Source of the DNA: Natrinema mahii
GTDB lineage: Archaea; Halobacteriota; Halobacteria; Halobacteriales; Natrialbaceae
Direction: 5' to 3'
NCBI GenBank assembly: GCA_000690595.2
Contig: JHUT02000002.1
Location: 1 to 64,000, forward strand
DNA: 64,000 bases
In this document: positions 1 to 64,000 of the stretch, piece by piece
Position numbering within the stretch: the first letter of the stretch is position 1
How the letters are laid out: every line of letters begins with the position of its first letter
Translations under genes and position numbers: made by a program
The notes under the pieces: model-generated
The model's input: only the letters and a program-made list of their open reading frames with translations
Told to the model about the DNA's origin: nothing
Databases searched by the model: none

Positions 1-49
1 ACTATAGTAACCATTAGAACTTTCCGCCCAGAGATTGTTGCTGCATCTA

Positions 50-574
50 ATGGATCATCTCGACGAGATCTCTGTCGAAGAACTTCACGACGCACTCGGC
101 AACGTCGAGGGAAGGAAGCCGGCACAACGGCTTTTAGCGGCGATTGAGTACAAAAACGGCGTTACGCAGACCGAACTAGCCGAGTGGCATAACACCGGCC
201 GGCGAACAATCTACAGTTGGCTCAAGCGACTCGACACTGACGAGTCGCTTGAGCAGGCCGTTACTGATGCTCATCGATCCGGAAGAAATCGGAAACTCTC
301 AGAAAAAGAGCAGCAAGAGTTCGAAGAAACAGTCCACGAATCTCCTGAAGAAGTTGGGGTAGACGCGCCGGCGTGGACGCCGGCGCTCGTCCAGGAGTAT
401 CTCGACGAAACCTACGATGTCGAGTACTCAATCCCAAGCTGTCGGCGGTTGCTCAAAGAAGCGGGATTGAGCTATCAAAAGCCACGACGTACAGCCGCCG
501 AATCAGATGCTGAGGACCAAGAAACGTTCCGCGAGGAACTCAAAAAAAGCGGCGGGAAATGGACGCCACAGTAG
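50..574 (+). CDS. IS630 transposase, N-terminal part (orfA)
   Basis: This is the DNA-binding half of the transposase. Residues from about 25 to 65 form a helix-turn-helix with the typical ELAEW..TGRRTIYSWLKRL pattern, followed by a second winged-helix-like segment containing the pair WTP and LVQEYL. The ATG at 50 is preferred to the in-frame TTG at 35 because the family usually begins MDHLDEISVEEL. The frame ends at 574, inside orfB, which is shifted by -1. Seven A residues at 542-548 form a classic slippery heptamer in phase with the codons (A AAA AAA), so a -1 slip would join the two halves into one protein. Confidence 0.85.
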   Translation: MDHLDEISVEELHDALGNVEGRKPAQRLLAAIEYKNGVTQTELAEWHNTGRRTIYSWLKRLDTDESLEQAVTDAHRSGRNRKLSEKEQQEFEETVHESPEEVGVDAPAWTPALVQEYLDETYDVEYSIPSCRRLLKEAGLSYQKPRRTAAESDAEDQETFREELKKSGGKWTPQ

Positions 575-1050
575 TCTGTATCGATCAAACTAAGAAATCC
601 GTCCAAGTTGAGCCGCGTGCCGCGTGGTTTCCGCGCGGCACGCGACCGTCTGTTGAATTGTCTGGACAACGCGACTGGACGTGTCTCTTAGGCGCGATCA
701 CCGAGGACGGTGATCGCTTTTTCTCTCGGTTTGAAGAGTACGTTACCGCCGATCATGCAAAACATTTCATTCTCGCATTATGCCAAGAGTTCGAAGATGA
801 CTTGATTATTGTGTTGGATGGAGCGCCGTATTTTCGAGCGTCGGACGTCACGGACCTAGCGGCCCGTGACGACCTCGCTTTCGTAACATTGCCGGCGTAT
901 TCACCAGAGCTAAACCCGGTCGAAGAGTGCTGGAGACAACTCCAAGCGGCACTTAGCAATCGCTTCTTTGACTCACTCAACGAGCTCACAACAGCGATTG
1001 ATACAGCTATTGATCAACTCTCGCTCCCAAAGATGAGCAATTATTTCTAA
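559..1050 (+). CDS. IS630 transposase, DDE catalytic part (orfB)
   Basis: This frame carries the catalytic DDE domain. The first Asp is in VVCIDQTKK, the second in IIVLDGAPYF and the Glu in LNPVEECW, all with the spacing expected of IS630/Tc1. The frame is -1 relative to orfA and overlaps its end. The ATG at 559 may not be the real start: conserved sequence before the first Asp runs back to the A7 slippery site at 542-548. The domain looks complete and undamaged, so the element may still be active if frameshifting occurs. Confidence 0.85.
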   Translation: MDATVVCIDQTKKSVQVEPRAAWFPRGTRPSVELSGQRDWTCLLGAITEDGDRFFSRFEEYVTADHAKHFILALCQEFEDDLIIVLDGAPYFRASDVTDLAARDDLAFVTLPAYSPELNPVEECWRQLQAALSNRFFDSLNELTTAIDTAIDQLSLPKMSNYF

Positions 1051-1184
1051 CGTCTACTATAGCTCTCGAACTATGTGCGGTTCTGATTTTCCTAATTCCT
1101 AGTTGGCCTAGTGTCTATCAATTATTTTCCACGGGACGAATCTCTCGTGCGAAAGAAACATTGAACCGGAATTACGGATCAGGA

Positions 1185-1574
1185 ATGTCTGCACACAAGG
1201 TAGGAGAGCTATCATCCAATGAAATAGGATTTAACGAATTTATTGATTCTCTTCATGAAGCCGAAGGAAATGAATGGGAGCGAGGCAACAGAGCATCTCC
1301 AATCCCTTGGGAGGATATTGAACTACTTAAAGTCAAAACAGATCACCCCGGAATTGATCCTGATTGGTCTAAGCGATCGCAGGACCGCTTTGCCCTCTTA
1401 TCACTCCAAGACGAGAATCAAGAGGAAATTGTCAGTATGTGGTTAGGCACTGCTAATATTATCGCTGAAAGAGAAATCCAGGCGGGGAGAAACCGAATTC
1501 ACCGATGTGGAATTCTTTTTATCTTGAGTAGCTTTGCCCTGATTCTTATCGGGATGTTATCTCTACCGATATAG
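1185..1574 (+). CDS. hypothetical protein with C-terminal membrane segment
   Basis: A 129-residue protein that I do not recognise. The first ~100 residues are soluble and charged, with no known motif. The last ~22 residues (from GILFIL on) are strongly hydrophobic and form one predicted membrane segment with a very short tail, so a tail-anchored topology is likely. The ATG at 1185 is used; a TTG at 1161 in the same frame would add eight residues. Base composition is far lower in GC than the core genome, and it sits directly behind the insertion sequence, both signs of acquired DNA. Confidence 0.5.
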   Translation: MSAHKVGELSSNEIGFNEFIDSLHEAEGNEWERGNRASPIPWEDIELLKVKTDHPGIDPDWSKRSQDRFALLSLQDENQEEIVSMWLGTANIIAEREIQAGRNRIHRCGILFILSSFALILIGMLSLPI

Positions 1575-1893
1575 AAGCTCGGCTACTGAATAGTGTATTT
1601 GGAACCCAGAGGTTGTGCGTCGATAGAACCCGATCCCCGAATATGCACACGAGATGCGAATCCTCGTGTGTATATCTTGAATCGATTCCAGACTTGACGC
1701 ATCTTCCTTTCCCCAAACCAAGATATTCCTCTGATGTAGGGTCGAAATAGGCTATCCAGTAAGTCGAAAAACTAGAAATTTGAAGTTGTGTGTACGAATC
1801 TGTAGATCCGGATAGACGACTATTATACGTACTAACCGGAGACAATTGTGTCTCCAGTCCAGAAGTTTTACTGTCGGCTACTGTCACTTAGGG
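1575..1893. other. 319-bp low-GC gap with one strong hairpin
   Basis: No convincing gene is seen here. A 113-codon frame on the minus strand (1546-1887) overlaps the end of the upstream gene and has no family resemblance. The gap holds an inverted repeat at 1641-1675 (listed separately) and AT-rich stretches near 1765-1830 that could include the promoter of the following gene. Confidence 0.5.
1641..1675. repeat. inverted repeat, 13-bp arms with one mismatch
   Basis: ATATGCACACGAG at 1641-1653 pairs with CTCGTGTGTATAT at 1663-1675 across a nine-base loop, with a single mismatch. The inner eight base pairs are perfect. It lies 67 bp after the stop of the membrane-anchored hypothetical gene. 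It may act as a transcript-end hairpin or be a protein-binding site or mobile-element end; the sequence alone does not decide. Confidence 0.6.
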
Positions 1894-2475
1894 ATGATGA
1901 ATGAAGAGGACGACAAAAAATCATTTCTAAGCCGACGAAACGCACTCACTCATTTGGCAGCAGGGATATCGGGATGGTTCTTGGGCACATTCCTTGACCC
2001 GCTCAGACGTGGTGTGAACAATCTTATTGCTGATACACCCTTCGGGAGAAGGGCACAAGTTAATATTGGATATTCACATCGTCCGGAAGAAGAGGGTTAT
2101 CTTGTACAGATAGGTAATTCTGGCAAGGAGACTGCAGAAGACGTATCTATACACTTGGGGTTCGATAGAAAGATAACTGATTACCAATCAAAGGATTGGG
2201 TGAATGCTCCACCACTACCTAATATGAACATCGAAATCACCGATGGTGGTGTTGTTAGAATCAATATTGATTCTATCAGTAGAGATGCTATTGATCATGG
2301 ACAGCACATATTCATAGTATTTGATGTTGATGAGAAAGCAGAAAGTGATGTGGCCTCCAAAATAGATGAAGGGGAAGAAATGTTCACTGCTTACCAATAT
2401 TCATGGACGTTCTTGGGAGAGACCTACTATGAATCCACAGACCATCATATAATCAGAGTGGATGACTCCTCTTAG
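1894..2475 (+). CDS. hypothetical protein with N-terminal membrane or Tat-like segment
   Basis: A 193-residue protein of unknown function. It opens with an acidic stretch, then SRRNALTH followed by a hydrophobic run to about residue 35, which resembles a Tat-type signal or a membrane anchor (twin Arg, uncharged core). The rest is a globular, beta-rich-looking domain containing the phrase VQIGNSGKETAEDVSIHLGF, reminiscent of beta-sandwich domains with conserved N-x-G-x-x-x-A turns; this is only a resemblance. ATG at 1894 or 1897 could start it. GC is low, as in the previous gene, and the two probably arrived together. Confidence 0.5.
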   Translation: MMNEEDDKKSFLSRRNALTHLAAGISGWFLGTFLDPLRRGVNNLIADTPFGRRAQVNIGYSHRPEEEGYLVQIGNSGKETAEDVSIHLGFDRKITDYQSKDWVNAPPLPNMNIEITDGGVVRINIDSISRDAIDHGQHIFIVFDVDEKAESDVASKIDEGEEMFTAYQYSWTFLGETYYESTDHHIIRVDDSS

Positions 2476-2486
2476 TAATCCATTCG

Positions 2487-2877
2487 TCAAAATACGTCTG
2501 AGATCGCTATTTTGGTCTGTTGGGTTCCGCGGTGATCGCCTCCGCCATGCCACCGGAGTAGCGGGAGACTGCTCGAGCGGACCATCTTGTCCTGCAGAAT
2601 TGTGAGCCCAGAATGACCCTGTGGCTTGTAGACGACGAAACAGTACCAGCCGTCATGCTGCCGGAGCTTTTCATGGTACTTGCGATAGACCTTCCAGTTC
2701 CCCGGTTGGCCGTCCGCGTGTTCGTGCATGGTCGTACTTGATTTCGACCGGCGTCTCGTTCCCGAACCGCGCGTCGTGCCAACTCGCCCGCTCGAGGTCG
2801 AACCGTCGCTTCTTGGCCATCCGCTTTTCGCAGATCGTGCCGAAGTGGTTCGCTCGCTTTGAACGGGATCGACTCAC
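2487..2877 (-). pseudogene. PD-(D/E)XK nuclease-like gene, frameshifted
   Basis: Two minus-strand frames join into one recognisable small protein. The N-terminal frame (from GTG at 2877) reads through CEKRMAKKRRFDLERASW and HDARFGNETPVEIK, where D and E-x-K resemble a PD-(D/E)XK nuclease site. The C-terminal frame starts near 2729 with MHEHADGQPGNWK and ends WHGGGDHRGTQQTKIAI. One extra base at about 2730-2738 separates them. A palindromic TATA at 2901-2912 lies 30 nt upstream of 2877, consistent with a leaderless transcript. I recall similar proteins from haloarchaeal proviruses and plasmids, but could not check. Confidence 0.55.
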
Positions 2878-2900
2878 GCGGACCACGCGCGTCGCGCGCC

Positions 2901-2912
2901 GATATATATATC
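2901..2912 (-). promoter_or_regulatory. palindromic TATA box for the nuclease-like remnant
   Basis: GATATATATATC stands out in otherwise GC-rich DNA. On the minus strand its centre is about 30 nt before the GTG at 2877, the usual distance of a haloarchaeal TATA box from a leaderless start. Confidence 0.5.
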
Positions 2913-3036
2913 AACTCCTCGCCGTGACTCGGCCAGCGCCCATCGGTCGCTTCGCTCCCTCGGAGCGGAGCGCACGGTGGGCCAGTATAAGTAAAGGGGA
3001 GAGCGTAACCATAACCAGCTAACCATCCCGCTGCCG

Positions 3037-3540
3037 TCATGCGATCACCTCCTCCACTTTGCCAAGCGCCTCCGTGTGCTGGCCTTCGTTCCGGTACTCG
3101 TTCCACCGAGAGTTGACCCAGCCGTGGCTGTACGGGACGAATTGAGCGGTTTCACGATCCGTCATACCATCCTCTTTGCACCGGATCGCCGTCCAAATCG
3201 CCGTCATCTTGGCCGCCTCGTCGGGTTCCATTTCCTCGGTTTCGTCGCCGTACTCGGACCAATTCCAGTCGCTGGCCTCTTTCGTGTTGTACCGGAGGTC
3301 CGTCGGTGGGACGCCCTCTATCTCACCCTGAATGTCGGCGAGTTTCCCGTTCCTGATCGAGTCGGCGATGCCGGCCATCTTCTGTGAGACCTTCTTGACG
3401 ATCGTGCCGACGCGCCAGAGCATCGGGTGAATCGACCGCTCGCCGTGTGCGATGTAGATGAGCGCACCGCCGTACTTCCGGATCATGTAGACGAGCGGGG
3501 CCATTTTCTGCCGAGTCTGGTATCCCGCTCCCGCTGGCCG
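3037..3540 (-). pseudogene. C-terminal remnant of a viral/plasmid-type P-loop ATPase
   Basis: The readable part (ATG 3504 to 3037, 155 codons) contains MIRKYGGALIYIAHG and ERSIHPMLWR, which look like the distal strand and sensor region of a HerA/FtsK/VirB4-like packaging or mobilisation ATPase. No Walker A or B precedes it. The frame stays open upstream of the ATG (reading TRQK just before it) to an in-frame stop near 3561, so homology seems to run into the junction. The coding part ends in a zinc-free, charged tail with a predicted helix-turn-helix (DGMTDRETAQFVPYS). It is probably a truncated piece of an integrated element. Confidence 0.45.
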
Positions 3541-3561
3541 CGCTCGAGGCAGCGCCAGCTA

Positions 3562-3873
3562 TCACCCGTCGGACGATGCGAGCCAGGCCTCGAGCCGAGC
3601 GACGAGGGCGTCGGCGATGGCGTCGCCGAGCCGGTCGGGCGTCTCGGAGAGGTCCCAGACGTAGTCGCCGGTTCGGGTGACGGTCACCCAGTCGACGAAC
3701 CCGTGGCGGTCCAGTTCGAGGAGGAGCGTCTCGAGGGTGGCGTCGGCGAGGCGACAGCCCACGGCGTCGTCGATCGAGTCGGAGAGCTGTGCGGTCGTCG
3801 CGACGACGCGGTCCTCGAGGTGATCGTCGGTCGCGGGAGTGGGGGTCGGCGGCGAGGGCGGCCGATCAGTCAT
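3562..3873 (-). CDS. small haloarchaeal orphan protein, 103 aa
   Basis: A short acidic protein with a Pro/Thr-rich disordered start and a compact predicted alpha/beta domain from about residue 20 (ATLETLLLELDRHGFVDWV, then VTRTGDYVWDLSETPDRL). I do not recognise the family. The ATG at 3873 is chosen because codon use becomes typically haloarchaeal there, while the long frame upstream is an antisense shadow of the propeller gene. It marks the return of core-like composition after the accessory DNA; the ATPase remnant ends against its 3' end. Confidence 0.6.
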   Translation of the reverse strand: MTDRPPSPPTPTPATDDHLEDRVVATTAQLSDSIDDAVGCRLADATLETLLLELDRHGFVDWVTVTRTGDYVWDLSETPDRLGDAIADALVARLEAWLASSDG

Positions 3874-3965
3874 CGTCGACCGCTGGGTGTGAGTGGGGAC
3901 GTAATAGGTTTGGTGGGAGTCGCGGACGCGGGACGGTATCGACGTGCGACCGATTACCGACAGCC

Positions 3966-5288
3966 CTACTCGGCGACGAGCTTGTAGCCGCCGCCGTCGG
4001 TGTCGGCCTCCTTGTCGTCCTCCGGGTCCGGGTTTGGTGCCCGTTCGGCGTAGTAGATGGCCCCGTCGATGACCCGTGGCGTACTCGTGACCACGCCGTC
4101 GTTGTCGATCTCCCAGACGAGATCGCCGCTTCGTTTCTCGAGTGCGTAGAGGCCGCCGTCCTTCGAGCCGACGAGGACGCGGTCGTCGTAGACCGTCGGA
4201 CAGCCGGTGATCGGGCGGTCGGTCGGGAACGACCAGTGTCGGTCGCCCGACTGCGCGTCGAGCGCGTACAGGTTCCCGTCGTGGCTGCCGACGAAGACGG
4301 TATCGAGCGTCGGGTCGATGGCGGGCCCGGACATCACCAGACTGCCGGTCTCGAACGACCAGTCCTCGGTGCCGTCCTCGAGGTTCACCCGATACACGTG
4401 GTGATCCCACGAGCCGAAATACGCGCCGCCGTCGTAGGTCGCGACCGGGCCCTTGATCTCGCCGTCGTTGTCGTTGCTCTCGGTCTCGAACGACCACTCG
4501 AACTCGGGGTCGGGGTACGACCAGCCGTAGAGGAGTCCGTCGTTCGATCCGCAGACGAGGCGGCCGGTCTCGAGGTCGACGGCGGGCGTCGAGTGAGGGT
4601 GGTCGGTCGGCCGACCCTCGGGGTCCTCCCAGATGACCTCGCCGTCGTCGGCGTTCACGACGAAGGTACTCCCCTCCGGATCGGGATACTCGACCGCCAT
4701 GACGAGTCGGCCGTCGTGATAGAGCGGGCTCGAGCCGATGGAGCCGCCGAGTTTCGTCTGCCAGTCGACGTCGCCGGTCTTGGCGTCGACGGCGTAGAGA
4801 ACGCCGTCGTACGCGCCGATATATACCCGGCCGTCGGCGACCGCCGGCGTCCCGTGGATTCCCCGGGCATCGGGGCCGGTGTCGGTCCCGGTTCGCCAGC
4901 GCTCCTCGCCGTCTGCGTCGAGCGCCACGAGATAGCCGCTGTCGCCGGGGAAGACGACGCCGCCGTCGGGAAGGGGGACGGCGCTCGCCTTGGCCGCGGT
5001 GTGGGCGCCCGTGTTGAGCCGGTCGAGCCGCCAGTCCCGCTCGACGGCGTCGGGAACCGACGCGTCCGGGTAGTAGCCCCACCGCTCGAGCGACCGTCTG
5101 AACTGGGCGACGCCCTCGGGCACGGTCGCCGCGAGATCGGTCTCAGTCTCGGGGATCAGGTCGTCCCCGCTGTCGCCGAGACAGCCCGCGAGGGCGATCG
5201 TCGCCGCCGTCGCGCCCCCGACCGTCCGCAGTACGCGTCGCCGTCCGTACGTGCGGTGGTCGCGGGCGGGCTGCGAGTCGTCAGTCAT
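3966..5288 (-). CDS. Tat-exported PQQ-type beta-propeller lipoprotein
   Basis: A 440-residue protein. It begins with a twin-arginine signal (RRRVLRTVGG) and a lipobox ending LAGC at about residue 35, so it should be exported folded and lipid-anchored on the outer face of the membrane. The mature part consists of repeated propeller blades with the signature G.VYIGAYDGVLYAVDAKTG and similar, typical of PQQ_2/PQQ-like repeats; about seven or eight blades are visible. Such proteins may bind ligands or scaffold complexes; no catalytic residues are obvious. The ATG at 5288 places the Tat signal at the N-terminus; the longer open frame is non-coding. Confidence 0.85.
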   Translation of the reverse strand: MTDDSQPARDHRTYGRRRVLRTVGGATAATIALAGCLGDSGDDLIPETETDLAATVPEGVAQFRRSLERWGYYPDASVPDAVERDWRLDRLNTGAHTAAKASAVPLPDGGVVFPGDSGYLVALDADGEERWRTGTDTGPDARGIHGTPAVADGRVYIGAYDGVLYAVDAKTGDVDWQTKLGGSIGSSPLYHDGRLVMAVEYPDPEGSTFVVNADDGEVIWEDPEGRPTDHPHSTPAVDLETGRLVCGSNDGLLYGWSYPDPEFEWSFETESNDNDGEIKGPVATYDGGAYFGSWDHHVYRVNLEDGTEDWSFETGSLVMSGPAIDPTLDTVFVGSHDGNLYALDAQSGDRHWSFPTDRPITGCPTVYDDRVLVGSKDGGLYALEKRSGDLVWEIDNDGVVTSTPRVIDGAIYYAERAPNPDPEDDKEADTDGGGYKLVAE

Positions 5289-5395
5289 CGTCCCGACGCT
5301 GACGCTCGAGCGATACAGGTTTTGTGTTAGCCGACGGACCGATCGAGCGGTCGTCGAGTCCCGTCGGGGGCGGGGCTTCGGCGCGTGGGGTCCGA

Positions 5396-6049
5396 TTACT
5401 CGTCGGGCAGTTCGTCGATGATAACGACGGCCTCGCCGTCGATGACGGGGTCGTCGTCCTCGCCGACGACCGTCGTGTGCAGGCGGTAGCGGTCGCCCCC
5501 GAGGTCCTCGACGATCTCGCACTCGGCGGTGACCGTCTCACCGATCTCGACCGGGCCGGTGAACTCGAGGTCCTGCGAGAGATAGACGGTCAGTCCGGGG
5601 AGGCGGGCCAGTGCGGCGCTGATCGTCCCGGCGACGAGGGTGCCGTGGGCGATCCGGCCGCCGAACTGGGTGTCGTCGGCGAACGCGGCCTCGAGGTGGA
5701 GTCGGTTGGTATCGCCGGAGACCTGCGCGAAGGCGGTGACGTCGGCGTCGGCGATCGGCTTGCTAAAGCGGACGTAGTCGCCGACGCCGAGCGCGTCGTG
5801 GTCGTCGGTCGAGCGCTCCATGACCCAGGCCTCGTCGCCGAACGCGACCTCGGCGGCGGCGGTTTCGACCGTCGTGTCCGCGGCCGGCCGCGTCGCGTCC
5901 GAACCGGTCGCGGGGCGAAAGCCCATCGCGGCCAGCAACGCGTTGTTCGCCTCGCGGTAGCTGTTGAGAACGTGTCTCGAGACGCTGGACCAGTGGTCGT
6001 CCGGCGGGGCGGAGCGGGCGTCGTCGACGTCCGAAGGGTGACTACTCAT
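5396..6049 (-). CDS. MaoC-family (R)-specific hydratase-like protein
   Basis: A 217-residue protein with a C-terminal hot-dog fold of the MaoC type (residues ~95-215). The hydratase motif is clear: FAQVSGDTNRLHLEAAFA and then FGGRIAHGTLVAGTISA, with the catalytic Asp and His in the expected places. The N-terminal ~90 residues are a haloarchaeal extension. Relatives hydrate enoyl-CoA to (R)-3-hydroxyacyl-CoA, for example PhaJ feeding polyhydroxyalkanoate synthesis. An acetoacetyl-CoA reductase-like gene lies at 19.7 kb but the synthase genes are not in the window, so the pathway link is inference. Confidence 0.85.
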   Translation of the reverse strand: MSSHPSDVDDARSAPPDDHWSSVSRHVLNSYREANNALLAAMGFRPATGSDATRPAADTTVETAAAEVAFGDEAWVMERSTDDHDALGVGDYVRFSKPIADADVTAFAQVSGDTNRLHLEAAFADDTQFGGRIAHGTLVAGTISAALARLPGLTVYLSQDLEFTGPVEIGETVTAECEIVEDLGGDRYRLHTTVVGEDDDPVIDGEAVVIIDELPDE

Positions 6050-6193
6050 TGGTATTGATAGCGGGGAGTCGAATCGGTCGGTCGATTCCGAACGGACTTA
6101 GGACGGAGATCCCCTTCGGGGTATCGCCAAAGCACGTTGGGAGACCGGAGCCGACGGTCGGGGCCGTCGACGTGGCGTCTCGACCGATCGAAC

Positions 6194-7018
6194 CTACGCG
6201 GCGGGAAGGAAGTCGGCCGCAGCGGCGTTGAACGCGCGGGGGCGATCCTGGTTGACGAGATGGCCCGAGTCGGACAGCACCAGGCGGTCGCCGTCGGCGA
6301 CCGCCGAGGCGATCTGTCTTCCCTGCCGTTTGACGAGCGGGGCCTCCTGATCGCCGTGGACCACGAGCGTCGGGATCTCGAGGCCGGTCAGTGCTGGCGG
6401 TTCGTACCGGTAGAGCGCAGCGAAGATCTTGCGGAACTCGCGGGCGGGGATCTCGCCGACGTCGTCGATCGCCGCGGCCCTGGTCTCGGGGTCGACCGAC
6501 AGCCATTGCTCGCCGGTCGTCGCCCGGATCGAGTACAGCATCGATCGGAAGGTCCCCGCCGAGCCGGAGACCGACAGCGTCGCCGACAGGGCCGGCAGCG
6601 GCGACCAGCAGGACTTCAGCCCACCGGGAACCTCGACCGGCGGCATCGAGCGGACCGCGCCGCCGAGAACCGCCGCCCTCGCACCGTCGGGATGGCGGTC
6701 CATGTACTCCTGGGCGACCATGGACCCGAGCGAGAGCCCACAGAGGATCGGCCGCTCGATCTCGAGGGCGGCGAGCAGGGCCTCGAGATCGTCGGTGAAG
6801 AGTTCGATCGAGTACGCGTCGACGTCGGTCGCGCCGGTCCGGCCGTGGCCCCGAACGTCGAGCGTGACGACGCGGTAGTCCTCGGCGAAGCGCTCGACCT
6901 GCGGAGCCCAGGCGTCGCCGGTCATCCAGCCGCCGTGGATGAACACCAGCGGGTCGCCGTCGGTCACACCGGTCGTCTCGTACCAGATCGTTCCGTCCGC
7001 GAGTTGGAGTTCCGCCAT
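6194..7018 (-). CDS. alpha/beta-fold hydrolase
   Basis: A 274-residue alpha/beta hydrolase. The oxyanion-hole motif IHGGWMTG is near residue 29, the nucleophile elbow GLSLGSM near residue 94 gives the catalytic Ser, and the C-terminal DSGHLVNQDRP provides the His; an Asp in VVHGDQEAP completes the triad. It resembles 3-oxoadipate enol-lactonase/haloperoxidase-like enzymes, but the substrate cannot be read from sequence. The ATG at 7018 starts MAELQLADG; upstream frame is not coding. It stands alone between divergent or same-strand neighbours with its own gaps. Confidence 0.85.
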   Translation of the reverse strand: MAELQLADGTIWYETTGVTDGDPLVFIHGGWMTGDAWAPQVERFAEDYRVVTLDVRGHGRTGATDVDAYSIELFTDDLEALLAALEIERPILCGLSLGSMVAQEYMDRHPDGARAAVLGGAVRSMPPVEVPGGLKSCWSPLPALSATLSVSGSAGTFRSMLYSIRATTGEQWLSVDPETRAAAIDDVGEIPAREFRKIFAALYRYEPPALTGLEIPTLVVHGDQEAPLVKRQGRQIASAVADGDRLVLSDSGHLVNQDRPRAFNAAAADFLPAA

Positions 7019-7130
7019 GTCTCCTCTTGGGGCTCGGCAGCTATTAGAACGCCGGGTTGCGTTGGCACGGGCTGTGAACGGGCCCAAAATCGGGAAAACA
7101 GTGAGTGGTCAGTCCGCGGACGGGACAGGG

Positions 7131-8744
7131 TCAGTCGTCGCGGGCGAGCCAGCGGTCCCGGAACGATTCGAAGTCGGCGTCGTCCTCGGTGATGCGGTCC
7201 CACGCCGCGAGCCCGCGTTCCTCACGGGAGCCCGGGATGGTGTTGTCCAAGATGAGTGCGGCGAGGCCGCCGACGGCCATGCCCGTCGAGCCGATGATGT
7301 AGACGGTGTCGACGACCGCCTGTGCGGCGGCTTCGATCGGCGTCGCGACGCCTGTCTCCGCGAGGAAGGCCTCGAGGCCGACGCTCTCGCGGAACGCGAT
7401 CGTACTCTCGAAGTTGCCCATGTAGGCCGGGATCGCCAGCCCGACGAAGAGCGCGAAGCCGATGACGAAGGTGTTGCGCGAGGAGTCGAGATCGACGTGG
7501 CGCAGGTTCGAGATCCCGACGGCGACGATCTGGCCGAACATGGCGATGAAGAGGCCGCCGACGATCGGGTCGGGGATCGTCGCGATCAGTTGGCCGAAGT
7601 AGCCGACGAAGCCGACGACGAGCATGACGGCGGCCCCGATCTGGACGACGTATCGCGAGGCGACGCCGGTCAGCCCGATCGCGCCGATGTTCTCGGAGTA
7701 GGAGGTCGAGCCGCCGGTGCCCATGATCCCCGCGAAGACGTTCATCAGCCCCTCCATGCCGATGCCGTGGTTGATCCGGCGCTCGCTGGGCGCGCCCGAG
7801 CCGGTGATGTTTGCCACCGCGTAGTAGTCGCCGATGCTCTCGACGATCGAGGCCAGCACGCCGGCGAACATTCCGACGACGAACGCGGTCGTCACCTGCG
7901 GGACGCCCCACTGGAAGGGGTAGATCGGCAGCAGCGGCCGCGTGTCCGTGACCTGGCCGAGGTCGACGTAGCCCGGATGGTCACTCGCGAGGACGGGATC
8001 GATCGATAGCGGCCCCACCGTCACGTCTGCGACTGACAGCGGGCCGAGCGTCACGTCAAGGGAGAGCGCCGCGGCGACGACCCAGGCGATGACCAGTGCC
8101 AGAATGACCGGGTAGAGACGGAACGCCTTGTGTTTGACGTCGAGGTACTGTGAGAACAGCAGGATGAGGCCGAGCGTGAGGCCGAGCAGCCACCAGCTCT
8201 GATCGGGCGTCGTGATCTGGGGCGCGTTGAACAGCGAGAGTCCGATCAGCGCGATCGTCGGCGCGACGACGACCGGCGAGAGGAACCGGCGGAGTTTCCC
8301 GACCAGGCCGAAGTAGCCCATCGCGACCTCGACGATCGCGGCGACGATGATCGCACCCTGTAACTGCACCAGTGCGGCCTCCCAGCTCGGCTGGCCCGAG
8401 ACGCCGCCGGCGGTGACGACGCCGATGATCGCCAGCGCCGGTGCCAGCATCGAGAACGGCGCGCCCTGCACGATCGGATACCGGTTCCCGAACGTCGTCT
8501 GGGCCAGCGTCGCGATCCCCGAGACGACGAAGAAGGTCCCGATGAACCGTGCGGTGACGCCGGGATAGTCCGTCATCCCCATCGCGCCGGCCAGTATCAA
8601 CGGCACGGCGATGTTCGCGCCGACCATCGTCAGGTAGTGCTGGATCCCCAGCACCACCGACTCGCCCAGCGGCGGCTGTTCGTCGATTCCGTATTCGATA
8701 TCGTCGCCGACGGCCTCGTCGGCGACTGCCTCGTCCCCCGTCAT
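7131..8744 (-). CDS. NCS2-family nucleobase:cation symporter (uracil/xanthine permease type)
   Basis: A 537-residue polytopic membrane protein with about 14 predicted segments. The N-terminal signature LGIQHYLTMVGANIAVPLIL and the central SYSENIGAIGLTGVASR are hallmark NCS2 sequences; the latter includes the polar residues of the substrate site. The stretch VVSGIATLAQTTFGNRYPIVQG also fits UraA/PurP-like carriers. It should import a purine or pyrimidine base with H+ or Na+. Specificity is not decided by the sequence. The minus-strand neighbours are not obviously linked. Confidence 0.9.
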   Translation of the reverse strand: MTGDEAVADEAVGDDIEYGIDEQPPLGESVVLGIQHYLTMVGANIAVPLILAGAMGMTDYPGVTARFIGTFFVVSGIATLAQTTFGNRYPIVQGAPFSMLAPALAIIGVVTAGGVSGQPSWEAALVQLQGAIIVAAIVEVAMGYFGLVGKLRRFLSPVVVAPTIALIGLSLFNAPQITTPDQSWWLLGLTLGLILLFSQYLDVKHKAFRLYPVILALVIAWVVAAALSLDVTLGPLSVADVTVGPLSIDPVLASDHPGYVDLGQVTDTRPLLPIYPFQWGVPQVTTAFVVGMFAGVLASIVESIGDYYAVANITGSGAPSERRINHGIGMEGLMNVFAGIMGTGGSTSYSENIGAIGLTGVASRYVVQIGAAVMLVVGFVGYFGQLIATIPDPIVGGLFIAMFGQIVAVGISNLRHVDLDSSRNTFVIGFALFVGLAIPAYMGNFESTIAFRESVGLEAFLAETGVATPIEAAAQAVVDTVYIIGSTGMAVGGLAALILDNTIPGSREERGLAAWDRITEDDADFESFRDRWLARDD

Positions 8745-8865
8745 CGATTCTCGTCGGATAACACGCGAGGGGGGTCAAAGGGGTGTTGATCTCGAGTTCA
8801 CGACGCGCTCGCCGTCCCGTCGCAGGTCGGCGTCTCCGCCGTCGCCCGTCACACTCGAGCCCGCC

Positions 8866-11100
8866 CTATCGCCGCGTCTCGTCGGCCGCCCGCTCCGCGG
8901 CGGCCCGGACCGTCTCGACCGACAGCGACTCGAGGGCGACCAGTTCCCCCTCGGTCTCGCCGGCGACCAGCTCCGAGAGGCCGGCCCTGGAGTCGTCGCC
9001 GGCGTCGACGACGACCACACGCGTGTCGCCGTCGGCGAGGGCGCGAGCCGCTCGTCGCGTCGCCTCGGTCGGACTCCCGTCGGCGACGTTCGCCCGGCCG
9101 TCCGTGACGAGGACGACCACCGAGGCGTCGGTCTCGGCTCGCTCGAGGACCTTTCGCGAGGTCTCGAGGCCGGCAGGCAGCGGCGTCCGGTCGCCGGAAG
9201 GCAGGTCCTTGAGGTGGCGGGCGGCCAGCGAGACGCTGTCGGTCGGCGGGAGCAAGACGTCGGCGTCCTCGCCGGCGAAGGCGACGAACGCGACCCGGTC
9301 ACGGTGTTCGTAGCTGTCCCGCAACAGCTCGAGGACGACGCCTTTCGCAGTGCGCATCGCGGGCCGCATCGAGGCGCTGGCGTCGACGGCGAAGACGACC
9401 GTCACCGAGGTGTCGCCGGTCCGGACCGACTGCCGGAGGTCGGCCTCGCCGACGCGGGACTCCCCGCGGGCGGCCGCCGACCGGACCGACGCCGCGGCGT
9501 CGATCGAGCCCTCGCCCGAGGCGGGTTCGGTGCGGACGCGAGCGCCCCGGTTGTCCGTACTCGGCGACGTACTCGCACGCGAGCCGGTCGCGGTCGCCGT
9601 TTCGCCGTCGACGGTCGGCGACTCGATCTCCGGTGCCTGCGCCTCGCCGATCTCGGCCCGCTGCTGGCCGGGCACCAGCGGCTGGGCGGTCTCCTCGTCC
9701 CCATCGTCGGACTCGTCCGACTCCGATTCCCCGTCGCTCGAGCCGTCCTCGGATCCGCCGTCGCCGGCTTCCGCGGGCGACTGGTCCGCCGAGTCGGGTC
9801 GGCCGCCGTCGTCGGGGCGGCGCTCGGGGCCGTCGTCAGTGCCGGCGCCGTCCTCGTCGCCCCCGTCCTCGTCGCCCCCGTCCCCGTCGCTCGAGTCCGC
9901 ACCGTCCGCGCCGTCGTCACTCTGGTGCCCGTTTCCCTCGCCGTGATCACCGCGGTCGTCACCGTCGGCCGGTTCGGACTCGGCGTCACCGTCCTCGTTG
10001 TCCGGTTCCGCCGCGCTGTCACCGTCGTCCGCGTCGCCCTCCTCCCCGTCGGCCTCGTCCGGCGATTCCTCGTCGAACCGGTCCTCGAGCAGGTCCTCGA
10101 GGTCGGGTTCGTCCTCGAAGGGCGTACTCCGGAGCCGGTGGGGAAGCGCGTAGGTCGCGGCCTCGTGGACGTCGGACTCGATGACCGTCTCGCGGCCCTC
10201 GAGCGCCGCGATGGTCATCGCGGTTCGGGCGGTCGCCACGTCGCCGCGGTGGCCGTCGACGCCGGCCTCGAGGCAGAGGTCGGCGATCTCGGCCTTGAAG
10301 TCGGTCGGGAGGGCGACGCTCGAGAGGCGCTCTCGGGCCGCGGCCAGGTCGTCGCGCAGGGCGTCGACCGCGTCGGCGTACTCGGCTCGCGGATCGGACG
10401 CGCCGCCGTCGGCCTCGAGCGCGCGGTCGATAATCTCGACGCGGTCGTCGATTGCCCGGCAGCCCTCGACGGTGGCCTGGAGAGCAAAGCGGTCTCGCAG
10501 TTGGGGTCGCAGATCGCCCTCCTCGGGGTTCATCGTCCCGATCAGGGTAAACTCGGCGGGGTGGGAGACGCTGATCCCGTCGCGCTCGACGGTGTTGACG
10601 CCGCTGGCGGCCGCGTCGAGAATGACGTCCACGAGGTGGTCGTCGAGCAGGTTGACCTCGTCGACGTAGAGGATGCCCCGGTTGGCGCGGGCCAGCAGAC
10701 CGGGATCGAAATCCGCCTCTCCCGCGAGGGCGTCCTCGACCGAGAGGGTGCCGACGACCCGATCTCGAGTCGCGCCCAGCGGGAGCGTGACGAGCGGCAC
10801 GGGCCGGGTTTCGACCGGCAGATCGTCGGCGTCGCGGTCGCGACAGTCGGCACACTGCAGGTCGGAGTTGTCGGGCGAACAGCCGTACGGACAGTCCGCG
10901 ACCGCTCGCTGTTCGGGCAGTAGATCGACGAGCGCTCGGACGGCGGTCGACTTCGCGGTCCCCTTCTCGCCGACGATCAGGGCCCCGTCGAGGCCGTCGT
11001 TGGCCGCGACGGTGAGTAACACGCGCTTTAGCTCGTCCTGTCCGACGATCGCCGGAAAGGGGAGTGACGACAGCTTTTTGCCCCCGGCGTTTGCAACCAT
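8866..11100 (-). CDS. chlID: ChlI/ChlD-fusion AAA+ chelatase subunit, partner of CobN
   Basis: A 744-residue fusion. Residues 1-340 are the AAA+ ATPase with Walker A GEKGTAKST and Walker B ILYVDEVN. The middle is a ~170-residue acidic linker. The C-terminus is a VWA domain with a MIDAS-type DASAS motif. This is the BchI-BchD architecture, and beside cobN it should act as the ATPase of the aerobic-type cobaltochelatase. Unusual is a cluster of four Cys between Walker A and B (CPYGC...CADC, about residues 69-86) that looks like a metal knuckle. The gene diverges from cobN with only 34 bp between start codons. Confidence 0.9.
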   Translation of the reverse strand: MVANAGGKKLSSLPFPAIVGQDELKRVLLTVAANDGLDGALIVGEKGTAKSTAVRALVDLLPEQRAVADCPYGCSPDNSDLQCADCRDRDADDLPVETRPVPLVTLPLGATRDRVVGTLSVEDALAGEADFDPGLLARANRGILYVDEVNLLDDHLVDVILDAAASGVNTVERDGISVSHPAEFTLIGTMNPEEGDLRPQLRDRFALQATVEGCRAIDDRVEIIDRALEADGGASDPRAEYADAVDALRDDLAAARERLSSVALPTDFKAEIADLCLEAGVDGHRGDVATARTAMTIAALEGRETVIESDVHEAATYALPHRLRSTPFEDEPDLEDLLEDRFDEESPDEADGEEGDADDGDSAAEPDNEDGDAESEPADGDDRGDHGEGNGHQSDDGADGADSSDGDGGDEDGGDEDGAGTDDGPERRPDDGGRPDSADQSPAEAGDGGSEDGSSDGESESDESDDGDEETAQPLVPGQQRAEIGEAQAPEIESPTVDGETATATGSRASTSPSTDNRGARVRTEPASGEGSIDAAASVRSAAARGESRVGEADLRQSVRTGDTSVTVVFAVDASASMRPAMRTAKGVVLELLRDSYEHRDRVAFVAFAGEDADVLLPPTDSVSLAARHLKDLPSGDRTPLPAGLETSRKVLERAETDASVVVLVTDGRANVADGSPTEATRRAARALADGDTRVVVVDAGDDSRAGLSELVAGETEGELVALESLSVETVRAAAERAADETRR

Positions 11101-11134
11101 ACTTGAGCTAATACAATAGAGGTTTAAAAGTACG
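11101..11134. promoter_or_regulatory. interleaved divergent promoters of chlID and cobN
   Basis: The 34-bp gap contains TTTAAAA at 11123-11129, about 26 nt upstream of the chlID start on the minus strand, and TAATACAATA at 11109-11118, about 21-25 nt upstream of the cobN ATG. Each TATA therefore sits inside the other gene's start region, consistent with two leaderless transcripts firing in opposite directions from overlapping promoters. Confidence 0.5.
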
Positions 11135-14100
11135 ATGACACGGATCGGGATCTATACCGCGACGGAGAACGAACTCGGCTCGATCGGGCGGGCCGCCGAG
11201 CGCCTCGAGGGGATCGACCTCGTGGTGCGCTCGGAGAGCGACCTCGACGAGGAGGCCGACGTCGAGGCGTTCGTGGAGGAACTGACCGACGCCGCGGCGG
11301 CGATCTTCTGGCTGCACGGGGCCGAAGACAGCATGCCGGGCTACGACTACGCGACGGGCGCGCTCGAGGACGCCGGGGTACCGCTGATCGTCAAGGCGAC
11401 CGGCGACGCCTTCGCCCTCGAGGACACGACGGTCTCGGACGGTCATCGAGACCGGGTCTACGACTACCTCGAGAAGGGCGGGACGATCAACGTCGCGAAC
11501 CTGTGTCGGTTCCTCGCGGCCGAGTACGAGGGCCGCGAGGTCGAGTACGACGAGCCGACGGAACTGCCGACGGAGGGCGTCTACCACCCCGACCACCCGG
11601 GGATCGAGTACGAGGACCTGCTCGCGACCCACGACCCCGACAAGCCGACGGTCGCGGTCTGGTTCTACGAGTCCCACTGGACCCACGAGAACACCCGGTA
11701 CGTCGATCGGCAGGTCCGGGCGCTCGAGGCTCAGGGGGCAAACGCTCTGCCGATCTTCTGTAATCCCGCGACCGACACCGACGAGCAGGAAGACGCCGAG
11801 TGGGTCACTGACAACTGGCTGATCGATGCCGACGGGAATTCGATCGTCGACGCCGTGCTGTCGTCCTTTATGTTCTCGCTCTCGATGGACGAGCGCGGCC
11901 GCAGCGCCGACGACGAGGGCAGTTCCGCGGAGGACGTCTTCCTCGATCGGCTCGGCGTGCCAGTGCTGCAGACGGTTACCACGATGCGCTCGCGTTCCCG
12001 GTACGAGTCCAGCGACACGGGCGTGATGGGCTTCGAACTCGCGCTCTCGGTCGCGCTGCCGGAGTTCGACGGCAACGTCATCACCCACCCGATCTCGGGC
12101 AAGGAACGCACCGACGACGCGGCCGGCATCGGCTCCGCACCGAAACATCACTTCCCGATCGAGGACCGGATCGATCACGCCACGCGGCTCGCCGTGAACT
12201 GGGCCGAACTGCGCCACACGCCGAACGAGGACAAGCAGATCGCCGTCGTCTTGCACAACTACCCGCCCAGCGACGACGGTATCGGGACAGCGTTCGGACT
12301 CGATTCACCCGAATCGACCGTCAACTTGCTCGAGGAACTCGAGGCCCGCGGCTACGATTTAGGCGACGAGATGCCGGAGGACGGCCAGACGCTGGTCGAG
12401 AAACTGACCGCCCAACTCACGCTCGAGGACCGCTGGGTCGCGCCTGAAGACGTCCGCGACCTCTCCGTAGACGTCGTATCACCGGACACCTACGCGGACT
12501 GGTTCTCGGAGGCCGACGAGCGGTTCCAGGAGAATATCATCGAGGAGTGGGGAGAGGTGCCCGACCGCCCGTTCGCGATTCCGGGCGTCGAGTTCGGGAA
12601 CGTCCTCGTGACGGTCCAGCCCCCGCGCGGGTTCGGCATGGACCCCTCGAAGGTCTACCACGACTCGGACCTGCAGCCGCCACACGACTACTTCGCGTTC
12701 TACGGCTGGCTCCGGAATACGTTCGAGAGCGACGCCGTGGTCCACCTCGGGACCCACGGCAGCCTCGAGTGGCTCCCCGGCAAGACCGTCGGCCTGAACG
12801 GCGAGAGCGCGCCGGATCAGCTGATCGACGACATCCCGAACGTCTACCCCTACATCGTCAACAACCCCGGCGAGGGGACGCAGGCCAAGCGCCGCTCGTA
12901 CGCCGCCATCGTCGACTACCTGACGCCGGTCATGCGAAACGCCGGAACCTACGATGAACTCTCGGAACTCGAGGAACTCGCGAACCAGTACCGCGAGGCG
13001 GGGATGGAAGACGCCCGCGCGGACGACGGCCAGCACCTCGAGGACCTCATGCGCGAGAAGGTCGCGGAACTCGACCTCGCCGTCGAGTTGGGTATCGAGG
13101 GCACCATCGACGAGAAAGCCGACGTTCGCGGTCCGGACGAGGCGGGGTCGACCCTCGCGGAAGGCGACGTCGATGGCGACGAGGTCGACATCGACGAACT
13201 CGTCGAACGCGTCCACGAGTACCTCACCGACGTCAAGACGACCCAGATCCGGCTCGGGCTCCATACGATGTCCGAGCCGCCGGCCGACGAACGGCTGGTG
13301 GAGTATCTCGTTGCCCTCACGCGCCTCGAGAACCCCGGCGCGCCGAGCCTGCGCGAGAGCGTGGCCGGCGTCCTGGGCGTCGACTACGAGAAAATGCTGA
13401 ACGCGCCCGGCGAGTACGACGAGGCGCTGGGAATGACCTACGCCGAGGCCGCCGACGAGGTCTACGAGACGAGCGTCGAGTTGATCGAAACACTCGCCGA
13501 ACACGACTTCGACGTGCCCGAGTCGGAACTCGAGGGCGGCCCCGACGACGAGGTCAACATGAACCTGCTCGTGGTCGACCTCGAGACGATCGGCGACGCG
13601 CGGGCCAAATCCCGCGCCCACGACGACCTCCGGAAGGCGCTGGCCTACGTCTGCGAGGAGGCCCAGCCCCGCGTGCAGGGGGCCGAAGACGAGATCCCCC
13701 GCACTGCGGACGCCCTCTCGGGCGAATACGTGCCCCCCGGAGGATCGGGCGCGCCGACCCGCGGCGGCGTCGATCTGCTGCCGACCGCGCGGAACTTCTA
13801 CACGCTCGATCCGCGCAAGGTGCCCGCGAAGGCCGCCTGGCAGGTCGGCAGCGAGGTCGCGGAGGGCGTCCTCGAGCGCCACCATTCGGAGAACGACGAG
13901 TACCCCGAGGAGATCGGCGTGGTCGCGTGGGGCACCCCGACGGTGCGCACCCGCGGCGAGACCATCGCGCAGGTGCTGGCGATGATGGGCGTCGAGCCAC
14001 AGTGGACCGACGCCGGCCGGATCGACGACGTGGAGCCGATCCCGCTCGAGGAGTTGGATCGCCCGCGAGTCGACGTGACGACCCGCGTCTCGGGACTGTT

Positions 14101-15031
14101 CCGCGACGCCTTCCCGGCCGCGGCGGGGGTCATCCACGACGCCGTCGACGCGGTCGTCGACCTCGACGAACCGCACGAGATGAACTACGTAAAAAAACAC
14201 GTCGAGCAAGAGCAGGCCGAACTCGAGGCGGAAGAAGGTCTCGACGAGTCGGACGCTCGGAAGGCAGCAAAGCATCGGGTCTTCACGACCCGGCCCGGCG
14301 GCTACGGCGCCGGGACGAACAAGGCCGTCGACGAGGGCAACTGGGACGACCGCTCCGATCTCGCCTCCGTCTACATCCAGTGGGGCGGCTACGCGATGGG
14401 CTCGAGAGGCCGCGTTTCCGACGCTCACGACGCCTTCGAGCGCCGCCTCTCGTCCGTCGACGCGACGGTCAAGATCGAGGACACGATGGAACAGGACGAG
14501 TTCGACTCCTCGGACTGGTACGCCTTCCACGGCGGCTTCATCTCCGCCGTCTCGGAGATCTCCGGCGCGGAGCCGGCTTCCTACGTCGGTGACTCGTCTG
14601 ACCCCGACAACGTCGACGTCTACACCAACGAGGAGAAGGTCCGCAAGGCGATGCGCTCGCGCGTGCTGAATCCGGACTGGCTCGAGTCCATGGAGGACCA
14701 CGGCTACAAGGGCGCGGGCGACCTCTCGACGACGGTCGACGTGACGCTGGGCTGGGACGCGACCACCGGCGTCGTGAGCGACACCCTCTGGGAGGAGGTC
14801 GCCGAGAAGTTCGCCTTCGACGAGGACCGACAGGACTGGATGCGTGACGTGAACCCGTGGGCGCTCGAGTCGATCACGGACACCTTGCTCGAGGCGATCG
14901 ATCGCGACCTCTGGGATGCCGACGACGAGACGATCGACCGACTGCGCGATCTCAATCTCGAGGTCGAAGGCGATCTCGAGGCGCGGACGACCAACGAGGG
15001 CGTCGGTGCGGAGGTGTCGACCGATGACTGA
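11135..15031 (+). CDS. cobN: cobaltochelatase large subunit CobN
   Basis: A 1298-residue protein of the CobN/BchH family, near the usual length. It is the large subunit that binds the corrinoid (hydrogenobyrinate diamide in the aerobic pathway) and receives cobalt, powered by ChlI/ChlD-like subunits. Family motifs are visible: AVWFYESHWTHENTRYVD near residue 175, VHLGTHGSLEWLPGKTVGLN near residue 535 and YIQWGGYAMGS near residue 1080. The ATG at 11135 is the first start and fits the leaderless promoter. It heads the operon cobN-cbiC-cbiE. The very long open frame on the opposite strand is a codon-bias shadow. Confidence 0.95.
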   Translation: MTRIGIYTATENELGSIGRAAERLEGIDLVVRSESDLDEEADVEAFVEELTDAAAAIFWLHGAEDSMPGYDYATGALEDAGVPLIVKATGDAFALEDTTVSDGHRDRVYDYLEKGGTINVANLCRFLAAEYEGREVEYDEPTELPTEGVYHPDHPGIEYEDLLATHDPDKPTVAVWFYESHWTHENTRYVDRQVRALEAQGANALPIFCNPATDTDEQEDAEWVTDNWLIDADGNSIVDAVLSSFMFSLSMDERGRSADDEGSSAEDVFLDRLGVPVLQTVTTMRSRSRYESSDTGVMGFELALSVALPEFDGNVITHPISGKERTDDAAGIGSAPKHHFPIEDRIDHATRLAVNWAELRHTPNEDKQIAVVLHNYPPSDDGIGTAFGLDSPESTVNLLEELEARGYDLGDEMPEDGQTLVEKLTAQLTLEDRWVAPEDVRDLSVDVVSPDTYADWFSEADERFQENIIEEWGEVPDRPFAIPGVEFGNVLVTVQPPRGFGMDPSKVYHDSDLQPPHDYFAFYGWLRNTFESDAVVHLGTHGSLEWLPGKTVGLNGESAPDQLIDDIPNVYPYIVNNPGEGTQAKRRSYAAIVDYLTPVMRNAGTYDELSELEELANQYREAGMEDARADDGQHLEDLMREKVAELDLAVELGIEGTIDEKADVRGPDEAGSTLAEGDVDGDEVDIDELVERVHEYLTDVKTTQIRLGLHTMSEPPADERLVEYLVALTRLENPGAPSLRESVAGVLGVDYEKMLNAPGEYDEALGMTYAEAADEVYETSVELIETLAEHDFDVPESELEGGPDDEVNMNLLVVDLETIGDARAKSRAHDDLRKALAYVCEEAQPRVQGAEDEIPRTADALSGEYVPPGGSGAPTRGGVDLLPTARNFYTLDPRKVPAKAAWQVGSEVAEGVLERHHSENDEYPEEIGVVAWGTPTVRTRGETIAQVLAMMGVEPQWTDAGRIDDVEPIPLEELDRPRVDVTTRVSGLFRDAFPAAAGVIHDAVDAVVDLDEPHEMNYVKKHVEQEQAELEAEEGLDESDARKAAKHRVFTTRPGGYGAGTNKAVDEGNWDDRSDLASVYIQWGGYAMGSRGRVSDAHDAFERRLSSVDATVKIEDTMEQDEFDSSDWYAFHGGFISAVSEISGAEPASYVGDSSDPDNVDVYTNEEKVRKAMRSRVLNPDWLESMEDHGYKGAGDLSTTVDVTLGWDATTGVVSDTLWEEVAEKFAFDEDRQDWMRDVNPWALESITDTLLEAIDRDLWDADDETIDRLRDLNLEVEGDLEARTTNEGVGAEVSTDD

Positions 15032-15095
15032 CGACGAGCGCGAACGCGTTCGGCCGACGGATGATATGCGAGGCCCGGAGAGTGATTCCCGATGA
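15024..15095 (+). CDS. 23-residue micro-ORF bridging cobN and cbiC
   Basis: An ATG at 15024 overlaps the cobN stop (ATGACTGA), and its frame ends at 15095 with a TGA that overlaps the cbiC ATG (ATGA). It encodes MTDDERERVRPTDDMRGPES and three more residues. The double overlap would let a ribosome re-initiate twice and so couple cobN to cbiC across a gap of 60 bp. It may have no function as a peptide. A second micro-ORF with the same arrangement joins tupB and tupC in this window. Confidence 0.35.
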   Translation: MTDDERERVRPTDDMRGPESDSR

Positions 15096-15844
15096 GTGAC
15101 CAGCAACAGGAGTTCGAGAACGAGTACGCCGATCTGGGCGCAACGACGCAGAACGCGATGGACATCGCGGAAACGAGCATGGACATCGTCCGGCAGTTCG
15201 TGCCCGACGAAACGCTGGCCGATCGGGTCCGGCAGAAGTCGGTCCACTCGATGGGCGACATCGAGTTCCAGCACTTGATCGAGTTCTCCGGCGGCGACGA
15301 GCTCGGCGACGACGAGGACGCGCCGGTTCGGGCCGGCGCTCGGGCCGTGCTCGACGAGGCGACCATCGTGACCGACATCACGATGTCGAAGGCCGGGATC
15401 ACCGGCCGCGGCCACAACTGCGAGAAGCGCAAGGCGATCGGCAACGGCGCCGAACTGGCCGCGGAGACGGGGATGACCCGGACCGCGGCTTCGGTGCTCG
15501 AGCTCGACAAGCAGGGCGTCTACGACGGCGCGATCGCGACGATCGGCAACGCGCCGACGGCCGCCTTCGCGCTGGCGGACTGCATCGAGGACGGCACTCG
15601 GCCGGCCGCGATCGTCGCGACCCCCGTTGGCTTCGTCAAGGCCGAGGAGAGCCGCCAGCGCATCCGGGAGGTCAGCGAGGCGTACGACGTCCCGGCGATC
15701 ACGAACGTCGGCCGTCGCGGCGGGAGCGGGCTGGCCGCGGCCCTGACGAACGAACTGATCCACGTCGCCAAAGACGTCCGGACCGACGAGATCCACCTCG
15801 AGCTCGACGCCGAAACACGGGCCGCGGACGGCCGGAACCGATGA
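15092..15844 (+). CDS. cbiC: precorrin-8X methylmutase
   Basis: A 250-residue CobH/CbiC-family enzyme that moves the methyl group from C11 to C12, giving (cobalt-)hydrogenobyrinate. Family signatures include RVRQKSVHSMGD near residue 50, VTDITMSKAGI (about residue 95) and the GNAPTAAFAL loop near residue 150, followed by TPVGFVKAEESR. The catalytic His in the QKSVHSMGD-like region is present. The gene overlaps cbiE by four bases (ATGA), so it is translated from the same message. Confidence 0.92.
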   Translation: MSDQQQEFENEYADLGATTQNAMDIAETSMDIVRQFVPDETLADRVRQKSVHSMGDIEFQHLIEFSGGDELGDDEDAPVRAGARAVLDEATIVTDITMSKAGITGRGHNCEKRKAIGNGAELAAETGMTRTAASVLELDKQGVYDGAIATIGNAPTAAFALADCIEDGTRPAAIVATPVGFVKAEESRQRIREVSEAYDVPAITNVGRRGGSGLAAALTNELIHVAKDVRTDEIHLELDAETRAADGRNR

Positions 15845-16650
15845 GCGGCGAGTACGACCTCGAGTCGGGGCCGGATCCGGCAACGTTCGCGGCGGGAGGG
15901 GCGGAACCCGATATTGACGAGGACGTTGTCGACCCGGTCTATGCCGTCGGCGTCGGTCCCGGGAATCAGGAGTACCTCACGCCCCGCGGCGAGCGCGCGA
16001 TCCGCGAAGCCGACGTCGTCGTCGGGTTCACGACCGTCGTGGAGTTCGTCGAGGACCTGACCGACGCGGACCTGCTTACCTGCGGGTACAAGGACGAGGC
16101 CGAAGCGCTCGAGGCATTCGGCGAGCGCGTCGCCGCCGGCGAGTCCGGGACCGCGGTCGCGATGGGGGATCCGAATCACTCGGGGTACCAGTTCGTCGGG
16201 AAAGTGCAGGACGCCGTGGAACGCCACGATTCCGACAGTCCGGTTCGCGTCGTTCCCGGCATCTCCTCGCTCCAGCTGGCCGCCAGCCGCGCCCGGACGC
16301 CCATGGAGGACACCGAGTTCGTCACGCTGCACAAAAGCGGCGACCTCGAGTCGGAGATGGACCGCCTCGCCGCCGCGGCCACGGTCGACGAACGGCACCT
16401 GCTCGTGCTCCCGCGGCCGTACGACCGGATGCCCGGGGACATCGCGGACTTCTTGCTCGAGGAGGGCGCCGATCCCGCCCTCGAGGCGCTGGTGCTCGAG
16501 AAGCTGACCCACGACGACGAAACGATTCACCGGTTCACGCTCGAGGAGTTAGCGGCTCACGCCGGCGGGAACGGGACGGAGGACACGCCGTTCTCCGATC
16601 TGGTCGTCCTCGCGGTCCGGCAGCCGGTCGTCGTTGATCAGTCCGCGTAA
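15841..16650 (+). CDS. cbiE: cobalt-precorrin-7 C5-methyltransferase
   Basis: A 269-residue SAM-dependent tetrapyrrole methylase. It starts its fold at about residue 36 with AVGVGPGNQEYLTPRGERAI and has the second signature AVAMGDPNHSGYQFVG and the PGISSLQLAASR loop. The arrangement fits CbiE, which methylates C5; the C15 partner CbiT is encoded separately at 20.7 kb rather than fused as in CobL. The first 30 residues are an acidic haloarchaeal extension. Confidence 0.9.
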   Translation: MSGEYDLESGPDPATFAAGGAEPDIDEDVVDPVYAVGVGPGNQEYLTPRGERAIREADVVVGFTTVVEFVEDLTDADLLTCGYKDEAEALEAFGERVAAGESGTAVAMGDPNHSGYQFVGKVQDAVERHDSDSPVRVVPGISSLQLAASRARTPMEDTEFVTLHKSGDLESEMDRLAAAATVDERHLLVLPRPYDRMPGDIADFLLEEGADPALEALVLEKLTHDDETIHRFTLEELAAHAGGNGTEDTPFSDLVVLAVRQPVVVDQSA

Positions 16651-16730
16651 CGACCCCCCGCAGTCTCGGACGGCACTCGAGGCGGCTCTCGTCTCCACCG
16701 GACCGATACGACCACTCTGGAATGGATAGA

Positions 16731-16738
16731 GTATAAAC
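16731..16738 (+). promoter_or_regulatory. TATA box of the methyltransferase-like gene
   Basis: GTATAAAC lies 32-39 nt before the ATG at 16770, in a 119-bp gap after cbiE. This suggests a separate promoter for the next gene rather than read-through from the cobalamin operon. Confidence 0.45.
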
Positions 16739-16769
16739 GGTTATCGCCGATCGACTCGAGCAGGCGACT

Positions 16770-17360
16770 ATGTCGGCACCCATTTTTTCGGAGGAGCCGT
16801 ACCTGTACGTCTTCGTCGGGGCGCTCGCCGTCTGGATCGTCTCGGACCTGCGTATCGGGGCGCGACATCGCGACGGAGCCACCGGCCCGCGAGACCGTGG
16901 ATCGAAACGCGTGATCGGAATCGCCGTGAGCGGGGGTACCGCGGGCGCTGCACTCCTTCCCGAGCTGGTGGCCGTCCCCACACTCCCGCGTCAGCGGGTA
17001 GCGTTCTGGATCGGGATCGGACTCGTGGTGCTTGGCGTCCTGTTCCGCCAGTACGCCGTCAGGACGCTCGGCGAATACTTTTCGCTCGCCGTCTCGGTCG
17101 ACGAGGCCGATACCGTGGTCACTTCGGGACCGTACAGGTGGGTCCGTCACCCGTCGTATACTGGCGGACTGACGACCATGGTCGGAATCGGAGTCGCGAC
17201 CGGTAACTGGCTGAGTCTCGGAGTTGTGACCCTCGCCGGAGTAGCCGGCTATGGGTATCGTATTCATGTCGAAGAGCGCGTCCTACGGGAGAAACTAGGC
17301 GAGTCCTACGAAGCGTACGCGGAACGGACGCAGTATCGACTCGTTCCAGGGCTCTGGTGA
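16770..17360 (+). CDS. ICMT/PEMT-type integral membrane methyltransferase
   Basis: A 196-residue membrane protein with four or five predicted segments. The C-terminal motif GPYRWVRHPSYTGGLT followed by EERVLREKLGESYEAYAERT is diagnostic of the isoprenylcysteine carboxyl methyltransferase / phospholipid methyltransferase family, which uses SAM on a lipid or hydrophobic substrate. The substrate in haloarchaea is unknown to me. It lies after cbiE but has its own TATA box, so a role in cobalamin synthesis is not implied. Confidence 0.85.
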   Translation: MSAPIFSEEPYLYVFVGALAVWIVSDLRIGARHRDGATGPRDRGSKRVIGIAVSGGTAGAALLPELVAVPTLPRQRVAFWIGIGLVVLGVLFRQYAVRTLGEYFSLAVSVDEADTVVTSGPYRWVRHPSYTGGLTTMVGIGVATGNWLSLGVVTLAGVAGYGYRIHVEERVLREKLGESYEAYAERTQYRLVPGLW

Positions 17361-17388
17361 CGGTCCGCTACCGGAAACGCTACGTCTC

Positions 17389-17556
17389 TCACTCGTCGCC
17401 TTCGTACTCCCGCAGCACCGACGAGACGGTGTTCGACACTTCCTCGAGCGCGACGGCGTGGGTCTTCCGGAGGTCCTCGTCGTCCCGTGCCGCGCCGAGG
17501 TGGCGAAGCGCCTCGCGCAGGTGCCGTTCGGTATCGGATCCTGATTCGTCACTCAT
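17389..17556 (-). CDS. small acidic helical protein, 55 aa
   Basis: A 55-residue protein beginning MSDESGSDTERHLREALRHL; the rest is a single predicted helix-loop-helix with a heptad-like spacing of Leu and Ala. The family is not recognised, though small proteins like this are common in haloarchaea. The ATG at 17556 is used because the in-frame extension to 17613 has no coding character. It converges on the methyltransferase gene with a 28-bp gap. Confidence 0.55.
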   Translation of the reverse strand: MSDESGSDTERHLREALRHLGAARDDEDLRKTHAVALEEVSNTVSSVLREYEGDE

Positions 17557-17621
17557 GATTCGAGCGCCGAAGCGTAACTGACTCGAGCGGTTAAGTTCGT
17601 CGGTGGTCCGCACTCACTCGC

Positions 17622-18188
17622 TCACTCGAGGGCATCCCGGACGGCCGCGCGGCGCTCGGCGAAGGTCGCGTCGTCGAGAACCGGCGTCGCCGCGTCGGGC
17701 TCGATCGGCGCGTCATCGGCGAGGTCGATCCAGGCGCGACAGCCCCGGTAGCTACTCCGCTCTTCGATCAGCCGCGGTGAGTCGAGTTCGGAAACGCGGA
17801 GCAGCAGTACCCGCAACTCCTCGTCGGGGTCGTACTTGTCCCGCAGCCCGTCGGGCGTGTAGACGTAGTGGTCGGCGAGGGCCTCGAGGTCGTCGCTCGA
17901 GACGGCGTATTCTTCGCGGACGTCGGCGACGGCCCGGATCGGGACGCCGGTCTCGGGTTTCGCGCTCGAGCGGTGGTAGTACGCCTCGTATCGTGATCGG
18001 TACCGGCTCGGATCCTGATGGCTATACGCGGGATAGAGGGCGAACCGCTCGTCGATCGTCCCCGGATCGAGCGTCGGGTGGCGGACGAGGACGGTCTGTG
18101 CGCCATCGATCACGGCATTGACGACGCCGGCGCGTTCCTTCAGCGCCGGTACCGACGCCGCGGCGGTCGCAGTCGTGTGGTCGCTCAT
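17622..18188 (-). CDS. DUF1802-family protein
   Basis: A 188-residue protein that matches what I know of DUF1802: an N-terminal ALKERAGVVNAVIDGAQTVLVRH segment and the pattern HPTLDPGTIDERFALYPAYSHQD, then a second half with YEAYYHRSS and SELDSPRLIEE. The family has no established biochemical role; its shape suggests a compact alpha/beta fold. The start at 18188 is preferred over an upstream GTG at 18296 because the conserved region begins soon after it. It diverges from cbiA with about 110 bp between. Confidence 0.75.
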   Translation of the reverse strand: MSDHTTATAAASVPALKERAGVVNAVIDGAQTVLVRHPTLDPGTIDERFALYPAYSHQDPSRYRSRYEAYYHRSSAKPETGVPIRAVADVREEYAVSSDDLEALADHYVYTPDGLRDKYDPDEELRVLLLRVSELDSPRLIEERSSYRGCRAWIDLADDAPIEPDAATPVLDDATFAERRAAVRDALE

Positions 18189-18270
18189 CGGTCTCGAGTG
18201 TCCGATCCCAGCGGTGACCCAATTCGGTTTCGGTCGCTCGCGGTCGGAGGCTTCCCTCACCGACGGATTC

Positions 18271-18280
18271 AAGTATAGTT
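18271..18280 (+). promoter_or_regulatory. TATA box of cbiA, supporting ATG 18299
   Basis: AAGTATAGTT is centred about 24-25 nt before the ATG at 18299. That is the distance seen for leaderless haloarchaeal genes and argues against the GTG at 18281 as the start. Confidence 0.5.
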
Positions 18281-18298
18281 GTGCAAACGCAACCAACG

Positions 18299-19660
18299 AT
18301 GAACGGATTCGTCCTCGGCGGCGTCAGCTCCGGCGTCGGGAAGACGGTCGCGACGCTGTCGATCATTCAGGCCCTCGAGGACGCCGGCCACGGAGTCCAG
18401 CCGGCCAAGGCGGGGCCGGATTTCATCGATCCGAGCCATCACGAGGCGATCGCGGGACGGCCCTCCCGAACCCTCGATAGCTGGCTCGAGGGCGAGGACG
18501 GCCTCCGCCGAAACTACCGGCGCGGTGAGGGGGACATCGACGGGTCACACCCGTCTGTTCGGGGGACGTCGTCCCCCGCCATCTGCGTCGTCGAGGGCGT
18601 GATGGGGCTCTACGACGGGGACGGCTCGAGCACCGCCATGGTCGCGGAGGCCCTCGACCTCCCCGTCGTTCTCGTGGTCGACGCGAAAGCCGGAATGGAG
18701 AGCGTCGCGGCGACCGCGCTGGGATTCCAAAAATACGCCGACACCATCGGGCGCGACATCGAGGTTGTCGGCGTCGTCGCACAGCGCGCCCACGGCGGTC
18801 GCCACGAGCAGGGGATCCGGGACGCCCTACCCGACGACCTCGAGTATTTCGGGCGAATCCCGCCGAACGACGACCTCGAGATCCCCGATCGACACCTCGG
18901 CCTCGAGATGGGCGCGGAGGCGGCCCTGCCGAAAGACGCACTGCGGGCGGCCGCCGAGTCGCTCGAGGCCGATCGGCTGGCTGCAGTCGCGAGGGAACCG
19001 CCCGCCCCCGAAACGCCGATCGAACCTGGGGAGTCGGTCGACGCCACGATCGCCGTCGCCAGCGACGCCGCCTTCTGTTTCCGGTATCCCGCGACGATCG
19101 AACGGTTCCGCGAGCGGGCCGACTTGGTCACGTTCTCGCCGATCGCGGGCGATGCCGTCCCGGACGCCGACGGCGTCTACCTCCCCGGCGGCTACCCCGA
19201 ACTCCACGCGGAGGAACTCGAGTCGGCCGGGACGCTTACTGAACTCGGCGAGAGAGCCGCCGACGGACTGCCGGTGCTCGGCGAGTGCGGCGGCCTGATG
19301 GCGATGTGCCGGTCGCTGACGACCGCCGAGGGCGACCGCAGCGAGATGGCCGGGATTCTGCCCGCCGACGTGACCATGCACGATCGCTATCAGGCGCTCG
19401 ATCACGTCGAACTCGAGGCCACCGCGGGGACGCTCACTGCGAACGCCGGCGAACGGATTCGGGGCCACGAGTTCCACTACTCGAGCGCCGACGTCGACGG
19501 CGACGCCCGCTTCGCGTTCGAGACGGTCCGGGGCGACGGCATCGACGGCGATCACGACGGCCTGACCGAGTACGAATCACTGGGCACGTACGTCCACGTC
19601 CACCCCGAAAGCGGGGCGTTCGATCGGTTCCTCGAGGCCGTCGAGTCGAACGAGATATAA
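18299..19660 (+). CDS. cbiA: cobyrinate a,c-diamide synthase
   Basis: A 453-residue CbiA/CobB enzyme that amidates the a and c side chains of cobyrinate (or hydrogenobyrinate) using glutamine and ATP. The N-terminal P-loop-like dethiobiotin synthetase fold starts GGVSSGVGKTVATL, and KAGPDFIDPSHH is a family signature. The C-terminal class I glutaminase has PGGYPELHAEEL and the nucleophile Cys in VLGECGGLMAMC; the glutaminase His is in GHEFHYS. It forms a single-gene unit ahead of phaB, apart from both larger cobalamin operons. Confidence 0.93.
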   Translation: MNGFVLGGVSSGVGKTVATLSIIQALEDAGHGVQPAKAGPDFIDPSHHEAIAGRPSRTLDSWLEGEDGLRRNYRRGEGDIDGSHPSVRGTSSPAICVVEGVMGLYDGDGSSTAMVAEALDLPVVLVVDAKAGMESVAATALGFQKYADTIGRDIEVVGVVAQRAHGGRHEQGIRDALPDDLEYFGRIPPNDDLEIPDRHLGLEMGAEAALPKDALRAAAESLEADRLAAVAREPPAPETPIEPGESVDATIAVASDAAFCFRYPATIERFRERADLVTFSPIAGDAVPDADGVYLPGGYPELHAEELESAGTLTELGERAADGLPVLGECGGLMAMCRSLTTAEGDRSEMAGILPADVTMHDRYQALDHVELEATAGTLTANAGERIRGHEFHYSSADVDGDARFAFETVRGDGIDGDHDGLTEYESLGTYVHVHPESGAFDRFLEAVESNEI

Positions 19661-19732
19661 CAATCTACCCGTCTTTCACGAGAGCTGAAACGGGGTCAAA
19701 TTACTAACACGAACGGTCGCGTAGGGGCGAGT

Positions 19733-20515
19733 ATGGCCGAAACAGTCCAGCGCCTCGAGCCCCTGGAGCGTCGCCCGCTGACCGACCGAACCTGTCTCGT
19801 CACCGGGTCCTCACGGGGGATCGGTCGCGAGATCGCGTTCGAACTCGCCCGGTGTGGTGCCGACGTGGCGGTCAACTACCGGTCCTCGGAGGAGCGAGCG
19901 CTGACAGTGACCGAGACGATCGAGGACAACGGCGAGACGGCCGTCCCGGTACAGGCCGACGTGTCGGATCCGGCGGCCGTCGAACGGATGGCCACCGAGG
20001 TCCGCGAGGATCTCGGCGAGATCGACGTCCTCGTCAACAACGCGGGGATCACCATCGACCGGACCTTCGAGGACATGACCTACGAGGACTGGCGGACCGT
20101 CATCGACGTCAACCTTCACGGCACGTTCAACTGCACGAAGGCCTTCTACGAGGACATCAAAACGTCAGATCACGGTCGCCTGATCAACATCTCGAGCGTC
20201 GTCGGCCAACAGGGCAACTACGGGCAGGCCAACTACGCCACCTCGAAAGGCGGACTCTTCGCCTTCACCCGGACGCTGGCGCTGGAACTGGCCAGTACGG
20301 GGTCGACCGCCAACTGCATCGCACCGGGCTTTACCGAGACGGACATGCTCGATGAGGTGCCGGAGCGCGTTCAGGAGAAGATCCGTGAGGACATCCCGCT
20401 CGATCGGTTCGCCGAACCCGAGGACATCGTCGGCATGGTTCGCTACCTCGCCAGCGATCAGGCCGACTACATGACCGGGCAGGTACTCGGCATCAACGGC
20501 GGGATGGAATGGTAA
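19733..20515 (+). CDS. phaB: SDR-family 3-oxoacyl-ACP / acetoacetyl-CoA reductase (FabG/PhaB type)
   Basis: A 260-residue classical short-chain dehydrogenase. The cofactor motif TGSSRGIG is at about residue 24, NNAG near residue 102, and the catalytic Ser-Tyr-Lys set is complete (ISSVVG, then YATSK). The RSS after the second strand suggests NADPH preference. The C-terminal DYMTGQVLGINGGMEW is typical of FabG/PhaB. Haloarchaea lack fatty-acid synthase, so acetoacetyl-CoA reduction for polyhydroxyalkanoate is the likely role. An AT-rich AAATTACTA at 19698-19706 about 30 nt upstream is a plausible TATA box. Confidence 0.8.
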   Translation: MAETVQRLEPLERRPLTDRTCLVTGSSRGIGREIAFELARCGADVAVNYRSSEERALTVTETIEDNGETAVPVQADVSDPAAVERMATEVREDLGEIDVLVNNAGITIDRTFEDMTYEDWRTVIDVNLHGTFNCTKAFYEDIKTSDHGRLINISSVVGQQGNYGQANYATSKGGLFAFTRTLALELASTGSTANCIAPGFTETDMLDEVPERVQEKIREDIPLDRFAEPEDIVGMVRYLASDQADYMTGQVLGINGGMEW

Positions 20516-20579
20516 GGACGGCGGGTCGTCGCTGACAGTCGGTTCTCGAGACCATCCGTTTTCGGTCGCGTTCACGACG

Positions 20580-20675
20580 AGTGGATACTCCACTCACCGA
20601 CGACAACTTTCGTTGTCCTACTACAACTCCAACTGGGCAATCGCAGTTGCTCTATCCCAAACAAAATTGTTTTAG
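20580..20675. promoter_or_regulatory. hairpin array and TATA box between phaB and cbiT
   Basis: Three inverted repeats stand in a row: AGTGGA/TCCACT at 20580-20594, GACAAC/GTTGTC at 20602-20617, and a looser CAACT...AGTTG at about 20631-20650. A TTGTTTTAG box at 20668-20675 follows, about 25 nt before the cbiT ATG, so cbiT is probably leaderless. The repeats may include the phaB transcript end and an operator for the cobalamin operon. No B12 riboswitch-like sequence is seen, and a leaderless transcript leaves no room for one. Confidence 0.45.
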
Positions 20676-20696
20676 GGGCGGACTCTGTTCCAACGG

Positions 20697-21308
20697 ATGA
20701 TGCCACCCATCGCGCTTCCACACGACGCGAAGGCCGGCCCGACCAAGTCGGAGGTCCGGGCCGTCGTCGGCTCGAAGCTCGCGCTCGAGCCCGACGATCA
20801 CTTCGCGGAGGTCGGCTCCTGTACGGGAGCCATTACGATCGAAGCCGCACAGCGGGCCGGGCGGGTGACCGCCCTCGAGCGAAAGGCCGAACGCCTCGAG
20901 ACGACCGAGAAGAACCTCGCGGCCAACGAGGAGTCGGTCCGGGCCGACGTCGACCTGCGCAACGCCGAAGCACCCGAGGGCCTGCCCGACGACGCCGACG
21001 CCCTGTTTCTTGGCGGCAGTCGGAACTTCGAGGGCGTCCTCGATCACGCCGTCGACACCGAAATCGACCGCGTGGTCATGAACGTCTCGCGACTCGAGGT
21101 CGCCGGCCGAGCGACGGAGGCCTTCCGCGAGCGGGACCTGCTCGAGGAGGTCGTCCAGTTTCAGGTGAGTCACGGCTACGAACTCGCCGGCGCGACGAGT
21201 TTCAACTCGGACAACCCGGTCTACATGCTGGTCGGGAGCGCGACGCCGGACGACGAGGACGGCGGGAAGGAGGTCGCAGCCGACGGTAGCGGGGGCAGTC
21301 AACGATGA
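20697..21308 (+). CDS. cbiT: cobalt-precorrin-6B C15-methyltransferase (decarboxylating)
   Basis: A 203-residue Rossmann-fold SAM methyltransferase. It shows the CbiT opening GPTKSEVRAVVGSKL (the K-x-E signature), the glycine motif EVGSCTGAITIEAAQ and the acidic strand end VTALERKAERL. CbiT methylates C15 and decarboxylates the acetate side chain on C12. It leads the tightly overlapping set cbiT-cbiL-cbiF, with four-base ATGA overlaps at both junctions. Confidence 0.9.
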   Translation: MMPPIALPHDAKAGPTKSEVRAVVGSKLALEPDDHFAEVGSCTGAITIEAAQRAGRVTALERKAERLETTEKNLAANEESVRADVDLRNAEAPEGLPDDADALFLGGSRNFEGVLDHAVDTEIDRVVMNVSRLEVAGRATEAFRERDLLEEVVQFQVSHGYELAGATSFNSDNPVYMLVGSATPDDEDGGKEVAADGSGGSQR

Positions 21309-22108
21309 CCCTCTACGGCGTCGGCCTCGGCCCCGGCGAGGCCGACCTCGTGACCGTTCGCGGGAAGGAGGTCCTCGAGGCCGCCGACGTGGTCTACTCG
21401 CCGGGCCGGCTCTCCCGGACCGTCGCCTTGAACCACGTCGACGAATCGAAGATCGGGGATCTCGATTTCCCGATGACGAAAGACGAGGAGAAGCTCCGGG
21501 CGGCCTGGAAGGAGGCCGCCGCGGAGATCGCCCCGAACGCCCGCGACGGCGACGTCGCCTTCGTGACGCTTGGCGATCCCAACGTCTACTCGACGTTCGG
21601 TCACCTGCGCCGGACGATCGACGCCTTCCACTCCGACGTCGATCTCGAGATCGTCCCCGGCGTGAGCGCGGTGACAGCCTTCGCGACCGCGATGGGGGTC
21701 GAGATCGAGGCCGGTGCGGGACTCTCCTTGCGAGAGGCCGCCTCAGGTCACAGCCCGAGAGGACCGGACCGGATGATCCTGTTCAAAGTCACCGACGCGC
21801 CGGCGACCCACGAGGGCCTCGTCGAGGCCGGCTACGACGTGACCTACGGTCGCCGGCTGTTCATGGAACAGGGCGAGACGATCGTCACCGACGACCCTGA
21901 GGAAATCGACGAGCGCGACTATTACACCCTCGCCTACGCCGAGAAGGAAGGCCTCGAGGTCGAACAGGCGACGGCCGCCTTCGCCGACGACGAGTCCGGA
22001 TCGGAGGACGCGACGACGGACGGGGAGCCGGTGACCGACGGGGGAACGCTGGTCGACCTCGAGCGCGCCGAGGGCCGTGCGGGCGGCGATTATGGAGGAC
22101 ACCGATGA
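21305..22108 (+). CDS. cbiL: cobalt-precorrin-2 C20-methyltransferase
   Basis: A 267-residue tetrapyrrole methylase. Diagnostic strings are YGVGLGPGEADLVTVRG at the start, FVTLGDPNVYSTFGHL for the SAM/substrate cleft and EIVPGVSAVTAFATA. This is the first committed C-methylation of the anaerobic corrin branch. The last ~50 residues are an acidic Asp/Glu/Thr tail not needed for the fold. The gene overlaps both neighbours by four bases. Confidence 0.92.
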   Translation: MTLYGVGLGPGEADLVTVRGKEVLEAADVVYSPGRLSRTVALNHVDESKIGDLDFPMTKDEEKLRAAWKEAAAEIAPNARDGDVAFVTLGDPNVYSTFGHLRRTIDAFHSDVDLEIVPGVSAVTAFATAMGVEIEAGAGLSLREAASGHSPRGPDRMILFKVTDAPATHEGLVEAGYDVTYGRRLFMEQGETIVTDDPEEIDERDYYTLAYAEKEGLEVEQATAAFADDESGSEDATTDGEPVTDGGTLVDLERAEGRAGGDYGGHR

Positions 22109-23004
22109 CTGACGACACACCGAACGACCCGCAGGACGCGATCGACTCCGAAGGCCAGCGCCGCCGCGAGGAACTGGACGACCGGATCTTCGACCACAGC
22201 GCCGGTGACGACCAGGAGGGGATCCCCTTCGTCGGTGCCGGCCCCGGCAATCCGCGCCTGCTGACCGTCGCGGGCAAGGAACTGCTCGAGGCCGCGGACC
22301 TCGTCGTCCACGCGGGCTCGCTGGTCAACAGCGAACTGCTCGACGAGTACTGCGGCCACGCCGAGCTGGTGAACTCCGTCGGGAAAGATCTCGAGGAGTT
22401 GATCCCGCTGATGCGGGACGCCTACGAGGACGGCGACAACGTGGTGCGACTCCACAGCGGCGATCCCGCCATCTACGGCGCGGCCCTCGAGCAGATGGAC
22501 GCTTTGGAACACGAGGGTGTCCCGACCTACTTCGTGCCCGGCGTCACGTCGGCATTCGCCGCGAGCGCGACACTGCGGACCCAACTGACCCTCAACGAAG
22601 TGTCGAACCACGTTGCCTTCACCCGGCCCCAGGGCAAGACCCTGACGCCCGAGGAGGACCACATCTCCGAGTTCGTCGAGATGGGCGACGTGACGACCTG
22701 TATCTACCTCGGGACCCACGCCGTTCGCGACACGATGGATCGATTGCTCGAGGACGATCACGACCCCGAGACGCCGGTCGCGGTAATCTATCACGCCTCG
22801 TGGCCGGACGAGGACGTTATTATCGGCTCGATCGGCGACATCGCGGACAAGGTCGAGGACGCGGGCTATCGCGCCTCGGCGCTCGTCGTCATCGGCGACG
22901 CGGTGACTGGCGCGGGCTACGAGCGCTCCTTCCTCTACGGCGACTGGGCCGACCGCGGGCCCGAGTCCGAGAGTTCCACCTCGGCCGATGGCAGGACCGA
23001 CTGA
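22105..23004 (+). CDS. cbiF: cobalt-precorrin-4 C11-methyltransferase
   Basis: A 299-residue tetrapyrrole methylase with an acidic N-terminal extension of about 35 residues. PFVGAGPGNPRLLTVAGKEL, VVRLHSGDPAIYGAALEQM and YFVPGVTSAFAASATL are the CbiF/CobM signatures; the TRPQGKT loop near residue 175 is also typical. It adds the C11 methyl group. A histidine kinase gene follows after only nine bases, so the kinase may be read from this operon. Confidence 0.92.
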   Translation: MTDDTPNDPQDAIDSEGQRRREELDDRIFDHSAGDDQEGIPFVGAGPGNPRLLTVAGKELLEAADLVVHAGSLVNSELLDEYCGHAELVNSVGKDLEELIPLMRDAYEDGDNVVRLHSGDPAIYGAALEQMDALEHEGVPTYFVPGVTSAFAASATLRTQLTLNEVSNHVAFTRPQGKTLTPEEDHISEFVEMGDVTTCIYLGTHAVRDTMDRLLEDDHDPETPVAVIYHASWPDEDVIIGSIGDIADKVEDAGYRASALVVIGDAVTGAGYERSFLYGDWADRGPESESSTSADGRTD

Positions 23005-23013
23005 TCGGCCAGT

Positions 23014-24708
23014 GTGTTTTTGCCGATTAAACTGCTAATCAGCACTGTGCTACTGACGTCACTGGTTCTTTGGGGTTGCGTTGCTGGTGCAGTTCTCTCC
23101 CTCGGAATCGTCGTGTATACTCGGGACCAAACCGACGAACCTGCCGTCTCGGAGTTCCAGCAGTACATGCTCGTCGTGAGTCTCTGGGCGACGATGCAGG
23201 TCCTGATGTTGCTCGACGCCCCGCCGGGTGCGCTGTTCTGGGACACCGTTCGTGAGTTCGGCGCTGGAGCAGCAGCGGTGACCTTCGTCGTGTTCGTTGC
23301 CCGCTATACCCAGTCGAACTGGCTCAACCGGACGGGCGTCGTTCGTGGCATGTGGCTCGTGCTGGGCGTCGCGTCAGTACTGTCGGTGACGGCACCGTAT
23401 CACGGGCTCGTTCCCACCGCGGCCGTCGAAACCTATCACGGTGTGACCGTCGTCTCTCGTCCACCCGAGGGACTCTGGGCATTCTACATCGTCTACGTGT
23501 ATCTGCTTCTGGCCGCCGCGATCGGCAGCCTCGGCCGATTCATGTTTGCGTCCGCGAACATCTTCCGGAGACAGACGGCGGTTATTCTCACCGGTGGTAT
23601 TCTGGTTTCTCTCGGTACGATCGCCTTCGTCACGAGACCTGCCCCGATATTGGATGCCGGCCCCGCCCTCCAGTCCCTGCAGGGGCTCTTGATCGTGCTG
23701 TCGATCTACCGGTACGACTTCCTGACGATCATGCCGCTGGCCCGCGATACAATCATCGATACCGTCGAGGACCCGATCCTCGTTCTCGACAACGACGACA
23801 CCATCGCATACGCGAACAGCGCAGCGACCGATATCGGTATCGACAGTGACGATCTCTCCCGCTCTATCGAGGACATCGTCCCGAACCTCAACGACGCCCT
23901 CTCGAGTGAGCACGGTATCCTCGAGTATTCGCCGACGCCGGTGACCGATGGCGGTGAACCGCTCGAGTCGGCTGACCGGTGGTTCTCGTTGAGTGTCACG
24001 CCGATCGTCGACCAACACGACATCGAGCGCGGTCGCGTCGTCGTCTGTGCCGACATCACCGAACAGAAACAGCGTGAGCAACGGCTCGATCAGTTCGCGA
24101 ACATCGTCAGCCACGACCTCAGAAACCCACTGAACGTCGCGTCGGGACACCTCGAGATCCAACGCCAGAAAGAGGATTCGGACAGTCTTCGGCAAGTGTC
24201 ACGCGCCCACGATCGGATGGAGCAACTCATCGAGGAACTGCTCTCGCTGGCACGACACGGGTACGACGACGCTGATCCCGAACCAGTCGAACTAGCGGCC
24301 ATGGCGACTGCCGCCTGGGACGGCGTTTCGACGGGCGACAGCACGCTGCGACTCGACGTTGCCGACGAGGTATCGATCTCGGCTGATACCGCGCAGGTAC
24401 AGACGATCCTCGAGAACCTCTTTCGAAACGCCGACGAACACAACGAGTCACCGGTCGAGGTTCGCGTCGGGACCACCGACGCCGGCTTTTTTGTCGCCGA
24501 CGACGGAAGCGGCATTCCTCCGGAAAAGCGCGACGAAATCTTCGAAGAGGGAGTGACGAGCAACGTCGATGGAACCGGGTACGGACTCCATATCGTCGAG
24601 CAGTTCGCCTCCGCTCACGGCTGGGAGGTGACGGTTACCGAGTCCGAAACCGGCGGCGCTCGGTTCGAGTTTTCCTCGGTACTCTTCGTGTCGCCCTCGT
24701 CTCGGTAG
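23014..24708 (+). CDS. membrane histidine kinase with 7TM sensor, PAS and HATPase
   Basis: A 564-residue sensor kinase. Residues 1-230 contain about seven hydrophobic segments of the HisKA_7TM type. A PAS domain follows (IEDPILVLDNDDTIAYANSAA), then the H box VSHDLRNPLNV with the phospho-accepting His, the N box NLFRNADEHN and G1/G2 boxes (DDGSGIPP and GTGYGLHIV). The start is taken as GTG 23014; no ATG gives a better fit. No response regulator is adjacent, which is common in haloarchaea. Its place inside the cobalamin operon, nine bases after cbiF, raises the question of whether it senses something related. Confidence 0.85.
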   Translation: MFLPIKLLISTVLLTSLVLWGCVAGAVLSLGIVVYTRDQTDEPAVSEFQQYMLVVSLWATMQVLMLLDAPPGALFWDTVREFGAGAAAVTFVVFVARYTQSNWLNRTGVVRGMWLVLGVASVLSVTAPYHGLVPTAAVETYHGVTVVSRPPEGLWAFYIVYVYLLLAAAIGSLGRFMFASANIFRRQTAVILTGGILVSLGTIAFVTRPAPILDAGPALQSLQGLLIVLSIYRYDFLTIMPLARDTIIDTVEDPILVLDNDDTIAYANSAATDIGIDSDDLSRSIEDIVPNLNDALSSEHGILEYSPTPVTDGGEPLESADRWFSLSVTPIVDQHDIERGRVVVCADITEQKQREQRLDQFANIVSHDLRNPLNVASGHLEIQRQKEDSDSLRQVSRAHDRMEQLIEELLSLARHGYDDADPEPVELAAMATAAWDGVSTGDSTLRLDVADEVSISADTAQVQTILENLFRNADEHNESPVEVRVGTTDAGFFVADDGSGIPPEKRDEIFEEGVTSNVDGTGYGLHIVEQFASAHGWEVTVTESETGGARFEFSSVLFVSPSSR

Positions 24709-24853
24709 CACCGGACGGACGGCTGCCGATCCGTTCTCGAGTGTGGTTCTGCGATCGGTTCACTCCCAGAAGATAAAGTTACATTGTATAGGAGAAACGC
24801 AGCTTGTATTAGGGTGGACAGTATGGTCTCCGTCGTGATGACAGGTCTATCGA

Positions 24854-24863
24854 AGGGAGGAGG
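24854..24863 (+). promoter_or_regulatory. Shine-Dalgarno sequence of cbiG
   Basis: GGGAGGAGGA sits seven bases before the ATG at 24870. Most starts in this window look leaderless, so this strong SD marks cbiG as part of a leadered message; TATA-like GTATAGG near 24786 and TGTATTAGG near 24805 are candidates for its promoter. Confidence 0.6.
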
Positions 24864-24869
24864 AATACG

Positions 24870-25832
24870 ATGAGTTCCGAATCGGACGACGGCGGCCACT
24901 GTTCGACGGCCGACTCGGACGGCGAGGTCGCCGAGGAGATCGCGATCATCTCCTTCGGCCGGAAGCTGGATACCGCCGAGGAGATCAAAGCCGAGATCGG
25001 CGATCGCTACGAGGCGATCGACATCATCGAGTACCACGGCGACGTCTTCGAGGAACACTGGGGCGAGTACGACTGCTTCATCGGCCTGATGGCCTCGGGA
25101 ATCGCGATGCGGAAGACGGCCCACCTGTTAGACGACAAGTGGGACGATCCCGCGATCTGCGTCGTCGACGAGGAGCTGACGTGGGCCATCCCGATCACGG
25201 GCGGCCACCACGGCGCGAACCAGGTCGCACAGGACCTGGCGACGATGGGTGCCGTCCCAGCGATGACCACCGCCAGCGAGGCGGCCGGCAAGCAAGGCGT
25301 CGAGTCCCGCGCGAAGGCGATGGACACCCACGTCGTCAACGGCGACTCGACGGTCAAGACCAACCTCGCCGTCCTCGACGAGAACCTCGGTCCCGTCGCC
25401 CGACTCGACGGGCCGAAGGCCGTCCTCGTCGGTGACGACGTGACGGTGCTCAAACGGAACAAAGACGACGGCGTCGTCCTCGGGACGGGTAGCGTTTCGG
25501 GGGCCAGCAAGGAGGCCTTCCTCGCCGCGTGGGAGGACGCCCTCGCGGAGACCGACTACGACTTCGACGACGTCGAGTTCGTCGGGACCGCGACCCGAAA
25601 AGAGGACGAGGAAGGCCTGCTCGAGGCGGCCCAGGAACTCGATCTCGGCGTCGTCGCCTTCGACAAGGAGACCCTGCTCGACCACGAGGGACCGACGCCC
25701 TCGAAATCCAAGGAGTTGATCGGCTGGCCGGGCGTCTCGGAGGCCTCCGCGATCGCGGGCGGTCGCGAGCAGGAACTGGTCCTCGAGAAACTGAGTTACG
25801 AAAACGAGGTCACGGTGGCGATCGGCCGATGA
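24870..25832 (+). CDS. cbiG: cobalt-precorrin-5A hydrolase
   Basis: A 320-residue CbiG. It opens the lactone ring of cobalt-precorrin-5A and releases the two-carbon fragment as acetaldehyde. The N-terminal and central domains include FIGLMASGIAMRKTAHLL and the hallmark ITGGHHGANQVAQDLA; the C-terminal CobE/CbiG domain has FVGTATRKEDEEGLLEAAQ and the ending SEASAIAGG. It overlaps cbiH1 by four bases. The first 25 residues are acidic and probably disordered. Confidence 0.92.
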   Translation: MSSESDDGGHCSTADSDGEVAEEIAIISFGRKLDTAEEIKAEIGDRYEAIDIIEYHGDVFEEHWGEYDCFIGLMASGIAMRKTAHLLDDKWDDPAICVVDEELTWAIPITGGHHGANQVAQDLATMGAVPAMTTASEAAGKQGVESRAKAMDTHVVNGDSTVKTNLAVLDENLGPVARLDGPKAVLVGDDVTVLKRNKDDGVVLGTGSVSGASKEAFLAAWEDALAETDYDFDDVEFVGTATRKEDEEGLLEAAQELDLGVVAFDKETLLDHEGPTPSKSKELIGWPGVSEASAIAGGREQELVLEKLSYENEVTVAIGR

Positions 25833-26707
25833 GTTCCGACACCGACTCCACCGATGCGACGGCCGGCGGCACCCCCGACGACCACGGTACCCTCTACGTC
25901 GTCGGCATCGGTCCCGGCCTGCCGGAGCACATGACCAAGCGGGCCAAGGAGGTCATCGAATCCTCGGAGGTCGTCATCGCCTCGAGCCTCTATCAGGAGT
26001 TCCTGCGCGACGACGGCACCCTCCTGCCGGAAGCGGAGACGGACGAGGACGGTATCGCGGTCCGCGAGGACGGCTTCGAACAGGAGATCGTCCGCTCGAC
26101 GATGGGCCGCCAGATCGAACTCGCCCGCGCGGCGTTCGAGTACGTCCGCGAAGGGAAGGACGTGGCTCACGTTTCCGGCGGCGATCCATCGGTCTACGGC
26201 AAGTCCGACCTCATCTTCAAGATGGCCGAGGAAGAGGACGCCACGGACGTTCCAATCGAGATCGTCCCCGGCCTCACGGCGGCGCTGGGCGGCTCGGCCA
26301 ACGTCGGCGCGCCGCTGTGTAACGACTTCTGTACCGTCTCGCTGTCGGACAAGTGGCGCGGCTGGGACGAGATCGAGGAGAAGTTGCGCGCTGCGGCGAT
26401 CTCCGACTTCGTGATCGTCCTCTACAACTGCTGGCGCAACTACGAGGAGGCCGTCGACATCGTCCGCGAGGAGCGGACCGACGACGCCTACGTGGCCATC
26501 GTCAACGACGCCGGCCGCGCGGACGCCGGCCGCAACGGCGAGAGCCAGTTCATCACCACCCTCGGCGAGGCCGCCGACCACGACGACAAGGTGTCGGGGA
26601 TGGGCACCTCGCTGATCATCGGCAACCACGAGACCGAGACCTGGCGCAACGACGACCGAACGTACCTCGTCACCCCGCGCGGCGGGCGTGACGTCGACGA
26701 CTTCTGA
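25829..26707 (+). CDS. cbiH1: precorrin-3B/cobalt-factor III C17-methyltransferase, copy 1
   Basis: A 292-residue tetrapyrrole methylase of the CobJ/CbiH group, which methylates C17 and contracts the ring. It begins after a 28-residue acidic tail with VVGIGPGLPEHMTKRAKEVI; VSGGDPSVYGKSDL and EIVPGLTAALGGSANVGAPL follow, and FVIVLYNCWRNYEEAVDIV matches the CbiH-type central region. The ATG at 25829 overlaps the cbiG stop. A second CbiH paralogue follows directly, and it is not clear which of the two does the C17 step. Confidence 0.88.
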   Translation: MSSDTDSTDATAGGTPDDHGTLYVVGIGPGLPEHMTKRAKEVIESSEVVIASSLYQEFLRDDGTLLPEAETDEDGIAVREDGFEQEIVRSTMGRQIELARAAFEYVREGKDVAHVSGGDPSVYGKSDLIFKMAEEEDATDVPIEIVPGLTAALGGSANVGAPLCNDFCTVSLSDKWRGWDEIEEKLRAAAISDFVIVLYNCWRNYEEAVDIVREERTDDAYVAIVNDAGRADAGRNGESQFITTLGEAADHDDKVSGMGTSLIIGNHETETWRNDDRTYLVTPRGGRDVDDF

Positions 26708-26723
26708 ACCCAACAACACACCC

Positions 26724-27749
26724 ATGAGTACGGACACCAACACGGACGCTGACGACGAATCGACTTCGAAGTGCGGTGCCTCGAGCGACAGTAGCGAGGC
26801 AAGTGCCGACACCTCGAGCAGCTGTGGCGCATCGACCGACACCGACGACTCGAGTAGCTCCAAATGCGGTGGGTCCTCGAGTTCCTCCTCGTCCTCGAGC
26901 TGTGGAGCCTCGAGTTCCGACGACGGGAGTTCGAACGAGCAGGAGGTCGGCGCGACGGTCGACGACTTCGACGCCGACCCCGGCCAGCTGATCGCCGTCG
27001 GTCTCGGCCCCGGCCACCCCGAGGGGATGACCGACCGCGCGAAGACGGCGCTGCTCGAGGCCGACCACATCGTCGGCTACACGACCTACGTCGACCTCAT
27101 CCCGGACGAGATCACCGACGCGGCCGAGGACATCTACGACACGCCGATGTGCGGCGAAGTCTCCCGCACCGAGGAGTCGATCGACCGCGCGCTCGCGGGC
27201 AACGACGTGGCCATCGTCGGCAGCGGCGATCCCAACGTCTACGCGCTGGCCGGGCTGGCGCTCGAGATCTTAGAGTCCAAGGGCGCGACGGCCTCGATGG
27301 TCGACTTCGACGTGGTGCCGGGCGTTCCCGCGGCCCAGTCCTGTGCCGCTCGGCTCGGTGCCCCGCTGGTGAACGACACCGTCTCGGTCTCGCTGTCGGA
27401 CCACCTCGTCCCGATGCCCGAGATCGAGTCGCGGCTCCACTCCGTCGCCAGCGAGAACTTCACGATCACCATCTACAACCCCTGGAGCCGCAAGCGCCGC
27501 GAGAACTTCGAAAAGGCCTGCGAGATCCTGCTGACCCACCGCGAGCCCGACACGCCGGTCGGCATCGTCCACGGGGCCGGCCGCGAGGACGAGGAAGTGA
27601 TGATCACCGAACTCGCCGAGCTCGAGGACCTCGGGGAGAGCGAGATCATCGACATGACGACGACGATCGTCGTCGGCACCGAGGACACCTACGTCTGGGA
27701 CGACCGGATGGTCACACCCCGGGGCTACGAGACGAAGTACGACTACTGA
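26724..27749 (+). CDS. cbiH2: CbiH-type C17-methyltransferase, copy 2, with Cys/Ser-rich N-terminal tail
   Basis: A 341-residue protein. Residues ~85-341 form a tetrapyrrole methylase with VGLGPGHPEGMTDRAK, VAIVGSGDPNVYALAG, DVVPGVPAAQSCAARLGAPL and TITIYNPWSRKRRENF, the last typical of CbiH/CobJ. The first ~75 residues are a striking Ser/Asp/Thr tail with four cysteines, each followed by Gly (C17, C34, C48, C60). Bacillus CbiH60 is known to carry a 4Fe-4S centre, so metal or Fe-S binding by these cysteines is a reasonable guess, but the spacing is not a standard ferredoxin pattern. Confidence 0.88.
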   Translation: MSTDTNTDADDESTSKCGASSDSSEASADTSSSCGASTDTDDSSSSKCGGSSSSSSSSSCGASSSDDGSSNEQEVGATVDDFDADPGQLIAVGLGPGHPEGMTDRAKTALLEADHIVGYTTYVDLIPDEITDAAEDIYDTPMCGEVSRTEESIDRALAGNDVAIVGSGDPNVYALAGLALEILESKGATASMVDFDVVPGVPAAQSCAARLGAPLVNDTVSVSLSDHLVPMPEIESRLHSVASENFTITIYNPWSRKRRENFEKACEILLTHREPDTPVGIVHGAGREDEEVMITELAELEDLGESEIIDMTTTIVVGTEDTYVWDDRMVTPRGYETKYDY

Positions 27750-27765
27750 GCGACAGGAATTCACC

Positions 27766-28032
27766 ATGCCACGATACGAAGTCACCATCGAGAAAGACGC
27801 CTGCGACGGCATCTTCGCCTGCCTGACCCGCGATCCGCGCTTTATCGAGGGCGAGGACGGCCTCGCGACCGTCGACCCGGACGCGGATCCGGTCTACGAC
27901 TGCGAGGGCGAGGTCACCGACAACGCCGAACGCGTCGTCGCGACGTTCGACGACGACCGCATCGACGAGGCCCAGCAGGCCGCCGCGGCCTGTCCGACCG
28001 ACGCCATCATCGTCGAGGAGGTGGGCGAATGA
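27766..28032 (+). CDS. small ferredoxin-like protein of the cobalamin operon
   Basis: An 88-residue protein. Its start EVTIEKDACDGIFACLTRDP and its end AAAACPTDAI follow the bacterial ferredoxin pattern, with cysteines at about 13, 19 and 75 plus one at 45 (YDCEG). The lost or altered spacing in the first motif (C-x5-C rather than C-x2-C-x2-C) suggests a 3Fe-4S or otherwise modified cluster. It sits between cbiH2 and the LAGLIDADG-like gene (four-base overlap) and may deliver electrons to a redox step such as ring reduction or CbiX/CbiH Fe-S function. Confidence 0.75.
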   Translation: MPRYEVTIEKDACDGIFACLTRDPRFIEGEDGLATVDPDADPVYDCEGEVTDNAERVVATFDDDRIDEAQQAAAACPTDAIIVEEVGE

Positions 28033-28739
28033 GCGACGCCCAGTCGTCGGCCGACGGCGACGCACTCGAGGTATCGGTTCCGTCTGACCCGCTGGCCGGC
28101 CACGCCGCGACGGCGTACTTCTGGGGTCACGTCGCCGGCAGCGGCGACGTTACCGACGACCGGATCGAAGTCGTCGCCAACGACGAAGCGTCCGCAGGGG
28201 TGCTGGCCGCCGTCGCCGGCGGCGACCTCGAGCGCGAGACGACGACCCGGGACTACGCCCACGATACGTCGATCACCCGCACCGAGGACGAGTACGTCCT
28301 GACGATCGACGCCGACGACGGCGAGTCGGGACTGCTCGGCCGCAGCGGCGCGCTCGGGCTGCCCGTCGACGGCCGCGGCAACTACCGGTTCGGTGCCTTT
28401 GCGGGCCACGAGCGCGAACTCCTGCGGGGACTGCTCGAGGGCTGTGGCACCGTCTGCTTCAAGTCCTCGAGCGGCACCGTCGGCATCTCGTTCGTCCACG
28501 ACGATCGGGACCTGCTCGCGTTCGCACGGGAGTTGATCGCCGACTGTCCGGTCGATGCGCCGATGGGCGACCTTTCGGAGACCTCCTCGGGCGGCTACTG
28601 GTTCGGCGTCGACGACGCCGCTGCCCCCGACTTCGGCACGTGGCTCTACGAGGACTGCGAGGAAACGGGTCTGTTCGCCCCGAGTCGACGGCGCAAACTC
28701 GAGAAGAGCCTCGAGCAGGCCGACGCCTACGACGAGTAA
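28029..28739 (+). CDS. conserved cobalamin-operon protein with degenerate LAGLIDADG fold
   Basis: A 236-residue protein of unknown role, seen next to cobalamin genes in haloarchaea as far as I recall. Two segments resemble the paired LAGLIDADG helices of homing endonucleases: AYFWGHVAGSGDV at about residues 29-41 and LLRGLLEGCGTVCF at about 131-144. The catalytic acids of the two motifs (D-G in active enzymes) are replaced by Ser and Cys, so it should not cut DNA. It could be a domesticated binding protein, as WhiA is in bacteria. It lies between the ferredoxin gene (four-base overlap) and cbiX. Confidence 0.6.
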   Translation: MSDAQSSADGDALEVSVPSDPLAGHAATAYFWGHVAGSGDVTDDRIEVVANDEASAGVLAAVAGGDLERETTTRDYAHDTSITRTEDEYVLTIDADDGESGLLGRSGALGLPVDGRGNYRFGAFAGHERELLRGLLEGCGTVCFKSSSGTVGISFVHDDRDLLAFARELIADCPVDAPMGDLSETSSGGYWFGVDDAAAPDFGTWLYEDCEETGLFAPSRRRKLEKSLEQADAYDE

Positions 28740-28740
28740 T

Positions 28741-29973
28741 ATGAGTACACCCGACGACACCACAGCCGCGCCCGCTGCCGGCTTCGACGACGAGGCCGTC
28801 CTCCTGATCGGCCACGGCTCCAGACGGGAGAAGTCCAACGAACAGGTCCGCGAACTGGCCGCCGACCTCGAGTCCCGGCTGGGTATCCCGGTCGACGCCG
28901 CGTTCCTCGAACTCGCAGAGCCGGCGATCGACGAGGCCTTCGCACAACTCGCGGCCGTCACCTCGCAGGTGACGGTCGTCCACTGCTCGCTGTTCGCCGC
29001 GAGCCACGTCAAAAACGACGTGCCGCTGGCGATCGAGCAGGCCCGCGCCGAACACGACATCGAGATCAACAACGGCTCGCATCTGGGGGTCCATCCCGCG
29101 ATCATCGATCTGCTAGACGACCGCGCCGCCGCGGTGGAGGCCGAACTCGGCGTCGACCGCGCGGACGACGACGTGGCCGTCGTCGTCTGTGGCCGGGGCT
29201 CGAGCGATCCGGACGCCAACGGCGACGTCCACAAGCTCGCGCGACTGCTCTACGAGGGGCGCGCGTTCGACCGCGTCGAGGCCTCCTTTATCGGCGTCAC
29301 GGAACCGACGCTCGAGGACACCCTCCACGGGCTCTCGAAGCACCGGCCCGACGCGGTCGTCGTCCTGCCGTACATGCTCGGCGACGGCGTCCTCACCCAG
29401 CGGGTCCGGGACTGGACCGCCGACTTCGACGCCGACTACCCCTACGTCGACGCCCTGGCCGGCGACCCGCTCGGCACGGACTCCCGGCTGCTGGATGTCT
29501 TCGCCGACCGCTGGGAGGAGGCCCGGACCGACAGCGTCGAGATGTCCTGTGACACCTGCAAGTACAAGGTCGACCTCGAGGGCTACGAGGAAGACGTCGG
29601 CGGCGCGCGGGCCATGCTGCGGGCGCTGGCCCACCAGGAGGCCCACGCCGATCGCGACGACGTCGACGACGAACCGGACAGCCACGACGCGCCGGAGAAA
29701 CACGTCGCGGTCTGTACCAACCAGACCTGCGCGAAGATGGGGTCGCCGGCCGTCCTCGAGCGGCTTCGACAGGAAGTCCGGGACTCGGATCACTGCGACG
29801 CCCGCATCACGCGGTCGTCCTGTCTCGGCCGCTGTGGCGACGGGCCGATGGTCGCCGTCTACCCGGACGGGATCTGGTACGGCGATGTCGACGACGGCGA
29901 CGCCGAACGGATCGTCTCGGACCACCTAGACCGGGATCGCATCGTCAGCGACCTCGTCGATCAGACGCTGTAG
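28741..29973 (+). CDS. cbiX: sirohydrochlorin cobaltochelatase CbiX fused to a thioredoxin-like ferredoxin
   Basis: A 410-residue protein. Two CbiX halves are visible (LLIGHGSRREKSNEQ and VVVCGRGSSDPDANGDVH), with metal-binding His in GHGS, AASHV and VLPYMLGDG regions. After them comes MSCDTCKYK, the M-x-C-x-x-C motif known to hold a 4Fe-4S cluster in bacterial long-form CbiX, and a His-rich acidic linker. The last ~90 residues (VCTNQTCAKMG ... SSCLGRCGDGPMVAVYP) are a 2Fe-2S thioredoxin-like ferredoxin domain with four cysteines. It inserts cobalt early, before the methylations. Confidence 0.9.
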   Translation: MSTPDDTTAAPAAGFDDEAVLLIGHGSRREKSNEQVRELAADLESRLGIPVDAAFLELAEPAIDEAFAQLAAVTSQVTVVHCSLFAASHVKNDVPLAIEQARAEHDIEINNGSHLGVHPAIIDLLDDRAAAVEAELGVDRADDDVAVVVCGRGSSDPDANGDVHKLARLLYEGRAFDRVEASFIGVTEPTLEDTLHGLSKHRPDAVVVLPYMLGDGVLTQRVRDWTADFDADYPYVDALAGDPLGTDSRLLDVFADRWEEARTDSVEMSCDTCKYKVDLEGYEEDVGGARAMLRALAHQEAHADRDDVDDEPDSHDAPEKHVAVCTNQTCAKMGSPAVLERLRQEVRDSDHCDARITRSSCLGRCGDGPMVAVYPDGIWYGDVDDGDAERIVSDHLDRDRIVSDLVDQTL

Positions 29974-30027
29974 CAGCGACGAACCGCCCACCGAACGACA
30001 CCGAACTCGACACACCACGACACACCC

Positions 30028-30399
30028 ATGAGCTGCCACGAAATCGAAGCGCTACGACTCGGACTGATGAACGTCCTCGGCGTCGGGGACGACAGCACTC
30101 GCGACCACGCGAAGAAGGAACTCGAGGGACACCTCGAGGGGCCGATCGAGGGCCTCGCGGAGGCCGAGAGCCTCACGGAGATCGAACGCCACCTCGACGC
30201 GGCGCTGGTCGACCTGGAGGAAGAGGTCGCCGCGCTGGATAGCGAGGACCCGGAGTTCGACTACACGCGCGGCCGGTTGCTCGAGGTCCGCAACGCCGAA
30301 CGAGCGATCCAGCGGCTTCGGACGCAGGGATCGAGCATCGTCGACGGGCTCGGCGACGCCCACGACACCCTCCACGAGACCTTCCCGGTAGAAGAGTGA
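30028..30399 (+). CDS. DUF3209-family protein
   Basis: A 123-residue all-helical, very acidic protein with the DUF3209 pattern: CHEIEALRLGLMNVLG at the start, KELEGHLEGPIEGLAEAESL and ARNAERAI-like RNAERAIQRLR later. I know it as a neighbour of cbiX and other cobalamin genes in haloarchaea; no function is established. A Cys-His pair at residues 3-4 might bind metal. It overlaps or nearly touches the next gene. Confidence 0.8.
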   Translation: MSCHEIEALRLGLMNVLGVGDDSTRDHAKKELEGHLEGPIEGLAEAESLTEIERHLDAALVDLEEEVAALDSEDPEFDYTRGRLLEVRNAERAIQRLRTQGSSIVDGLGDAHDTLHETFPVEE

Positions 30400-30401
30400 C
30401 G

Positions 30402-31694
30402 ATGACCGGGACTGTCGACGCCGAACGGGAAGACGCCCTCGACGTTCGGACCGCCCCGCTGGGCGAGATCGAGCCCGCCCGCAGTCGCCACATGTGGACC
30501 CGCTCGGCGGTCGCGGTCGCCGAGTCTGGCGACCTCGTCGTCACCGGCGAGTGGGACGGCACCGTCACCGCTCACGAAACCGACTCGCTCGAGGCCCGAT
30601 GGACGGCCGACCACCCCGATCACGCGGTCGGGATCGCGTCGCTCGAGGGCGACGGAGCCGGAGACGACGAGACGGTCGTCGTCGCCGGTCGCGGCGAGAC
30701 GGGGACGATCGCGGCCTACGACGCCGCGACGGGCGACCGGCGGTGGCGCTACGACACCGCCGCCGACGTCGGCGAGGCGGTCAAGGACACCGTCTTCTAC
30801 CTGCCCTACGTCGTCGCCTGCGAGACCGGAACGGACGCCGACGGGAACGAGCGCGTCTACGCCGCGGCGCGGCGCTACGAGCGCGACGGCGAACGGCGGC
30901 AGTGGCACAGCACCGTCTACGCGTTCGACCCCGACGGCGCGGTCCGCTGGACCTACGAGACCGACGCCTCGCCGATCGCGCTCGATTCCTCGGCCGACGG
31001 CGAGCGGCTGGCGGTCGGCTACAACCGCTGCATGGGCGACCACGACACCGGCCTCGTCGTCCTCGATACCGACACGGGTGGCCTCGAGTGGACCTGGGAT
31101 CCCGGCACCGAGGGCGACCGCCGCGTCGGCGATGTCTCGTTCGACGGCGAGGCGATCGCCGTCTCGAGCCACGGCGACAAGCGGGGCTACCTGCTCGGGC
31201 CCGGCGGGGCCGAGCGCTGGAGCGTCGATCTCGCCGTCGAGACCGAGATCGACGGCGAGCGGCTGTACGCCTACCCGAACCACGTCTACGCCGCCGACGG
31301 CCGAGTGGCGTTCGTGACCGGCAACACCTACGCCGTCGGGAGCCGCGAGACCGACGGCCGACATCCGAACGAACACCGCGTCGCGGCGTTCGACGCCGAC
31401 GGGACCCCGCTGTGGGACGACGCGGTCCGGGGCTTCGTCCACGGACTCGCCGCCGCCGGCGGCCGGCTGGTCGCTCCCTGCGCCCAGAACTTTCGGGTCC
31501 GCGATCCCGACACCCACGCCGTTCGCGCGTTCGATCTCGAGTCCGGCCCGGACGTGGTCGACCCCCTCGAGGGAATCGCCACGGCCGCCGCCGTCGGCGA
31601 CGGCACGATCGCCGCGATCGAGGAGCCCGTCGCCTACCACGACGACGGCGAGACTCGCGGCGACTACGCGCTTCGCGTCGGCTCGCTCGAGTAG
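30402..31694 (+). CDS. cytoplasmic beta-propeller protein at the end of the cobalamin operon
   Basis: A 430-residue protein without a signal sequence. It has about six to seven PQQ/WD-like blades, seen in repeats such as VVTGEWDGTVTAHETDSLEARW, AAYDAATGDRRWRYDT and VVLDTDTGGLEWTWDPGTEG. The start is ATG 30402, six bases inside a GTG at 30396 that overlaps the DUF3209 stop. Beta-propellers here may bind a corrinoid intermediate or scaffold the pathway enzymes; no evidence in the sequence decides. The DUF3209-propeller pair closes the cobalamin block. Confidence 0.75.
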   Translation: MTGTVDAEREDALDVRTAPLGEIEPARSRHMWTRSAVAVAESGDLVVTGEWDGTVTAHETDSLEARWTADHPDHAVGIASLEGDGAGDDETVVVAGRGETGTIAAYDAATGDRRWRYDTAADVGEAVKDTVFYLPYVVACETGTDADGNERVYAAARRYERDGERRQWHSTVYAFDPDGAVRWTYETDASPIALDSSADGERLAVGYNRCMGDHDTGLVVLDTDTGGLEWTWDPGTEGDRRVGDVSFDGEAIAVSSHGDKRGYLLGPGGAERWSVDLAVETEIDGERLYAYPNHVYAADGRVAFVTGNTYAVGSRETDGRHPNEHRVAAFDADGTPLWDDAVRGFVHGLAAAGGRLVAPCAQNFRVRDPDTHAVRAFDLESGPDVVDPLEGIATAAAVGDGTIAAIEEPVAYHDDGETRGDYALRVGSLE

Positions 31695-31799
31695 CCGATC
31701 GACGGTCCGTTTTGACGCTGTTCGTCCGCTGAGCGCGCCGACTGTCGCATACGCAAGGCCAACCCCCACAACGCTCACTCCCGTCCATTTTGCCGTACA

Positions 31800-32990
31800 A
31801 TGACCGCAGATTTCGAACGTGACGGCTCGAGCGAGCGGTCGGCTCTCGAGCGGGTCGAGCGCTCCGCGGGTCGTCCCGCCGAGGGCGAGCGGCCGACGGG
31901 GCCGCCGCGCCGGGTGCTGACCGACGGCGGCCAGGCGGAGATGGAAGAACCGGACGGCGAGGGAGACGGCGCTGAGGGCGACGACGCCACGGGAGCGGCG
32001 CAGGACGAGTCGGGCCGAGCGGGCGACGAGGAGACCGCGTCGTCCGGGGAACCGGCGGAATCAGCGGACGAATCCGACGAGGAGGCGGCGGAGAAAGCCG
32101 AGGCCGAGGCCGAGGCGGCGGCGGACGACGAGGACGAGGAAGGGACGGTCGAGGACGAGCAGTCGGAAGAGGAGGCCGGCGAAGAGCCGGCCGAATCGGA
32201 CGTCGAAGACGAGGGCCCGGCGGACGAGGGCGCCGAAGAAGCGGACGGAGACGAGGACGAACGGACCGATATCGGCGATCTCGTCGAGGACGACCGCGAG
32301 GAGGGCCACGCCGCGGACGCCGAGGACGTCTACGAGGGCGACGACGCCGCCGGCGTCCTCCATCTCGACCTCGACGGACTCTTCCTCGACGTCCTCGGCC
32401 TCGAGGTGAACCTGAACCCGGTGCAGTTGGACGTCTCGGCCCGGCCGGGATCGAACAACCTGCTCGGGAACCTGCTGTCGGCGGTGACGGGGCTGCTCGA
32501 CGGCCCCGGGGCCATGCTGGACAAAGTGAAGTCGTTGCTGAGCAAGCCGCTCGAGGTTCTCAAGAAGCTCCCCGGGAAGGCCAAAGCGGCCTTCAGTGGC
32601 CTGCTCGAGAGGCCCAAGGCGTTCCTCAGCGGGCTGGTGAGCAAACCGAAGGAGTGGCTGACCCGCTTCTTGGGTCTCGGCGGCGAGGAGGCGGGAGCCG
32701 ACGGCGAGGACGAAGGCGACGCGGCCGACGAGGCGGACAGCGAGGAAGCCCCGGCCGAAGCGGACGAGGAAGGCACGAGCGAGGAATCGCCCGGCCCGCT
32801 CGCCAGAGTGGGCGGCTGGCTGCGGGAGCAACTCTCCCGGCTCGTCCCCAGCCTCCCCGTCGAGGAGATCGTCGCAGCCGTCGTCTCGCAGGTGATCGAA
32901 CAACTGATCGAGCGACTCGAGCCGGAGGGCGAGGAGGCGGCGTCCGGCGGCGAGCCGGACTCGGCGGCGGGAACGGAGGCGACATCATGA
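31800..32990 (+). CDS. acidic protein with LLGNLL motif and amphipathic Lys-Pro repeats
   Basis: A 396-residue cytoplasmic-looking protein, first of a four-gene cluster. Residues 1-180 are almost pure Asp/Glu/Ala/Gly. Residues ~183-233 form a hydrophobic core motif (LDLDGLFLDVLGLEV and SNNLLGNLLSAVTGLL), which I have seen in bacterial proteins of unknown role. Residues 234-295 are basic and amphipathic, with repeated Lys-Pro or Arg-Pro steps (LLSKPLEVL, LLERPKAFL, LVSKPKEWL). A second acidic block and a C-terminal helix pair follow. No signal or membrane segment. It overlaps the next gene by four bases. Confidence 0.65.
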   Translation: MTADFERDGSSERSALERVERSAGRPAEGERPTGPPRRVLTDGGQAEMEEPDGEGDGAEGDDATGAAQDESGRAGDEETASSGEPAESADESDEEAAEKAEAEAEAAADDEDEEGTVEDEQSEEEAGEEPAESDVEDEGPADEGAEEADGDEDERTDIGDLVEDDREEGHAADAEDVYEGDDAAGVLHLDLDGLFLDVLGLEVNLNPVQLDVSARPGSNNLLGNLLSAVTGLLDGPGAMLDKVKSLLSKPLEVLKKLPGKAKAAFSGLLERPKAFLSGLVSKPKEWLTRFLGLGGEEAGADGEDEGDAADEADSEEAPAEADEEGTSEESPGPLARVGGWLREQLSRLVPSLPVEEIVAAVVSQVIEQLIERLEPEGEEAASGGEPDSAAGTEATS

Positions 32991-33460
32991 GCGACGAATC
33001 CATCACACAGCGGATCGACACGGAGGCGATCACGGAGAACATCGACGTCGACCAGCTCGTCGAGGGCACCCAGTGGGAAGACGAGATCGACGGGGACATG
33101 CCCCTCGGCGCGGCGCTGGGCGGCCAGATCGGCGCGCTCGTCGGCCGCAAAGTCGGCGAATCGCTCGGCCGGACGATCGGGACCATCGTCGTCGAGGAAC
33201 TGCTCAGTAGCGACGAGGCCGAGTCGGACGGCGAGGAGGAAAGCGGCGCCTCCGAGGAGGAAGCCACCGAAGCGGAGTCCGACGACGAGGAATCGGACGA
33301 CGAGGAGAGCGCCGAGTCCGAAGACGAGGACACCGAAGAAGAAACCGAGGCGGAAGGCGACGACGGAGGCGAGGCCGAAAGCGACGCCGATGCCGGCGAC
33401 GACGCGGCCGACGAGGACGCCGAGGAGGAAATGGAAGCCGAAGCCGAGGAGGAAGAGTAA
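32987..33460 (+). CDS. acidic protein with perfect seven-glycine zipper (copy 1)
   Basis: A 157-residue protein. After 40 residues with predicted short helices, glycines fall at 41, 45, 49, 53, 57, 61 and 65: seven G-x-x-x steps without a break (GAALGGQIGALVGRKVGESL within it). From residue 75 the protein is a Glu/Asp/Ser tail. Glycine zippers let helices pack very closely and often mediate oligomers or membrane insertion; here the other positions are mixed polar and apolar, so either is possible. The next gene has the same zipper, so the two are likely paralogues or partners. Confidence 0.65.
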   Translation: MSDESITQRIDTEAITENIDVDQLVEGTQWEDEIDGDMPLGAALGGQIGALVGRKVGESLGRTIGTIVVEELLSSDEAESDGEEESGASEEEATEAESDDEESDDEESAESEDEDTEEETEAEGDDGGEAESDADAGDDAADEDAEEEMEAEAEEEE

Positions 33461-33510
33461 GTCCGTGAGACGGTTTCGCTACGACGCCCGCTCGAGCGGT
33501 GGTGGTCGGC

Positions 33511-34281
33511 GTGAGTGACGAGTCCGGGCTGAAGGGGATGGTCGCCGACGAGGTGAAAGCACAGATCGACGTGGCCGACATGCTCGGGGACGGCAGCATC
33601 GAGGACAGCATCGACGGCGGCGAGATCGGGGCCGCGGTCGGCCGCCAGTTCGGCGAGCAGTTCGGCCGCCAACTGGGGACCGCGGTCGGTCGCGAGGTCC
33701 ACGAGACGGTCGCCGAGAGCCTCGAGGAGGGCACGGAACTCGGCGACCTCCCGGCCGAGGTCCGGACGGCGGTCGCGGACGGCGTCCGCGACTCGTTCGC
33801 GGAGATCGAAGGCCGCGACTCCCTCGAGTCGATGGCGACGAGTGTCACCGAAGGAAGCGGCGTCGAGGGGCTCCTCGAGGGGGTCGGCGGCGAAAGCGGA
33901 GGTACCGACGCCGCGGAACCGGAGGGCGAGGCAGCGTCGGAGACCGAAGAACCGTCGGTCGACGAGGCGGACGACTCCGACGAGGCTGACGAGGACGCCG
34001 AGGACAGCGACAGGACCGAGTCGGAAACCGAGGGCGGCGAGGAAACCGACGAAGCGGCGGACTCGGACGCCGAGCCGTCCGTCGAAGAGATCGAAGACCT
34101 GCGGGAAGACACCCTCGAGGACTTCCTCGGGGTGCTGTCCTACAGCGACCTGCAGTCGGTTGCGAAAGACGTCGATGTGAAGGCCAACCTCAGCCGCGAG
34201 GAGATGACCGCGGAGATCGTCGAGACGGTGACCGACGAGGGGGCGGACGACTCGGAGACGGAAGCGGCCGAGGCCGAGTAG
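33511..34281 (+). CDS. acidic protein with glycine zipper (copy 2) and SAP-like C-terminus
   Basis: A 256-residue protein if GTG 33511 starts it (MSDESGLKG, like the previous protein's MSDES); a GTG at 33499 would add four residues. Glycines at 36, 40, 44, 48, 52, 56 and 60 repeat the seven-step zipper (GAAVGRQFGEQFGRQLGTAV). A helical region to about residue 120 precedes a ~75-residue acidic linker. The end (EDLREDTLEDFLGVLSYSDL, then VKANLSREEMTAEIVETV) resembles a SAP or Rho-N helix-extended-loop-helix that may bind nucleic acid. The order in the operon suggests joint action with genes on either side. Confidence 0.65.
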   Translation: MSDESGLKGMVADEVKAQIDVADMLGDGSIEDSIDGGEIGAAVGRQFGEQFGRQLGTAVGREVHETVAESLEEGTELGDLPAEVRTAVADGVRDSFAEIEGRDSLESMATSVTEGSGVEGLLEGVGGESGGTDAAEPEGEAASETEEPSVDEADDSDEADEDAEDSDRTESETEGGEETDEAADSDAEPSVEEIEDLREDTLEDFLGVLSYSDLQSVAKDVDVKANLSREEMTAEIVETVTDEGADDSETEAAEAE

Positions 34282-34345
34282 TCGACCGAACGCACTGCGC
34301 CCCGTCGCGGGGACGACCAGCGAGAGCGAAGTGACACAGACACAG

Positions 34346-35167
34346 ATGAGCGACTCAGCACTCCGGGACCGCGTCCGCGAGGTACTGCACGACGCCGACG
34401 AGCGCGGCGGCTCGCTCGTCTCCGGCGACGACGGGGACGCCGACTCCGACCTGCTCGAGACCGCACGCGAAGCCGACGATATCCTCGAGTCGGCTGCCCC
34501 CGACGACCTGCTTTCGGCGGTCGGCCTGGACACGCTCGAGGACGGCTCGGAGCCGGACTCGGTCCCCGAGGCGATCGCCCGGGGCGAGCGGGAGCACGTC
34601 GCGGACCTCCAGCGACTGCTCCGGCTCTCGAGGCTCGCCGACCGAGCGGACGGCGAAGGGCTCGGGGACGCCGTCGGCGAGCTGCAGGAAGCGATCGGCG
34701 AACCGGCCGAGTCGGTAGCCGACATCGCAGAGAGCGCAGTCGACGCGGACGATAGTGAAGGGACGGCTGACGGTGAGACGCCGGCCGGGTCCGACGGGGA
34801 CGGCTCGGCCGCGGGCGAGGCCGAGTCGACGACCGTCGATCTCGGCGACAGGCTCCGGTCGGCGATGCGCGACTCGGTCGCCGACTTCGGGGACGAGGTG
34901 TCGCAGCTGAAGGCGCGCCTCGAGGAGCGACGCGCCGGGACGGCCGAGAGCGACGCGGACGACACGACGGCCGGGGACGAGGCTGCGGAGGCCGAAGCCG
35001 CCGACGAGGACGAGGGGCTGCTGGGCTCGGGACTCGGCGGGGATGGGGACCGGGGCACGGCCTCGGGCGGGCCGAGCCGCCACTCGACGATAGCGCCGCC
35101 GCCGTCCCAGCGGGCGGACATGCGCGGGACCGCCCGCCACTCGACGATGCCGGACAAACGCGGGTAA
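34346..35167 (+). CDS. acidic helical protein with duplicated RHST C-terminal motif
   Basis: A 273-residue protein, last of the acidic cluster. It starts at ATG 34346; a GTG at 34331 is possible. Predicted helices (SALRDRVREVLHDADER, then LLRLSRLADRADGEG) are separated by acidic linkers. The last ~35 residues are basic and carry two copies of a short motif, SRHSTIAPPP and ARHSTMPDK, encoded by an exact 15-base repeat at 35077-35091 and 35134-35148. The motif at the extreme end may be a docking or modification site. No known domain was recognised. Confidence 0.6.
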   Translation: MSDSALRDRVREVLHDADERGGSLVSGDDGDADSDLLETAREADDILESAAPDDLLSAVGLDTLEDGSEPDSVPEAIARGEREHVADLQRLLRLSRLADRADGEGLGDAVGELQEAIGEPAESVADIAESAVDADDSEGTADGETPAGSDGDGSAAGEAESTTVDLGDRLRSAMRDSVADFGDEVSQLKARLEERRAGTAESDADDTTAGDEAAEAEAADEDEGLLGSGLGGDGDRGTASGGPSRHSTIAPPPSQRADMRGTARHSTMPDKRG

Positions 35168-35325
35168 GCGATCGGTCTTCGGCCGCCCCGCTCGAGCTGC
35201 CCTTTTCCGCGGATCCGAACCAGGCCGTATCGGTCCACCCGAGTAACCGATTGGGGTTACGATAGCGCCGCTCGACGGCCCTCGAGCGCGTCGCGTAACC
35301 GTCCGCGGGTGCCCCGAGCGGTACG

Positions 35326-35331
35326 TTTATA
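35326..35331 (+). promoter_or_regulatory. TATA box of tupA
   Basis: TTTATA lies about 30 nt before the ATG at 35359, after a 191-bp gap from the acidic cluster. It supports a separate transcription unit for tupA-tupB-tupC. Confidence 0.5.
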
Positions 35332-35358
35332 CGATTGTGTTCCATCGTTGTTCCCAGT

Positions 35359-36279
35359 ATGGAATATCGACGCCGGGAGGTACTCGGTGCGAGCGCGGCG
35401 GGGATCGCCGCGGCGGTCGGCGGCTGTCTCGGAGACAGCGGCGACGACGGCGAGGGGTCGATCGCCGGCGAGGAACTCGCGATGGCGACGACGACCAGCA
35501 CGGAAGCGACGGGGTTGCTCGACGAACTCAACGCCGCCTTCAGGGAGCGGTTCAGCACGCGTGTGGCGGCCAACGCGGACGGGACCGGTGCGGCGATCCG
35601 GTCGGCGCGGGACGGCAACGCCGACGTCATTCTGGTCCACGCCCGATCCCAGGAAGACGAGTTCATGCGGGACGGATACGGCGTCAACCGGCGAGACCTG
35701 ATGTTCAACGACTTCGTCGTCGTCGGGCCGAGCGACGATCCCGCGGGCGTCGGCGACACCGAGCAGGCGACCGCGGCGTTCGAAGCGATCGCGGACGCCG
35801 AGGCGACGTTCGTCTCCCGCGGGGACGAGTCCGGAACCCACACCAAGGAGCTGGCGATCTGGTCGGAAACTGGCCTCGAGCCCGGCGGCGAGTGGTACCA
35901 GCAACTCGGACAGGGGATGGGCGAGACGCTGACTAACGCGAACGAGTCGGGTGCCTACACCCTCTCGGACCGGGGCACGTACCTCTCGCGGGACGACCTC
36001 GACCTCGAGATCCTGTTGCAGGGGCCGATCGAGGGCGGGCCCGAACTGCTCGCGAACCCCTACGGGATCATGGCGGTCAACCCCGAGATCCACGACGACG
36101 TCAACTACCAGCTCGCGATGGCCTACATCGGCTTCGTCACGAGCCCCGAGGGACAGGCGGTCATCGAGGACTTCACCGCGAACGGCGAGCAGTTGTTCTT
36201 CCCGGAGGCGCTGTCGGAGGATCCGGACTTCCAGCAGTACGTCCCGGAGGGCTGGCAGCCGAACGGATCGGAAGAGTAA
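35359..36279 (+). CDS. tupA: tungstate/molybdate ABC transporter, substrate-binding lipoprotein
   Basis: A 306-residue periplasm-side binding protein. A Tat signal ([12 protein letters not shown]) runs into a lipobox with Cys at about residue 23. The mature part has TupA/ModA-family signatures: [16 protein letters not shown] at the N-terminus (the T-T-S-T oxyanion site), [27 protein letters not shown] and [18 protein letters not shown]. These are closest to TupA, which prefers tungstate, but molybdate cannot be excluded. The next two genes encode the permease and ATPase. Confidence 0.9.
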
Positions 36280-36317
36280 CCCTCGGCCTGCGAACACGGA
36301 CAGACACCACACTACAG

Positions 36318-36989
36318 ATGCCACTCGACGCGCTCTCGGATCCGACGTATCTCCGGAGTATCATCCGGCTCTCGTTGACGGTCAGTCTCGTCGCCGTGCT
36401 GGTGAGTACCGTCCTGAGCCTCCCGATCGCCTTCGCCGTCGGGTTCGCGGACTTCCGAGGCAAGCGGTTCGTCACCGCCGTCATCAACACCGGCATGGGG
36501 TTCCCGAGCGTCGTCGTCGGCCTGCTCGTCTGGTACGTCCTCTCGAATCAGGGGCCGCTGGGGACGCTGAACCTCATCTACACGCCCGAGGCGATGATCA
36601 TCTCCCAGTGCGTGCTGGCCGCGCCAGTGATCACTGGCGTCGCGCTGTCGGCGGTCGAGAGCGTCGACGACGCCGTTCGGGACGCCGCCTACGGCGTCGG
36701 CGGGACCCGGGCCGACGTCGCCCTGATCACGCTCAAGGAGGCCCGTTACGGCGTCATCACCGGGATTCTCGCCGGCTTCGGCCGGGCGATCAGCGAGGTC
36801 GGCTCCGTCCTGATCGTCGGCGGCAACATCGCCTACGCCGACGGCACCTCGAAGACCCGTACCCTGACGACCGCGATCCAGTTCGAAGTGCGAAAGGGCG
36901 AGTTCGAGGTGGCCCTGATACTCGGTGCGGTGTTGCTCGTCCTCGTCTTGCTCGTCAACGGGATCGTCCTGCGGCTCGGGGGGCGATGA
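36318..36989 (+). CDS. tupB: tungstate/molybdate ABC transporter, permease
   Basis: A 223-residue membrane protein with five or six segments. The cytoplasmic EAA-like loop ([20 protein letters not shown]) that contacts the ATPase is clear at about residues 130-150, followed by [16 protein letters not shown]. The length and N-terminal [21 protein letters not shown] match TupB. The stop overlaps the start of an 18-codon micro-ORF that reaches tupC. Confidence 0.9.
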
Positions 36990-37042
36990 CCGTGCCGGGG
37001 ACCGAATCCGGACGGCCCGAACACGGGGTGGGTGGCGAATGA
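36986..37042 (+). CDS. 18-residue micro-ORF bridging tupB and tupC
   Basis: The ATG at 36986 overlaps the tupB stop as ATGA, and the frame ends at 37042, overlapping the tupC ATG, again as ATGA. It encodes [18 protein letters not shown]. The arrangement copies the one between cobN and cbiC and would chain termination and re-initiation across a 49-base gap. A functional peptide is not implied. Confidence 0.35.
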
Positions 37043-37842
37043 ACCTCGCGTTCGAGACCGTTTCCTACGGCGTCGACGAGACGTCGATCCTGACCGACAT
37101 CTCGCTGTCTGTCGGCGCGGGCGAGGTGGTAACGGTGATCGGCCCCTCGGGGGCCGGCAAGACGACGCTGTTGCGACTGGCCGCCCTGTTCGAGCGGCCC
37201 ACGGCCGGGACCGTTCGCTGTGATGGAACCGATCCGTGGGCGCTGTCCCGGGACGAGCGGCTCACGCTCCGCCGGCGGATCGGGATGGTGTTCCAGCGGG
37301 CGAGCCTCTTCGAGACCTCGGTGGCCCGGAACGTCGACGTCGGGCGGCGCGTTCGCCGTCCGTGGGCCGAGCGACTGCGGGGATTCGGGCGTCGCCTCGT
37401 CGGTCGGCTGCGCCGCGACGGGCCGACCGTCGACGACCGCGCCCTCGAGGCCCTCGAACTCGTCGGGCTCGAGGACGCGTGGGACCGCGACGCGGGGTCG
37501 CTGTCCGGCGGCGAGGCCCAGCGAGTGTCGTTCGCCCGCGCGCTGGCGGCCGAGCCGGACCTGCTCGTCCTCGACGAGCCGACCTCCGATCTCGACCCGC
37601 GGAACACGGCCATCCTCGAGCGCGCGATCGACCGGGCGCGCGAGCGCGGTCACGGCGTCTTGCTCGCGACCCACGACATGCATCAGGCCGAGCGGATCTC
37701 CGACCGGGTCGCGTTCCTGCTCGAGGGCGAACTGGTCGAGACCGGGCCGGCAACGCGGGTCTTCGAGAACCCGCGGGACGAGCGGACCGCGCGGTTCGTC
37801 CGCGGCGACTTGCTGTACGATGAAAACGAACTTCTCGCGTGA
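37039..37842 (+). CDS. tupC: tungstate/molybdate ABC transporter, ATPase
   Basis: A 267-residue ABC ATPase. Walker A is GPSGAGKTT (residues ~38-46), the Q loop VFQRASLF, the signature LSGGEAQRVSFARALA, Walker B LLVLDEPTSDLD and the switch His in ATHDMHQAE. A 30-residue Arg-rich insertion (RPWAERLRGFGRRLVGRLRR) sits in the helical domain after the Q loop and is unusual. It energises the TupAB importer. Confidence 0.9.
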   Translation: MNLAFETVSYGVDETSILTDISLSVGAGEVVTVIGPSGAGKTTLLRLAALFERPTAGTVRCDGTDPWALSRDERLTLRRRIGMVFQRASLFETSVARNVDVGRRVRRPWAERLRGFGRRLVGRLRRDGPTVDDRALEALELVGLEDAWDRDAGSLSGGEAQRVSFARALAAEPDLLVLDEPTSDLDPRNTAILERAIDRARERGHGVLLATHDMHQAERISDRVAFLLEGELVETGPATRVFENPRDERTARFVRGDLLYDENELLA

Positions 37843-37860
37843 CGGCAAAGGGCGAGTCGA

Positions 37861-38571
37861 ATGGAAAAGGAGTTCGACACCTACCTGCGGATCGACGACG
37901 TGACCGTCGATCGGAGCGACGTGGCGATGTTGCGCGCGATCGACGACCGCGGCTCGCTGTCCGGGGCCGCCGAGGCCCTCGAGCGATCCTATCCCCGCCT
38001 CCAGCAGCGCGTGGTCGAACTCGAGGACGCGATCGGCCCGCTGGTCGAGCGCACCCGCGGTGGTGCCGGCGGTGGCGGGAGTTCGCTGACCGACCGCGCC
38101 CGGGACCTGCTGGCGCGGTTCGATCGACTGGTTGCCGCCTACGAGGGGGTCGCCCGCGTCGACGAGACGGTGTTGTCCGGACCGGTCGTCGACCGGGACG
38201 GGGAACTCGCGACGGTCGCGACCGCCGCCGGCGAGGTGCTGGCGGTCGTCCCGAGCGAGGCCGCGGCCGCGTCGGTGACGATCCGCTCCGACGCCGTGAG
38301 CCTGCACGCTCCCGAAGACGTCCCGCGGGCCGAAGGGACCAGCGTCCGCAACCGATTCCCCGGGACCGTCGCGTGGCTCGAGGCCGGCGACGCGGTCGCG
38401 CGGGTCGGGATCACCCTCGAGGCCGCCGAGGACGGCGGCGCCGAACTCGTGGCGCTGGTTACGCGCCGCAGCGTCGATGCCCTGGGGCTCGAGCCCGGCC
38501 GGCCGATCGTCGCCTCGGTGAAGGCGACGGCCGTGCGCGGCGTCGAGGACCGAGGGACCGACGGCGACTGA
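37861..38571 (+). CDS. ModE-type regulator with LysR-like HTH and TOBE domain
   Basis: A 236-residue protein. Residues ~15-75 are a ModE/LysR-like winged helix (ALRAIDDRGSLSGAAEALERSYPRLQQRV), and residues ~165-230 look like a TOBE/MOP oxyanion-binding domain (TSVRNRFPGTVAWLE ... VASVKATAVRGV). It should sense molybdate or tungstate and repress or tune the adjacent transporter. It follows tupC on the same strand after 18 bases, so it is probably co-transcribed. The glycine-rich RTRGGAGGGGSS wing loop is notable. Confidence 0.85.
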   Translation: MEKEFDTYLRIDDVTVDRSDVAMLRAIDDRGSLSGAAEALERSYPRLQQRVVELEDAIGPLVERTRGGAGGGGSSLTDRARDLLARFDRLVAAYEGVARVDETVLSGPVVDRDGELATVATAAGEVLAVVPSEAAAASVTIRSDAVSLHAPEDVPRAEGTSVRNRFPGTVAWLEAGDAVARVGITLEAAEDGGAELVALVTRRSVDALGLEPGRPIVASVKATAVRGVEDRGTDGD

Positions 38572-38577
38572 GTCGGG

Positions 38578-39243
38578 TTACTGCGTCCCGTCGACGCCGA
38601 TCTCGTTCTCGAAGCGCGCGAAGAAGTCGTCGACGAACTGCCGGCGGGACTCGCCGAGGCGGCGACCGGGGTCGGTGTACAGCGCGTCTAGCCGCTCGTC
38701 GACCCACTCTCGAAGGAGCGCGACGTCCGGCAGTCCCGACGCGGCCAGTTCGGACGCCGACGCGTCGTCGATAACCGCGTACGCCTCGCCCTGCCTGCCC
38801 GACCGTTCGCCGACGATACAGGCCAGCCGGACGATCCCGCGCCCGCCGGCGGCGTCTAACTTGTCCGCGTCGAAGAGCAACCGCGCCTCGAGCGTCTCGG
38901 GCTCCGGCGAACTCGCCCGGATGCTGTGGGCGCGAACGCAGTGCGTGACGGCGTCGATTCGGTCCGGCGCCACGCCTTCCGACTCGAGGCGGGCCGCGGC
39001 CTCGGCCGCCGCCCACGCGTCGTGGTCGTCGATCTCGCCCGTTCGCTCCAGCGGCCGGCCGATGTCGTGTATCCAGGCCGCCGCGGCGAGGACATCGTTG
39101 TCGACGGGCCGTTCGCAGTCGTTTGCCAACCGAATCGCCAGATCGCGGACGCGCTCGGCGTGGAACCGATCGTGTGCCGGGAGGGCGTCGTCGTAGTAGG
39201 GCAGCGATAGCTCTCGAGCGAGCGGGCCCAGTTCCTGTGCCAT
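38578..39243 (-). CDS. HD-domain phosphohydrolase
   Basis: A 221-residue HD-superfamily protein. The metal ligands are in place: His in AHDRFHAERV, the HD pair in AAWIHDIGRPLE, and a distal Asp in LFDADKLDAAGG. This pattern matches the YedJ-like group of cytoplasmic HD phosphohydrolases, which act on nucleotides or other phosphoesters; the substrate is unknown. A TATA element (CTATAATT at 39271-39278 on the opposite strand) lies about 30 nt upstream, between this gene and the divergent universal stress gene. Confidence 0.85.
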   Translation of the reverse strand: MAQELGPLARELSLPYYDDALPAHDRFHAERVRDLAIRLANDCERPVDNDVLAAAAWIHDIGRPLERTGEIDDHDAWAAAEAAARLESEGVAPDRIDAVTHCVRAHSIRASSPEPETLEARLLFDADKLDAAGGRGIVRLACIVGERSGRQGEAYAVIDDASASELAASGLPDVALLREWVDERLDALYTDPGRRLGESRRQFVDDFFARFENEIGVDGTQ

Positions 39244-39362
39244 CGTACCCGTGAGAAGTACCGACCGATACTATAATTCTTCTGAACTTTCGGGTCCCGT
39301 CAGAGGGGGACCGACGGCCGACGAGCCGTAGACCTTTCTCGAGGCGGGCCGTATCGACGCCC

Positions 39363-39848
39363 ATGTACGACTCGATTCTGGTTGCGACCGACGGCAGCGA
39401 GGCGGCGGCGACGGCGGTCGACCACGCCGTTGCGCTCGCCGACCGGTTCGACGCAGCGCTGTTCGGCGTCGCCGTCGTCGACGAACGAACCGACTACGAC
39501 ACCGGTATCGTCGATCCCGAGGAGGCCCGCCAGCACCTCGAGGAGCGGGCGGCCGGCTGGCTCACGGACCTCGAAACACGGGCGCGCGAGGACGGGATCG
39601 AGGCCGAGACGGCGGTTCGATCGGGCGTCCCCCACGAGGAGATCCTCGCGTACGCCGACGAGGTCGGGGCCGATCCGATCGTGGTCGGCTCCCGTGGACG
39701 CTCGTCGTTCAAAGGGGCGTTGCTGGGCAGTACCGTCGACAGGGTCGTCAGGACCACGGCCCGATCGGTCCTGGTCGTCGGCGGGGGCGAAGACGCCGAC
39801 GGGGTGGCCGACGATCCGACCCGAGGCGCGGACGGGGAACGGACGTAG
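39363..39848 (+). CDS. universal stress protein, ATP-binding type
   Basis: A 161-residue UspA-fold protein. It starts YDSILVATDGSEAA and has the ATP-binding motif G-x2-G-x9-G-S/T as GSRGRSSFKGALLGSTVDRV. The last 20 residues are an acidic extension. Such proteins bind ATP and are induced under stress; a target is not known. Two more Usp genes occur in the window (39.9 and 49.4 kb). Confidence 0.9.
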   Translation: MYDSILVATDGSEAAATAVDHAVALADRFDAALFGVAVVDERTDYDTGIVDPEEARQHLEERAAGWLTDLETRAREDGIEAETAVRSGVPHEEILAYADEVGADPIVVGSRGRSSFKGALLGSTVDRVVRTTARSVLVVGGGEDADGVADDPTRGADGERT

Positions 39849-39899
39849 GTCCCGATGTCGGGGCGAACATTTACCTTCGCTGTCGTATGACCTAGCGCC

Positions 39900-40400
39900 A
39901 TGTCACTGCTCGTTCCCTTCGACGGCTCGGCGTTGGCGACGCGTGCGCTCGAGCGCGCGTCGACGTTTGGCGACTTGCTCGACGAGGAGGTCGTCGCGCT
40001 GACGGTGATTCCGGACGACCCCGAGTACGCGCGCGACCGGGGCTGGATCACGCAGGGCGAACCGTTCGACATGGACGCGATCGCCGCGGGGATCGGGGAT
40101 CGGGCCAACGAGGTCGCGCCCGAGGCGACGGTCCGGACCGAGCGGGTCGACTCGGACGAGCCGACCGCGACGTCGACGACCAACGTCGTCCGCGAGATCC
40201 GCCGCGTCGCCGCCGAGAGCGAGGCCAGCGTGGTCTTCATCGGTTCGGAGAACGCCGGCTCGGTGATCGCACCCCAGTCCAGCGTCGGGAGCCCGGTCGC
40301 GAGCGACCACCGCTACGACGTCTACGTCGTCCGCGAGCCCGGCCACGAAGTCGACCCCGAGGACCTCGCGGATATCGACTCGACGCAGGACGGCCTCTGA
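39900..40400 (+). CDS. universal stress protein-like, ATP motif lost
   Basis: A 166-residue protein with the UspA fold opening LLVPFDGSALATRALERAS. Where the ATP-binding loop is expected it reads FIGSENAGSVIAPQSSVGS, so the G-x2-G-x9-G-S/T motif is not present; it may not bind ATP. It lies 51 bases after the previous Usp gene, with an ACATTTACC TATA-like box about 30 nt upstream, so it can be transcribed on its own. Confidence 0.85.
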   Translation: MSLLVPFDGSALATRALERASTFGDLLDEEVVALTVIPDDPEYARDRGWITQGEPFDMDAIAAGIGDRANEVAPEATVRTERVDSDEPTATSTTNVVREIRRVAAESEASVVFIGSENAGSVIAPQSSVGSPVASDHRYDVYVVREPGHEVDPEDLADIDSTQDGL

Positions 40401-40567
40401 GACGGTCCGTTGGAACGATTCCCCGGTGGGACCGCAGGCCGCGTCGCAGTCGCACCGGCAATGACATACAGCAGACCGTCTGACCGACGGCGGCCCCATC
40501 CGACCCGGCCACCGGCTGGCGATTCGGAGGAACGTTTATTCCGTTGACCGACCACGGTTCGGACGAC

Positions 40568-42568
<2,001 letters not shown>

Positions 42569-42702
42569 CGATTTCGCGCTCCCTGCGATCACGAAACGCG
42601 GTCTGTGAGCGACTCAGTCCCGCAGACACCCGCTCGTTCATGGACCCGCTGGACCGGCGATACAATTATGTTCGGGTCGCCAGAATAAGCGAACCAGACG
42701 CC

Positions 42703-44919
42703 ATGAGTCTCGAGGGGACCACGGGGGCGGTACTCAGGCGGCGGGAGTACGAATCGCTGCTCGACGCCGCGGAGACCTACCGCGAGGCGCTGGTGATCCG
42801 GCTCTGTGGGGACGTGGGGCTGCGGCCGGCCGAACTGACCCAGCTCACGATCGACCACGTCGACCAGGTCCGGATCGATCCACCCCGGTATCTGGTTCGC
42901 GTGCCGACGGACGACGAGCGGGACGAACGAACCGCCTATCTGCCGACCCGCGTCGAGCGCGAACTCCGGCGCTACGCCAGCAGCAACGACCTCTCGCCGG
43001 CGGATCGGATCTTCTCGGTCACGCCGCGGCGGCTCCAGATGCTCGTCTCCGACGTGGCCGACCGGGCCGGCGACCTGTTCGACGACCCCGCCCTCGCGGA
43101 CGTCTCCACCAGCGACCTCCGGCAGTACTTCGCCCACACCGCCTTGGTCGACCACGACGTCAACCCCCGCGTCGTCAAGACCGCGGGGGGCTGGCGCAGC
43201 TTCGAGGCCCTCGAGCCCTATCTCCCCGAGCCGACCGACGCCGAGATCGTCGATGCCTTCGACCCCGTCGAGGGGCCGTCCGGCCCCCGGTCGGGCGACC
43301 CGGGGGCCGGGCCCGCGGTGAGCGACGACAGCGTGATCCGGCTGTTGCTGGCCGCCAGCGATCGCTACGCCCTGCTGCGACTGGACGCGGACGGCTACGT
43401 CGAACGCTGGAACCGCAGCGCGGCCGCGATGTTCGGCTATCGGGCTGGCGAAATCGTCGGGACCCACGTCTCGACGTTTTACACCGACGACGCCGTCGCC
43501 GACGGCGCGCCCGAACGCACCCTCTCGACCGCTCTCGACGAGTCCGGCTGCGAGACCGACGGCTGGCGCGTCCACAAGGACGGCTCGCGGTTTCGCGCGA
43601 CCGAAGTCGTCTCGCCGCTCCGGGACGATCAGGGCCACCACCGGGGGTTCGCCGTCTTCGTCCGCGACGTCACCGCCGCCCACGAGGAACTCGCGGCCGC
43701 CCGCGACCGGCGCGACGAACTCGAGGGACTGTATGCGGTCGCCCGGCGACACCGCTCCGTCACCCACGCCCTGCTCGAGGCGACCGACCACGAGGAGGTC
43801 GAGACGGCCACGTGTGCAACTCTGACCGACGGCCGGGCCTACGAGTTCGCCTGGATCGACCGGGCGACGTTCTCCGATCGCCGCCGCGAGTGGCGCGCCG
43901 CCAGCGGGATCGAGCCCGACGCCGTCGAGCGACTCGTCCCCGAGGAGTGGGACGACGAGCCGACGATCGACCTCGAGAGCGCCGCCTTGGTCCCCGATGC
44001 CGGTGCCGATGACGGCGAGCGACCGGTCACCGTGGCCGACGACGTCGCGGCGACCGTCGACGGGGACCCTTTCGAGGGCGCGATCGCGCGAGTGCCGCTG
44101 GCCTACGGCGACACCGTCTACGGGACGCTCGCGGTCGCGACCGACCGCGCGGACGCGTTCGCGGACGACGAACGAACGTGGCTCGCGACGATCGGCCGAC
44201 AGGTCGGCTACGCCATCGCCGCGATCCGGCGGCGCAACCTCCTGTTGTCCGACCGCGTGATCGAACTCGAGGTCGCCTGCCGGGACGACCGCTCCTTCTT
44301 CGTCGACGCCTCGCGGCGGCTCGACTGCCGACTCGAACTCGACTCGCTGGTGCCGATCGACGAGTCCACCCGGCTCTACTACGTCCGGCTCGCGGACGGC
44401 TCGCCCGCCGACGTCTTCGACCTCGCGGCGGACGACCCCGCGATCGAGGACTGCCGGCTGGTCGAGACCGACGAGGACGGCTGGCGGATCGAGGTCGTCG
44501 TCGAGGGCTCGTGTCCGATCGGCACGCTGACCGAGTACGGCGCGACCGTCCACGAGGCGGTCTTCGACGGCGGTACGGCGACGATCACTGCCGAATGTGC
44601 AGCCGACGCCGACCTCCGGACGATCCTCGACGGCCTGCGCTCGGCGTTTCCCGACTCCGAACTGGTCGGCAAACGCGAGACCGAACGGGCCGTCCAGACC
44701 GCCCGCGAGTTCCGCGAGGGCCTCGAGGACCGGCTGACAGATCGCCAGGAGGCCGCGCTCCGGGCGGCCTATTTCGGCGGCTACTACGACTGGCCCCGGG
44801 AGAGTACGGCCGAGGAGGTCGCCGACGCGATGGGGGTCTCCTCGCCGACGCTGCACAACCACCTGCGGAAGGGCCAACACGAGCTGTTGCGAACCTTTTT
44901 GGACGACCCGGACGGGTAG
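42703..44919 (+). CDS. BAT/HTH-10 regulator with integrase-like N-terminal domain, PAS and GAF
   Basis: A 738-residue regulator. Residues 1-180 resemble a tyrosine-recombinase fold (DVGLRPAELTQLTIDHV, then STSDLRQYFAH and KTAGGWRSFEALEPYL); two Arg and the Trp are kept, but the His before the second Arg is missing, so recombination is unlikely. A PAS domain (~206-330), a GAF-like region and the bacterio-opsin activator domain follow. The C-terminal HTH-10 is at ~680-730 (STAEEVADAMGVSSPTLHNHL). ATG 42703 fits an AT-rich TACAATTAT at 42661-42669. Lying between two acs genes, it probably controls acetate use. Confidence 0.85.
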   Translation: MSLEGTTGAVLRRREYESLLDAAETYREALVIRLCGDVGLRPAELTQLTIDHVDQVRIDPPRYLVRVPTDDERDERTAYLPTRVERELRRYASSNDLSPADRIFSVTPRRLQMLVSDVADRAGDLFDDPALADVSTSDLRQYFAHTALVDHDVNPRVVKTAGGWRSFEALEPYLPEPTDAEIVDAFDPVEGPSGPRSGDPGAGPAVSDDSVIRLLLAASDRYALLRLDADGYVERWNRSAAAMFGYRAGEIVGTHVSTFYTDDAVADGAPERTLSTALDESGCETDGWRVHKDGSRFRATEVVSPLRDDQGHHRGFAVFVRDVTAAHEELAAARDRRDELEGLYAVARRHRSVTHALLEATDHEEVETATCATLTDGRAYEFAWIDRATFSDRRREWRAASGIEPDAVERLVPEEWDDEPTIDLESAALVPDAGADDGERPVTVADDVAATVDGDPFEGAIARVPLAYGDTVYGTLAVATDRADAFADDERTWLATIGRQVGYAIAAIRRRNLLLSDRVIELEVACRDDRSFFVDASRRLDCRLELDSLVPIDESTRLYYVRLADGSPADVFDLAADDPAIEDCRLVETDEDGWRIEVVVEGSCPIGTLTEYGATVHEAVFDGGTATITAECAADADLRTILDGLRSAFPDSELVGKRETERAVQTAREFREGLEDRLTDRQEAALRAAYFGGYYDWPRESTAEEVADAMGVSSPTLHNHLRKGQHELLRTFLDDPDG

Positions 44920-45187
44920 GCACGAAGTCTCCGTCACGGGGCGACACGCAGAAGGCTACATACCTAGAGGCTCGCCTCGAGCCGACGACCCGCTGGACCG
45001 ACGACGGGGCTGAGCCCCCGCACTCGGCTCGTCGCGCCGGCGATTCGCCCCCGTTTGCGCGCGCCTCGAGGGCCTATCACGTCCTAATATAGTCAATATA
45101 TGCTAGGGTAGCCGGGGTGAATGGGGTCGATTTTGCACAACTAGAGGGGCTCTTTACTACGGAGGTACGTGATTGAGTGTCTGTACC
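44920..45187. promoter_or_regulatory. acs2 upstream region with TATA and AT-rich palindrome
   Basis: A 268-bp gap without a gene. GGGGCT/AGCCCC forms a short hairpin near 45006-45018. An AT-rich imperfect palindrome (CTAATATAGTCAATATATGCTAG, about 45084-45106) could be an operator, possibly for the BAT-type regulator just upstream. TTTACTA at 45153-45159 is the likely TATA box, 29-35 nt before the ATG at 45188. Confidence 0.45.
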
Positions 45188-47167
<1,980 letters not shown>

Positions 47168-47227
47168 CGACCTGACGAACGAATTTTTCAACACCAAACG
47201 AGACCGATACAAACGATTCGCAAACAT

Positions 47228-47674
47228 ATGCCAGATAATAACACTCACGACTCGACCGACGACCGAACCGTTACGGACGGTGGCGTGGCCGGCCAAGCGG
47301 GCCAGGCCCACCGAAACACCGACTACCTCAGCTCGGAGGTGAACCTGCTGAACCCGAGTACCCAGTTCATGCGCGATCACCTGCGCATCGTCTGGACGGG
47401 CTTTGTCATCTGGGTCCTCGCGGTGTGGGGCCCGGTGACGGCGACGTACCTGGCGACCGACGCGATGACGGTCGAGATGCCGGTACTGGGCTTCCCGCTG
47501 CACTACTTCCTGGTCGCCTTCGGCGCGCCGACCAGCGCCTTGCTCCTGTCGTTCTGGTACTCGCGCAAGCGCGACGCGTTAGACGAGAAGTACGGCATCG
47601 ACCACGCGTCCGTCGAGAGCGCCGGTCACGAGAGCGGTGACGCGACGGCCGCCGACGGGGGGATCGACGAATGA
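47228..47674 (+). CDS. DUF4212 small subunit of a sodium/solute symporter
   Basis: A 148-residue protein with two predicted membrane helices (residues ~56-78 and ~90-115) and the DUF4212 pattern LRIVWTGFVIWVLAVWG followed by FPLHYFLVAFGAP and WYSRKRDALDEKYGID. The family is known as the small partner of VC_2705-type symporters. It overlaps the large subunit gene by four bases. The 60-residue N-terminus is hydrophilic and includes a VTDGGVAGQAGQ stretch. Confidence 0.9.
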   Translation: MPDNNTHDSTDDRTVTDGGVAGQAGQAHRNTDYLSSEVNLLNPSTQFMRDHLRIVWTGFVIWVLAVWGPVTATYLATDAMTVEMPVLGFPLHYFLVAFGAPTSALLLSFWYSRKRDALDEKYGIDHASVESAGHESGDATAADGGIDE

Positions 47675-49362
47675 CGGGCGCTGCGACCGTTCCGCTACAG
47701 GAGAGTCTCCTGCCGGAAGCGCTCGACATCTCGTTCAAGCTCATCCCGGCGATTCTGGTGATCGGGATGCTGGGGTTGTTCCTGGCCATCGGCTTCGTCT
47801 TCCGTGTTGCCGATACCGAGGACATGTGGGTCGCCGGCCGGTCGATCGGGAACGTCGAGAACGGGATGGCGATCGGTGCCAACTGGATGTCGGCGGCGTC
47901 CTATCTCGGGATGGCGGCCTCGATCGCACTGGCCGGCTTCTACGGGCTGGTGTACGTCGTCGGCTGGACGACGGGCTATTTCATCCTGCTGATCTTCATG
48001 GCCGCACAGCTGCGCCGGTTCGGGAAGTACACCGCGCCGGACTTCGTCGGCGACCGCTTCAACTCCGACAGCGCACGCGCCATCGCAGCCGTGACGACGT
48101 TCCTCATCGGGTTCGTCTACGCCATCGGGCAGGCGAAGGGGATGGCCCTGGTCGGCCTGTACATCTTCGGTGACTACGGCGGCCTCATCCCCGGCCTCGA
48201 CGGCTACCAGGTGATGGTCGTCGCCATGATGGTCATCACCGTCGGCTACCTGACGCTGTCGGGCATGATGGGCGCGACCAAGAATCAGGCCGTCCAGTAT
48301 GTCATCCTCATCCTGGCGTTCGTGGTCGGGCTGTTCGTCGTCGGCTACACGAACGGCTACTCGACGGTGTTGCCCCAGCTCGAGTACGGCATGCTGATCG
48401 ACGACCTCGGCAGCGAGTTCAGCGAACCGTTCGCGACCTCGAGTTACTACCTGTGGGTCGCAACGACGTTCTCGCTGATCGTCGGGACCTGCGGACTGCC
48501 CCACGTGCTGGTGCGGTTCTACACGGTCGAGAGCGAACGGACGGCTCGCTGGTCGACCGTCTGGGGGCTGTTCTTCATCTGCATCCTGTACTGGAGCGCC
48601 CCCGCGTTCGCGGCGTTCGGGACGGACCTGTACACGCAAAACGTCGGCGCGACCTACGGTGACCCCGGCATGACCGGGGCGGCCAGCGAGGTCATCGTCG
48701 TGCTGGCGGCCCAGCTGTCGGCCCTGCCACAGTGGTTCGTCGGCATCGTCGCCGCTGGCGGGATTGCCGCGGCCATCGCGACGGTCGCCGGCCTCTTCAT
48801 CGCCGGCTCGTCGGCGATCAGCCACGACATCTACACGAACATCATCAACGAGGACGCGACCCAGCGCCAGCAGATCCTGGTCGGTCGCCTCTCGATCGTC
48901 GCGCTCGGCGTGCTGACGACGCTGGCCGCGCTCGACCCCGCGTCGTCGATCGCCGCGCTCGTCGGCTACGCGTTCGCGCTGGCCGGCTCCGTGCTGTTCC
49001 CGATGTTCTTCCTCGGCATGTGGTGGGAGAACGCCAACCGCCCCGGCGCACTCGCGGGGATGACCACCGGGCTGGTCGGCTGGTCGATCCCGATGATCAA
49101 CGAGATCGTCCCGACCTACGTCTCCTCGCTCGAGGCCCCGCTGTCGGCGGGGCTGGCACAGTGGATGCCGGCGATCGGCTCGGCGCTGATCACCCTGCCG
49201 GTCGTGTTCATCATCACCATCGCCGTCTCGCTGGTGACCGAGGAGCCGGACATCGAGACCAAGCGGGTCGTCCGGCAGTGTCACAGCCCCGAACCGATGG
49301 GCCAGCAACAGACCGCCGAAGACGTCGTGACCGACGGGGGCGAGACCCCCGCGGACGACTGA
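47671..49362 (+). CDS. sodium/solute symporter (VC_2705/ActP-like), large subunit
   Basis: A 563-residue SSS-family protein with about 13 membrane segments. It has the opening VADTEDMWVAGRSIGNVENGMAIG, the GANWMSAASYLGM helix and VLVRFYTVESERTARWS, a hallmark SSS signature. The pairing with DUF4212 and its place after acs2 suggest acetate or a similar short-chain acid as substrate. The C-terminal tail ends in VTDGGETPADD, acidic and cytoplasmic. Confidence 0.9.
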   Translation: MTGAATVPLQESLLPEALDISFKLIPAILVIGMLGLFLAIGFVFRVADTEDMWVAGRSIGNVENGMAIGANWMSAASYLGMAASIALAGFYGLVYVVGWTTGYFILLIFMAAQLRRFGKYTAPDFVGDRFNSDSARAIAAVTTFLIGFVYAIGQAKGMALVGLYIFGDYGGLIPGLDGYQVMVVAMMVITVGYLTLSGMMGATKNQAVQYVILILAFVVGLFVVGYTNGYSTVLPQLEYGMLIDDLGSEFSEPFATSSYYLWVATTFSLIVGTCGLPHVLVRFYTVESERTARWSTVWGLFFICILYWSAPAFAAFGTDLYTQNVGATYGDPGMTGAASEVIVVLAAQLSALPQWFVGIVAAGGIAAAIATVAGLFIAGSSAISHDIYTNIINEDATQRQQILVGRLSIVALGVLTTLAALDPASSIAALVGYAFALAGSVLFPMFFLGMWWENANRPGALAGMTTGLVGWSIPMINEIVPTYVSSLEAPLSAGLAQWMPAIGSALITLPVVFIITIAVSLVTEEPDIETKRVVRQCHSPEPMGQQQTAEDVVTDGGETPADD

Positions 49363-49366
49363 ATCC

Positions 49367-49825
49367 ATGTACGATCGAATACTCGTTCCGACCGACGGTA
49401 GCGATACGGCCGAACTGGCGGTCGAGCACGCGCTCGATCTCGCCGAACAGTACGGGGCCGAGGTACACGCCCTGTACGTGGTCGATACCAACGCGATGAG
49501 TCTCAGCCTCGGTGGCGAACAGCTCGACCGCATCGAGCAGGGCCACTACGGCGAGATGGCCGAAGTACGCGAGCGTGCCGAAAGCGCCACGGGCTACGTG
49601 GCCGACCGCGCCCGCGAACTGGGGATCGACACCGTCGAACACGTGTCGGCGGGCCGACCCCACGACATGATCGCCAACTACGTCGCGGACAACGACATCG
49701 ACCTCGTCGTTATGGGATCGCACGGACGCACCGGCGTCCGCCGGGCGCTGCTCGGGAGCGTGACCGAACGGACGCTCCGGTCGACCCGCGCGCCGGTACT
49801 CGTCATCGACGCCGACGAGGAATAA
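49367..49825 (+). CDS. universal stress protein, ATP-binding type
   Basis: A 152-residue UspA protein beginning MYDRILVPTDGSDTAELAVEH with the ATP motif GSHGRTGVRRALLGSVTERTL. It starts four bases after the stop of the symporter gene, which links it to the acetate transport operon. In other haloarchaea Usp proteins often follow transporters; a regulatory role on the carrier is possible but not shown. Confidence 0.92.
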   Translation: MYDRILVPTDGSDTAELAVEHALDLAEQYGAEVHALYVVDTNAMSLSLGGEQLDRIEQGHYGEMAEVRERAESATGYVADRARELGIDTVEHVSAGRPHDMIANYVADNDIDLVVMGSHGRTGVRRALLGSVTERTLRSTRAPVLVIDADEE

Positions 49826-49940
49826 CGCGCCTCGAGACTCGTTTTTTGACCGTTCAACGAGTAGTGACGGCCATACCGACGCCGTCGCTGCGAGCGAAGG
49901 AAGAACGATAGTGGGGCCGTCGCCGATACCGATCGCGGAG

Positions 49941-50162
49941 CTACCGGTCCCGCTGTCGGACCGCCAGTTCGGCGTTCCACATGAACCCGAAGTAGGCGAC
50001 GATCCCCGCGAGCATGAGCATGTAGTACACCCAGGTCGGCGGCTCGAGGAAGTAGGCGACGACCTCGACCAGCGTCACCCAGACGACCGCGAACGCGAGG
50101 TCGGTCAGGATTCCCCACCGCTCCTCGCGGGCGGTCCGCAGCCACTCGCCGGCCCCTGTCAT
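49941..50162 (-). CDS. small two-helix membrane protein, 73 aa
   Basis: A 73-residue protein with two hydrophobic helices (about residues 20-38 and 43-61) joined by a short loop with EPPTW, and charged ends. The family is not recognised. ATG 50162 is used. It has ordinary haloarchaeal codon use, which favours a real gene. The cupin gene upstream on the same strand is separated by about 65 bp. Confidence 0.65.
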   Translation of the reverse strand: MTGAGEWLRTAREERWGILTDLAFAVVWVTLVEVVAYFLEPPTWVYYMLMLAGIVAYFGFMWNAELAVRQRDR

Positions 50163-50227
50163 CGGCCGCTCACCCGACGGTCGAATCCGTTCATCGTGTG
50201 GTACGTTCGCAGGGTCGCGGAAAAAGC

Positions 50228-50716
50228 CTATCGACGCTCGTCTCCCGCCCAGTACTCGACCTCGTCGTCGAGGGCGTAGTAGCCCTCGAGCGATCGCTCG
50301 TCCCGACCGCCCGGCGGCGACCCGACGTAGATCCCGAATGTCTCCATCTCGGGATAGACCGTGACGTCGGGCTCGTTCATCGTCGACATCGCCAGGTACC
50401 GCAGCGTTTCGTCGCCGTCGTTGACCACCCTGTGCCCGCCCGACTCGTCGGCCGGGAAGGTCGCGTAGTCGCCGGCTTCGAGGGACTCGAGGCCGTCTTC
50501 GGTCTTGAGTTTCCCATCGCCCGCCAGCACGTAGATCGCCTCCTCGTTGGCGGTGTGGTAGTGATAGGGCCACGACCGCTCCCCGGGCGGGAGTTCGTAG
50601 AGACTACAGCCGATGTCGTCGGCGTCGACGGCGTTCGAGAGTTCTTTCCGGCGGAAGGTGGCTTCCTCACGGTCGTACTCCCTCCAGTCGATGTCGCTCT
50701 CGTTGACCTTCTCCAT
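50228..50716 (-). CDS. cupin-domain protein
   Basis: A 162-residue single-domain cupin. The first motif is seen as YHYHTANEEAIYVLAGDGKL (two His and Glu as metal ligands), and the second as FPADESGGHRVVNDGDETLRY with the third His. Many such cupins are isomerases or metal-dependent sensors; here the function is unknown. A TATA element (AGTATAATAT at 50741-50750) lies about 30 nt upstream on the minus strand. Confidence 0.85.
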   Translation of the reverse strand: MEKVNESDIDWREYDREEATFRRKELSNAVDADDIGCSLYELPPGERSWPYHYHTANEEAIYVLAGDGKLKTEDGLESLEAGDYATFPADESGGHRVVNDGDETLRYLAMSTMNEPDVTVYPEMETFGIYVGSPPGGRDERSLEGYYALDDEVEYWAGDERR

Positions 50717-50740
50717 GTCCGGGTACCGACGCTCGTTAAC

Positions 50741-50889
50741 AGTATAATATTTCCCGGGACGCGAACCGCCTCGGGTGAGTACTGATCCGGGCTCGAGAGG
50801 TGGACGAGGCGATAGTCAGATGCAGTCCAGCATCCGCGAACGAAGTGAGCGGTTCACCGAGCGCGCCGTCGGCGCGCTCGGCCTTTTTT
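50741..50889 (+). ncRNA. possible short non-coding RNA with intrinsic terminator-like hairpin
   Basis: No protein is convincing in 50717-50994. On the plus strand a quasi-palindromic TATA (50741-50750) is followed about 110 bp later by CGAGCGCGCC-GTC-GGCGCGCTCG at 50858-50880 and TTTTTT at 50884-50889, the form of a terminator, although no plus-strand gene precedes it. A second perfect hairpin GGCTCGCC-GAA-GGCGAGCC is at 50912-50930. A short transcript of roughly 115 nt is one reading; a chain of repetitive hairpins common in haloarchaeal gaps is the other. Confidence 0.25.
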
Positions 50890-50994
50890 CATCGAAGTTT
50901 TTGCGTCGAGAGGCTCGCCGAAGGCGAGCCCGAGGCGTAAAAAGTTCGGTGGGAAAACGAAACCCCCTAACCCCGCCCGAGCGTGGGAACGGGC

Positions 50995-51552
50995 ATGCAC
51001 GACGACAGCGAGGTCGCCGTCCTCCGACTCGGTCACCGGCCCGGACGTGACGACCGGATGACCACCCACGTCGGCCTGACCGCACGGGCGCTGGGGGCCG
51101 ACCGCGTGATCTTTCCCGACAACGCCGGCCAGTCGCTCGAGACGGTCACGGACATCACCGACCGCTTCGGCGGCCCCTTCGAGGCCGAACTCACCGCGGG
51201 CCCACAGGGGGTCATCCGCAACTGGGAGGGCCGGGTCGTCCACCTCACGATGTACGGCGAGCGCGTCCAGGACGTCGAGGACGAGATCCGGGCGGCCCAC
51301 GGCGACGCGGGCGAGTCGCTCCTGCTGGTCGTCGGCTCCGAGAAGGTTCCCTTCGACGTCTACGAGGAAGCCGACTGGAACGTCGGCGTCACCAACCAGC
51401 CCCACTCCGAAGTGGCCGGGCTGGCGGTCTTTCTCGACCGCCTGTTCGAGGGCCGGGAACTCGAACAAGAGTGGGACGACGCCGACCGACGCGTGATCCC
51501 CAAGGAAACGGGCAAGCGCGTGGAATCGGCGGATTCGGACGCCGAAGAGTAA
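50995..51552 (+). CDS. trm56: tRNA (cytidine(56)-2'-O)-methyltransferase
   Basis: A 185-residue SPOUT-class methyltransferase matching archaeal Trm56, which methylates C56 in the T-loop of most archaeal tRNAs. Visible are VAVLRLGHRPGRDDRMTTHVGLTARALGA at the start (in parts), the SPOUT knot LLLVVGSEKVPFDVYEEADWNV and VTNQPHSEVAGLAVFLDR near the end. The ATG at 50995 gives the family's usual start; the frame extends four codons upstream with no support. Confidence 0.92.
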   Translation: MHDDSEVAVLRLGHRPGRDDRMTTHVGLTARALGADRVIFPDNAGQSLETVTDITDRFGGPFEAELTAGPQGVIRNWEGRVVHLTMYGERVQDVEDEIRAAHGDAGESLLLVVGSEKVPFDVYEEADWNVGVTNQPHSEVAGLAVFLDRLFEGRELEQEWDDADRRVIPKETGKRVESADSDAEE

Positions 51553-51606
51553 GCGAGCCAAGCGCCGACGATCCGTGAGGGCCGCGACACCGCTTGATCG
51601 CCGTCC

Positions 51607-52260
51607 TCAGCCGCTCGAGTTGAGCAACCGAACCGGTCGGACGAGCCGCCCCCATACCAGCCCCAGCGCCGTCCGGACGGCCGCGAGGATGCCGGTCTCG
51701 TCCTCGTTCAGGACGTAGCCGTTGCCGACCCGTTCGATCGGGCTCGAGCCGTCGTGGGTCTCGAGTACCCGCTCGAAGTCCTCCTCCATGAGTCCGGTTC
51801 GGTCGCAGATTTCCGTCTTCGTGAGCGGCCGGTCGGCCTCCTGTAGTTCCTCGAGGAGCCAGCGACTGTGGAGCGCGACGAGGTGGAACTCCTCGTCGGT
51901 CAGTTCGTCCTCGTCGGTCCCGGAACCGCCGTTGGTCCGTCGTGCGGACAGCCCGTCGAGACAGATCCAGCAGCCAGCCGCCAGTAACGCGCCAGCGAGC
52001 CAGTGGTGTCCCTTTCGTAACTGCACGATACCTGCGGTGACGGCGACCAGACCGAAACCGATCCAGGCGAGCGCCGGGTCGACGTCGAACCTGTCGAACG
52101 CGGCCTCGACCAGCGGCACGCCGATCACGCTTCCGAGGATCGCTCCGAGAACGCTCGCATTGACGTCGAGAACGACGACCGCCCCTGCGGCGACGACGAC
52201 GGCGACGATCTCCCCGGAGCCGATCCGGTCGGCGAGACGGGCGACTTCCTCCGGGACCAT
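51607..52260 (-). CDS. membrane protein with C-terminal winged-helix domain
   Basis: A 217-residue protein. The first ~110 residues contain three or four hydrophobic helices. After a linker (RTNGGSGTDEDELTDEE), residues ~135-195 look like a winged helix-turn-helix (LLEELQEADRPLTKTEICDRTGLMEEDFERVL). Membrane-tethered DNA-binding proteins of this design are frequent in haloarchaea, but the target is unknown. ATG 52260 is used; it diverges from the acyl-CoA ligase gene with a 127-bp shared gap. Confidence 0.75.
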   Translation of the reverse strand: MVPEEVARLADRIGSGEIVAVVVAAGAVVVLDVNASVLGAILGSVIGVPLVEAAFDRFDVDPALAWIGFGLVAVTAGIVQLRKGHHWLAGALLAAGCWICLDGLSARRTNGGSGTDEDELTDEEFHLVALHSRWLLEELQEADRPLTKTEICDRTGLMEEDFERVLETHDGSSPIERVGNGYVLNEDETGILAAVRTALGLVWGRLVRPVRLLNSSG

Positions 52261-52387
52261 GTATTGAGAGTCCAACACGACTGCTCCTAAATCTAGCGCT
52301 TTTGGCGGCCCGGACGGGCCGGCTTGCGCTCGAGTCACGACTGTAAGAGAGATACAATTTTAAACATGGGATTCGGTATCACGATTC

Positions 52388-53965
52388 ATGGACCTGGAAG
52401 CGGTCGACGAATCCGCCCTCGCGGGCAACGTCGCGACACTGTTCGACCAGACGGCGGCCCACCACGGGGACGCACAGGCGATGGAACACCACGGCCGACG
52501 CTGGACCCACGCCGAGGTCCGGGACTGGACCGCCGAACTCGCCGGCGGCTTTCACGACCTCGGCCTCGAGCCCGGCGACCGCGCGCTGCTTTTCCTGCCG
52601 AACTGTCCGCAGTACCTGATCGCCTCGATCGGCGCGTTCAAGGCCGGCGTCGAGATTTCGCCGGTCAACCCCCAGTACAAGCGCCGCGAAGTGGCCTACC
52701 AGCTCGAGGACACGGACGCGGGCGCGATCGTCACCCACCCAGCGCTGCGGGAGGTCGTCGACGAGGCGATCGAAGACGCCGGGATGGACCCGGAGATCAT
52801 CACCATTCAAAGCGAGGACTGGCCCCGCGATTCCGAAGACCACGCCTTCGAGGAGCTGCGCGGCGAGCCGACCATGGTCGAGCGCGCGGACGACGACGTC
52901 GCCCTGTTGCCCTACACCTCCGGGACGACCGGCGATCCGAAGGGCGTCCAGCTCACTCACGAGAACACGCGGGCCCAGCTCATGTGGCCCCTGACCGCCT
53001 CGAACGTCGACGTCGAGCCCGAGAACGTCCGCAGTCTGACCTGGCTCCCGCTCTATCACATCACCGGCTTCACCCACACTGCGCTCCAGCCGCTGGTCGG
53101 CGGCGGCCGGCTCTACTTCCGCAGCGCCCTCGAGTGGGACGCCCAGGAGTGTCTGCAACTCATCGAGGACGAGGAGATCACCCACTACGTCGGCGTGACG
53201 ACGATGTACGCCGACATGGTCGCGTCCGACGACTTCGGCGAGTACGATCTCTCGAGCCTCGAGTCGGCCTCGGAGGGCGGCGCGAAGCTCTCGCCGTCGG
53301 TCCAGGAACGGTTCGAGGCGGTCGCCGGCGTCGACATCTCGGAGGGGTACGGCCTCACGGAGACCCACGGCGCAACCCACACCCAGAGCGGGTCGACCTT
53401 CGGCCTGCAACACGGGACGATCGGCCAGCCCCTCCGGATGACCGACTGCAAGATCGTCGACGGATCGGGCGACGAAGTCGCTCCCGGCGAGGAGGGCGAA
53501 CTCGTCGTCCGCGGCCCCCAGGTCATGAAGGGGTATCTCAACATGCCCCGGGCGACCGAGGCGGCCTTTACCGAGAACGGCTACTTCCGGACCGGCGACA
53601 TCGCTCGCCGCGACGGGAACAACTACTACGAGATCGTCGACCGGAAGAAACACATGATCAACACCGCCGGCTACAACGTCTACCCCAGCGAACTCGAGAA
53701 CCTACTGCTGGAACACGAGGCCGTCGCGGACGCCGCCGTCGTCGGGATTCCGGACGAGCGGCGCAACGAGGTGCCGAAGGCATTCATCGTGCCCGCCGAG
53801 GGTGTCGAACCCGGCAGCGACGTGACCGCCGACGAGTTACAGGAGTTCTGTCTCGCCGAGGTCGCCGAGTACAAACACCCTCGCGAGGTCGAGTTCATCG
53901 AGGAACTGCCCCGCACGACCTCGGGGAAGATCCAGAAGTACAAGCTCGAGGACGGCGAGGAGTAG
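52388..53965 (+). CDS. long/medium-chain acyl-CoA ligase (AMP-forming)
   Basis: A 525-residue member of the ANL superfamily. The P-loop LPYTSGTTGDPKGVQLTH is at about residue 175, the adenylate motif GYGLTETHGATHTQ near 320, FRTGDIARRD near 400 and the terminal Lys in TTSGKIQKYKL. It activates a fatty or aromatic acid to its CoA ester; the chain length cannot be read. The neighbouring MBL hydrolase is transcribed toward it from the other side. Confidence 0.88.
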   Translation: MDLEAVDESALAGNVATLFDQTAAHHGDAQAMEHHGRRWTHAEVRDWTAELAGGFHDLGLEPGDRALLFLPNCPQYLIASIGAFKAGVEISPVNPQYKRREVAYQLEDTDAGAIVTHPALREVVDEAIEDAGMDPEIITIQSEDWPRDSEDHAFEELRGEPTMVERADDDVALLPYTSGTTGDPKGVQLTHENTRAQLMWPLTASNVDVEPENVRSLTWLPLYHITGFTHTALQPLVGGGRLYFRSALEWDAQECLQLIEDEEITHYVGVTTMYADMVASDDFGEYDLSSLESASEGGAKLSPSVQERFEAVAGVDISEGYGLTETHGATHTQSGSTFGLQHGTIGQPLRMTDCKIVDGSGDEVAPGEEGELVVRGPQVMKGYLNMPRATEAAFTENGYFRTGDIARRDGNNYYEIVDRKKHMINTAGYNVYPSELENLLLEHEAVADAAVVGIPDERRNEVPKAFIVPAEGVEPGSDVTADELQEFCLAEVAEYKHPREVEFIEELPRTTSGKIQKYKLEDGEE

Positions 53966-53986
53966 TCGGCGTCGCTTCCCGCGTCC

Positions 53987-54982
53987 TCACGCGAGTTCGT
54001 AGTATCTGACGCCGTCTTCCGTTTCGTACGTTACCGCACCTTCTCGCTCGAGCGTGCCAAGCGCCCCGAGCGTGTCGAGCAGCGGGGCCATGTGCCGAAC
54101 CGTCCCGACACGTTGTTCGGCGATCGCCAGCGGGCTCGCGGGCCCGACGGCCGCGGCGGCCTCTCGGGTCTCCTCGAGCAGCGTGTCCAGCCGATCGCGC
54201 GTGGTCTCGATGACCGCTTGCGGCCCCTCGAAGACGGGGCCGTGGCCCGGGAAGACGACCGTCGCGTCCGTCGCGGACAGTCGGTCCATCGCCTCGTAGT
54301 AGGCATCGACCGCCCCATCGGCACCGCGATCGAGGCCAACCTGGAAGGCGCCGGCGCGGAACGGCTCGATGAGCGCGTCACCGGAAAACAGCACCGTCGT
54401 CCCTCCGACGGTCGTCTCGAGACAGAGGTGATCGACCGCGTGACCCGGCGTCGCGAACGTCTCGAACTCCCGACCGCCGATCGCGACCGTCGCGTCGGGC
54501 TCGATCTCGCGGGCGGTCTCGGGCTCGATCAGCCGCCGGTCGCGCCGTAGCTCCTCGAGTTCCTCCGCAACGATCTCGTCGCGCTTCTCCCCGTCGTAGC
54601 CCGCCGCCGTCGTCATCTCCGCAAAGCCCTCGCGGGCGGTCTCGAGATCGCGCTCGAGTCGCGACAGCGACCGCGACGGCACGTGGACGGTCGCGCCGGC
54701 CGCCCGGAGGACGGGCAACTGGCCGATATGGTCGCTGTGGACGTGGGTCACGACGACGTGGTCGACGTCTGCCGGTTCGTAGCCGGCCGCGGCCAGCCCC
54801 TCGCGCAGTTCCGCCTCGCCGGCGTCGTCCGGTGCGCCCGCGTCGAACAGGATCGTCTCCTCGCCCTCGAGCAGATAGGCGGCGACGTGTTTGGGCGGCC
54901 AGGGGACGTCGAACTCGAGGCGATGGATCCGGTCGTGGGCGCGGTCGGCTCGGATGGCTCCGCAGGAGGCATCGGCAGTCAT
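53987..54982 (-). CDS. MBL-fold metallo-hydrolase with C-terminal winged-helix-like segment
   Basis: A 331-residue protein. The metal site is clear: VVVTHVHSDHIGQLP (H-x-H-x-D-H) near residue 75, further His in TPGHAVDHL and the FSGDALIEP Asp. Residues ~265-331 form an extra domain with a short winged-helix look (LDTLGALGTLEREGAVTYE). This resembles the lactamase-B group that includes LACTB2-like thioesterases or nucleases. ATG 54982 is preferred to an ATG six codons upstream. It converges on the acyl-CoA ligase and diverges from tfe. Confidence 0.85.
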   Translation of the reverse strand: MTADASCGAIRADRAHDRIHRLEFDVPWPPKHVAAYLLEGEETILFDAGAPDDAGEAELREGLAAAGYEPADVDHVVVTHVHSDHIGQLPVLRAAGATVHVPSRSLSRLERDLETAREGFAEMTTAAGYDGEKRDEIVAEELEELRRDRRLIEPETAREIEPDATVAIGGREFETFATPGHAVDHLCLETTVGGTTVLFSGDALIEPFRAGAFQVGLDRGADGAVDAYYEAMDRLSATDATVVFPGHGPVFEGPQAVIETTRDRLDTLLEETREAAAAVGPASPLAIAEQRVGTVRHMAPLLDTLGALGTLEREGAVTYETEDGVRYYELA

Positions 54983-55142
54983 TGTCCTGAGAAGTGCCAC
55001 CCAGCCACATAAACGTCGCGCCCGAACGCGCCGACGGCGTTCCGGTTCGTCGCAGTCGCGGTGGAATTTACCGCGACTCGGCCGATCGGCAGCGCAGGGC
55101 AGTTGGCAAGACTTAATGGCGTCATGCCGTTACATGGAGGTA

Positions 55143-55667
55143 ATGGCTTTTGAGGATCTGCTCGAGGACCCGGTAATCCAGAAATATTTGCACGAGCTGG
55201 TCGGTCCCAAGGGGATGCCCGTCGCGGCGGCACCGCCGGACGGGGAAGTGACCGACGAGGAGCTCGCCGAGGAACTCGACCTCGAGTTGAACGACGTGCG
55301 GCGCGCGCTGTTCATTCTCTACGAGAACGATCTCGCCACGTATCGGCGACTGCGCGACGAGGACTCGGGGTGGCTGACCTACCTCTGGACCTTCGAGTAC
55401 GACAACATTCCGGAGAACCTAGAGGAGGAGATGTACCGGCTGCGCGAGGCCTTAGACGAGCGCCGGGAGTACGAGCGCAACCACGAGTTCTACCTCTGTG
55501 AGATCTGTTCCATCCGCTTCGAGTTCGGCGAGGCGATGGACTTCGGCTTCGAGTGCCCCGAATGCGGCTCGCCGCTGGAATCGATGGACAACGACCGACT
55601 GGTCAACGCGATGGACGACCGCCTCGACGCGCTCGAGGACGAACTCAACATCGACGCGGACGCCTAA
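55143..55667 (+). CDS. tfe: archaeal transcription factor E (TFE, TFIIE-alpha homologue)
   Basis: A 174-residue TFE. The N-terminal winged helix covers ~1-90 (DEELAEELDLELNDVRRALFILYENDL), and the C-terminal zinc ribbon has C-x-x-C pairs in LCEICSIRF and FECPECGSPLE. TFE helps open promoters with RNA polymerase, TBP and TFB. The ATG at 55143 is chosen for the conserved MAFEDLLEDP start, although ATG 55134 is in frame. The stop overlaps the DUF2110 start by one base (TAATG), and the pair is conserved in haloarchaea. Confidence 0.95.
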   Translation: MAFEDLLEDPVIQKYLHELVGPKGMPVAAAPPDGEVTDEELAEELDLELNDVRRALFILYENDLATYRRLRDEDSGWLTYLWTFEYDNIPENLEEEMYRLREALDERREYERNHEFYLCEICSIRFEFGEAMDFGFECPECGSPLESMDNDRLVNAMDDRLDALEDELNIDADA

Positions 55668-56344
55668 TGGTCGTACTCGCAACCAAACTGTACGTCGAGG
55701 GCGAGGCCCGCGAGCGGGCGCTGGACTCGCTGCGCTCGCTGGTCGGCAACGAGATCGGCGACCTCGATGTCGAGTTCGAGGTCGGCGTGCGCCACGACGA
55801 CTTCCCGTCGGTGACGGTCGAGGGCGACGACGCCACCGTCGCGCGAAACGTCCTCCGCGAGGAGTTCGGCGAGATCGTTCCCGATCTCGAGCCCGGCGAG
55901 ACCTACGTCGGCACCCTCGAATCGTGGGACGACGACGGATTCGTCCTCGACGCGGGACAGGGCGACGGCGTCCGGATCCCGACCGACGAACTCGGGCTCG
56001 GCCCGGGGTCGGCGACGCAGATCCGCGAACGGTACGGGCTGGTCCAGCATCTCCCGCTCCGGTTCGTGTACGGTGGCGACGACCCGTCCCGGCTCGCCGA
56101 CGCCGAACAGGACCGCCTCTACGAGTGGACCCGCGGCGACGGCCGGCTCAACGTCAACAGCGCGACCCGCGCGGAGGTGCGGGCCACGCTCAACCGCGCC
56201 GGCCACGCCCAGGACTACGTCACCGTCGAACGGCTCGGCCTGCTCGAGCAGAGCGTAATCTGTCCCGAAGACACCGATCCGCCGGGACTGCTCGCGAGCG
56301 TCGGCGAGTACCTCCCGGCCGAACTCCGCTGTGTCGTTCCCTAG
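55667..56344 (+). CDS. DUF2110-family protein
   Basis: A 225-residue protein matching DUF2110, an archaeal family of unknown function found beside tfe. It opens VVLATKLYVEGEARERALDSL and has SWDDDGFVLDAGQG and GDGRLNVNSATRAEVRATLNRAG, the latter recalling a helix-hairpin-helix or OB-like region. A link with transcription or translation is likely from context only. It is one base overlapping with tfe and followed directly by the DUF5803 gene. Confidence 0.85.
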   Translation: MVVLATKLYVEGEARERALDSLRSLVGNEIGDLDVEFEVGVRHDDFPSVTVEGDDATVARNVLREEFGEIVPDLEPGETYVGTLESWDDDGFVLDAGQGDGVRIPTDELGLGPGSATQIRERYGLVQHLPLRFVYGGDDPSRLADAEQDRLYEWTRGDGRLNVNSATRAEVRATLNRAGHAQDYVTVERLGLLEQSVICPEDTDPPGLLASVGEYLPAELRCVVP

Positions 56345-56345
56345 C

Positions 56346-57116
56346 ATGAACCGACGGCTCGTCTTCGCGATGGTCGCGGTCGCCGTGCTGACGATGGGAG
56401 CCGGCTGTTCGGCGTTTTCCGGCGGGCTCTCCGACGAGCAACTCGACCGGGACGCCGAGTACGACGACCTGCGCGACAGCGACGCCGATGTCGCCATCGC
56501 GATCGAGGGCGGGAACGTGATCAGCAACGGCGAGTTCCGGGCGGTCTACGACCTCGAGGGCACCGACGAACTCTCGCTGTATCGCTCCTCGCTCTATCAG
56601 GACGAACCCTTAGAGATCAGCGCCGTCCGCTACTGGCATCCAAACGGCACCGTAGTGAACGGCTCGGACCTCGAGATCGAGCAGGGCCAGTCCGAGACCA
56701 CCGTGCAGGTGCCGAACGAAAACGGCACGCTGGCGTTTTCCGGTGATGCCGGCCGGAAGACCTTCCAGCTGCCGGCGTACGTCGAGGGCTCCTACGAGGT
56801 GACGGTCCCCGAGAACCACCGCACCTCGAATTTCTTCTTCGGGGACGTCTCGCCGAACGGCTACGAGCGCGAGGTCGTCGACGATCGGGAACGACTCACG
56901 TGGGACGAGGTCGACAGCCCGATCTCGCTTCGGTACTACCTCACGCGTGACATCCCGCTGTTCCTCGGACTCGTCGGCACGGTCGCGATACTCGGGGGGA
57001 TCGGGATCGCCTACTACTACCGGCAGATCAGACAGCTCCGGGCGCAACGCGAAGAGTTCGGGCTCGACGTCGATACCGACGACGACTCCGACGACGGGCC
57101 GCCGGGACTGTTATAG
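56346..57116 (+). CDS. DUF5803-family membrane-anchored lipoprotein
   Basis: A 256-residue protein. A Sec-type signal (LVFAMVAVAVLTMGAG) leads to a lipobox Cys at about residue 21. A beta-rich external domain follows (residues ~50-190), then a membrane segment FLGLVGTVAILGGIGIAYYY and a short acidic cytoplasmic tail. The family DUF5803 is haloarchaeal and uncharacterised. ATG 56346 is chosen; it lies one base after the DUF2110 stop, so tfe, DUF2110 and this gene form one unit. Confidence 0.8.
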   Translation: MNRRLVFAMVAVAVLTMGAGCSAFSGGLSDEQLDRDAEYDDLRDSDADVAIAIEGGNVISNGEFRAVYDLEGTDELSLYRSSLYQDEPLEISAVRYWHPNGTVVNGSDLEIEQGQSETTVQVPNENGTLAFSGDAGRKTFQLPAYVEGSYEVTVPENHRTSNFFFGDVSPNGYEREVVDDRERLTWDEVDSPISLRYYLTRDIPLFLGLVGTVAILGGIGIAYYYRQIRQLRAQREEFGLDVDTDDDSDDGPPGLL

Positions 57117-57170
57117 TCTGATCGCCGGCCGCGGATCGACTCCGCTCGAGGCGGGGTCGAGCCGCCGTTT

Positions 57171-57629
57171 TCAGCCGTGAATCGTCCGCTCGTCGAGCCA
57201 GACGACTTCCTCGCCGTCGATCTCGAGTCGACCCTTGACGTGGGTCGTCTCGACGCGGGGCGACTCGAGGGTGCCGGGTCGTACCGAGCGCGTCACGTCG
57301 ACGTCGTCGACCAGCCAGCCGTAGTACCGGTCCTCGTCGTCGGTCACCGCGAAGACGAGTAGTTTGGGTTCGTCGACGCGGGCGGTCGTCCGAAGCGACG
57401 AGCCGAAGGCCCGCGGGAGATCGACGACGCTGACCCGCTCGCCGGCGACGGTGACTGTTCCCGCGTCCCACGGGTCCGCGGCGTCCGCGAGGGGGTCGTC
57501 GTCCGTCACGCCGAGGACCGATTCGACCGACTCGGCTCTGACACAGTAGCGTCGGTCCTCGAGGTCGAACGCGAGGACGGTGACGGAGTCGTTCGTCTCC
57601 GTGTCGTCGGGGTTCGAAGCCGATCCCAT
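57171..57629 (-). CDS. CheW-like protein on the opposite strand to the che operon
   Basis: A 152-residue protein with the CheW fold: VLAFDLEDRRYCVRAESVESVLGV at the start and GERVSVVDLPRAFG in the middle, followed by LLVFAVTDDEDRYYGWLVDDVD. It lacks long extensions. CheW couples receptors to CheA. Its separate orientation, diverging from the larger cheW, suggests an accessory or specialised adaptor. ATG 57629 is used because the upstream extension has no CheW similarity. Confidence 0.8.
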   Translation of the reverse strand: MGSASNPDDTETNDSVTVLAFDLEDRRYCVRAESVESVLGVTDDDPLADAADPWDAGTVTVAGERVSVVDLPRAFGSSLRTTARVDEPKLLVFAVTDDEDRYYGWLVDDVDVTRSVRPGTLESPRVETTHVKGRLEIDGEEVVWLDERTIHG

Positions 57630-57802
57630 TCGAAGTGAACGAGGCCTGTTCGGAAAATAAGCCTTCCGAAAGGTTGAATTTTCGGCGAGCTGACGTGCGC
57701 AGCGACCGAGATGGGGCTGGGGATTCGGCGACGTATCAGTTCCGACGACTTCCACGGTGGAGTCAACGTTTTATTGGTGGAACCTGATACACGAACAGGA
57801 CC

Positions 57803-58585
57803 ATGGCCCCGGATCTCTCGGAAAAGCTTCTCGGAATCGATATCGACGACGACCGGACCGGTGACGGCGACGAGGACGATCAGGAGACGCTGCTACGGTT
57901 CGTCTTCGTCGGCGTCGGCGAACACCGACTCGCGCTCCCGGTCGATTCGGTCAGAACCATCACGGAACCGCCGGACGAACTGACGCGCGTCCCGCGTGCC
58001 CCGCCGGCCATCGAGGGGCTGATGGACCTTCGCGGGGAGATTACGGCCGTCATCGATCCGCGGGTCCACTTCCCGGTCACCGAGGAGCGATCGGGGCGCG
58101 AGCGCCTGCTCGTTCTCGACCGGCCGAGCGATCGGCAGTCGGCCGCGATCCGGGTCGACGACGTCATCGGCGTCGAGACGGTGCCGGAAAGCGACATCGT
58201 CGACGACGAGTCGGTCGCGGACAGCGACCTCACAGGCGACGCTCTCGAGCATCCGCTCGTCGTCGCGATCGTGACCAGAGAGCGGGATCCGCGCGCCGAC
58301 GTCGGCGGTGTCCGCCCCGAGCGACCGACCGATGACGGGATGGGTGTCGTCCCCGGCGCCGAGGTCGGGGGCGGAATCGAAGCCGGCGGCTCCGCGGCCC
58401 TGTCCACGGGGGCCGGCGGCGCGCTCGGGGAGTCGATCGGTGACACGTTCGAAGTCGAGCCGACCGACGAGTCGGCTGCCGAACCCGACGAGGACGATGC
58501 GGAGGACACGACGACGGAGATCGTCGTCGAGGCGACGGCCGTGGTCGACGTCGAACGGTTGTTGTTAGCGACCGGCGGATCGTAA
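57803..58585 (+). CDS. cheW: chemotaxis adaptor CheW with Gly-rich acidic insertion
   Basis: A 260-residue CheW-domain protein. Residues ~30-155 have the CheW core (FVFVGVGEHRLALPVDSVRTI, then GLMDLRGEITAVIDPRVHF). Residues ~160-235 are a Gly/Ala/Asp-rich segment with little predicted structure, and VEATAVVDVERLLLATGG at the end completes the fold. The insertion makes it nearly twice the usual 140-170 residues. It is followed by cheY after a 139-bp gap with its own TATA element. Confidence 0.85.
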   Translation: MAPDLSEKLLGIDIDDDRTGDGDEDDQETLLRFVFVGVGEHRLALPVDSVRTITEPPDELTRVPRAPPAIEGLMDLRGEITAVIDPRVHFPVTEERSGRERLLVLDRPSDRQSAAIRVDDVIGVETVPESDIVDDESVADSDLTGDALEHPLVVAIVTRERDPRADVGGVRPERPTDDGMGVVPGAEVGGGIEAGGSAALSTGAGGALGESIGDTFEVEPTDESAAEPDEDDAEDTTTEIVVEATAVVDVERLLLATGGS

Positions 58586-58681
58586 CGAAAGGTGGAGTCT
58601 CACCGTTGGCTAAGAGGGGCTTTGAGCCGGGTCTTCGTGCCGTATTCGTCATTTATCACGACTGATAATCGAGAGACAGCA

Positions 58682-58688
58682 TTTATGG
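58682..58688 (+). promoter_or_regulatory. TATA box of cheY
   Basis: TTTATGG lies about 37-43 nt before the ATG at 58725 in a relatively AT-rich stretch. It suggests that cheY-cheB-cheA can be transcribed independently of cheW. Confidence 0.4.
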
Positions 58689-58724
58689 TAGTTGTATCTC
58701 AACGAGAGTTTGGTGTACTACTGA

Positions 58725-59087
58725 ATGTCGACAGGGGTGCTCATCGTGGACGACTCTCATTTTATGCGGAACCTCTTGCGTCAGATCTTGGAACAGGATT
58801 ACCGCATCCTCGGAGAGGCGTCCAACGGCGCTGAAGCCGTCAAACTGTACAAAGAACACGATCCCGACATCGTCATGATGGACATCGTGATGCCGAAATG
58901 CAACGGCATCAAGGCGACCGCGGCGATCAAGAAGATCGACCCGGACGCCCGCGTTATCATGTGTACGAGTGTCGGACAGCGTGAGAAAATGAAACTCGCC
59001 GTGAAAGCTGGGGCGGACGGCTACGTTACGAAACCGTTCGAAGAACCCAGCGTCAGAAAGGCCCTCTCGGACGTCGTCGCTGCATGA
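58725..59087 (+). CDS. cheY: chemotaxis response regulator CheY
   Basis: A 120-residue single receiver domain. Asp9 and Asp10 form the metal site, Asp53 (DIVMMDIVMP) is the phosphorylation site, Thr81 and Lys103 (VTKPF) complete the conserved set. CheA should phosphorylate it; in haloarchaea CheY acts on the archaellum motor through CheF-type adaptors. It overlaps cheB by four bases. Confidence 0.93.
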   Translation: MSTGVLIVDDSHFMRNLLRQILEQDYRILGEASNGAEAVKLYKEHDPDIVMMDIVMPKCNGIKATAAIKKIDPDARVIMCTSVGQREKMKLAVKAGADGYVTKPFEEPSVRKALSDVVAA

Positions 59088-60289
59088 CGCGAGTACTCGT
59101 TGTCGACGACTCGAAGTTCATGCGGACAGTCATCGGCAACGCGCTCGAGGAAGCCGGCTACGAGGTCGAACGGGCCGAAGACGGCGCGACCGGGGTCGAG
59201 CGCGCCGCCGCAATCGATCCGGACGTCGTGACGATGGACGTCGAGATGCCCGGTATGGGCGGGATCGACGCCGTCGAGCGAATCATGGCGTCGAACCCGA
59301 CCCCGATTCTCATGCTCAGTGTCCACACGGAAGAGGGAACGACGGCCACGCTCGACGCGTTAGAGCGCGGGGCCGCGGACTTCCTCCACAAGCCCGACGG
59401 CTCGGGCTCGCGCAACATCGCACACCTCACCGACGAGGTCGTCGAAAAAGTCGACGATCTCGCCGCCGCGGAGGTATCCTCGATGGCGCTGGCCCGGGCG
59501 GCCGCGACGGCCCACGCGACCCGCACGGGACGGGCCGGCGCGGGGGAACCCGCGACCGGCAACGCCGTCGCCGGCGGGAGTACGGAGACGCAGGTACCCG
59601 ATCGCTCCGCAGTCGGTCCCGACGTCCCCAGCGTCGGTTCCGGGTCCGGGATCGACGAGGACGCAGCGCCCGTGAGCGTCGACGGCGAAACCGAGACCGC
59701 CCCGACGGTCGTCATCGGCGCGTCGACCGGCGGCCCGAAGCTCATCGAACGGCTGTTCGAGCGGCTCCCGGCCGCCCTCGAGGCGAAGGTCCTGGTCGTC
59801 CAGCACATGCCGCCGGGGTTTACCGACCGGTTCGCCGACCGCCTCGACGCACGCAGCGAGTACGACGTCGCCGAGGCCGTGGACCACGAGCGACTGGCGC
59901 CCGGCGAAGCGGCCATCGCGCCGGGCGGTGTCCACCTCGAGGTAGCGAGCAACGTCGGCGAACGGCTCCGCCTGCGACTCGACGACGGCGAACGGGTCCA
60001 CGGCGTTCGGCCGTCGATCGACGTGACGATGGAAAGCGTCGCCGCCCGGGTCACCGACCCGCTCTGTGGCGTCGTCATGACCGGGATGGGCCGCGACGGC
60101 GCGGCCGGCATCGAGGCGATCGACGCCGCCGGCGGCCACACGATCGCACAGGACGAGGCGACGAGCCCGGTCTTTGGCATCCCCTGTCAGGCAATCGAAA
60201 CTGGCTGCGTGGACACGGTCGCGCCCGCCGACGGCATCGCCGACGCGATCGTCGACGCGTTCACGACGGACGGTGAGAACGATGAGTGA
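59084..60289 (+). CDS. cheB: chemotaxis receptor methylesterase CheB
   Basis: A 401-residue protein. The receiver domain (1-125) has Asp-Asp at 8-9 and the phospho-Asp in VVTMDVEMPGMGG. After a long Ala/Gly linker (~130-210) comes the esterase domain with the catalytic Ser in IGASTGGPKLI, His in VVQHMPPGFT and Asp in GMGRDGAAGI. It removes methyl (or deamidates) groups from transducer proteins. The end overlaps cheA by eight bases. Confidence 0.93.
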   Translation: MTRVLVVDDSKFMRTVIGNALEEAGYEVERAEDGATGVERAAAIDPDVVTMDVEMPGMGGIDAVERIMASNPTPILMLSVHTEEGTTATLDALERGAADFLHKPDGSGSRNIAHLTDEVVEKVDDLAAAEVSSMALARAAATAHATRTGRAGAGEPATGNAVAGGSTETQVPDRSAVGPDVPSVGSGSGIDEDAAPVSVDGETETAPTVVIGASTGGPKLIERLFERLPAALEAKVLVVQHMPPGFTDRFADRLDARSEYDVAEAVDHERLAPGEAAIAPGGVHLEVASNVGERLRLRLDDGERVHGVRPSIDVTMESVAARVTDPLCGVVMTGMGRDGAAGIEAIDAAGGHTIAQDEATSPVFGIPCQAIETGCVDTVAPADGIADAIVDAFTTDGENDE

Positions 60290-63200
60290 TTATCTGACGG
60301 ACTTCGTTCAGGAGAGCGAAGAACGAATCACGGAACTGAACAACGCCCTGTTGACCCTCGAGCGGGACCCGGACGACGAGGAGGCGATGGAGCAGATCTT
60401 CCGAATCGCACACACGCTCAAGGGCAACTGCGGGGCGATGGGGCTGGAGTCGGCCAGCGACCTCGCACACGCGATCGAGGACCTGCTCGACGCCGTCCGC
60501 GGGGGCGACATCGAGGTGACGCCGGAGCTGATGGACGTCGTCTTCGACGCGGTCGACGAACTCGAGACGATGATCGACGAGGTCGCCGCCGACGGCGAGA
60601 TCGAGACCGATCCGTCGGCGACGATCGAGGCGGTCCGGGAGTACCTCGAGGGCGGTACTGACGCGACGCCGGCCGGGCTCGCGTCGCCGACGCCCGCGGA
60701 GATCGACGAGATCTGTTCGCGGTTCGCGCCCCCGACCGACGACGATCGGGACGTCTATCTCGCCCGCCTCGAGATCGCCGAACGGGAGGGCGTCAACAAC
60801 GGCAAACTGGTCGTCGACGCGCTGATCGACGCCTTCGAGCTGATGGGGACCGACCCGTCCCAGGATCGGATCGAGGCCGACGAGTACGACCGCGGCTTCG
60901 ACGCCGTCTTCGCGACCGCGGTCGGCGAGGCCGCGATCGCCTCCGGGCTCGAGCCCGTCGAGGAGGTCGACGACTTCGAGATCGTCGACGTGGACGATCG
61001 GTTCGAGGCCGCGCCGGCGGACGAACCCGACGACGTCACGGCCGAGGACATCTCGTCGGCCGACGCCCAAGACCTCGAGGTCGACGAGCTCCTCGACGAG
61101 TTCGACGAGTTCGACAACTTAGACGAGATGGTCGAGGACGTCGAGGACGAGGAGCTCGACGCCTTCGAGGACATGGGCGAGGCCGGCTCCTTCGACGACC
61201 TGCTCGACGAGGAAGATGTCGAGGAACTCGAGGCCGAGCCGGGCCAACCGCCGGCTGACCACCGCGAGGCCGACGCGGCGTCCGGTAGCGCCGACGCCGA
61301 GGCCGGTGAGTCGGCGGCCGACGACGGCGCCGCCGACGATGAAGTCGACGACGCCAGCGCGGTCTTCGACGAGCTCAAAGACGAGGTCGAGATGGTCGGC
61401 TTCGACGAACTCCAGGACGAACTCGCGGAACTCGAGTTCGACGAGTTCGACGAGGAGGAGGAAGTCGACATGGACGACCTCCTCGGCGAGGAAGCCGACG
61501 ACGAATCGTTCCTCGAGGGCGAGGAGCCCACCGAGAGCGCGGTCGACGACATGCTCGTCGACGCCGAGGCCGACGCGGAGACGGAACCGGCGGCCGTCGA
61601 GTCGGGAGGCGACGACGCCGACGACGCAGCGGACGCCGAGCAAACGACCGATACCGACGCGGTCGCTGCGCCCGCTTCCGACGACCTCGAGAGCGGAGCC
61701 GAGCGCGCCGAGCCGTCGTTCGGCTTCGAGGACGAGCCGGCCGCTGACGAGCCGGCGACAGGCGGGCCCGAAACCGAACCGGGCGACGACGCCGAGACAG
61801 CACCGACAGCGGAGCCGACCGACGAACCAGCTACCGCGGGCTCGCCGGAGCCGGACGAGGGCACCGCCGAGTCGGCCGATACCGAAGCCGACGAACCAGC
61901 GATGGCAGCGGAGCCCGACGAACCAGCGACGGCGCTCGAGAAGTCGGCGGAGCCCGACGACACGGCAGCGCCCGACGCCGACGGCGTCTCGGCGGCGTCC
62001 GGCACTGACGATACCGACCTCGAGGCGGCGACGACCGACCGTCCCGACGACGAACCGGTCGCGGTCGACGACGCTCCCGCCGACGACGCGGGAGTTACGG
62101 ACGCCGATACCGGGACCGACCTCGAGGAGGCCACCGACACTGCCACTGCCGGGGCCGACACCGTCGACGATGTCGAGGCCGACGCCGGTCTCGAGACTGC
62201 TGACGCCGACGGCAGTGCTACCGACACCGACGCCGACGCGGCCGACGACTCGTTCGGCGACGCCGACGGGTTCGAGACGGCCGACGACGGGTTCGAGACG
62301 GCCGACGACGGGTTCGAGACGGCCGACGCCGACGCCTTCGGCGACGAGTCGATCGACGCCGCTGCCGACTCGTTCGGCGACGACGACGCGTTCGAGGTGT
62401 CGGCCGATTCCGTCGACCTCGAGGACGAAACCGACGCGTTCGGCGGCTTCGATGACGACATCGACGACGGACTCGAGGACGACGCGTTCGACGATACCGA
62501 CGAGTTCGACGTCGGCACCGACTTCGGCATGTCGACCGAGGGGTCGGCGTCCGGAGGTGATTCGTCGTTCGGTGACGACGCCGACGATGACGAGGACGAA
62601 GCCGACGTCGTTCGGATCGTCGAGGAACCCGAGTTCGAGATTCCGGACGTCGAGGTTCCCGACACCGACGTCCAGTCCGACGCCGACGACGAGGCCGACG
62701 AGATCCAGTCGGTCCGGGTCGACGTCGAACAGGTCGACTCCCTGCTGAACCTCGTCGAGGGACTGGTGACCAGTCGCGTTCGGCTCCGGCACGCGGCCGA
62801 GGCCGACGACGACAACGACGCGCTCGAGACGGAACTCGACGCGCTGTCTGACCTGACGACCGACCTGCAGGAGACGGTGATGGACATCCGACTGGTCCCG
62901 CTGCGGACGGTCACGAACCGCCTGCCGCGGGTCGTCCGCGACATCGCCCGCGAGCAGGACAAAGAGGTCGCCTTCGAGATGACCGGTGAGGACGTGGAAC
63001 TCGACCGGAGTATCCTCGACCGGATCGGCGACCCGCTGATCCATCTGGTTCGCAACGCCGTCGACCACGGGATCGAACCGCCCGCCGAGCGCGAGGCCGC
63101 CGACAAGCCCAGCGAGGGCAGCGTCGAAGTCCGCGCCGACCGCGAGAGCGATCGCGTGACGATCACCGTCGAGGACGACGGCGGCGGACTCGACCCCGAT

Positions 63201-63836
63201 CGGCTCCGCGACGAGGCGGTCGAGGCGGGGGTCCTCGAGCCCGAGGTGGCCGCCGAACTGCCCGACGAGGACGCCTACGACCTCATCTTCCATCCCGGCC
63301 TCTCGACGGCCAAGGAGGTCACCGACGTCAGCGGCCGCGGCGTCGGGATGGACGTCGTCAAGCGGACCGTCGAGGACCTCGAGGGAACGGTTTCGATCGA
63401 CAGCGAAGCCGGTGTGGGGACGACGGTGACGATGGAACTGCCGGTGACGGTCGCGATCGACGAGATCCTCTTCGTCGAAAGCGGTGGCGAGGAGTTCGGC
63501 GTCCCGACCAAGGCGGTCCGGGACATCGAGTCCGCCGCGGCGATCGAAACCGCGAGCGGCGAGTCGATCCTTCCCGGCGAGGAGGGCGATTATCCCGTCG
63601 TCTCGTTGGCCGACGTCCTCGAGACGCCGGCGGCCGGCGCGAACGGGAACGGCATGGTCGTCCGCATCCGCGACGACGTCCGCGAGGTCGCGCTGCACTG
63701 CGATCGGGTCAGCGGCCAACAGGAAGTCGTCGTCAAGCCCTTCGAGGGCTTCATGAGCGGCGTGCCCGGGATCAGCGGTGCGACGGTTCGGGGACGGGGG
63801 GAGGTAGTCAACATTCTGGACGTGACGACACTATGA
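60282..63836 (+). CDS. cheA: chemotaxis histidine kinase CheA with very long acidic linker
   Basis: A 1184-residue CheA, nearly twice the common length. The Hpt domain has the phospho-accepting His44 in IAHTLKGN. A possible P2-like CheY-binding region is at ~205-260. Residues ~265-805 are an Asp/Glu/Ala-rich linker with short predicted helices and a 7-residue repeat (DGFETAD) three times near 660-680. The dimerisation, HATPase (RNAVDHGIEPP, GRGVGMDVVK) and CheW-like domains occupy ~808-1184. The start ATG 60282 is the one that begins MSDYLTDFVQES. Confidence 0.92.
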   Translation: MSDYLTDFVQESEERITELNNALLTLERDPDDEEAMEQIFRIAHTLKGNCGAMGLESASDLAHAIEDLLDAVRGGDIEVTPELMDVVFDAVDELETMIDEVAADGEIETDPSATIEAVREYLEGGTDATPAGLASPTPAEIDEICSRFAPPTDDDRDVYLARLEIAEREGVNNGKLVVDALIDAFELMGTDPSQDRIEADEYDRGFDAVFATAVGEAAIASGLEPVEEVDDFEIVDVDDRFEAAPADEPDDVTAEDISSADAQDLEVDELLDEFDEFDNLDEMVEDVEDEELDAFEDMGEAGSFDDLLDEEDVEELEAEPGQPPADHREADAASGSADAEAGESAADDGAADDEVDDASAVFDELKDEVEMVGFDELQDELAELEFDEFDEEEEVDMDDLLGEEADDESFLEGEEPTESAVDDMLVDAEADAETEPAAVESGGDDADDAADAEQTTDTDAVAAPASDDLESGAERAEPSFGFEDEPAADEPATGGPETEPGDDAETAPTAEPTDEPATAGSPEPDEGTAESADTEADEPAMAAEPDEPATALEKSAEPDDTAAPDADGVSAASGTDDTDLEAATTDRPDDEPVAVDDAPADDAGVTDADTGTDLEEATDTATAGADTVDDVEADAGLETADADGSATDTDADAADDSFGDADGFETADDGFETADDGFETADADAFGDESIDAAADSFGDDDAFEVSADSVDLEDETDAFGGFDDDIDDGLEDDAFDDTDEFDVGTDFGMSTEGSASGGDSSFGDDADDDEDEADVVRIVEEPEFEIPDVEVPDTDVQSDADDEADEIQSVRVDVEQVDSLLNLVEGLVTSRVRLRHAAEADDDNDALETELDALSDLTTDLQETVMDIRLVPLRTVTNRLPRVVRDIAREQDKEVAFEMTGEDVELDRSILDRIGDPLIHLVRNAVDHGIEPPAEREAADKPSEGSVEVRADRESDRVTITVEDDGGGLDPDRLRDEAVEAGVLEPEVAAELPDEDAYDLIFHPGLSTAKEVTDVSGRGVGMDVVKRTVEDLEGTVSIDSEAGVGTTVTMELPVTVAIDEILFVESGGEEFGVPTKAVRDIESAAAIETASGESILPGEEGDYPVVSLADVLETPAAGANGNGMVVRIRDDVREVALHCDRVSGQQEVVVKPFEGFMSGVPGISGATVRGRGEVVNILDVTTL
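62260..62322 (+). repeat. three tandem 21-bp repeats in the cheA linker
   Basis: A unit ending GGGTTCGAGACGG is repeated with ends at 62280, 62301 and 62322; the last two units are identical. It encodes DGFETAD in tandem. The repeats keep the reading frame, so copy number can change without breaking cheA. Confidence 0.8.
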
Positions 63837-63867
63837 ACGAACAACACCCAACCCTACGGAGGAATCA

Positions 63868-64000
63868 ATGACGATGATGGTCGACATTCGAAAGCTGAGT
63901 TTCATAAACGAGATGGCGAAGGTCGGGACGAACGGCGTCGCCGACAACATGAGCAAACTGACCGGCGAAGACTCCCAGATGGAGGTGACCAAGACCAACT
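63868..64000 (+). CDS. cheC: chemotaxis protein CheC, 5' part (cut by window end)
   Basis: The first 44 codons of a gene that runs out of the window. The sequence VDIRKLSFINEMAKVGTNGV and ADNMSKLTGEDSQMEV matches the start of CheC, a phosphatase of CheY-P, better than CheR. ATGs at 63868, 63874 and 63877 are possible starts; CGGAGGA about five bases before 63868 supports the first. The gap from cheA is 31 bases. Confidence 0.75.
   Translation, partial: MTMMVDIRKLSFINEMAKVGTNGVADNMSKLTGEDSQMEVTKTN

Follow-up and report, generated by a model that had tools for sequence, protein, structure and literature searches.

The DNA analysed here, referred to as the window, is a 64,000-nucleotide stretch of a Natrinema mahii contig. 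Positions 31800-35167 hold four open reading frames on the + strand, which we call g1 to g4, or the quartet. The genes and the features discussed below are as follows.

31800-32990, + strand: g1, 396 aa, with an acidic N-terminal half, an LLGNLL core, 11-residue repeats and C-terminal helices.
32352-32510, + strand: g1 LLGNLL core, residues 185-237, within a stretch conserved across 20 sequences.
32529-32660, + strand: g1 repeats, four tandem 11-residue amphipathic helix repeats of the type SGLLxKPKExL.
32987-33460, + strand: g2, 157 aa, a glycine-zipper protein with a long acidic tail.
33107-33190, + strand: g2 glycine zipper, with i, i+4 spacing of seven glycines, all invariant.
33511-34281, + strand: g3, a paralogue of g2 with a zipper, an acidic linker and a SAP-like C-terminal domain.
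33616-33699, + strand: g3 glycine zipper, with the same spacing of seven glycines, of which five are invariant.
34087-34236, + strand: three helices at the C-terminal end of g3 (residues 193-242), a domain that is SAP-like by fold comparison.
34346-35167, + strand: g4, 273 aa, an acidic paralogue of the GvpI family, with its likely start at ATG 34346.
35078-35164, + strand: g4 C-terminal double RHST(M/I)-P tail, corresponding to the STMP/STVP tail of GvpI.

The start of g2 and the stop of g1 overlap in an ATGA, and the g3 reading frame opens at 33499, with the GTG at 33511 as its likely start and its end at 34281. The initial annotation had described four acidic, unrecognised proteins in an operon. 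Acidity is borne out, as aspartate and glutamate make up 26-42% of the four proteins against a median of 20% for the 57 called genes of the window. So is the arrangement: judged by the order of the genes, which is complete and unchanged in 19/19 related loci, g1-g4 are a conserved operon. Elsewhere too the genes occur together: of 97 genomes with g1 or g2, 92 have both. The word 'unrecognised' holds in that none of the four proteins reached the cut-off of a Pfam or NCBIfam family in a profile search, but g4 can be recognised as a relative of GvpI. A sample of 294 genomes from the phylum gave 17 matches to g2, all from the same taxonomic order, whose share of the sample is not given.

The LLGNLL core and the Lys-Pro repeats had been placed at the beginning of g1. 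Both are in fact found in the middle of the protein, at about residues 185-287. An 81-aa stretch around the core has a mean column identity of 85% across 20 sequences; the N-terminus of one g1 row (L020) is doubtful. The LLGNLL motif is also found in bacterial proteins, and our searches reported no Pfam family for it. The repeats are strongly periodic over the orthologues, with a lag-11 identity of 31% vs 10% for shuffled sequences (z 21.9) and a hydrophobic moment that peaks near 98 degrees. Their number differs among orthologues, down to none in L014, and at four other loci g1 carries a different repeat of 18 aa. AlphaFold models g1 poorly (mean pLDDT 60); the model had no match in the PDB by Foldseek, and a PDB sequence search with the g1 profile gave no significant match. 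Two candidate identities for the core, a divergent GvpA and a GvpC homologue, were rejected, each with an hhalign Prob of 0.1.

The similarity between g4 and GvpI is much stronger (hhalign Prob 98.8, E 1.2e-16, 236 columns). The phylogeny draws on 13 of the 20 g4 rows and another 18 quartet rows, together with 20 of the 31 GvpI rows found by BLAST. The resulting tree separates 30 quartet g4 rows from the 20 GvpI rows with 100/100 support, and one row, q4_L073, groups with GvpI and is probably the GvpI of its cluster. By alignment and tree, g4 is an old paralogue of GvpI. The RHST tail noted at first sight exists, although it is a doubled motif, RHSTIAPPPSQRADMRGTARHSTMPDKRG, and its H varies among 20 aligned sequences. 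In these, neither S-T pair varies, and three residues of RADM (R, D and M) and another three positions are likewise invariant. Deletion of gvpI results in extremely long vesicles, as stated in the available part of PMC4390858.

The quartet follows the gas vesicle genes closely. We found g1 in 95 and gvpA in 119 of 292 Halobacteria genomes. All 95 genomes with g1 have gvpA, and none of the 173 genomes lacking gvpA has g1 (Fisher p 1.8e-54, from counts that are not independent of kinship since 64 of the 95 g1 genomes fall under one family label). Among the 95, one genome (G249) is counted for a match (E 1.5e-8) to an LLGNLL protein that stands alone, on a different contig from gvpA. As a control we used the neighbouring DUF3209 gene, which is present in 148/292 genomes with no link to gvpA (odds ratio 1.55, p 0.07). 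The neighbouring genes hint at cobalamin or tungstate metabolism; such a role was rejected because other lineages have different neighbours there and DUF3209 does not follow gvpA. Two genomes of the same genus lack gvpA: in one (G092) both flanks of the locus are intact while g1 and g3 are reduced to scraps, and the other (G028) has nothing matching the quartet next to the same PQQ gene.

The window itself holds no gvp genes; the organism's own gvp cluster is on contig C1, where gvpA is followed by gvpN with no gvpC between them. At other loci the two are physically linked. In 16 of 40 fetched loci, which were selected for distance rather than at random and carry among them three stand-alone or second g1 matches (L088, L100 and L101), g1 is within 20 kb of gvpA, and these cases cover six family labels. 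The gene content of L068 and L088 was settled by profile search, and the L112 stretch was excluded. At L071 and L089 all of g1-g4 adjoin gvpO-gvpA, which are on the opposite strand. One might suppose that the quartet has some other function in haloarchaea that keep gvp genes, and that the association stems from shared ancestry. The dominance of one family label among the g1 genomes is in keeping with this, as is the fact that gvpA is missing from the ~20 kb stretch in 10/11 fetched quartet loci of that label. However, the linkage across six family labels, the joint absence of the quartet and gvpA within one genus and the GvpI ancestry of g4 all speak against it, and we regard it as highly improbable. 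Of what had been proposed, an undescribed structure-forming system, the shell-type version fits, because the quartet tracks the gas vesicle genes. It is not a free-standing system, the organelle had not been named, and nothing in the analysis points to a membrane-remodelling coat.

The relation to GvpC is quite different. In a search with profile A7, GvpC (E<=1e-6) was detected in one of the 95 g1 genomes (G005), vs 12 of the 24 genomes that have gvp genes and lack g1 (p 3.3e-9). Weak matches to the GvpC profile, with E between 1.5e-4 and 8.5e-4, occur in three further g1 genomes. The other 12 of the 24 gvpA genomes without g1 are also without GvpC at this threshold, thus the job of GvpC can be dispensable. 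As the quartet occurs with gvp genes and almost never with gvpC, we consider it likely, at a probability of roughly 55%, that g1-g4 are a module of the gas vesicle system which, instead of GvpC, coats the float and sets its size. Set against this reading, g1 is not homologous to GvpC, its repeats are shorter than those of GvpC and dwindle to none among orthologues, and 13 of the 16 gvpA-linked loci have no g4 besides GvpI.

Another possibility is that the quartet is a complex for the assembly or nucleation of gas vesicles and not an outer coat. Here, g4 would pair with GvpH or GvpL in the manner of GvpI, while g1-g3 would act as chaperone and scaffold for the growing shell and then leave. The paralogy of g4 with GvpI lends itself to this, since GvpI binds to GvpH, GvpL and GvpC (available part of PMC9501494). 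So do L072 and L087, where g1 and a weakly matching g2-like gene sit between gvpH and gvpI, within the gvpF-M run of assembly genes. Yet binding to the shell is suggested by how rarely g1 and GvpC share a genome and by the amphipathic nature of the g1 repeats, and at L078 the quartet is placed after gvpA and gvpO rather than after assembly genes, in the single-strand order gvpA-gvpO-g1-g2-g3-g4. We think an assembly complex rather unlikely.

The remaining two proteins, g2 and g3, are paralogues, and the two seven-step glycine zippers noted at first are well supported. A run of seven glycines at every fourth residue was reached in none of 20000 shuffles of g2 and in one of 20000 of g3. Conservation of these glycines was found in both proteins: across 20 aligned sequences all seven are invariant in g2, whereas g3 has five invariant ones, a sixth that hardly varies and a first (G36) that is not conserved. 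Neither of the two outcomes named beforehand as refuting the initial annotation, genes that do not co-occur and zipper glycines that are not conserved, thus came about. The g3 zipper is predicted to lie within a single long helix, residues 36-73. Foldseek with g3 gave no match at E<=0.001, a PDB sequence search with the profile of its C-terminal domain gave no significant match, and hhalign of g3 against haloarchaeal GvpC gave a Prob of 0.1. Assignment of g3 to NNH1 (PF22733) was rejected, at 20.2 vs a gathering cut-off of 27 bits and with 2/20 orthologues matching at E<=0.5, as was kinship of the C-terminal domain with the end of a GvpC-like protein from G238 (Prob 10%, E 0.003). In fold, the C-terminal domain is similar to regions of 3'hExo and DEK, which we take to be SAP-containing. 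This likeness, together with the long acidic linkers, would suit a quartet that tethers, clusters or positions vesicles or, by way of this domain, connects them with nucleic acid or regulation, leaving the shell unaffected; we find this improbable.

If the quartet does coat and size the vesicle, its parts could work as follows. The protein g1 would sit on the outside of the GvpA shell by means of its amphipathic repeats and LLGNLL core, much like the repeat helix of GvpC, which is described as running along the vesicle ribs (available part of PMC10185304). The zipper helices of g2 and g3 would pack together, in pairs or as a polymer, to make a scaffold for g1, and the acidic tails of g2 and g3 may maintain the solubility of the surface at high salt. 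A partner could dock on the SAP-like domain of g3, and g4, being GvpI-like, may limit vesicle length through its RHST-P tail. More tentatively, about one third of the sampled haloarchaea may give their gas vesicles a second, unrelated outer coat, in which a glycine-zipper polymer of g2/g3 bears g1 and a GvpI-derived ruler, g4.

In the available part of a 2015 review, gvpC is missing from the gvp clusters of species of Natrinema, Natrialba, Natronobacterium, Halopiger and Haladaptatus, and these gvpC-less species, e.g. Natrinema pellirubrum, show no gas vesicles (PMC4390858), an observation that weighs against our preferred reading. Table 1 of PMC9501494, a source also available in part, lists Natrinema pellirubrum as gvpACNO, in conflict with that review. 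The listing also conflicts with the cluster on contig C1. We found no paper that combines 'gas vesicle' with 'glycine zipper' and, among the matches listed and judged by title or the start of the abstract, none that describes g1-g4.

If our preferred reading is true, the quartet would explain how gvp clusters manage without GvpC, and trials of a gvpC-less cluster in another host would need to include it. A second coat would be an independent solution for strengthening a gas-filled protein shell. Gas vesicle engineering would have new candidates for proteins that bind the shell, and one branch of the LLGNLL-domain proteins gains a gas vesicle context.

How does the quartet compare with known systems? 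Like g1, bacterial LLGNLL proteins contain a core that follows the pattern FLDLLGLxVDLSxVxLDVxAxxGxGNLLGNLLxAVxGLLDG. Judged by eye, most of the aligned bacterial proteins begin in a signal-like manner and have a Cys ahead of the core, whereas the window's g1 has no Cys. The Pfam glycine-zipper families PF13488, PF05433 and PF13441 share the G-x3 periodicity with g2 (best E 0.016), but all remain under their gathering scores (15.6 vs 25 bits for PF13488), and a long acidic tail sets g2 apart. GvpI can be aligned with g4 over almost its full length, including the S-T-x-P tail. However, g4 forms a separate clade, the window's g4 is encoded outside the gvpH-gvpJ position, and the basic end of GvpI, RIYGxRF, has no counterpart in g4 (RIYG in 0/20 rows). 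GvpC, known from haloarchaea and cyanobacteria, has in common with g1 the amphipathic helical repeats and the predicted role. At L078 the quartet takes a GvpC-like place after gvpA-gvpO, and the two nearly exclude each other across genomes. The repeats differ, being 32-40 residues in GvpC (available part of PMC9501494) vs 11 (or 18) aa in g1. Haloarchaeal GvpC (A7) ends in a C-terminal zinc finger with invariant C341, C344, H355 and H359, while cysteine is absent from the window's g1-g4, which therefore lack such a CxxC...H end. Finally, GvpC is a single protein, whereas the putative function of the quartet would be divided among several.

Our sequence comparisons tie a group of four acidic genes to gas vesicles, by its operon layout, its co-occurrence and physical linkage with the shell protein gene gvpA, their shared absence, a near exclusion with the usual strengthening protein GvpC and the GvpI ancestry of g4. 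We read the group as a candidate gas vesicle module, likely an outer coat with size control in place of GvpC.

31800..35167, + strand: g1-g2-g3-g4 (the quartet), head to tail, with an ATGA overlap between g1 and g2; g1 encodes the LLGNLL protein, g2 and g3 the glycine-zipper proteins
1..4000: GC 0.47-0.58, against ~0.68 elsewhere in the window; possibly a mobile or foreign stretch

Upstream of the quartet is a cobalamin cluster, at its end cbiX, DUF3209 and a PQQ-type propeller gene, and downstream are TupA-like, TupB-like, ATPase and ModE-like genes. None of the four proteins reached the Pfam or NCBIfam cut-offs in a profile search. A search of genome contigs with g2 matched 19 loci, the closest in N. 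thermotolerans (L009), and all 19 keep the order and strand of the quartet. A Natrinema sp. protein shares 99% identity with the g1 core, and named relatives of g1 are 'hypothetical' or 'uncharacterized', with one 'DNA primase'. In alignments of orthologues, constraint is strongest in g1 at the LLGNLL core and the C-terminal helices, in two domains of g3, at both ends of g4, and in the first 75 residues of g2, where GTQWExEID and the seven zipper glycines are invariant; the acidic linkers vary freely. By profile comparison, g2 and g3 are paralogous (hhalign Prob 97.4, E 1e-11).

Of 292 Halobacteria genomes searched, 95 gave a match to g1 and 94 to g2, and 92 gave both. Since g1 and g2 lie inside gas vesicle (gvp) clusters in more distant families, gvpA was also searched for, and was present in 119 genomes. 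These include all 95 genomes with g1, one of them (G249) by a weak match to a stand-alone LLGNLL protein, while g1 is found in 0/173 genomes lacking gvpA (Fisher p 1.8e-54, with genomes not independent by kinship). As a control, the neighbouring DUF3209 gene (148/292 genomes) gave an odds ratio of 1.55 with gvpA (p 0.07).

The absences are also shared. Two genomes of the window's genus lack gvpA. The first, G092, has both flanks intact around remnants matching g1 residues 1-45 and g3 residues 1-25 and 66-113, the zipper missing. The second, G028, has no quartet gene matched beside the PQQ gene, and its other flank retains ModE and UspA genes with tupA and tupB unmatched; its one g2 match (E 6.2e-4) is inside an unrelated 836-aa frame. 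The family's other five gvpA-less genomes (G046, G203, G213, G214 and G265) are also without g1. One genome with gvpA, G192, carries a decaying quartet (L132, 7805-10198): an in-frame deletion has removed the g1 core and the g4 tail is out of frame.

Among 40 fetched loci, chosen for distance rather than at random, g1 and gvpA are at most 20 kb apart in 16. L078 has the one-strand order gvpA-gvpO-g1-g2-g3-g4, in L071 and L089 the quartet adjoins gvpO-gvpA on the opposite strand, and L072 and L087 have g1 between gvpH and gvpI, together with a g2-like gene that matches weakly. GvpI is the sole g4-type protein in 13 of the 16 linked loci, so the widest core is g1 plus a zipper protein. The window's own genome has its gvp cluster (gvpO, N, A / F G H I J K L M) on a different contig from the quartet, with no gvpC between gvpA and gvpN. 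BLAST with its GvpN found no gvpN in the gvp clusters of L063-L089, unlike this cluster and those of GvpC type. A small protein with zinc-ribbon-like cysteines (cluster c31) adjoins g1 in eight gvp-linked loci (e.g. L064:10779-11117), in the gvpO-g1 interval in all but L081. Stand-alone LLGNLL-domain proteins with a Cys ahead of the core occur in L100, L101 and L088, with gvpA not nearby.

We searched each of the 119 genomes carrying gvpA (39 + 80) with a GvpC profile built from nine haloarchaeal sequences. At E<=1e-6 it matched 1/95 genomes with g1 versus 12/24 without (p 3.3e-9), and at E<=1e-3 4/95 versus 14/24 (p 7e-9). Thus the majority of gvp genomes carry one of the two, GvpC or g1; at the stricter threshold 12 have neither and one has both. 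The sole credible GvpC of the g1 genomes, in G005 (C1:2335022-2335813), adjoins one of six gvpA-family matches, so this is probably a quartet genome with a second, GvpC-type gvp cluster. The genomes of gvp clusters L118, L120, L121, L122, L126, L127 and L130 are without GvpC and quartet, and for those of L128 and L129 the GvpC profile gave just a weak match, away from the fetched cluster. Between gvpA and gvpN, G238 encodes a GvpC-like protein of 416 aa (L124:10684-11934), the usual zinc-finger end missing, whose short terminal domain bears a faint likeness to the C-terminus of g3 (Prob 10%). Passages in two papers report gvpC missing from Natrinema pellirubrum, Natrialba magadii and others (PMC4390858, PMC3403918), in agreement with our profile result; a later table instead credits those species with gvpC (PMC9501494).

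By profile and tree, g4 is a relative of GvpI. The comparison aligns 236 columns, tails included (Prob 98.8, E 1.2e-16), and a tree of 51 rows separates 30 quartet g4 proteins from 20 GvpI with split support 100/100, the L073 g4 row falling on the GvpI side. Deletion of gvpI from a Halobacterium gene set is described as giving extremely long vesicles (PMC4390858), which together with this kinship suggests a size role for g4, perhaps in limiting vesicle length.

Orthologues of g1 carry tandem 11-residue repeats (lag-11 identity 31% versus 10% in shuffles, z 21.9; harmonics at lags 22 and 33), with a hydrophobic moment greatest near 98 degrees, which fits an amphipathic helix of 11-residue repeats. 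The window's g1 has four units, and orthologues range from none (L014) to about five. Four g1 proteins of gvp clusters (L066, L067, L075 and L076, in family-label groups f8 and f9) have instead a tandem, amphipathic 18-residue repeat of the SPISALRSAASRVWxVVT type (lag 18, z 18.8).

We propose that g1 is an analogue of GvpC that would bind the outer shell, with g2 and g3 as a zipper scaffold. The main rival is that the quartet is an assembly complex, not a lasting coat. The gas vesicle itself is already known; our literature search found no paper combining 'gas vesicle' with 'glycine zipper', and among the matches listed this module appears undescribed. For g1 as an outer coat protein, the model by analogy is Anabaena GvpC, which cryo-electron work shows lying along the ribs as a helix with amphipathic repeats (PMC10185304).
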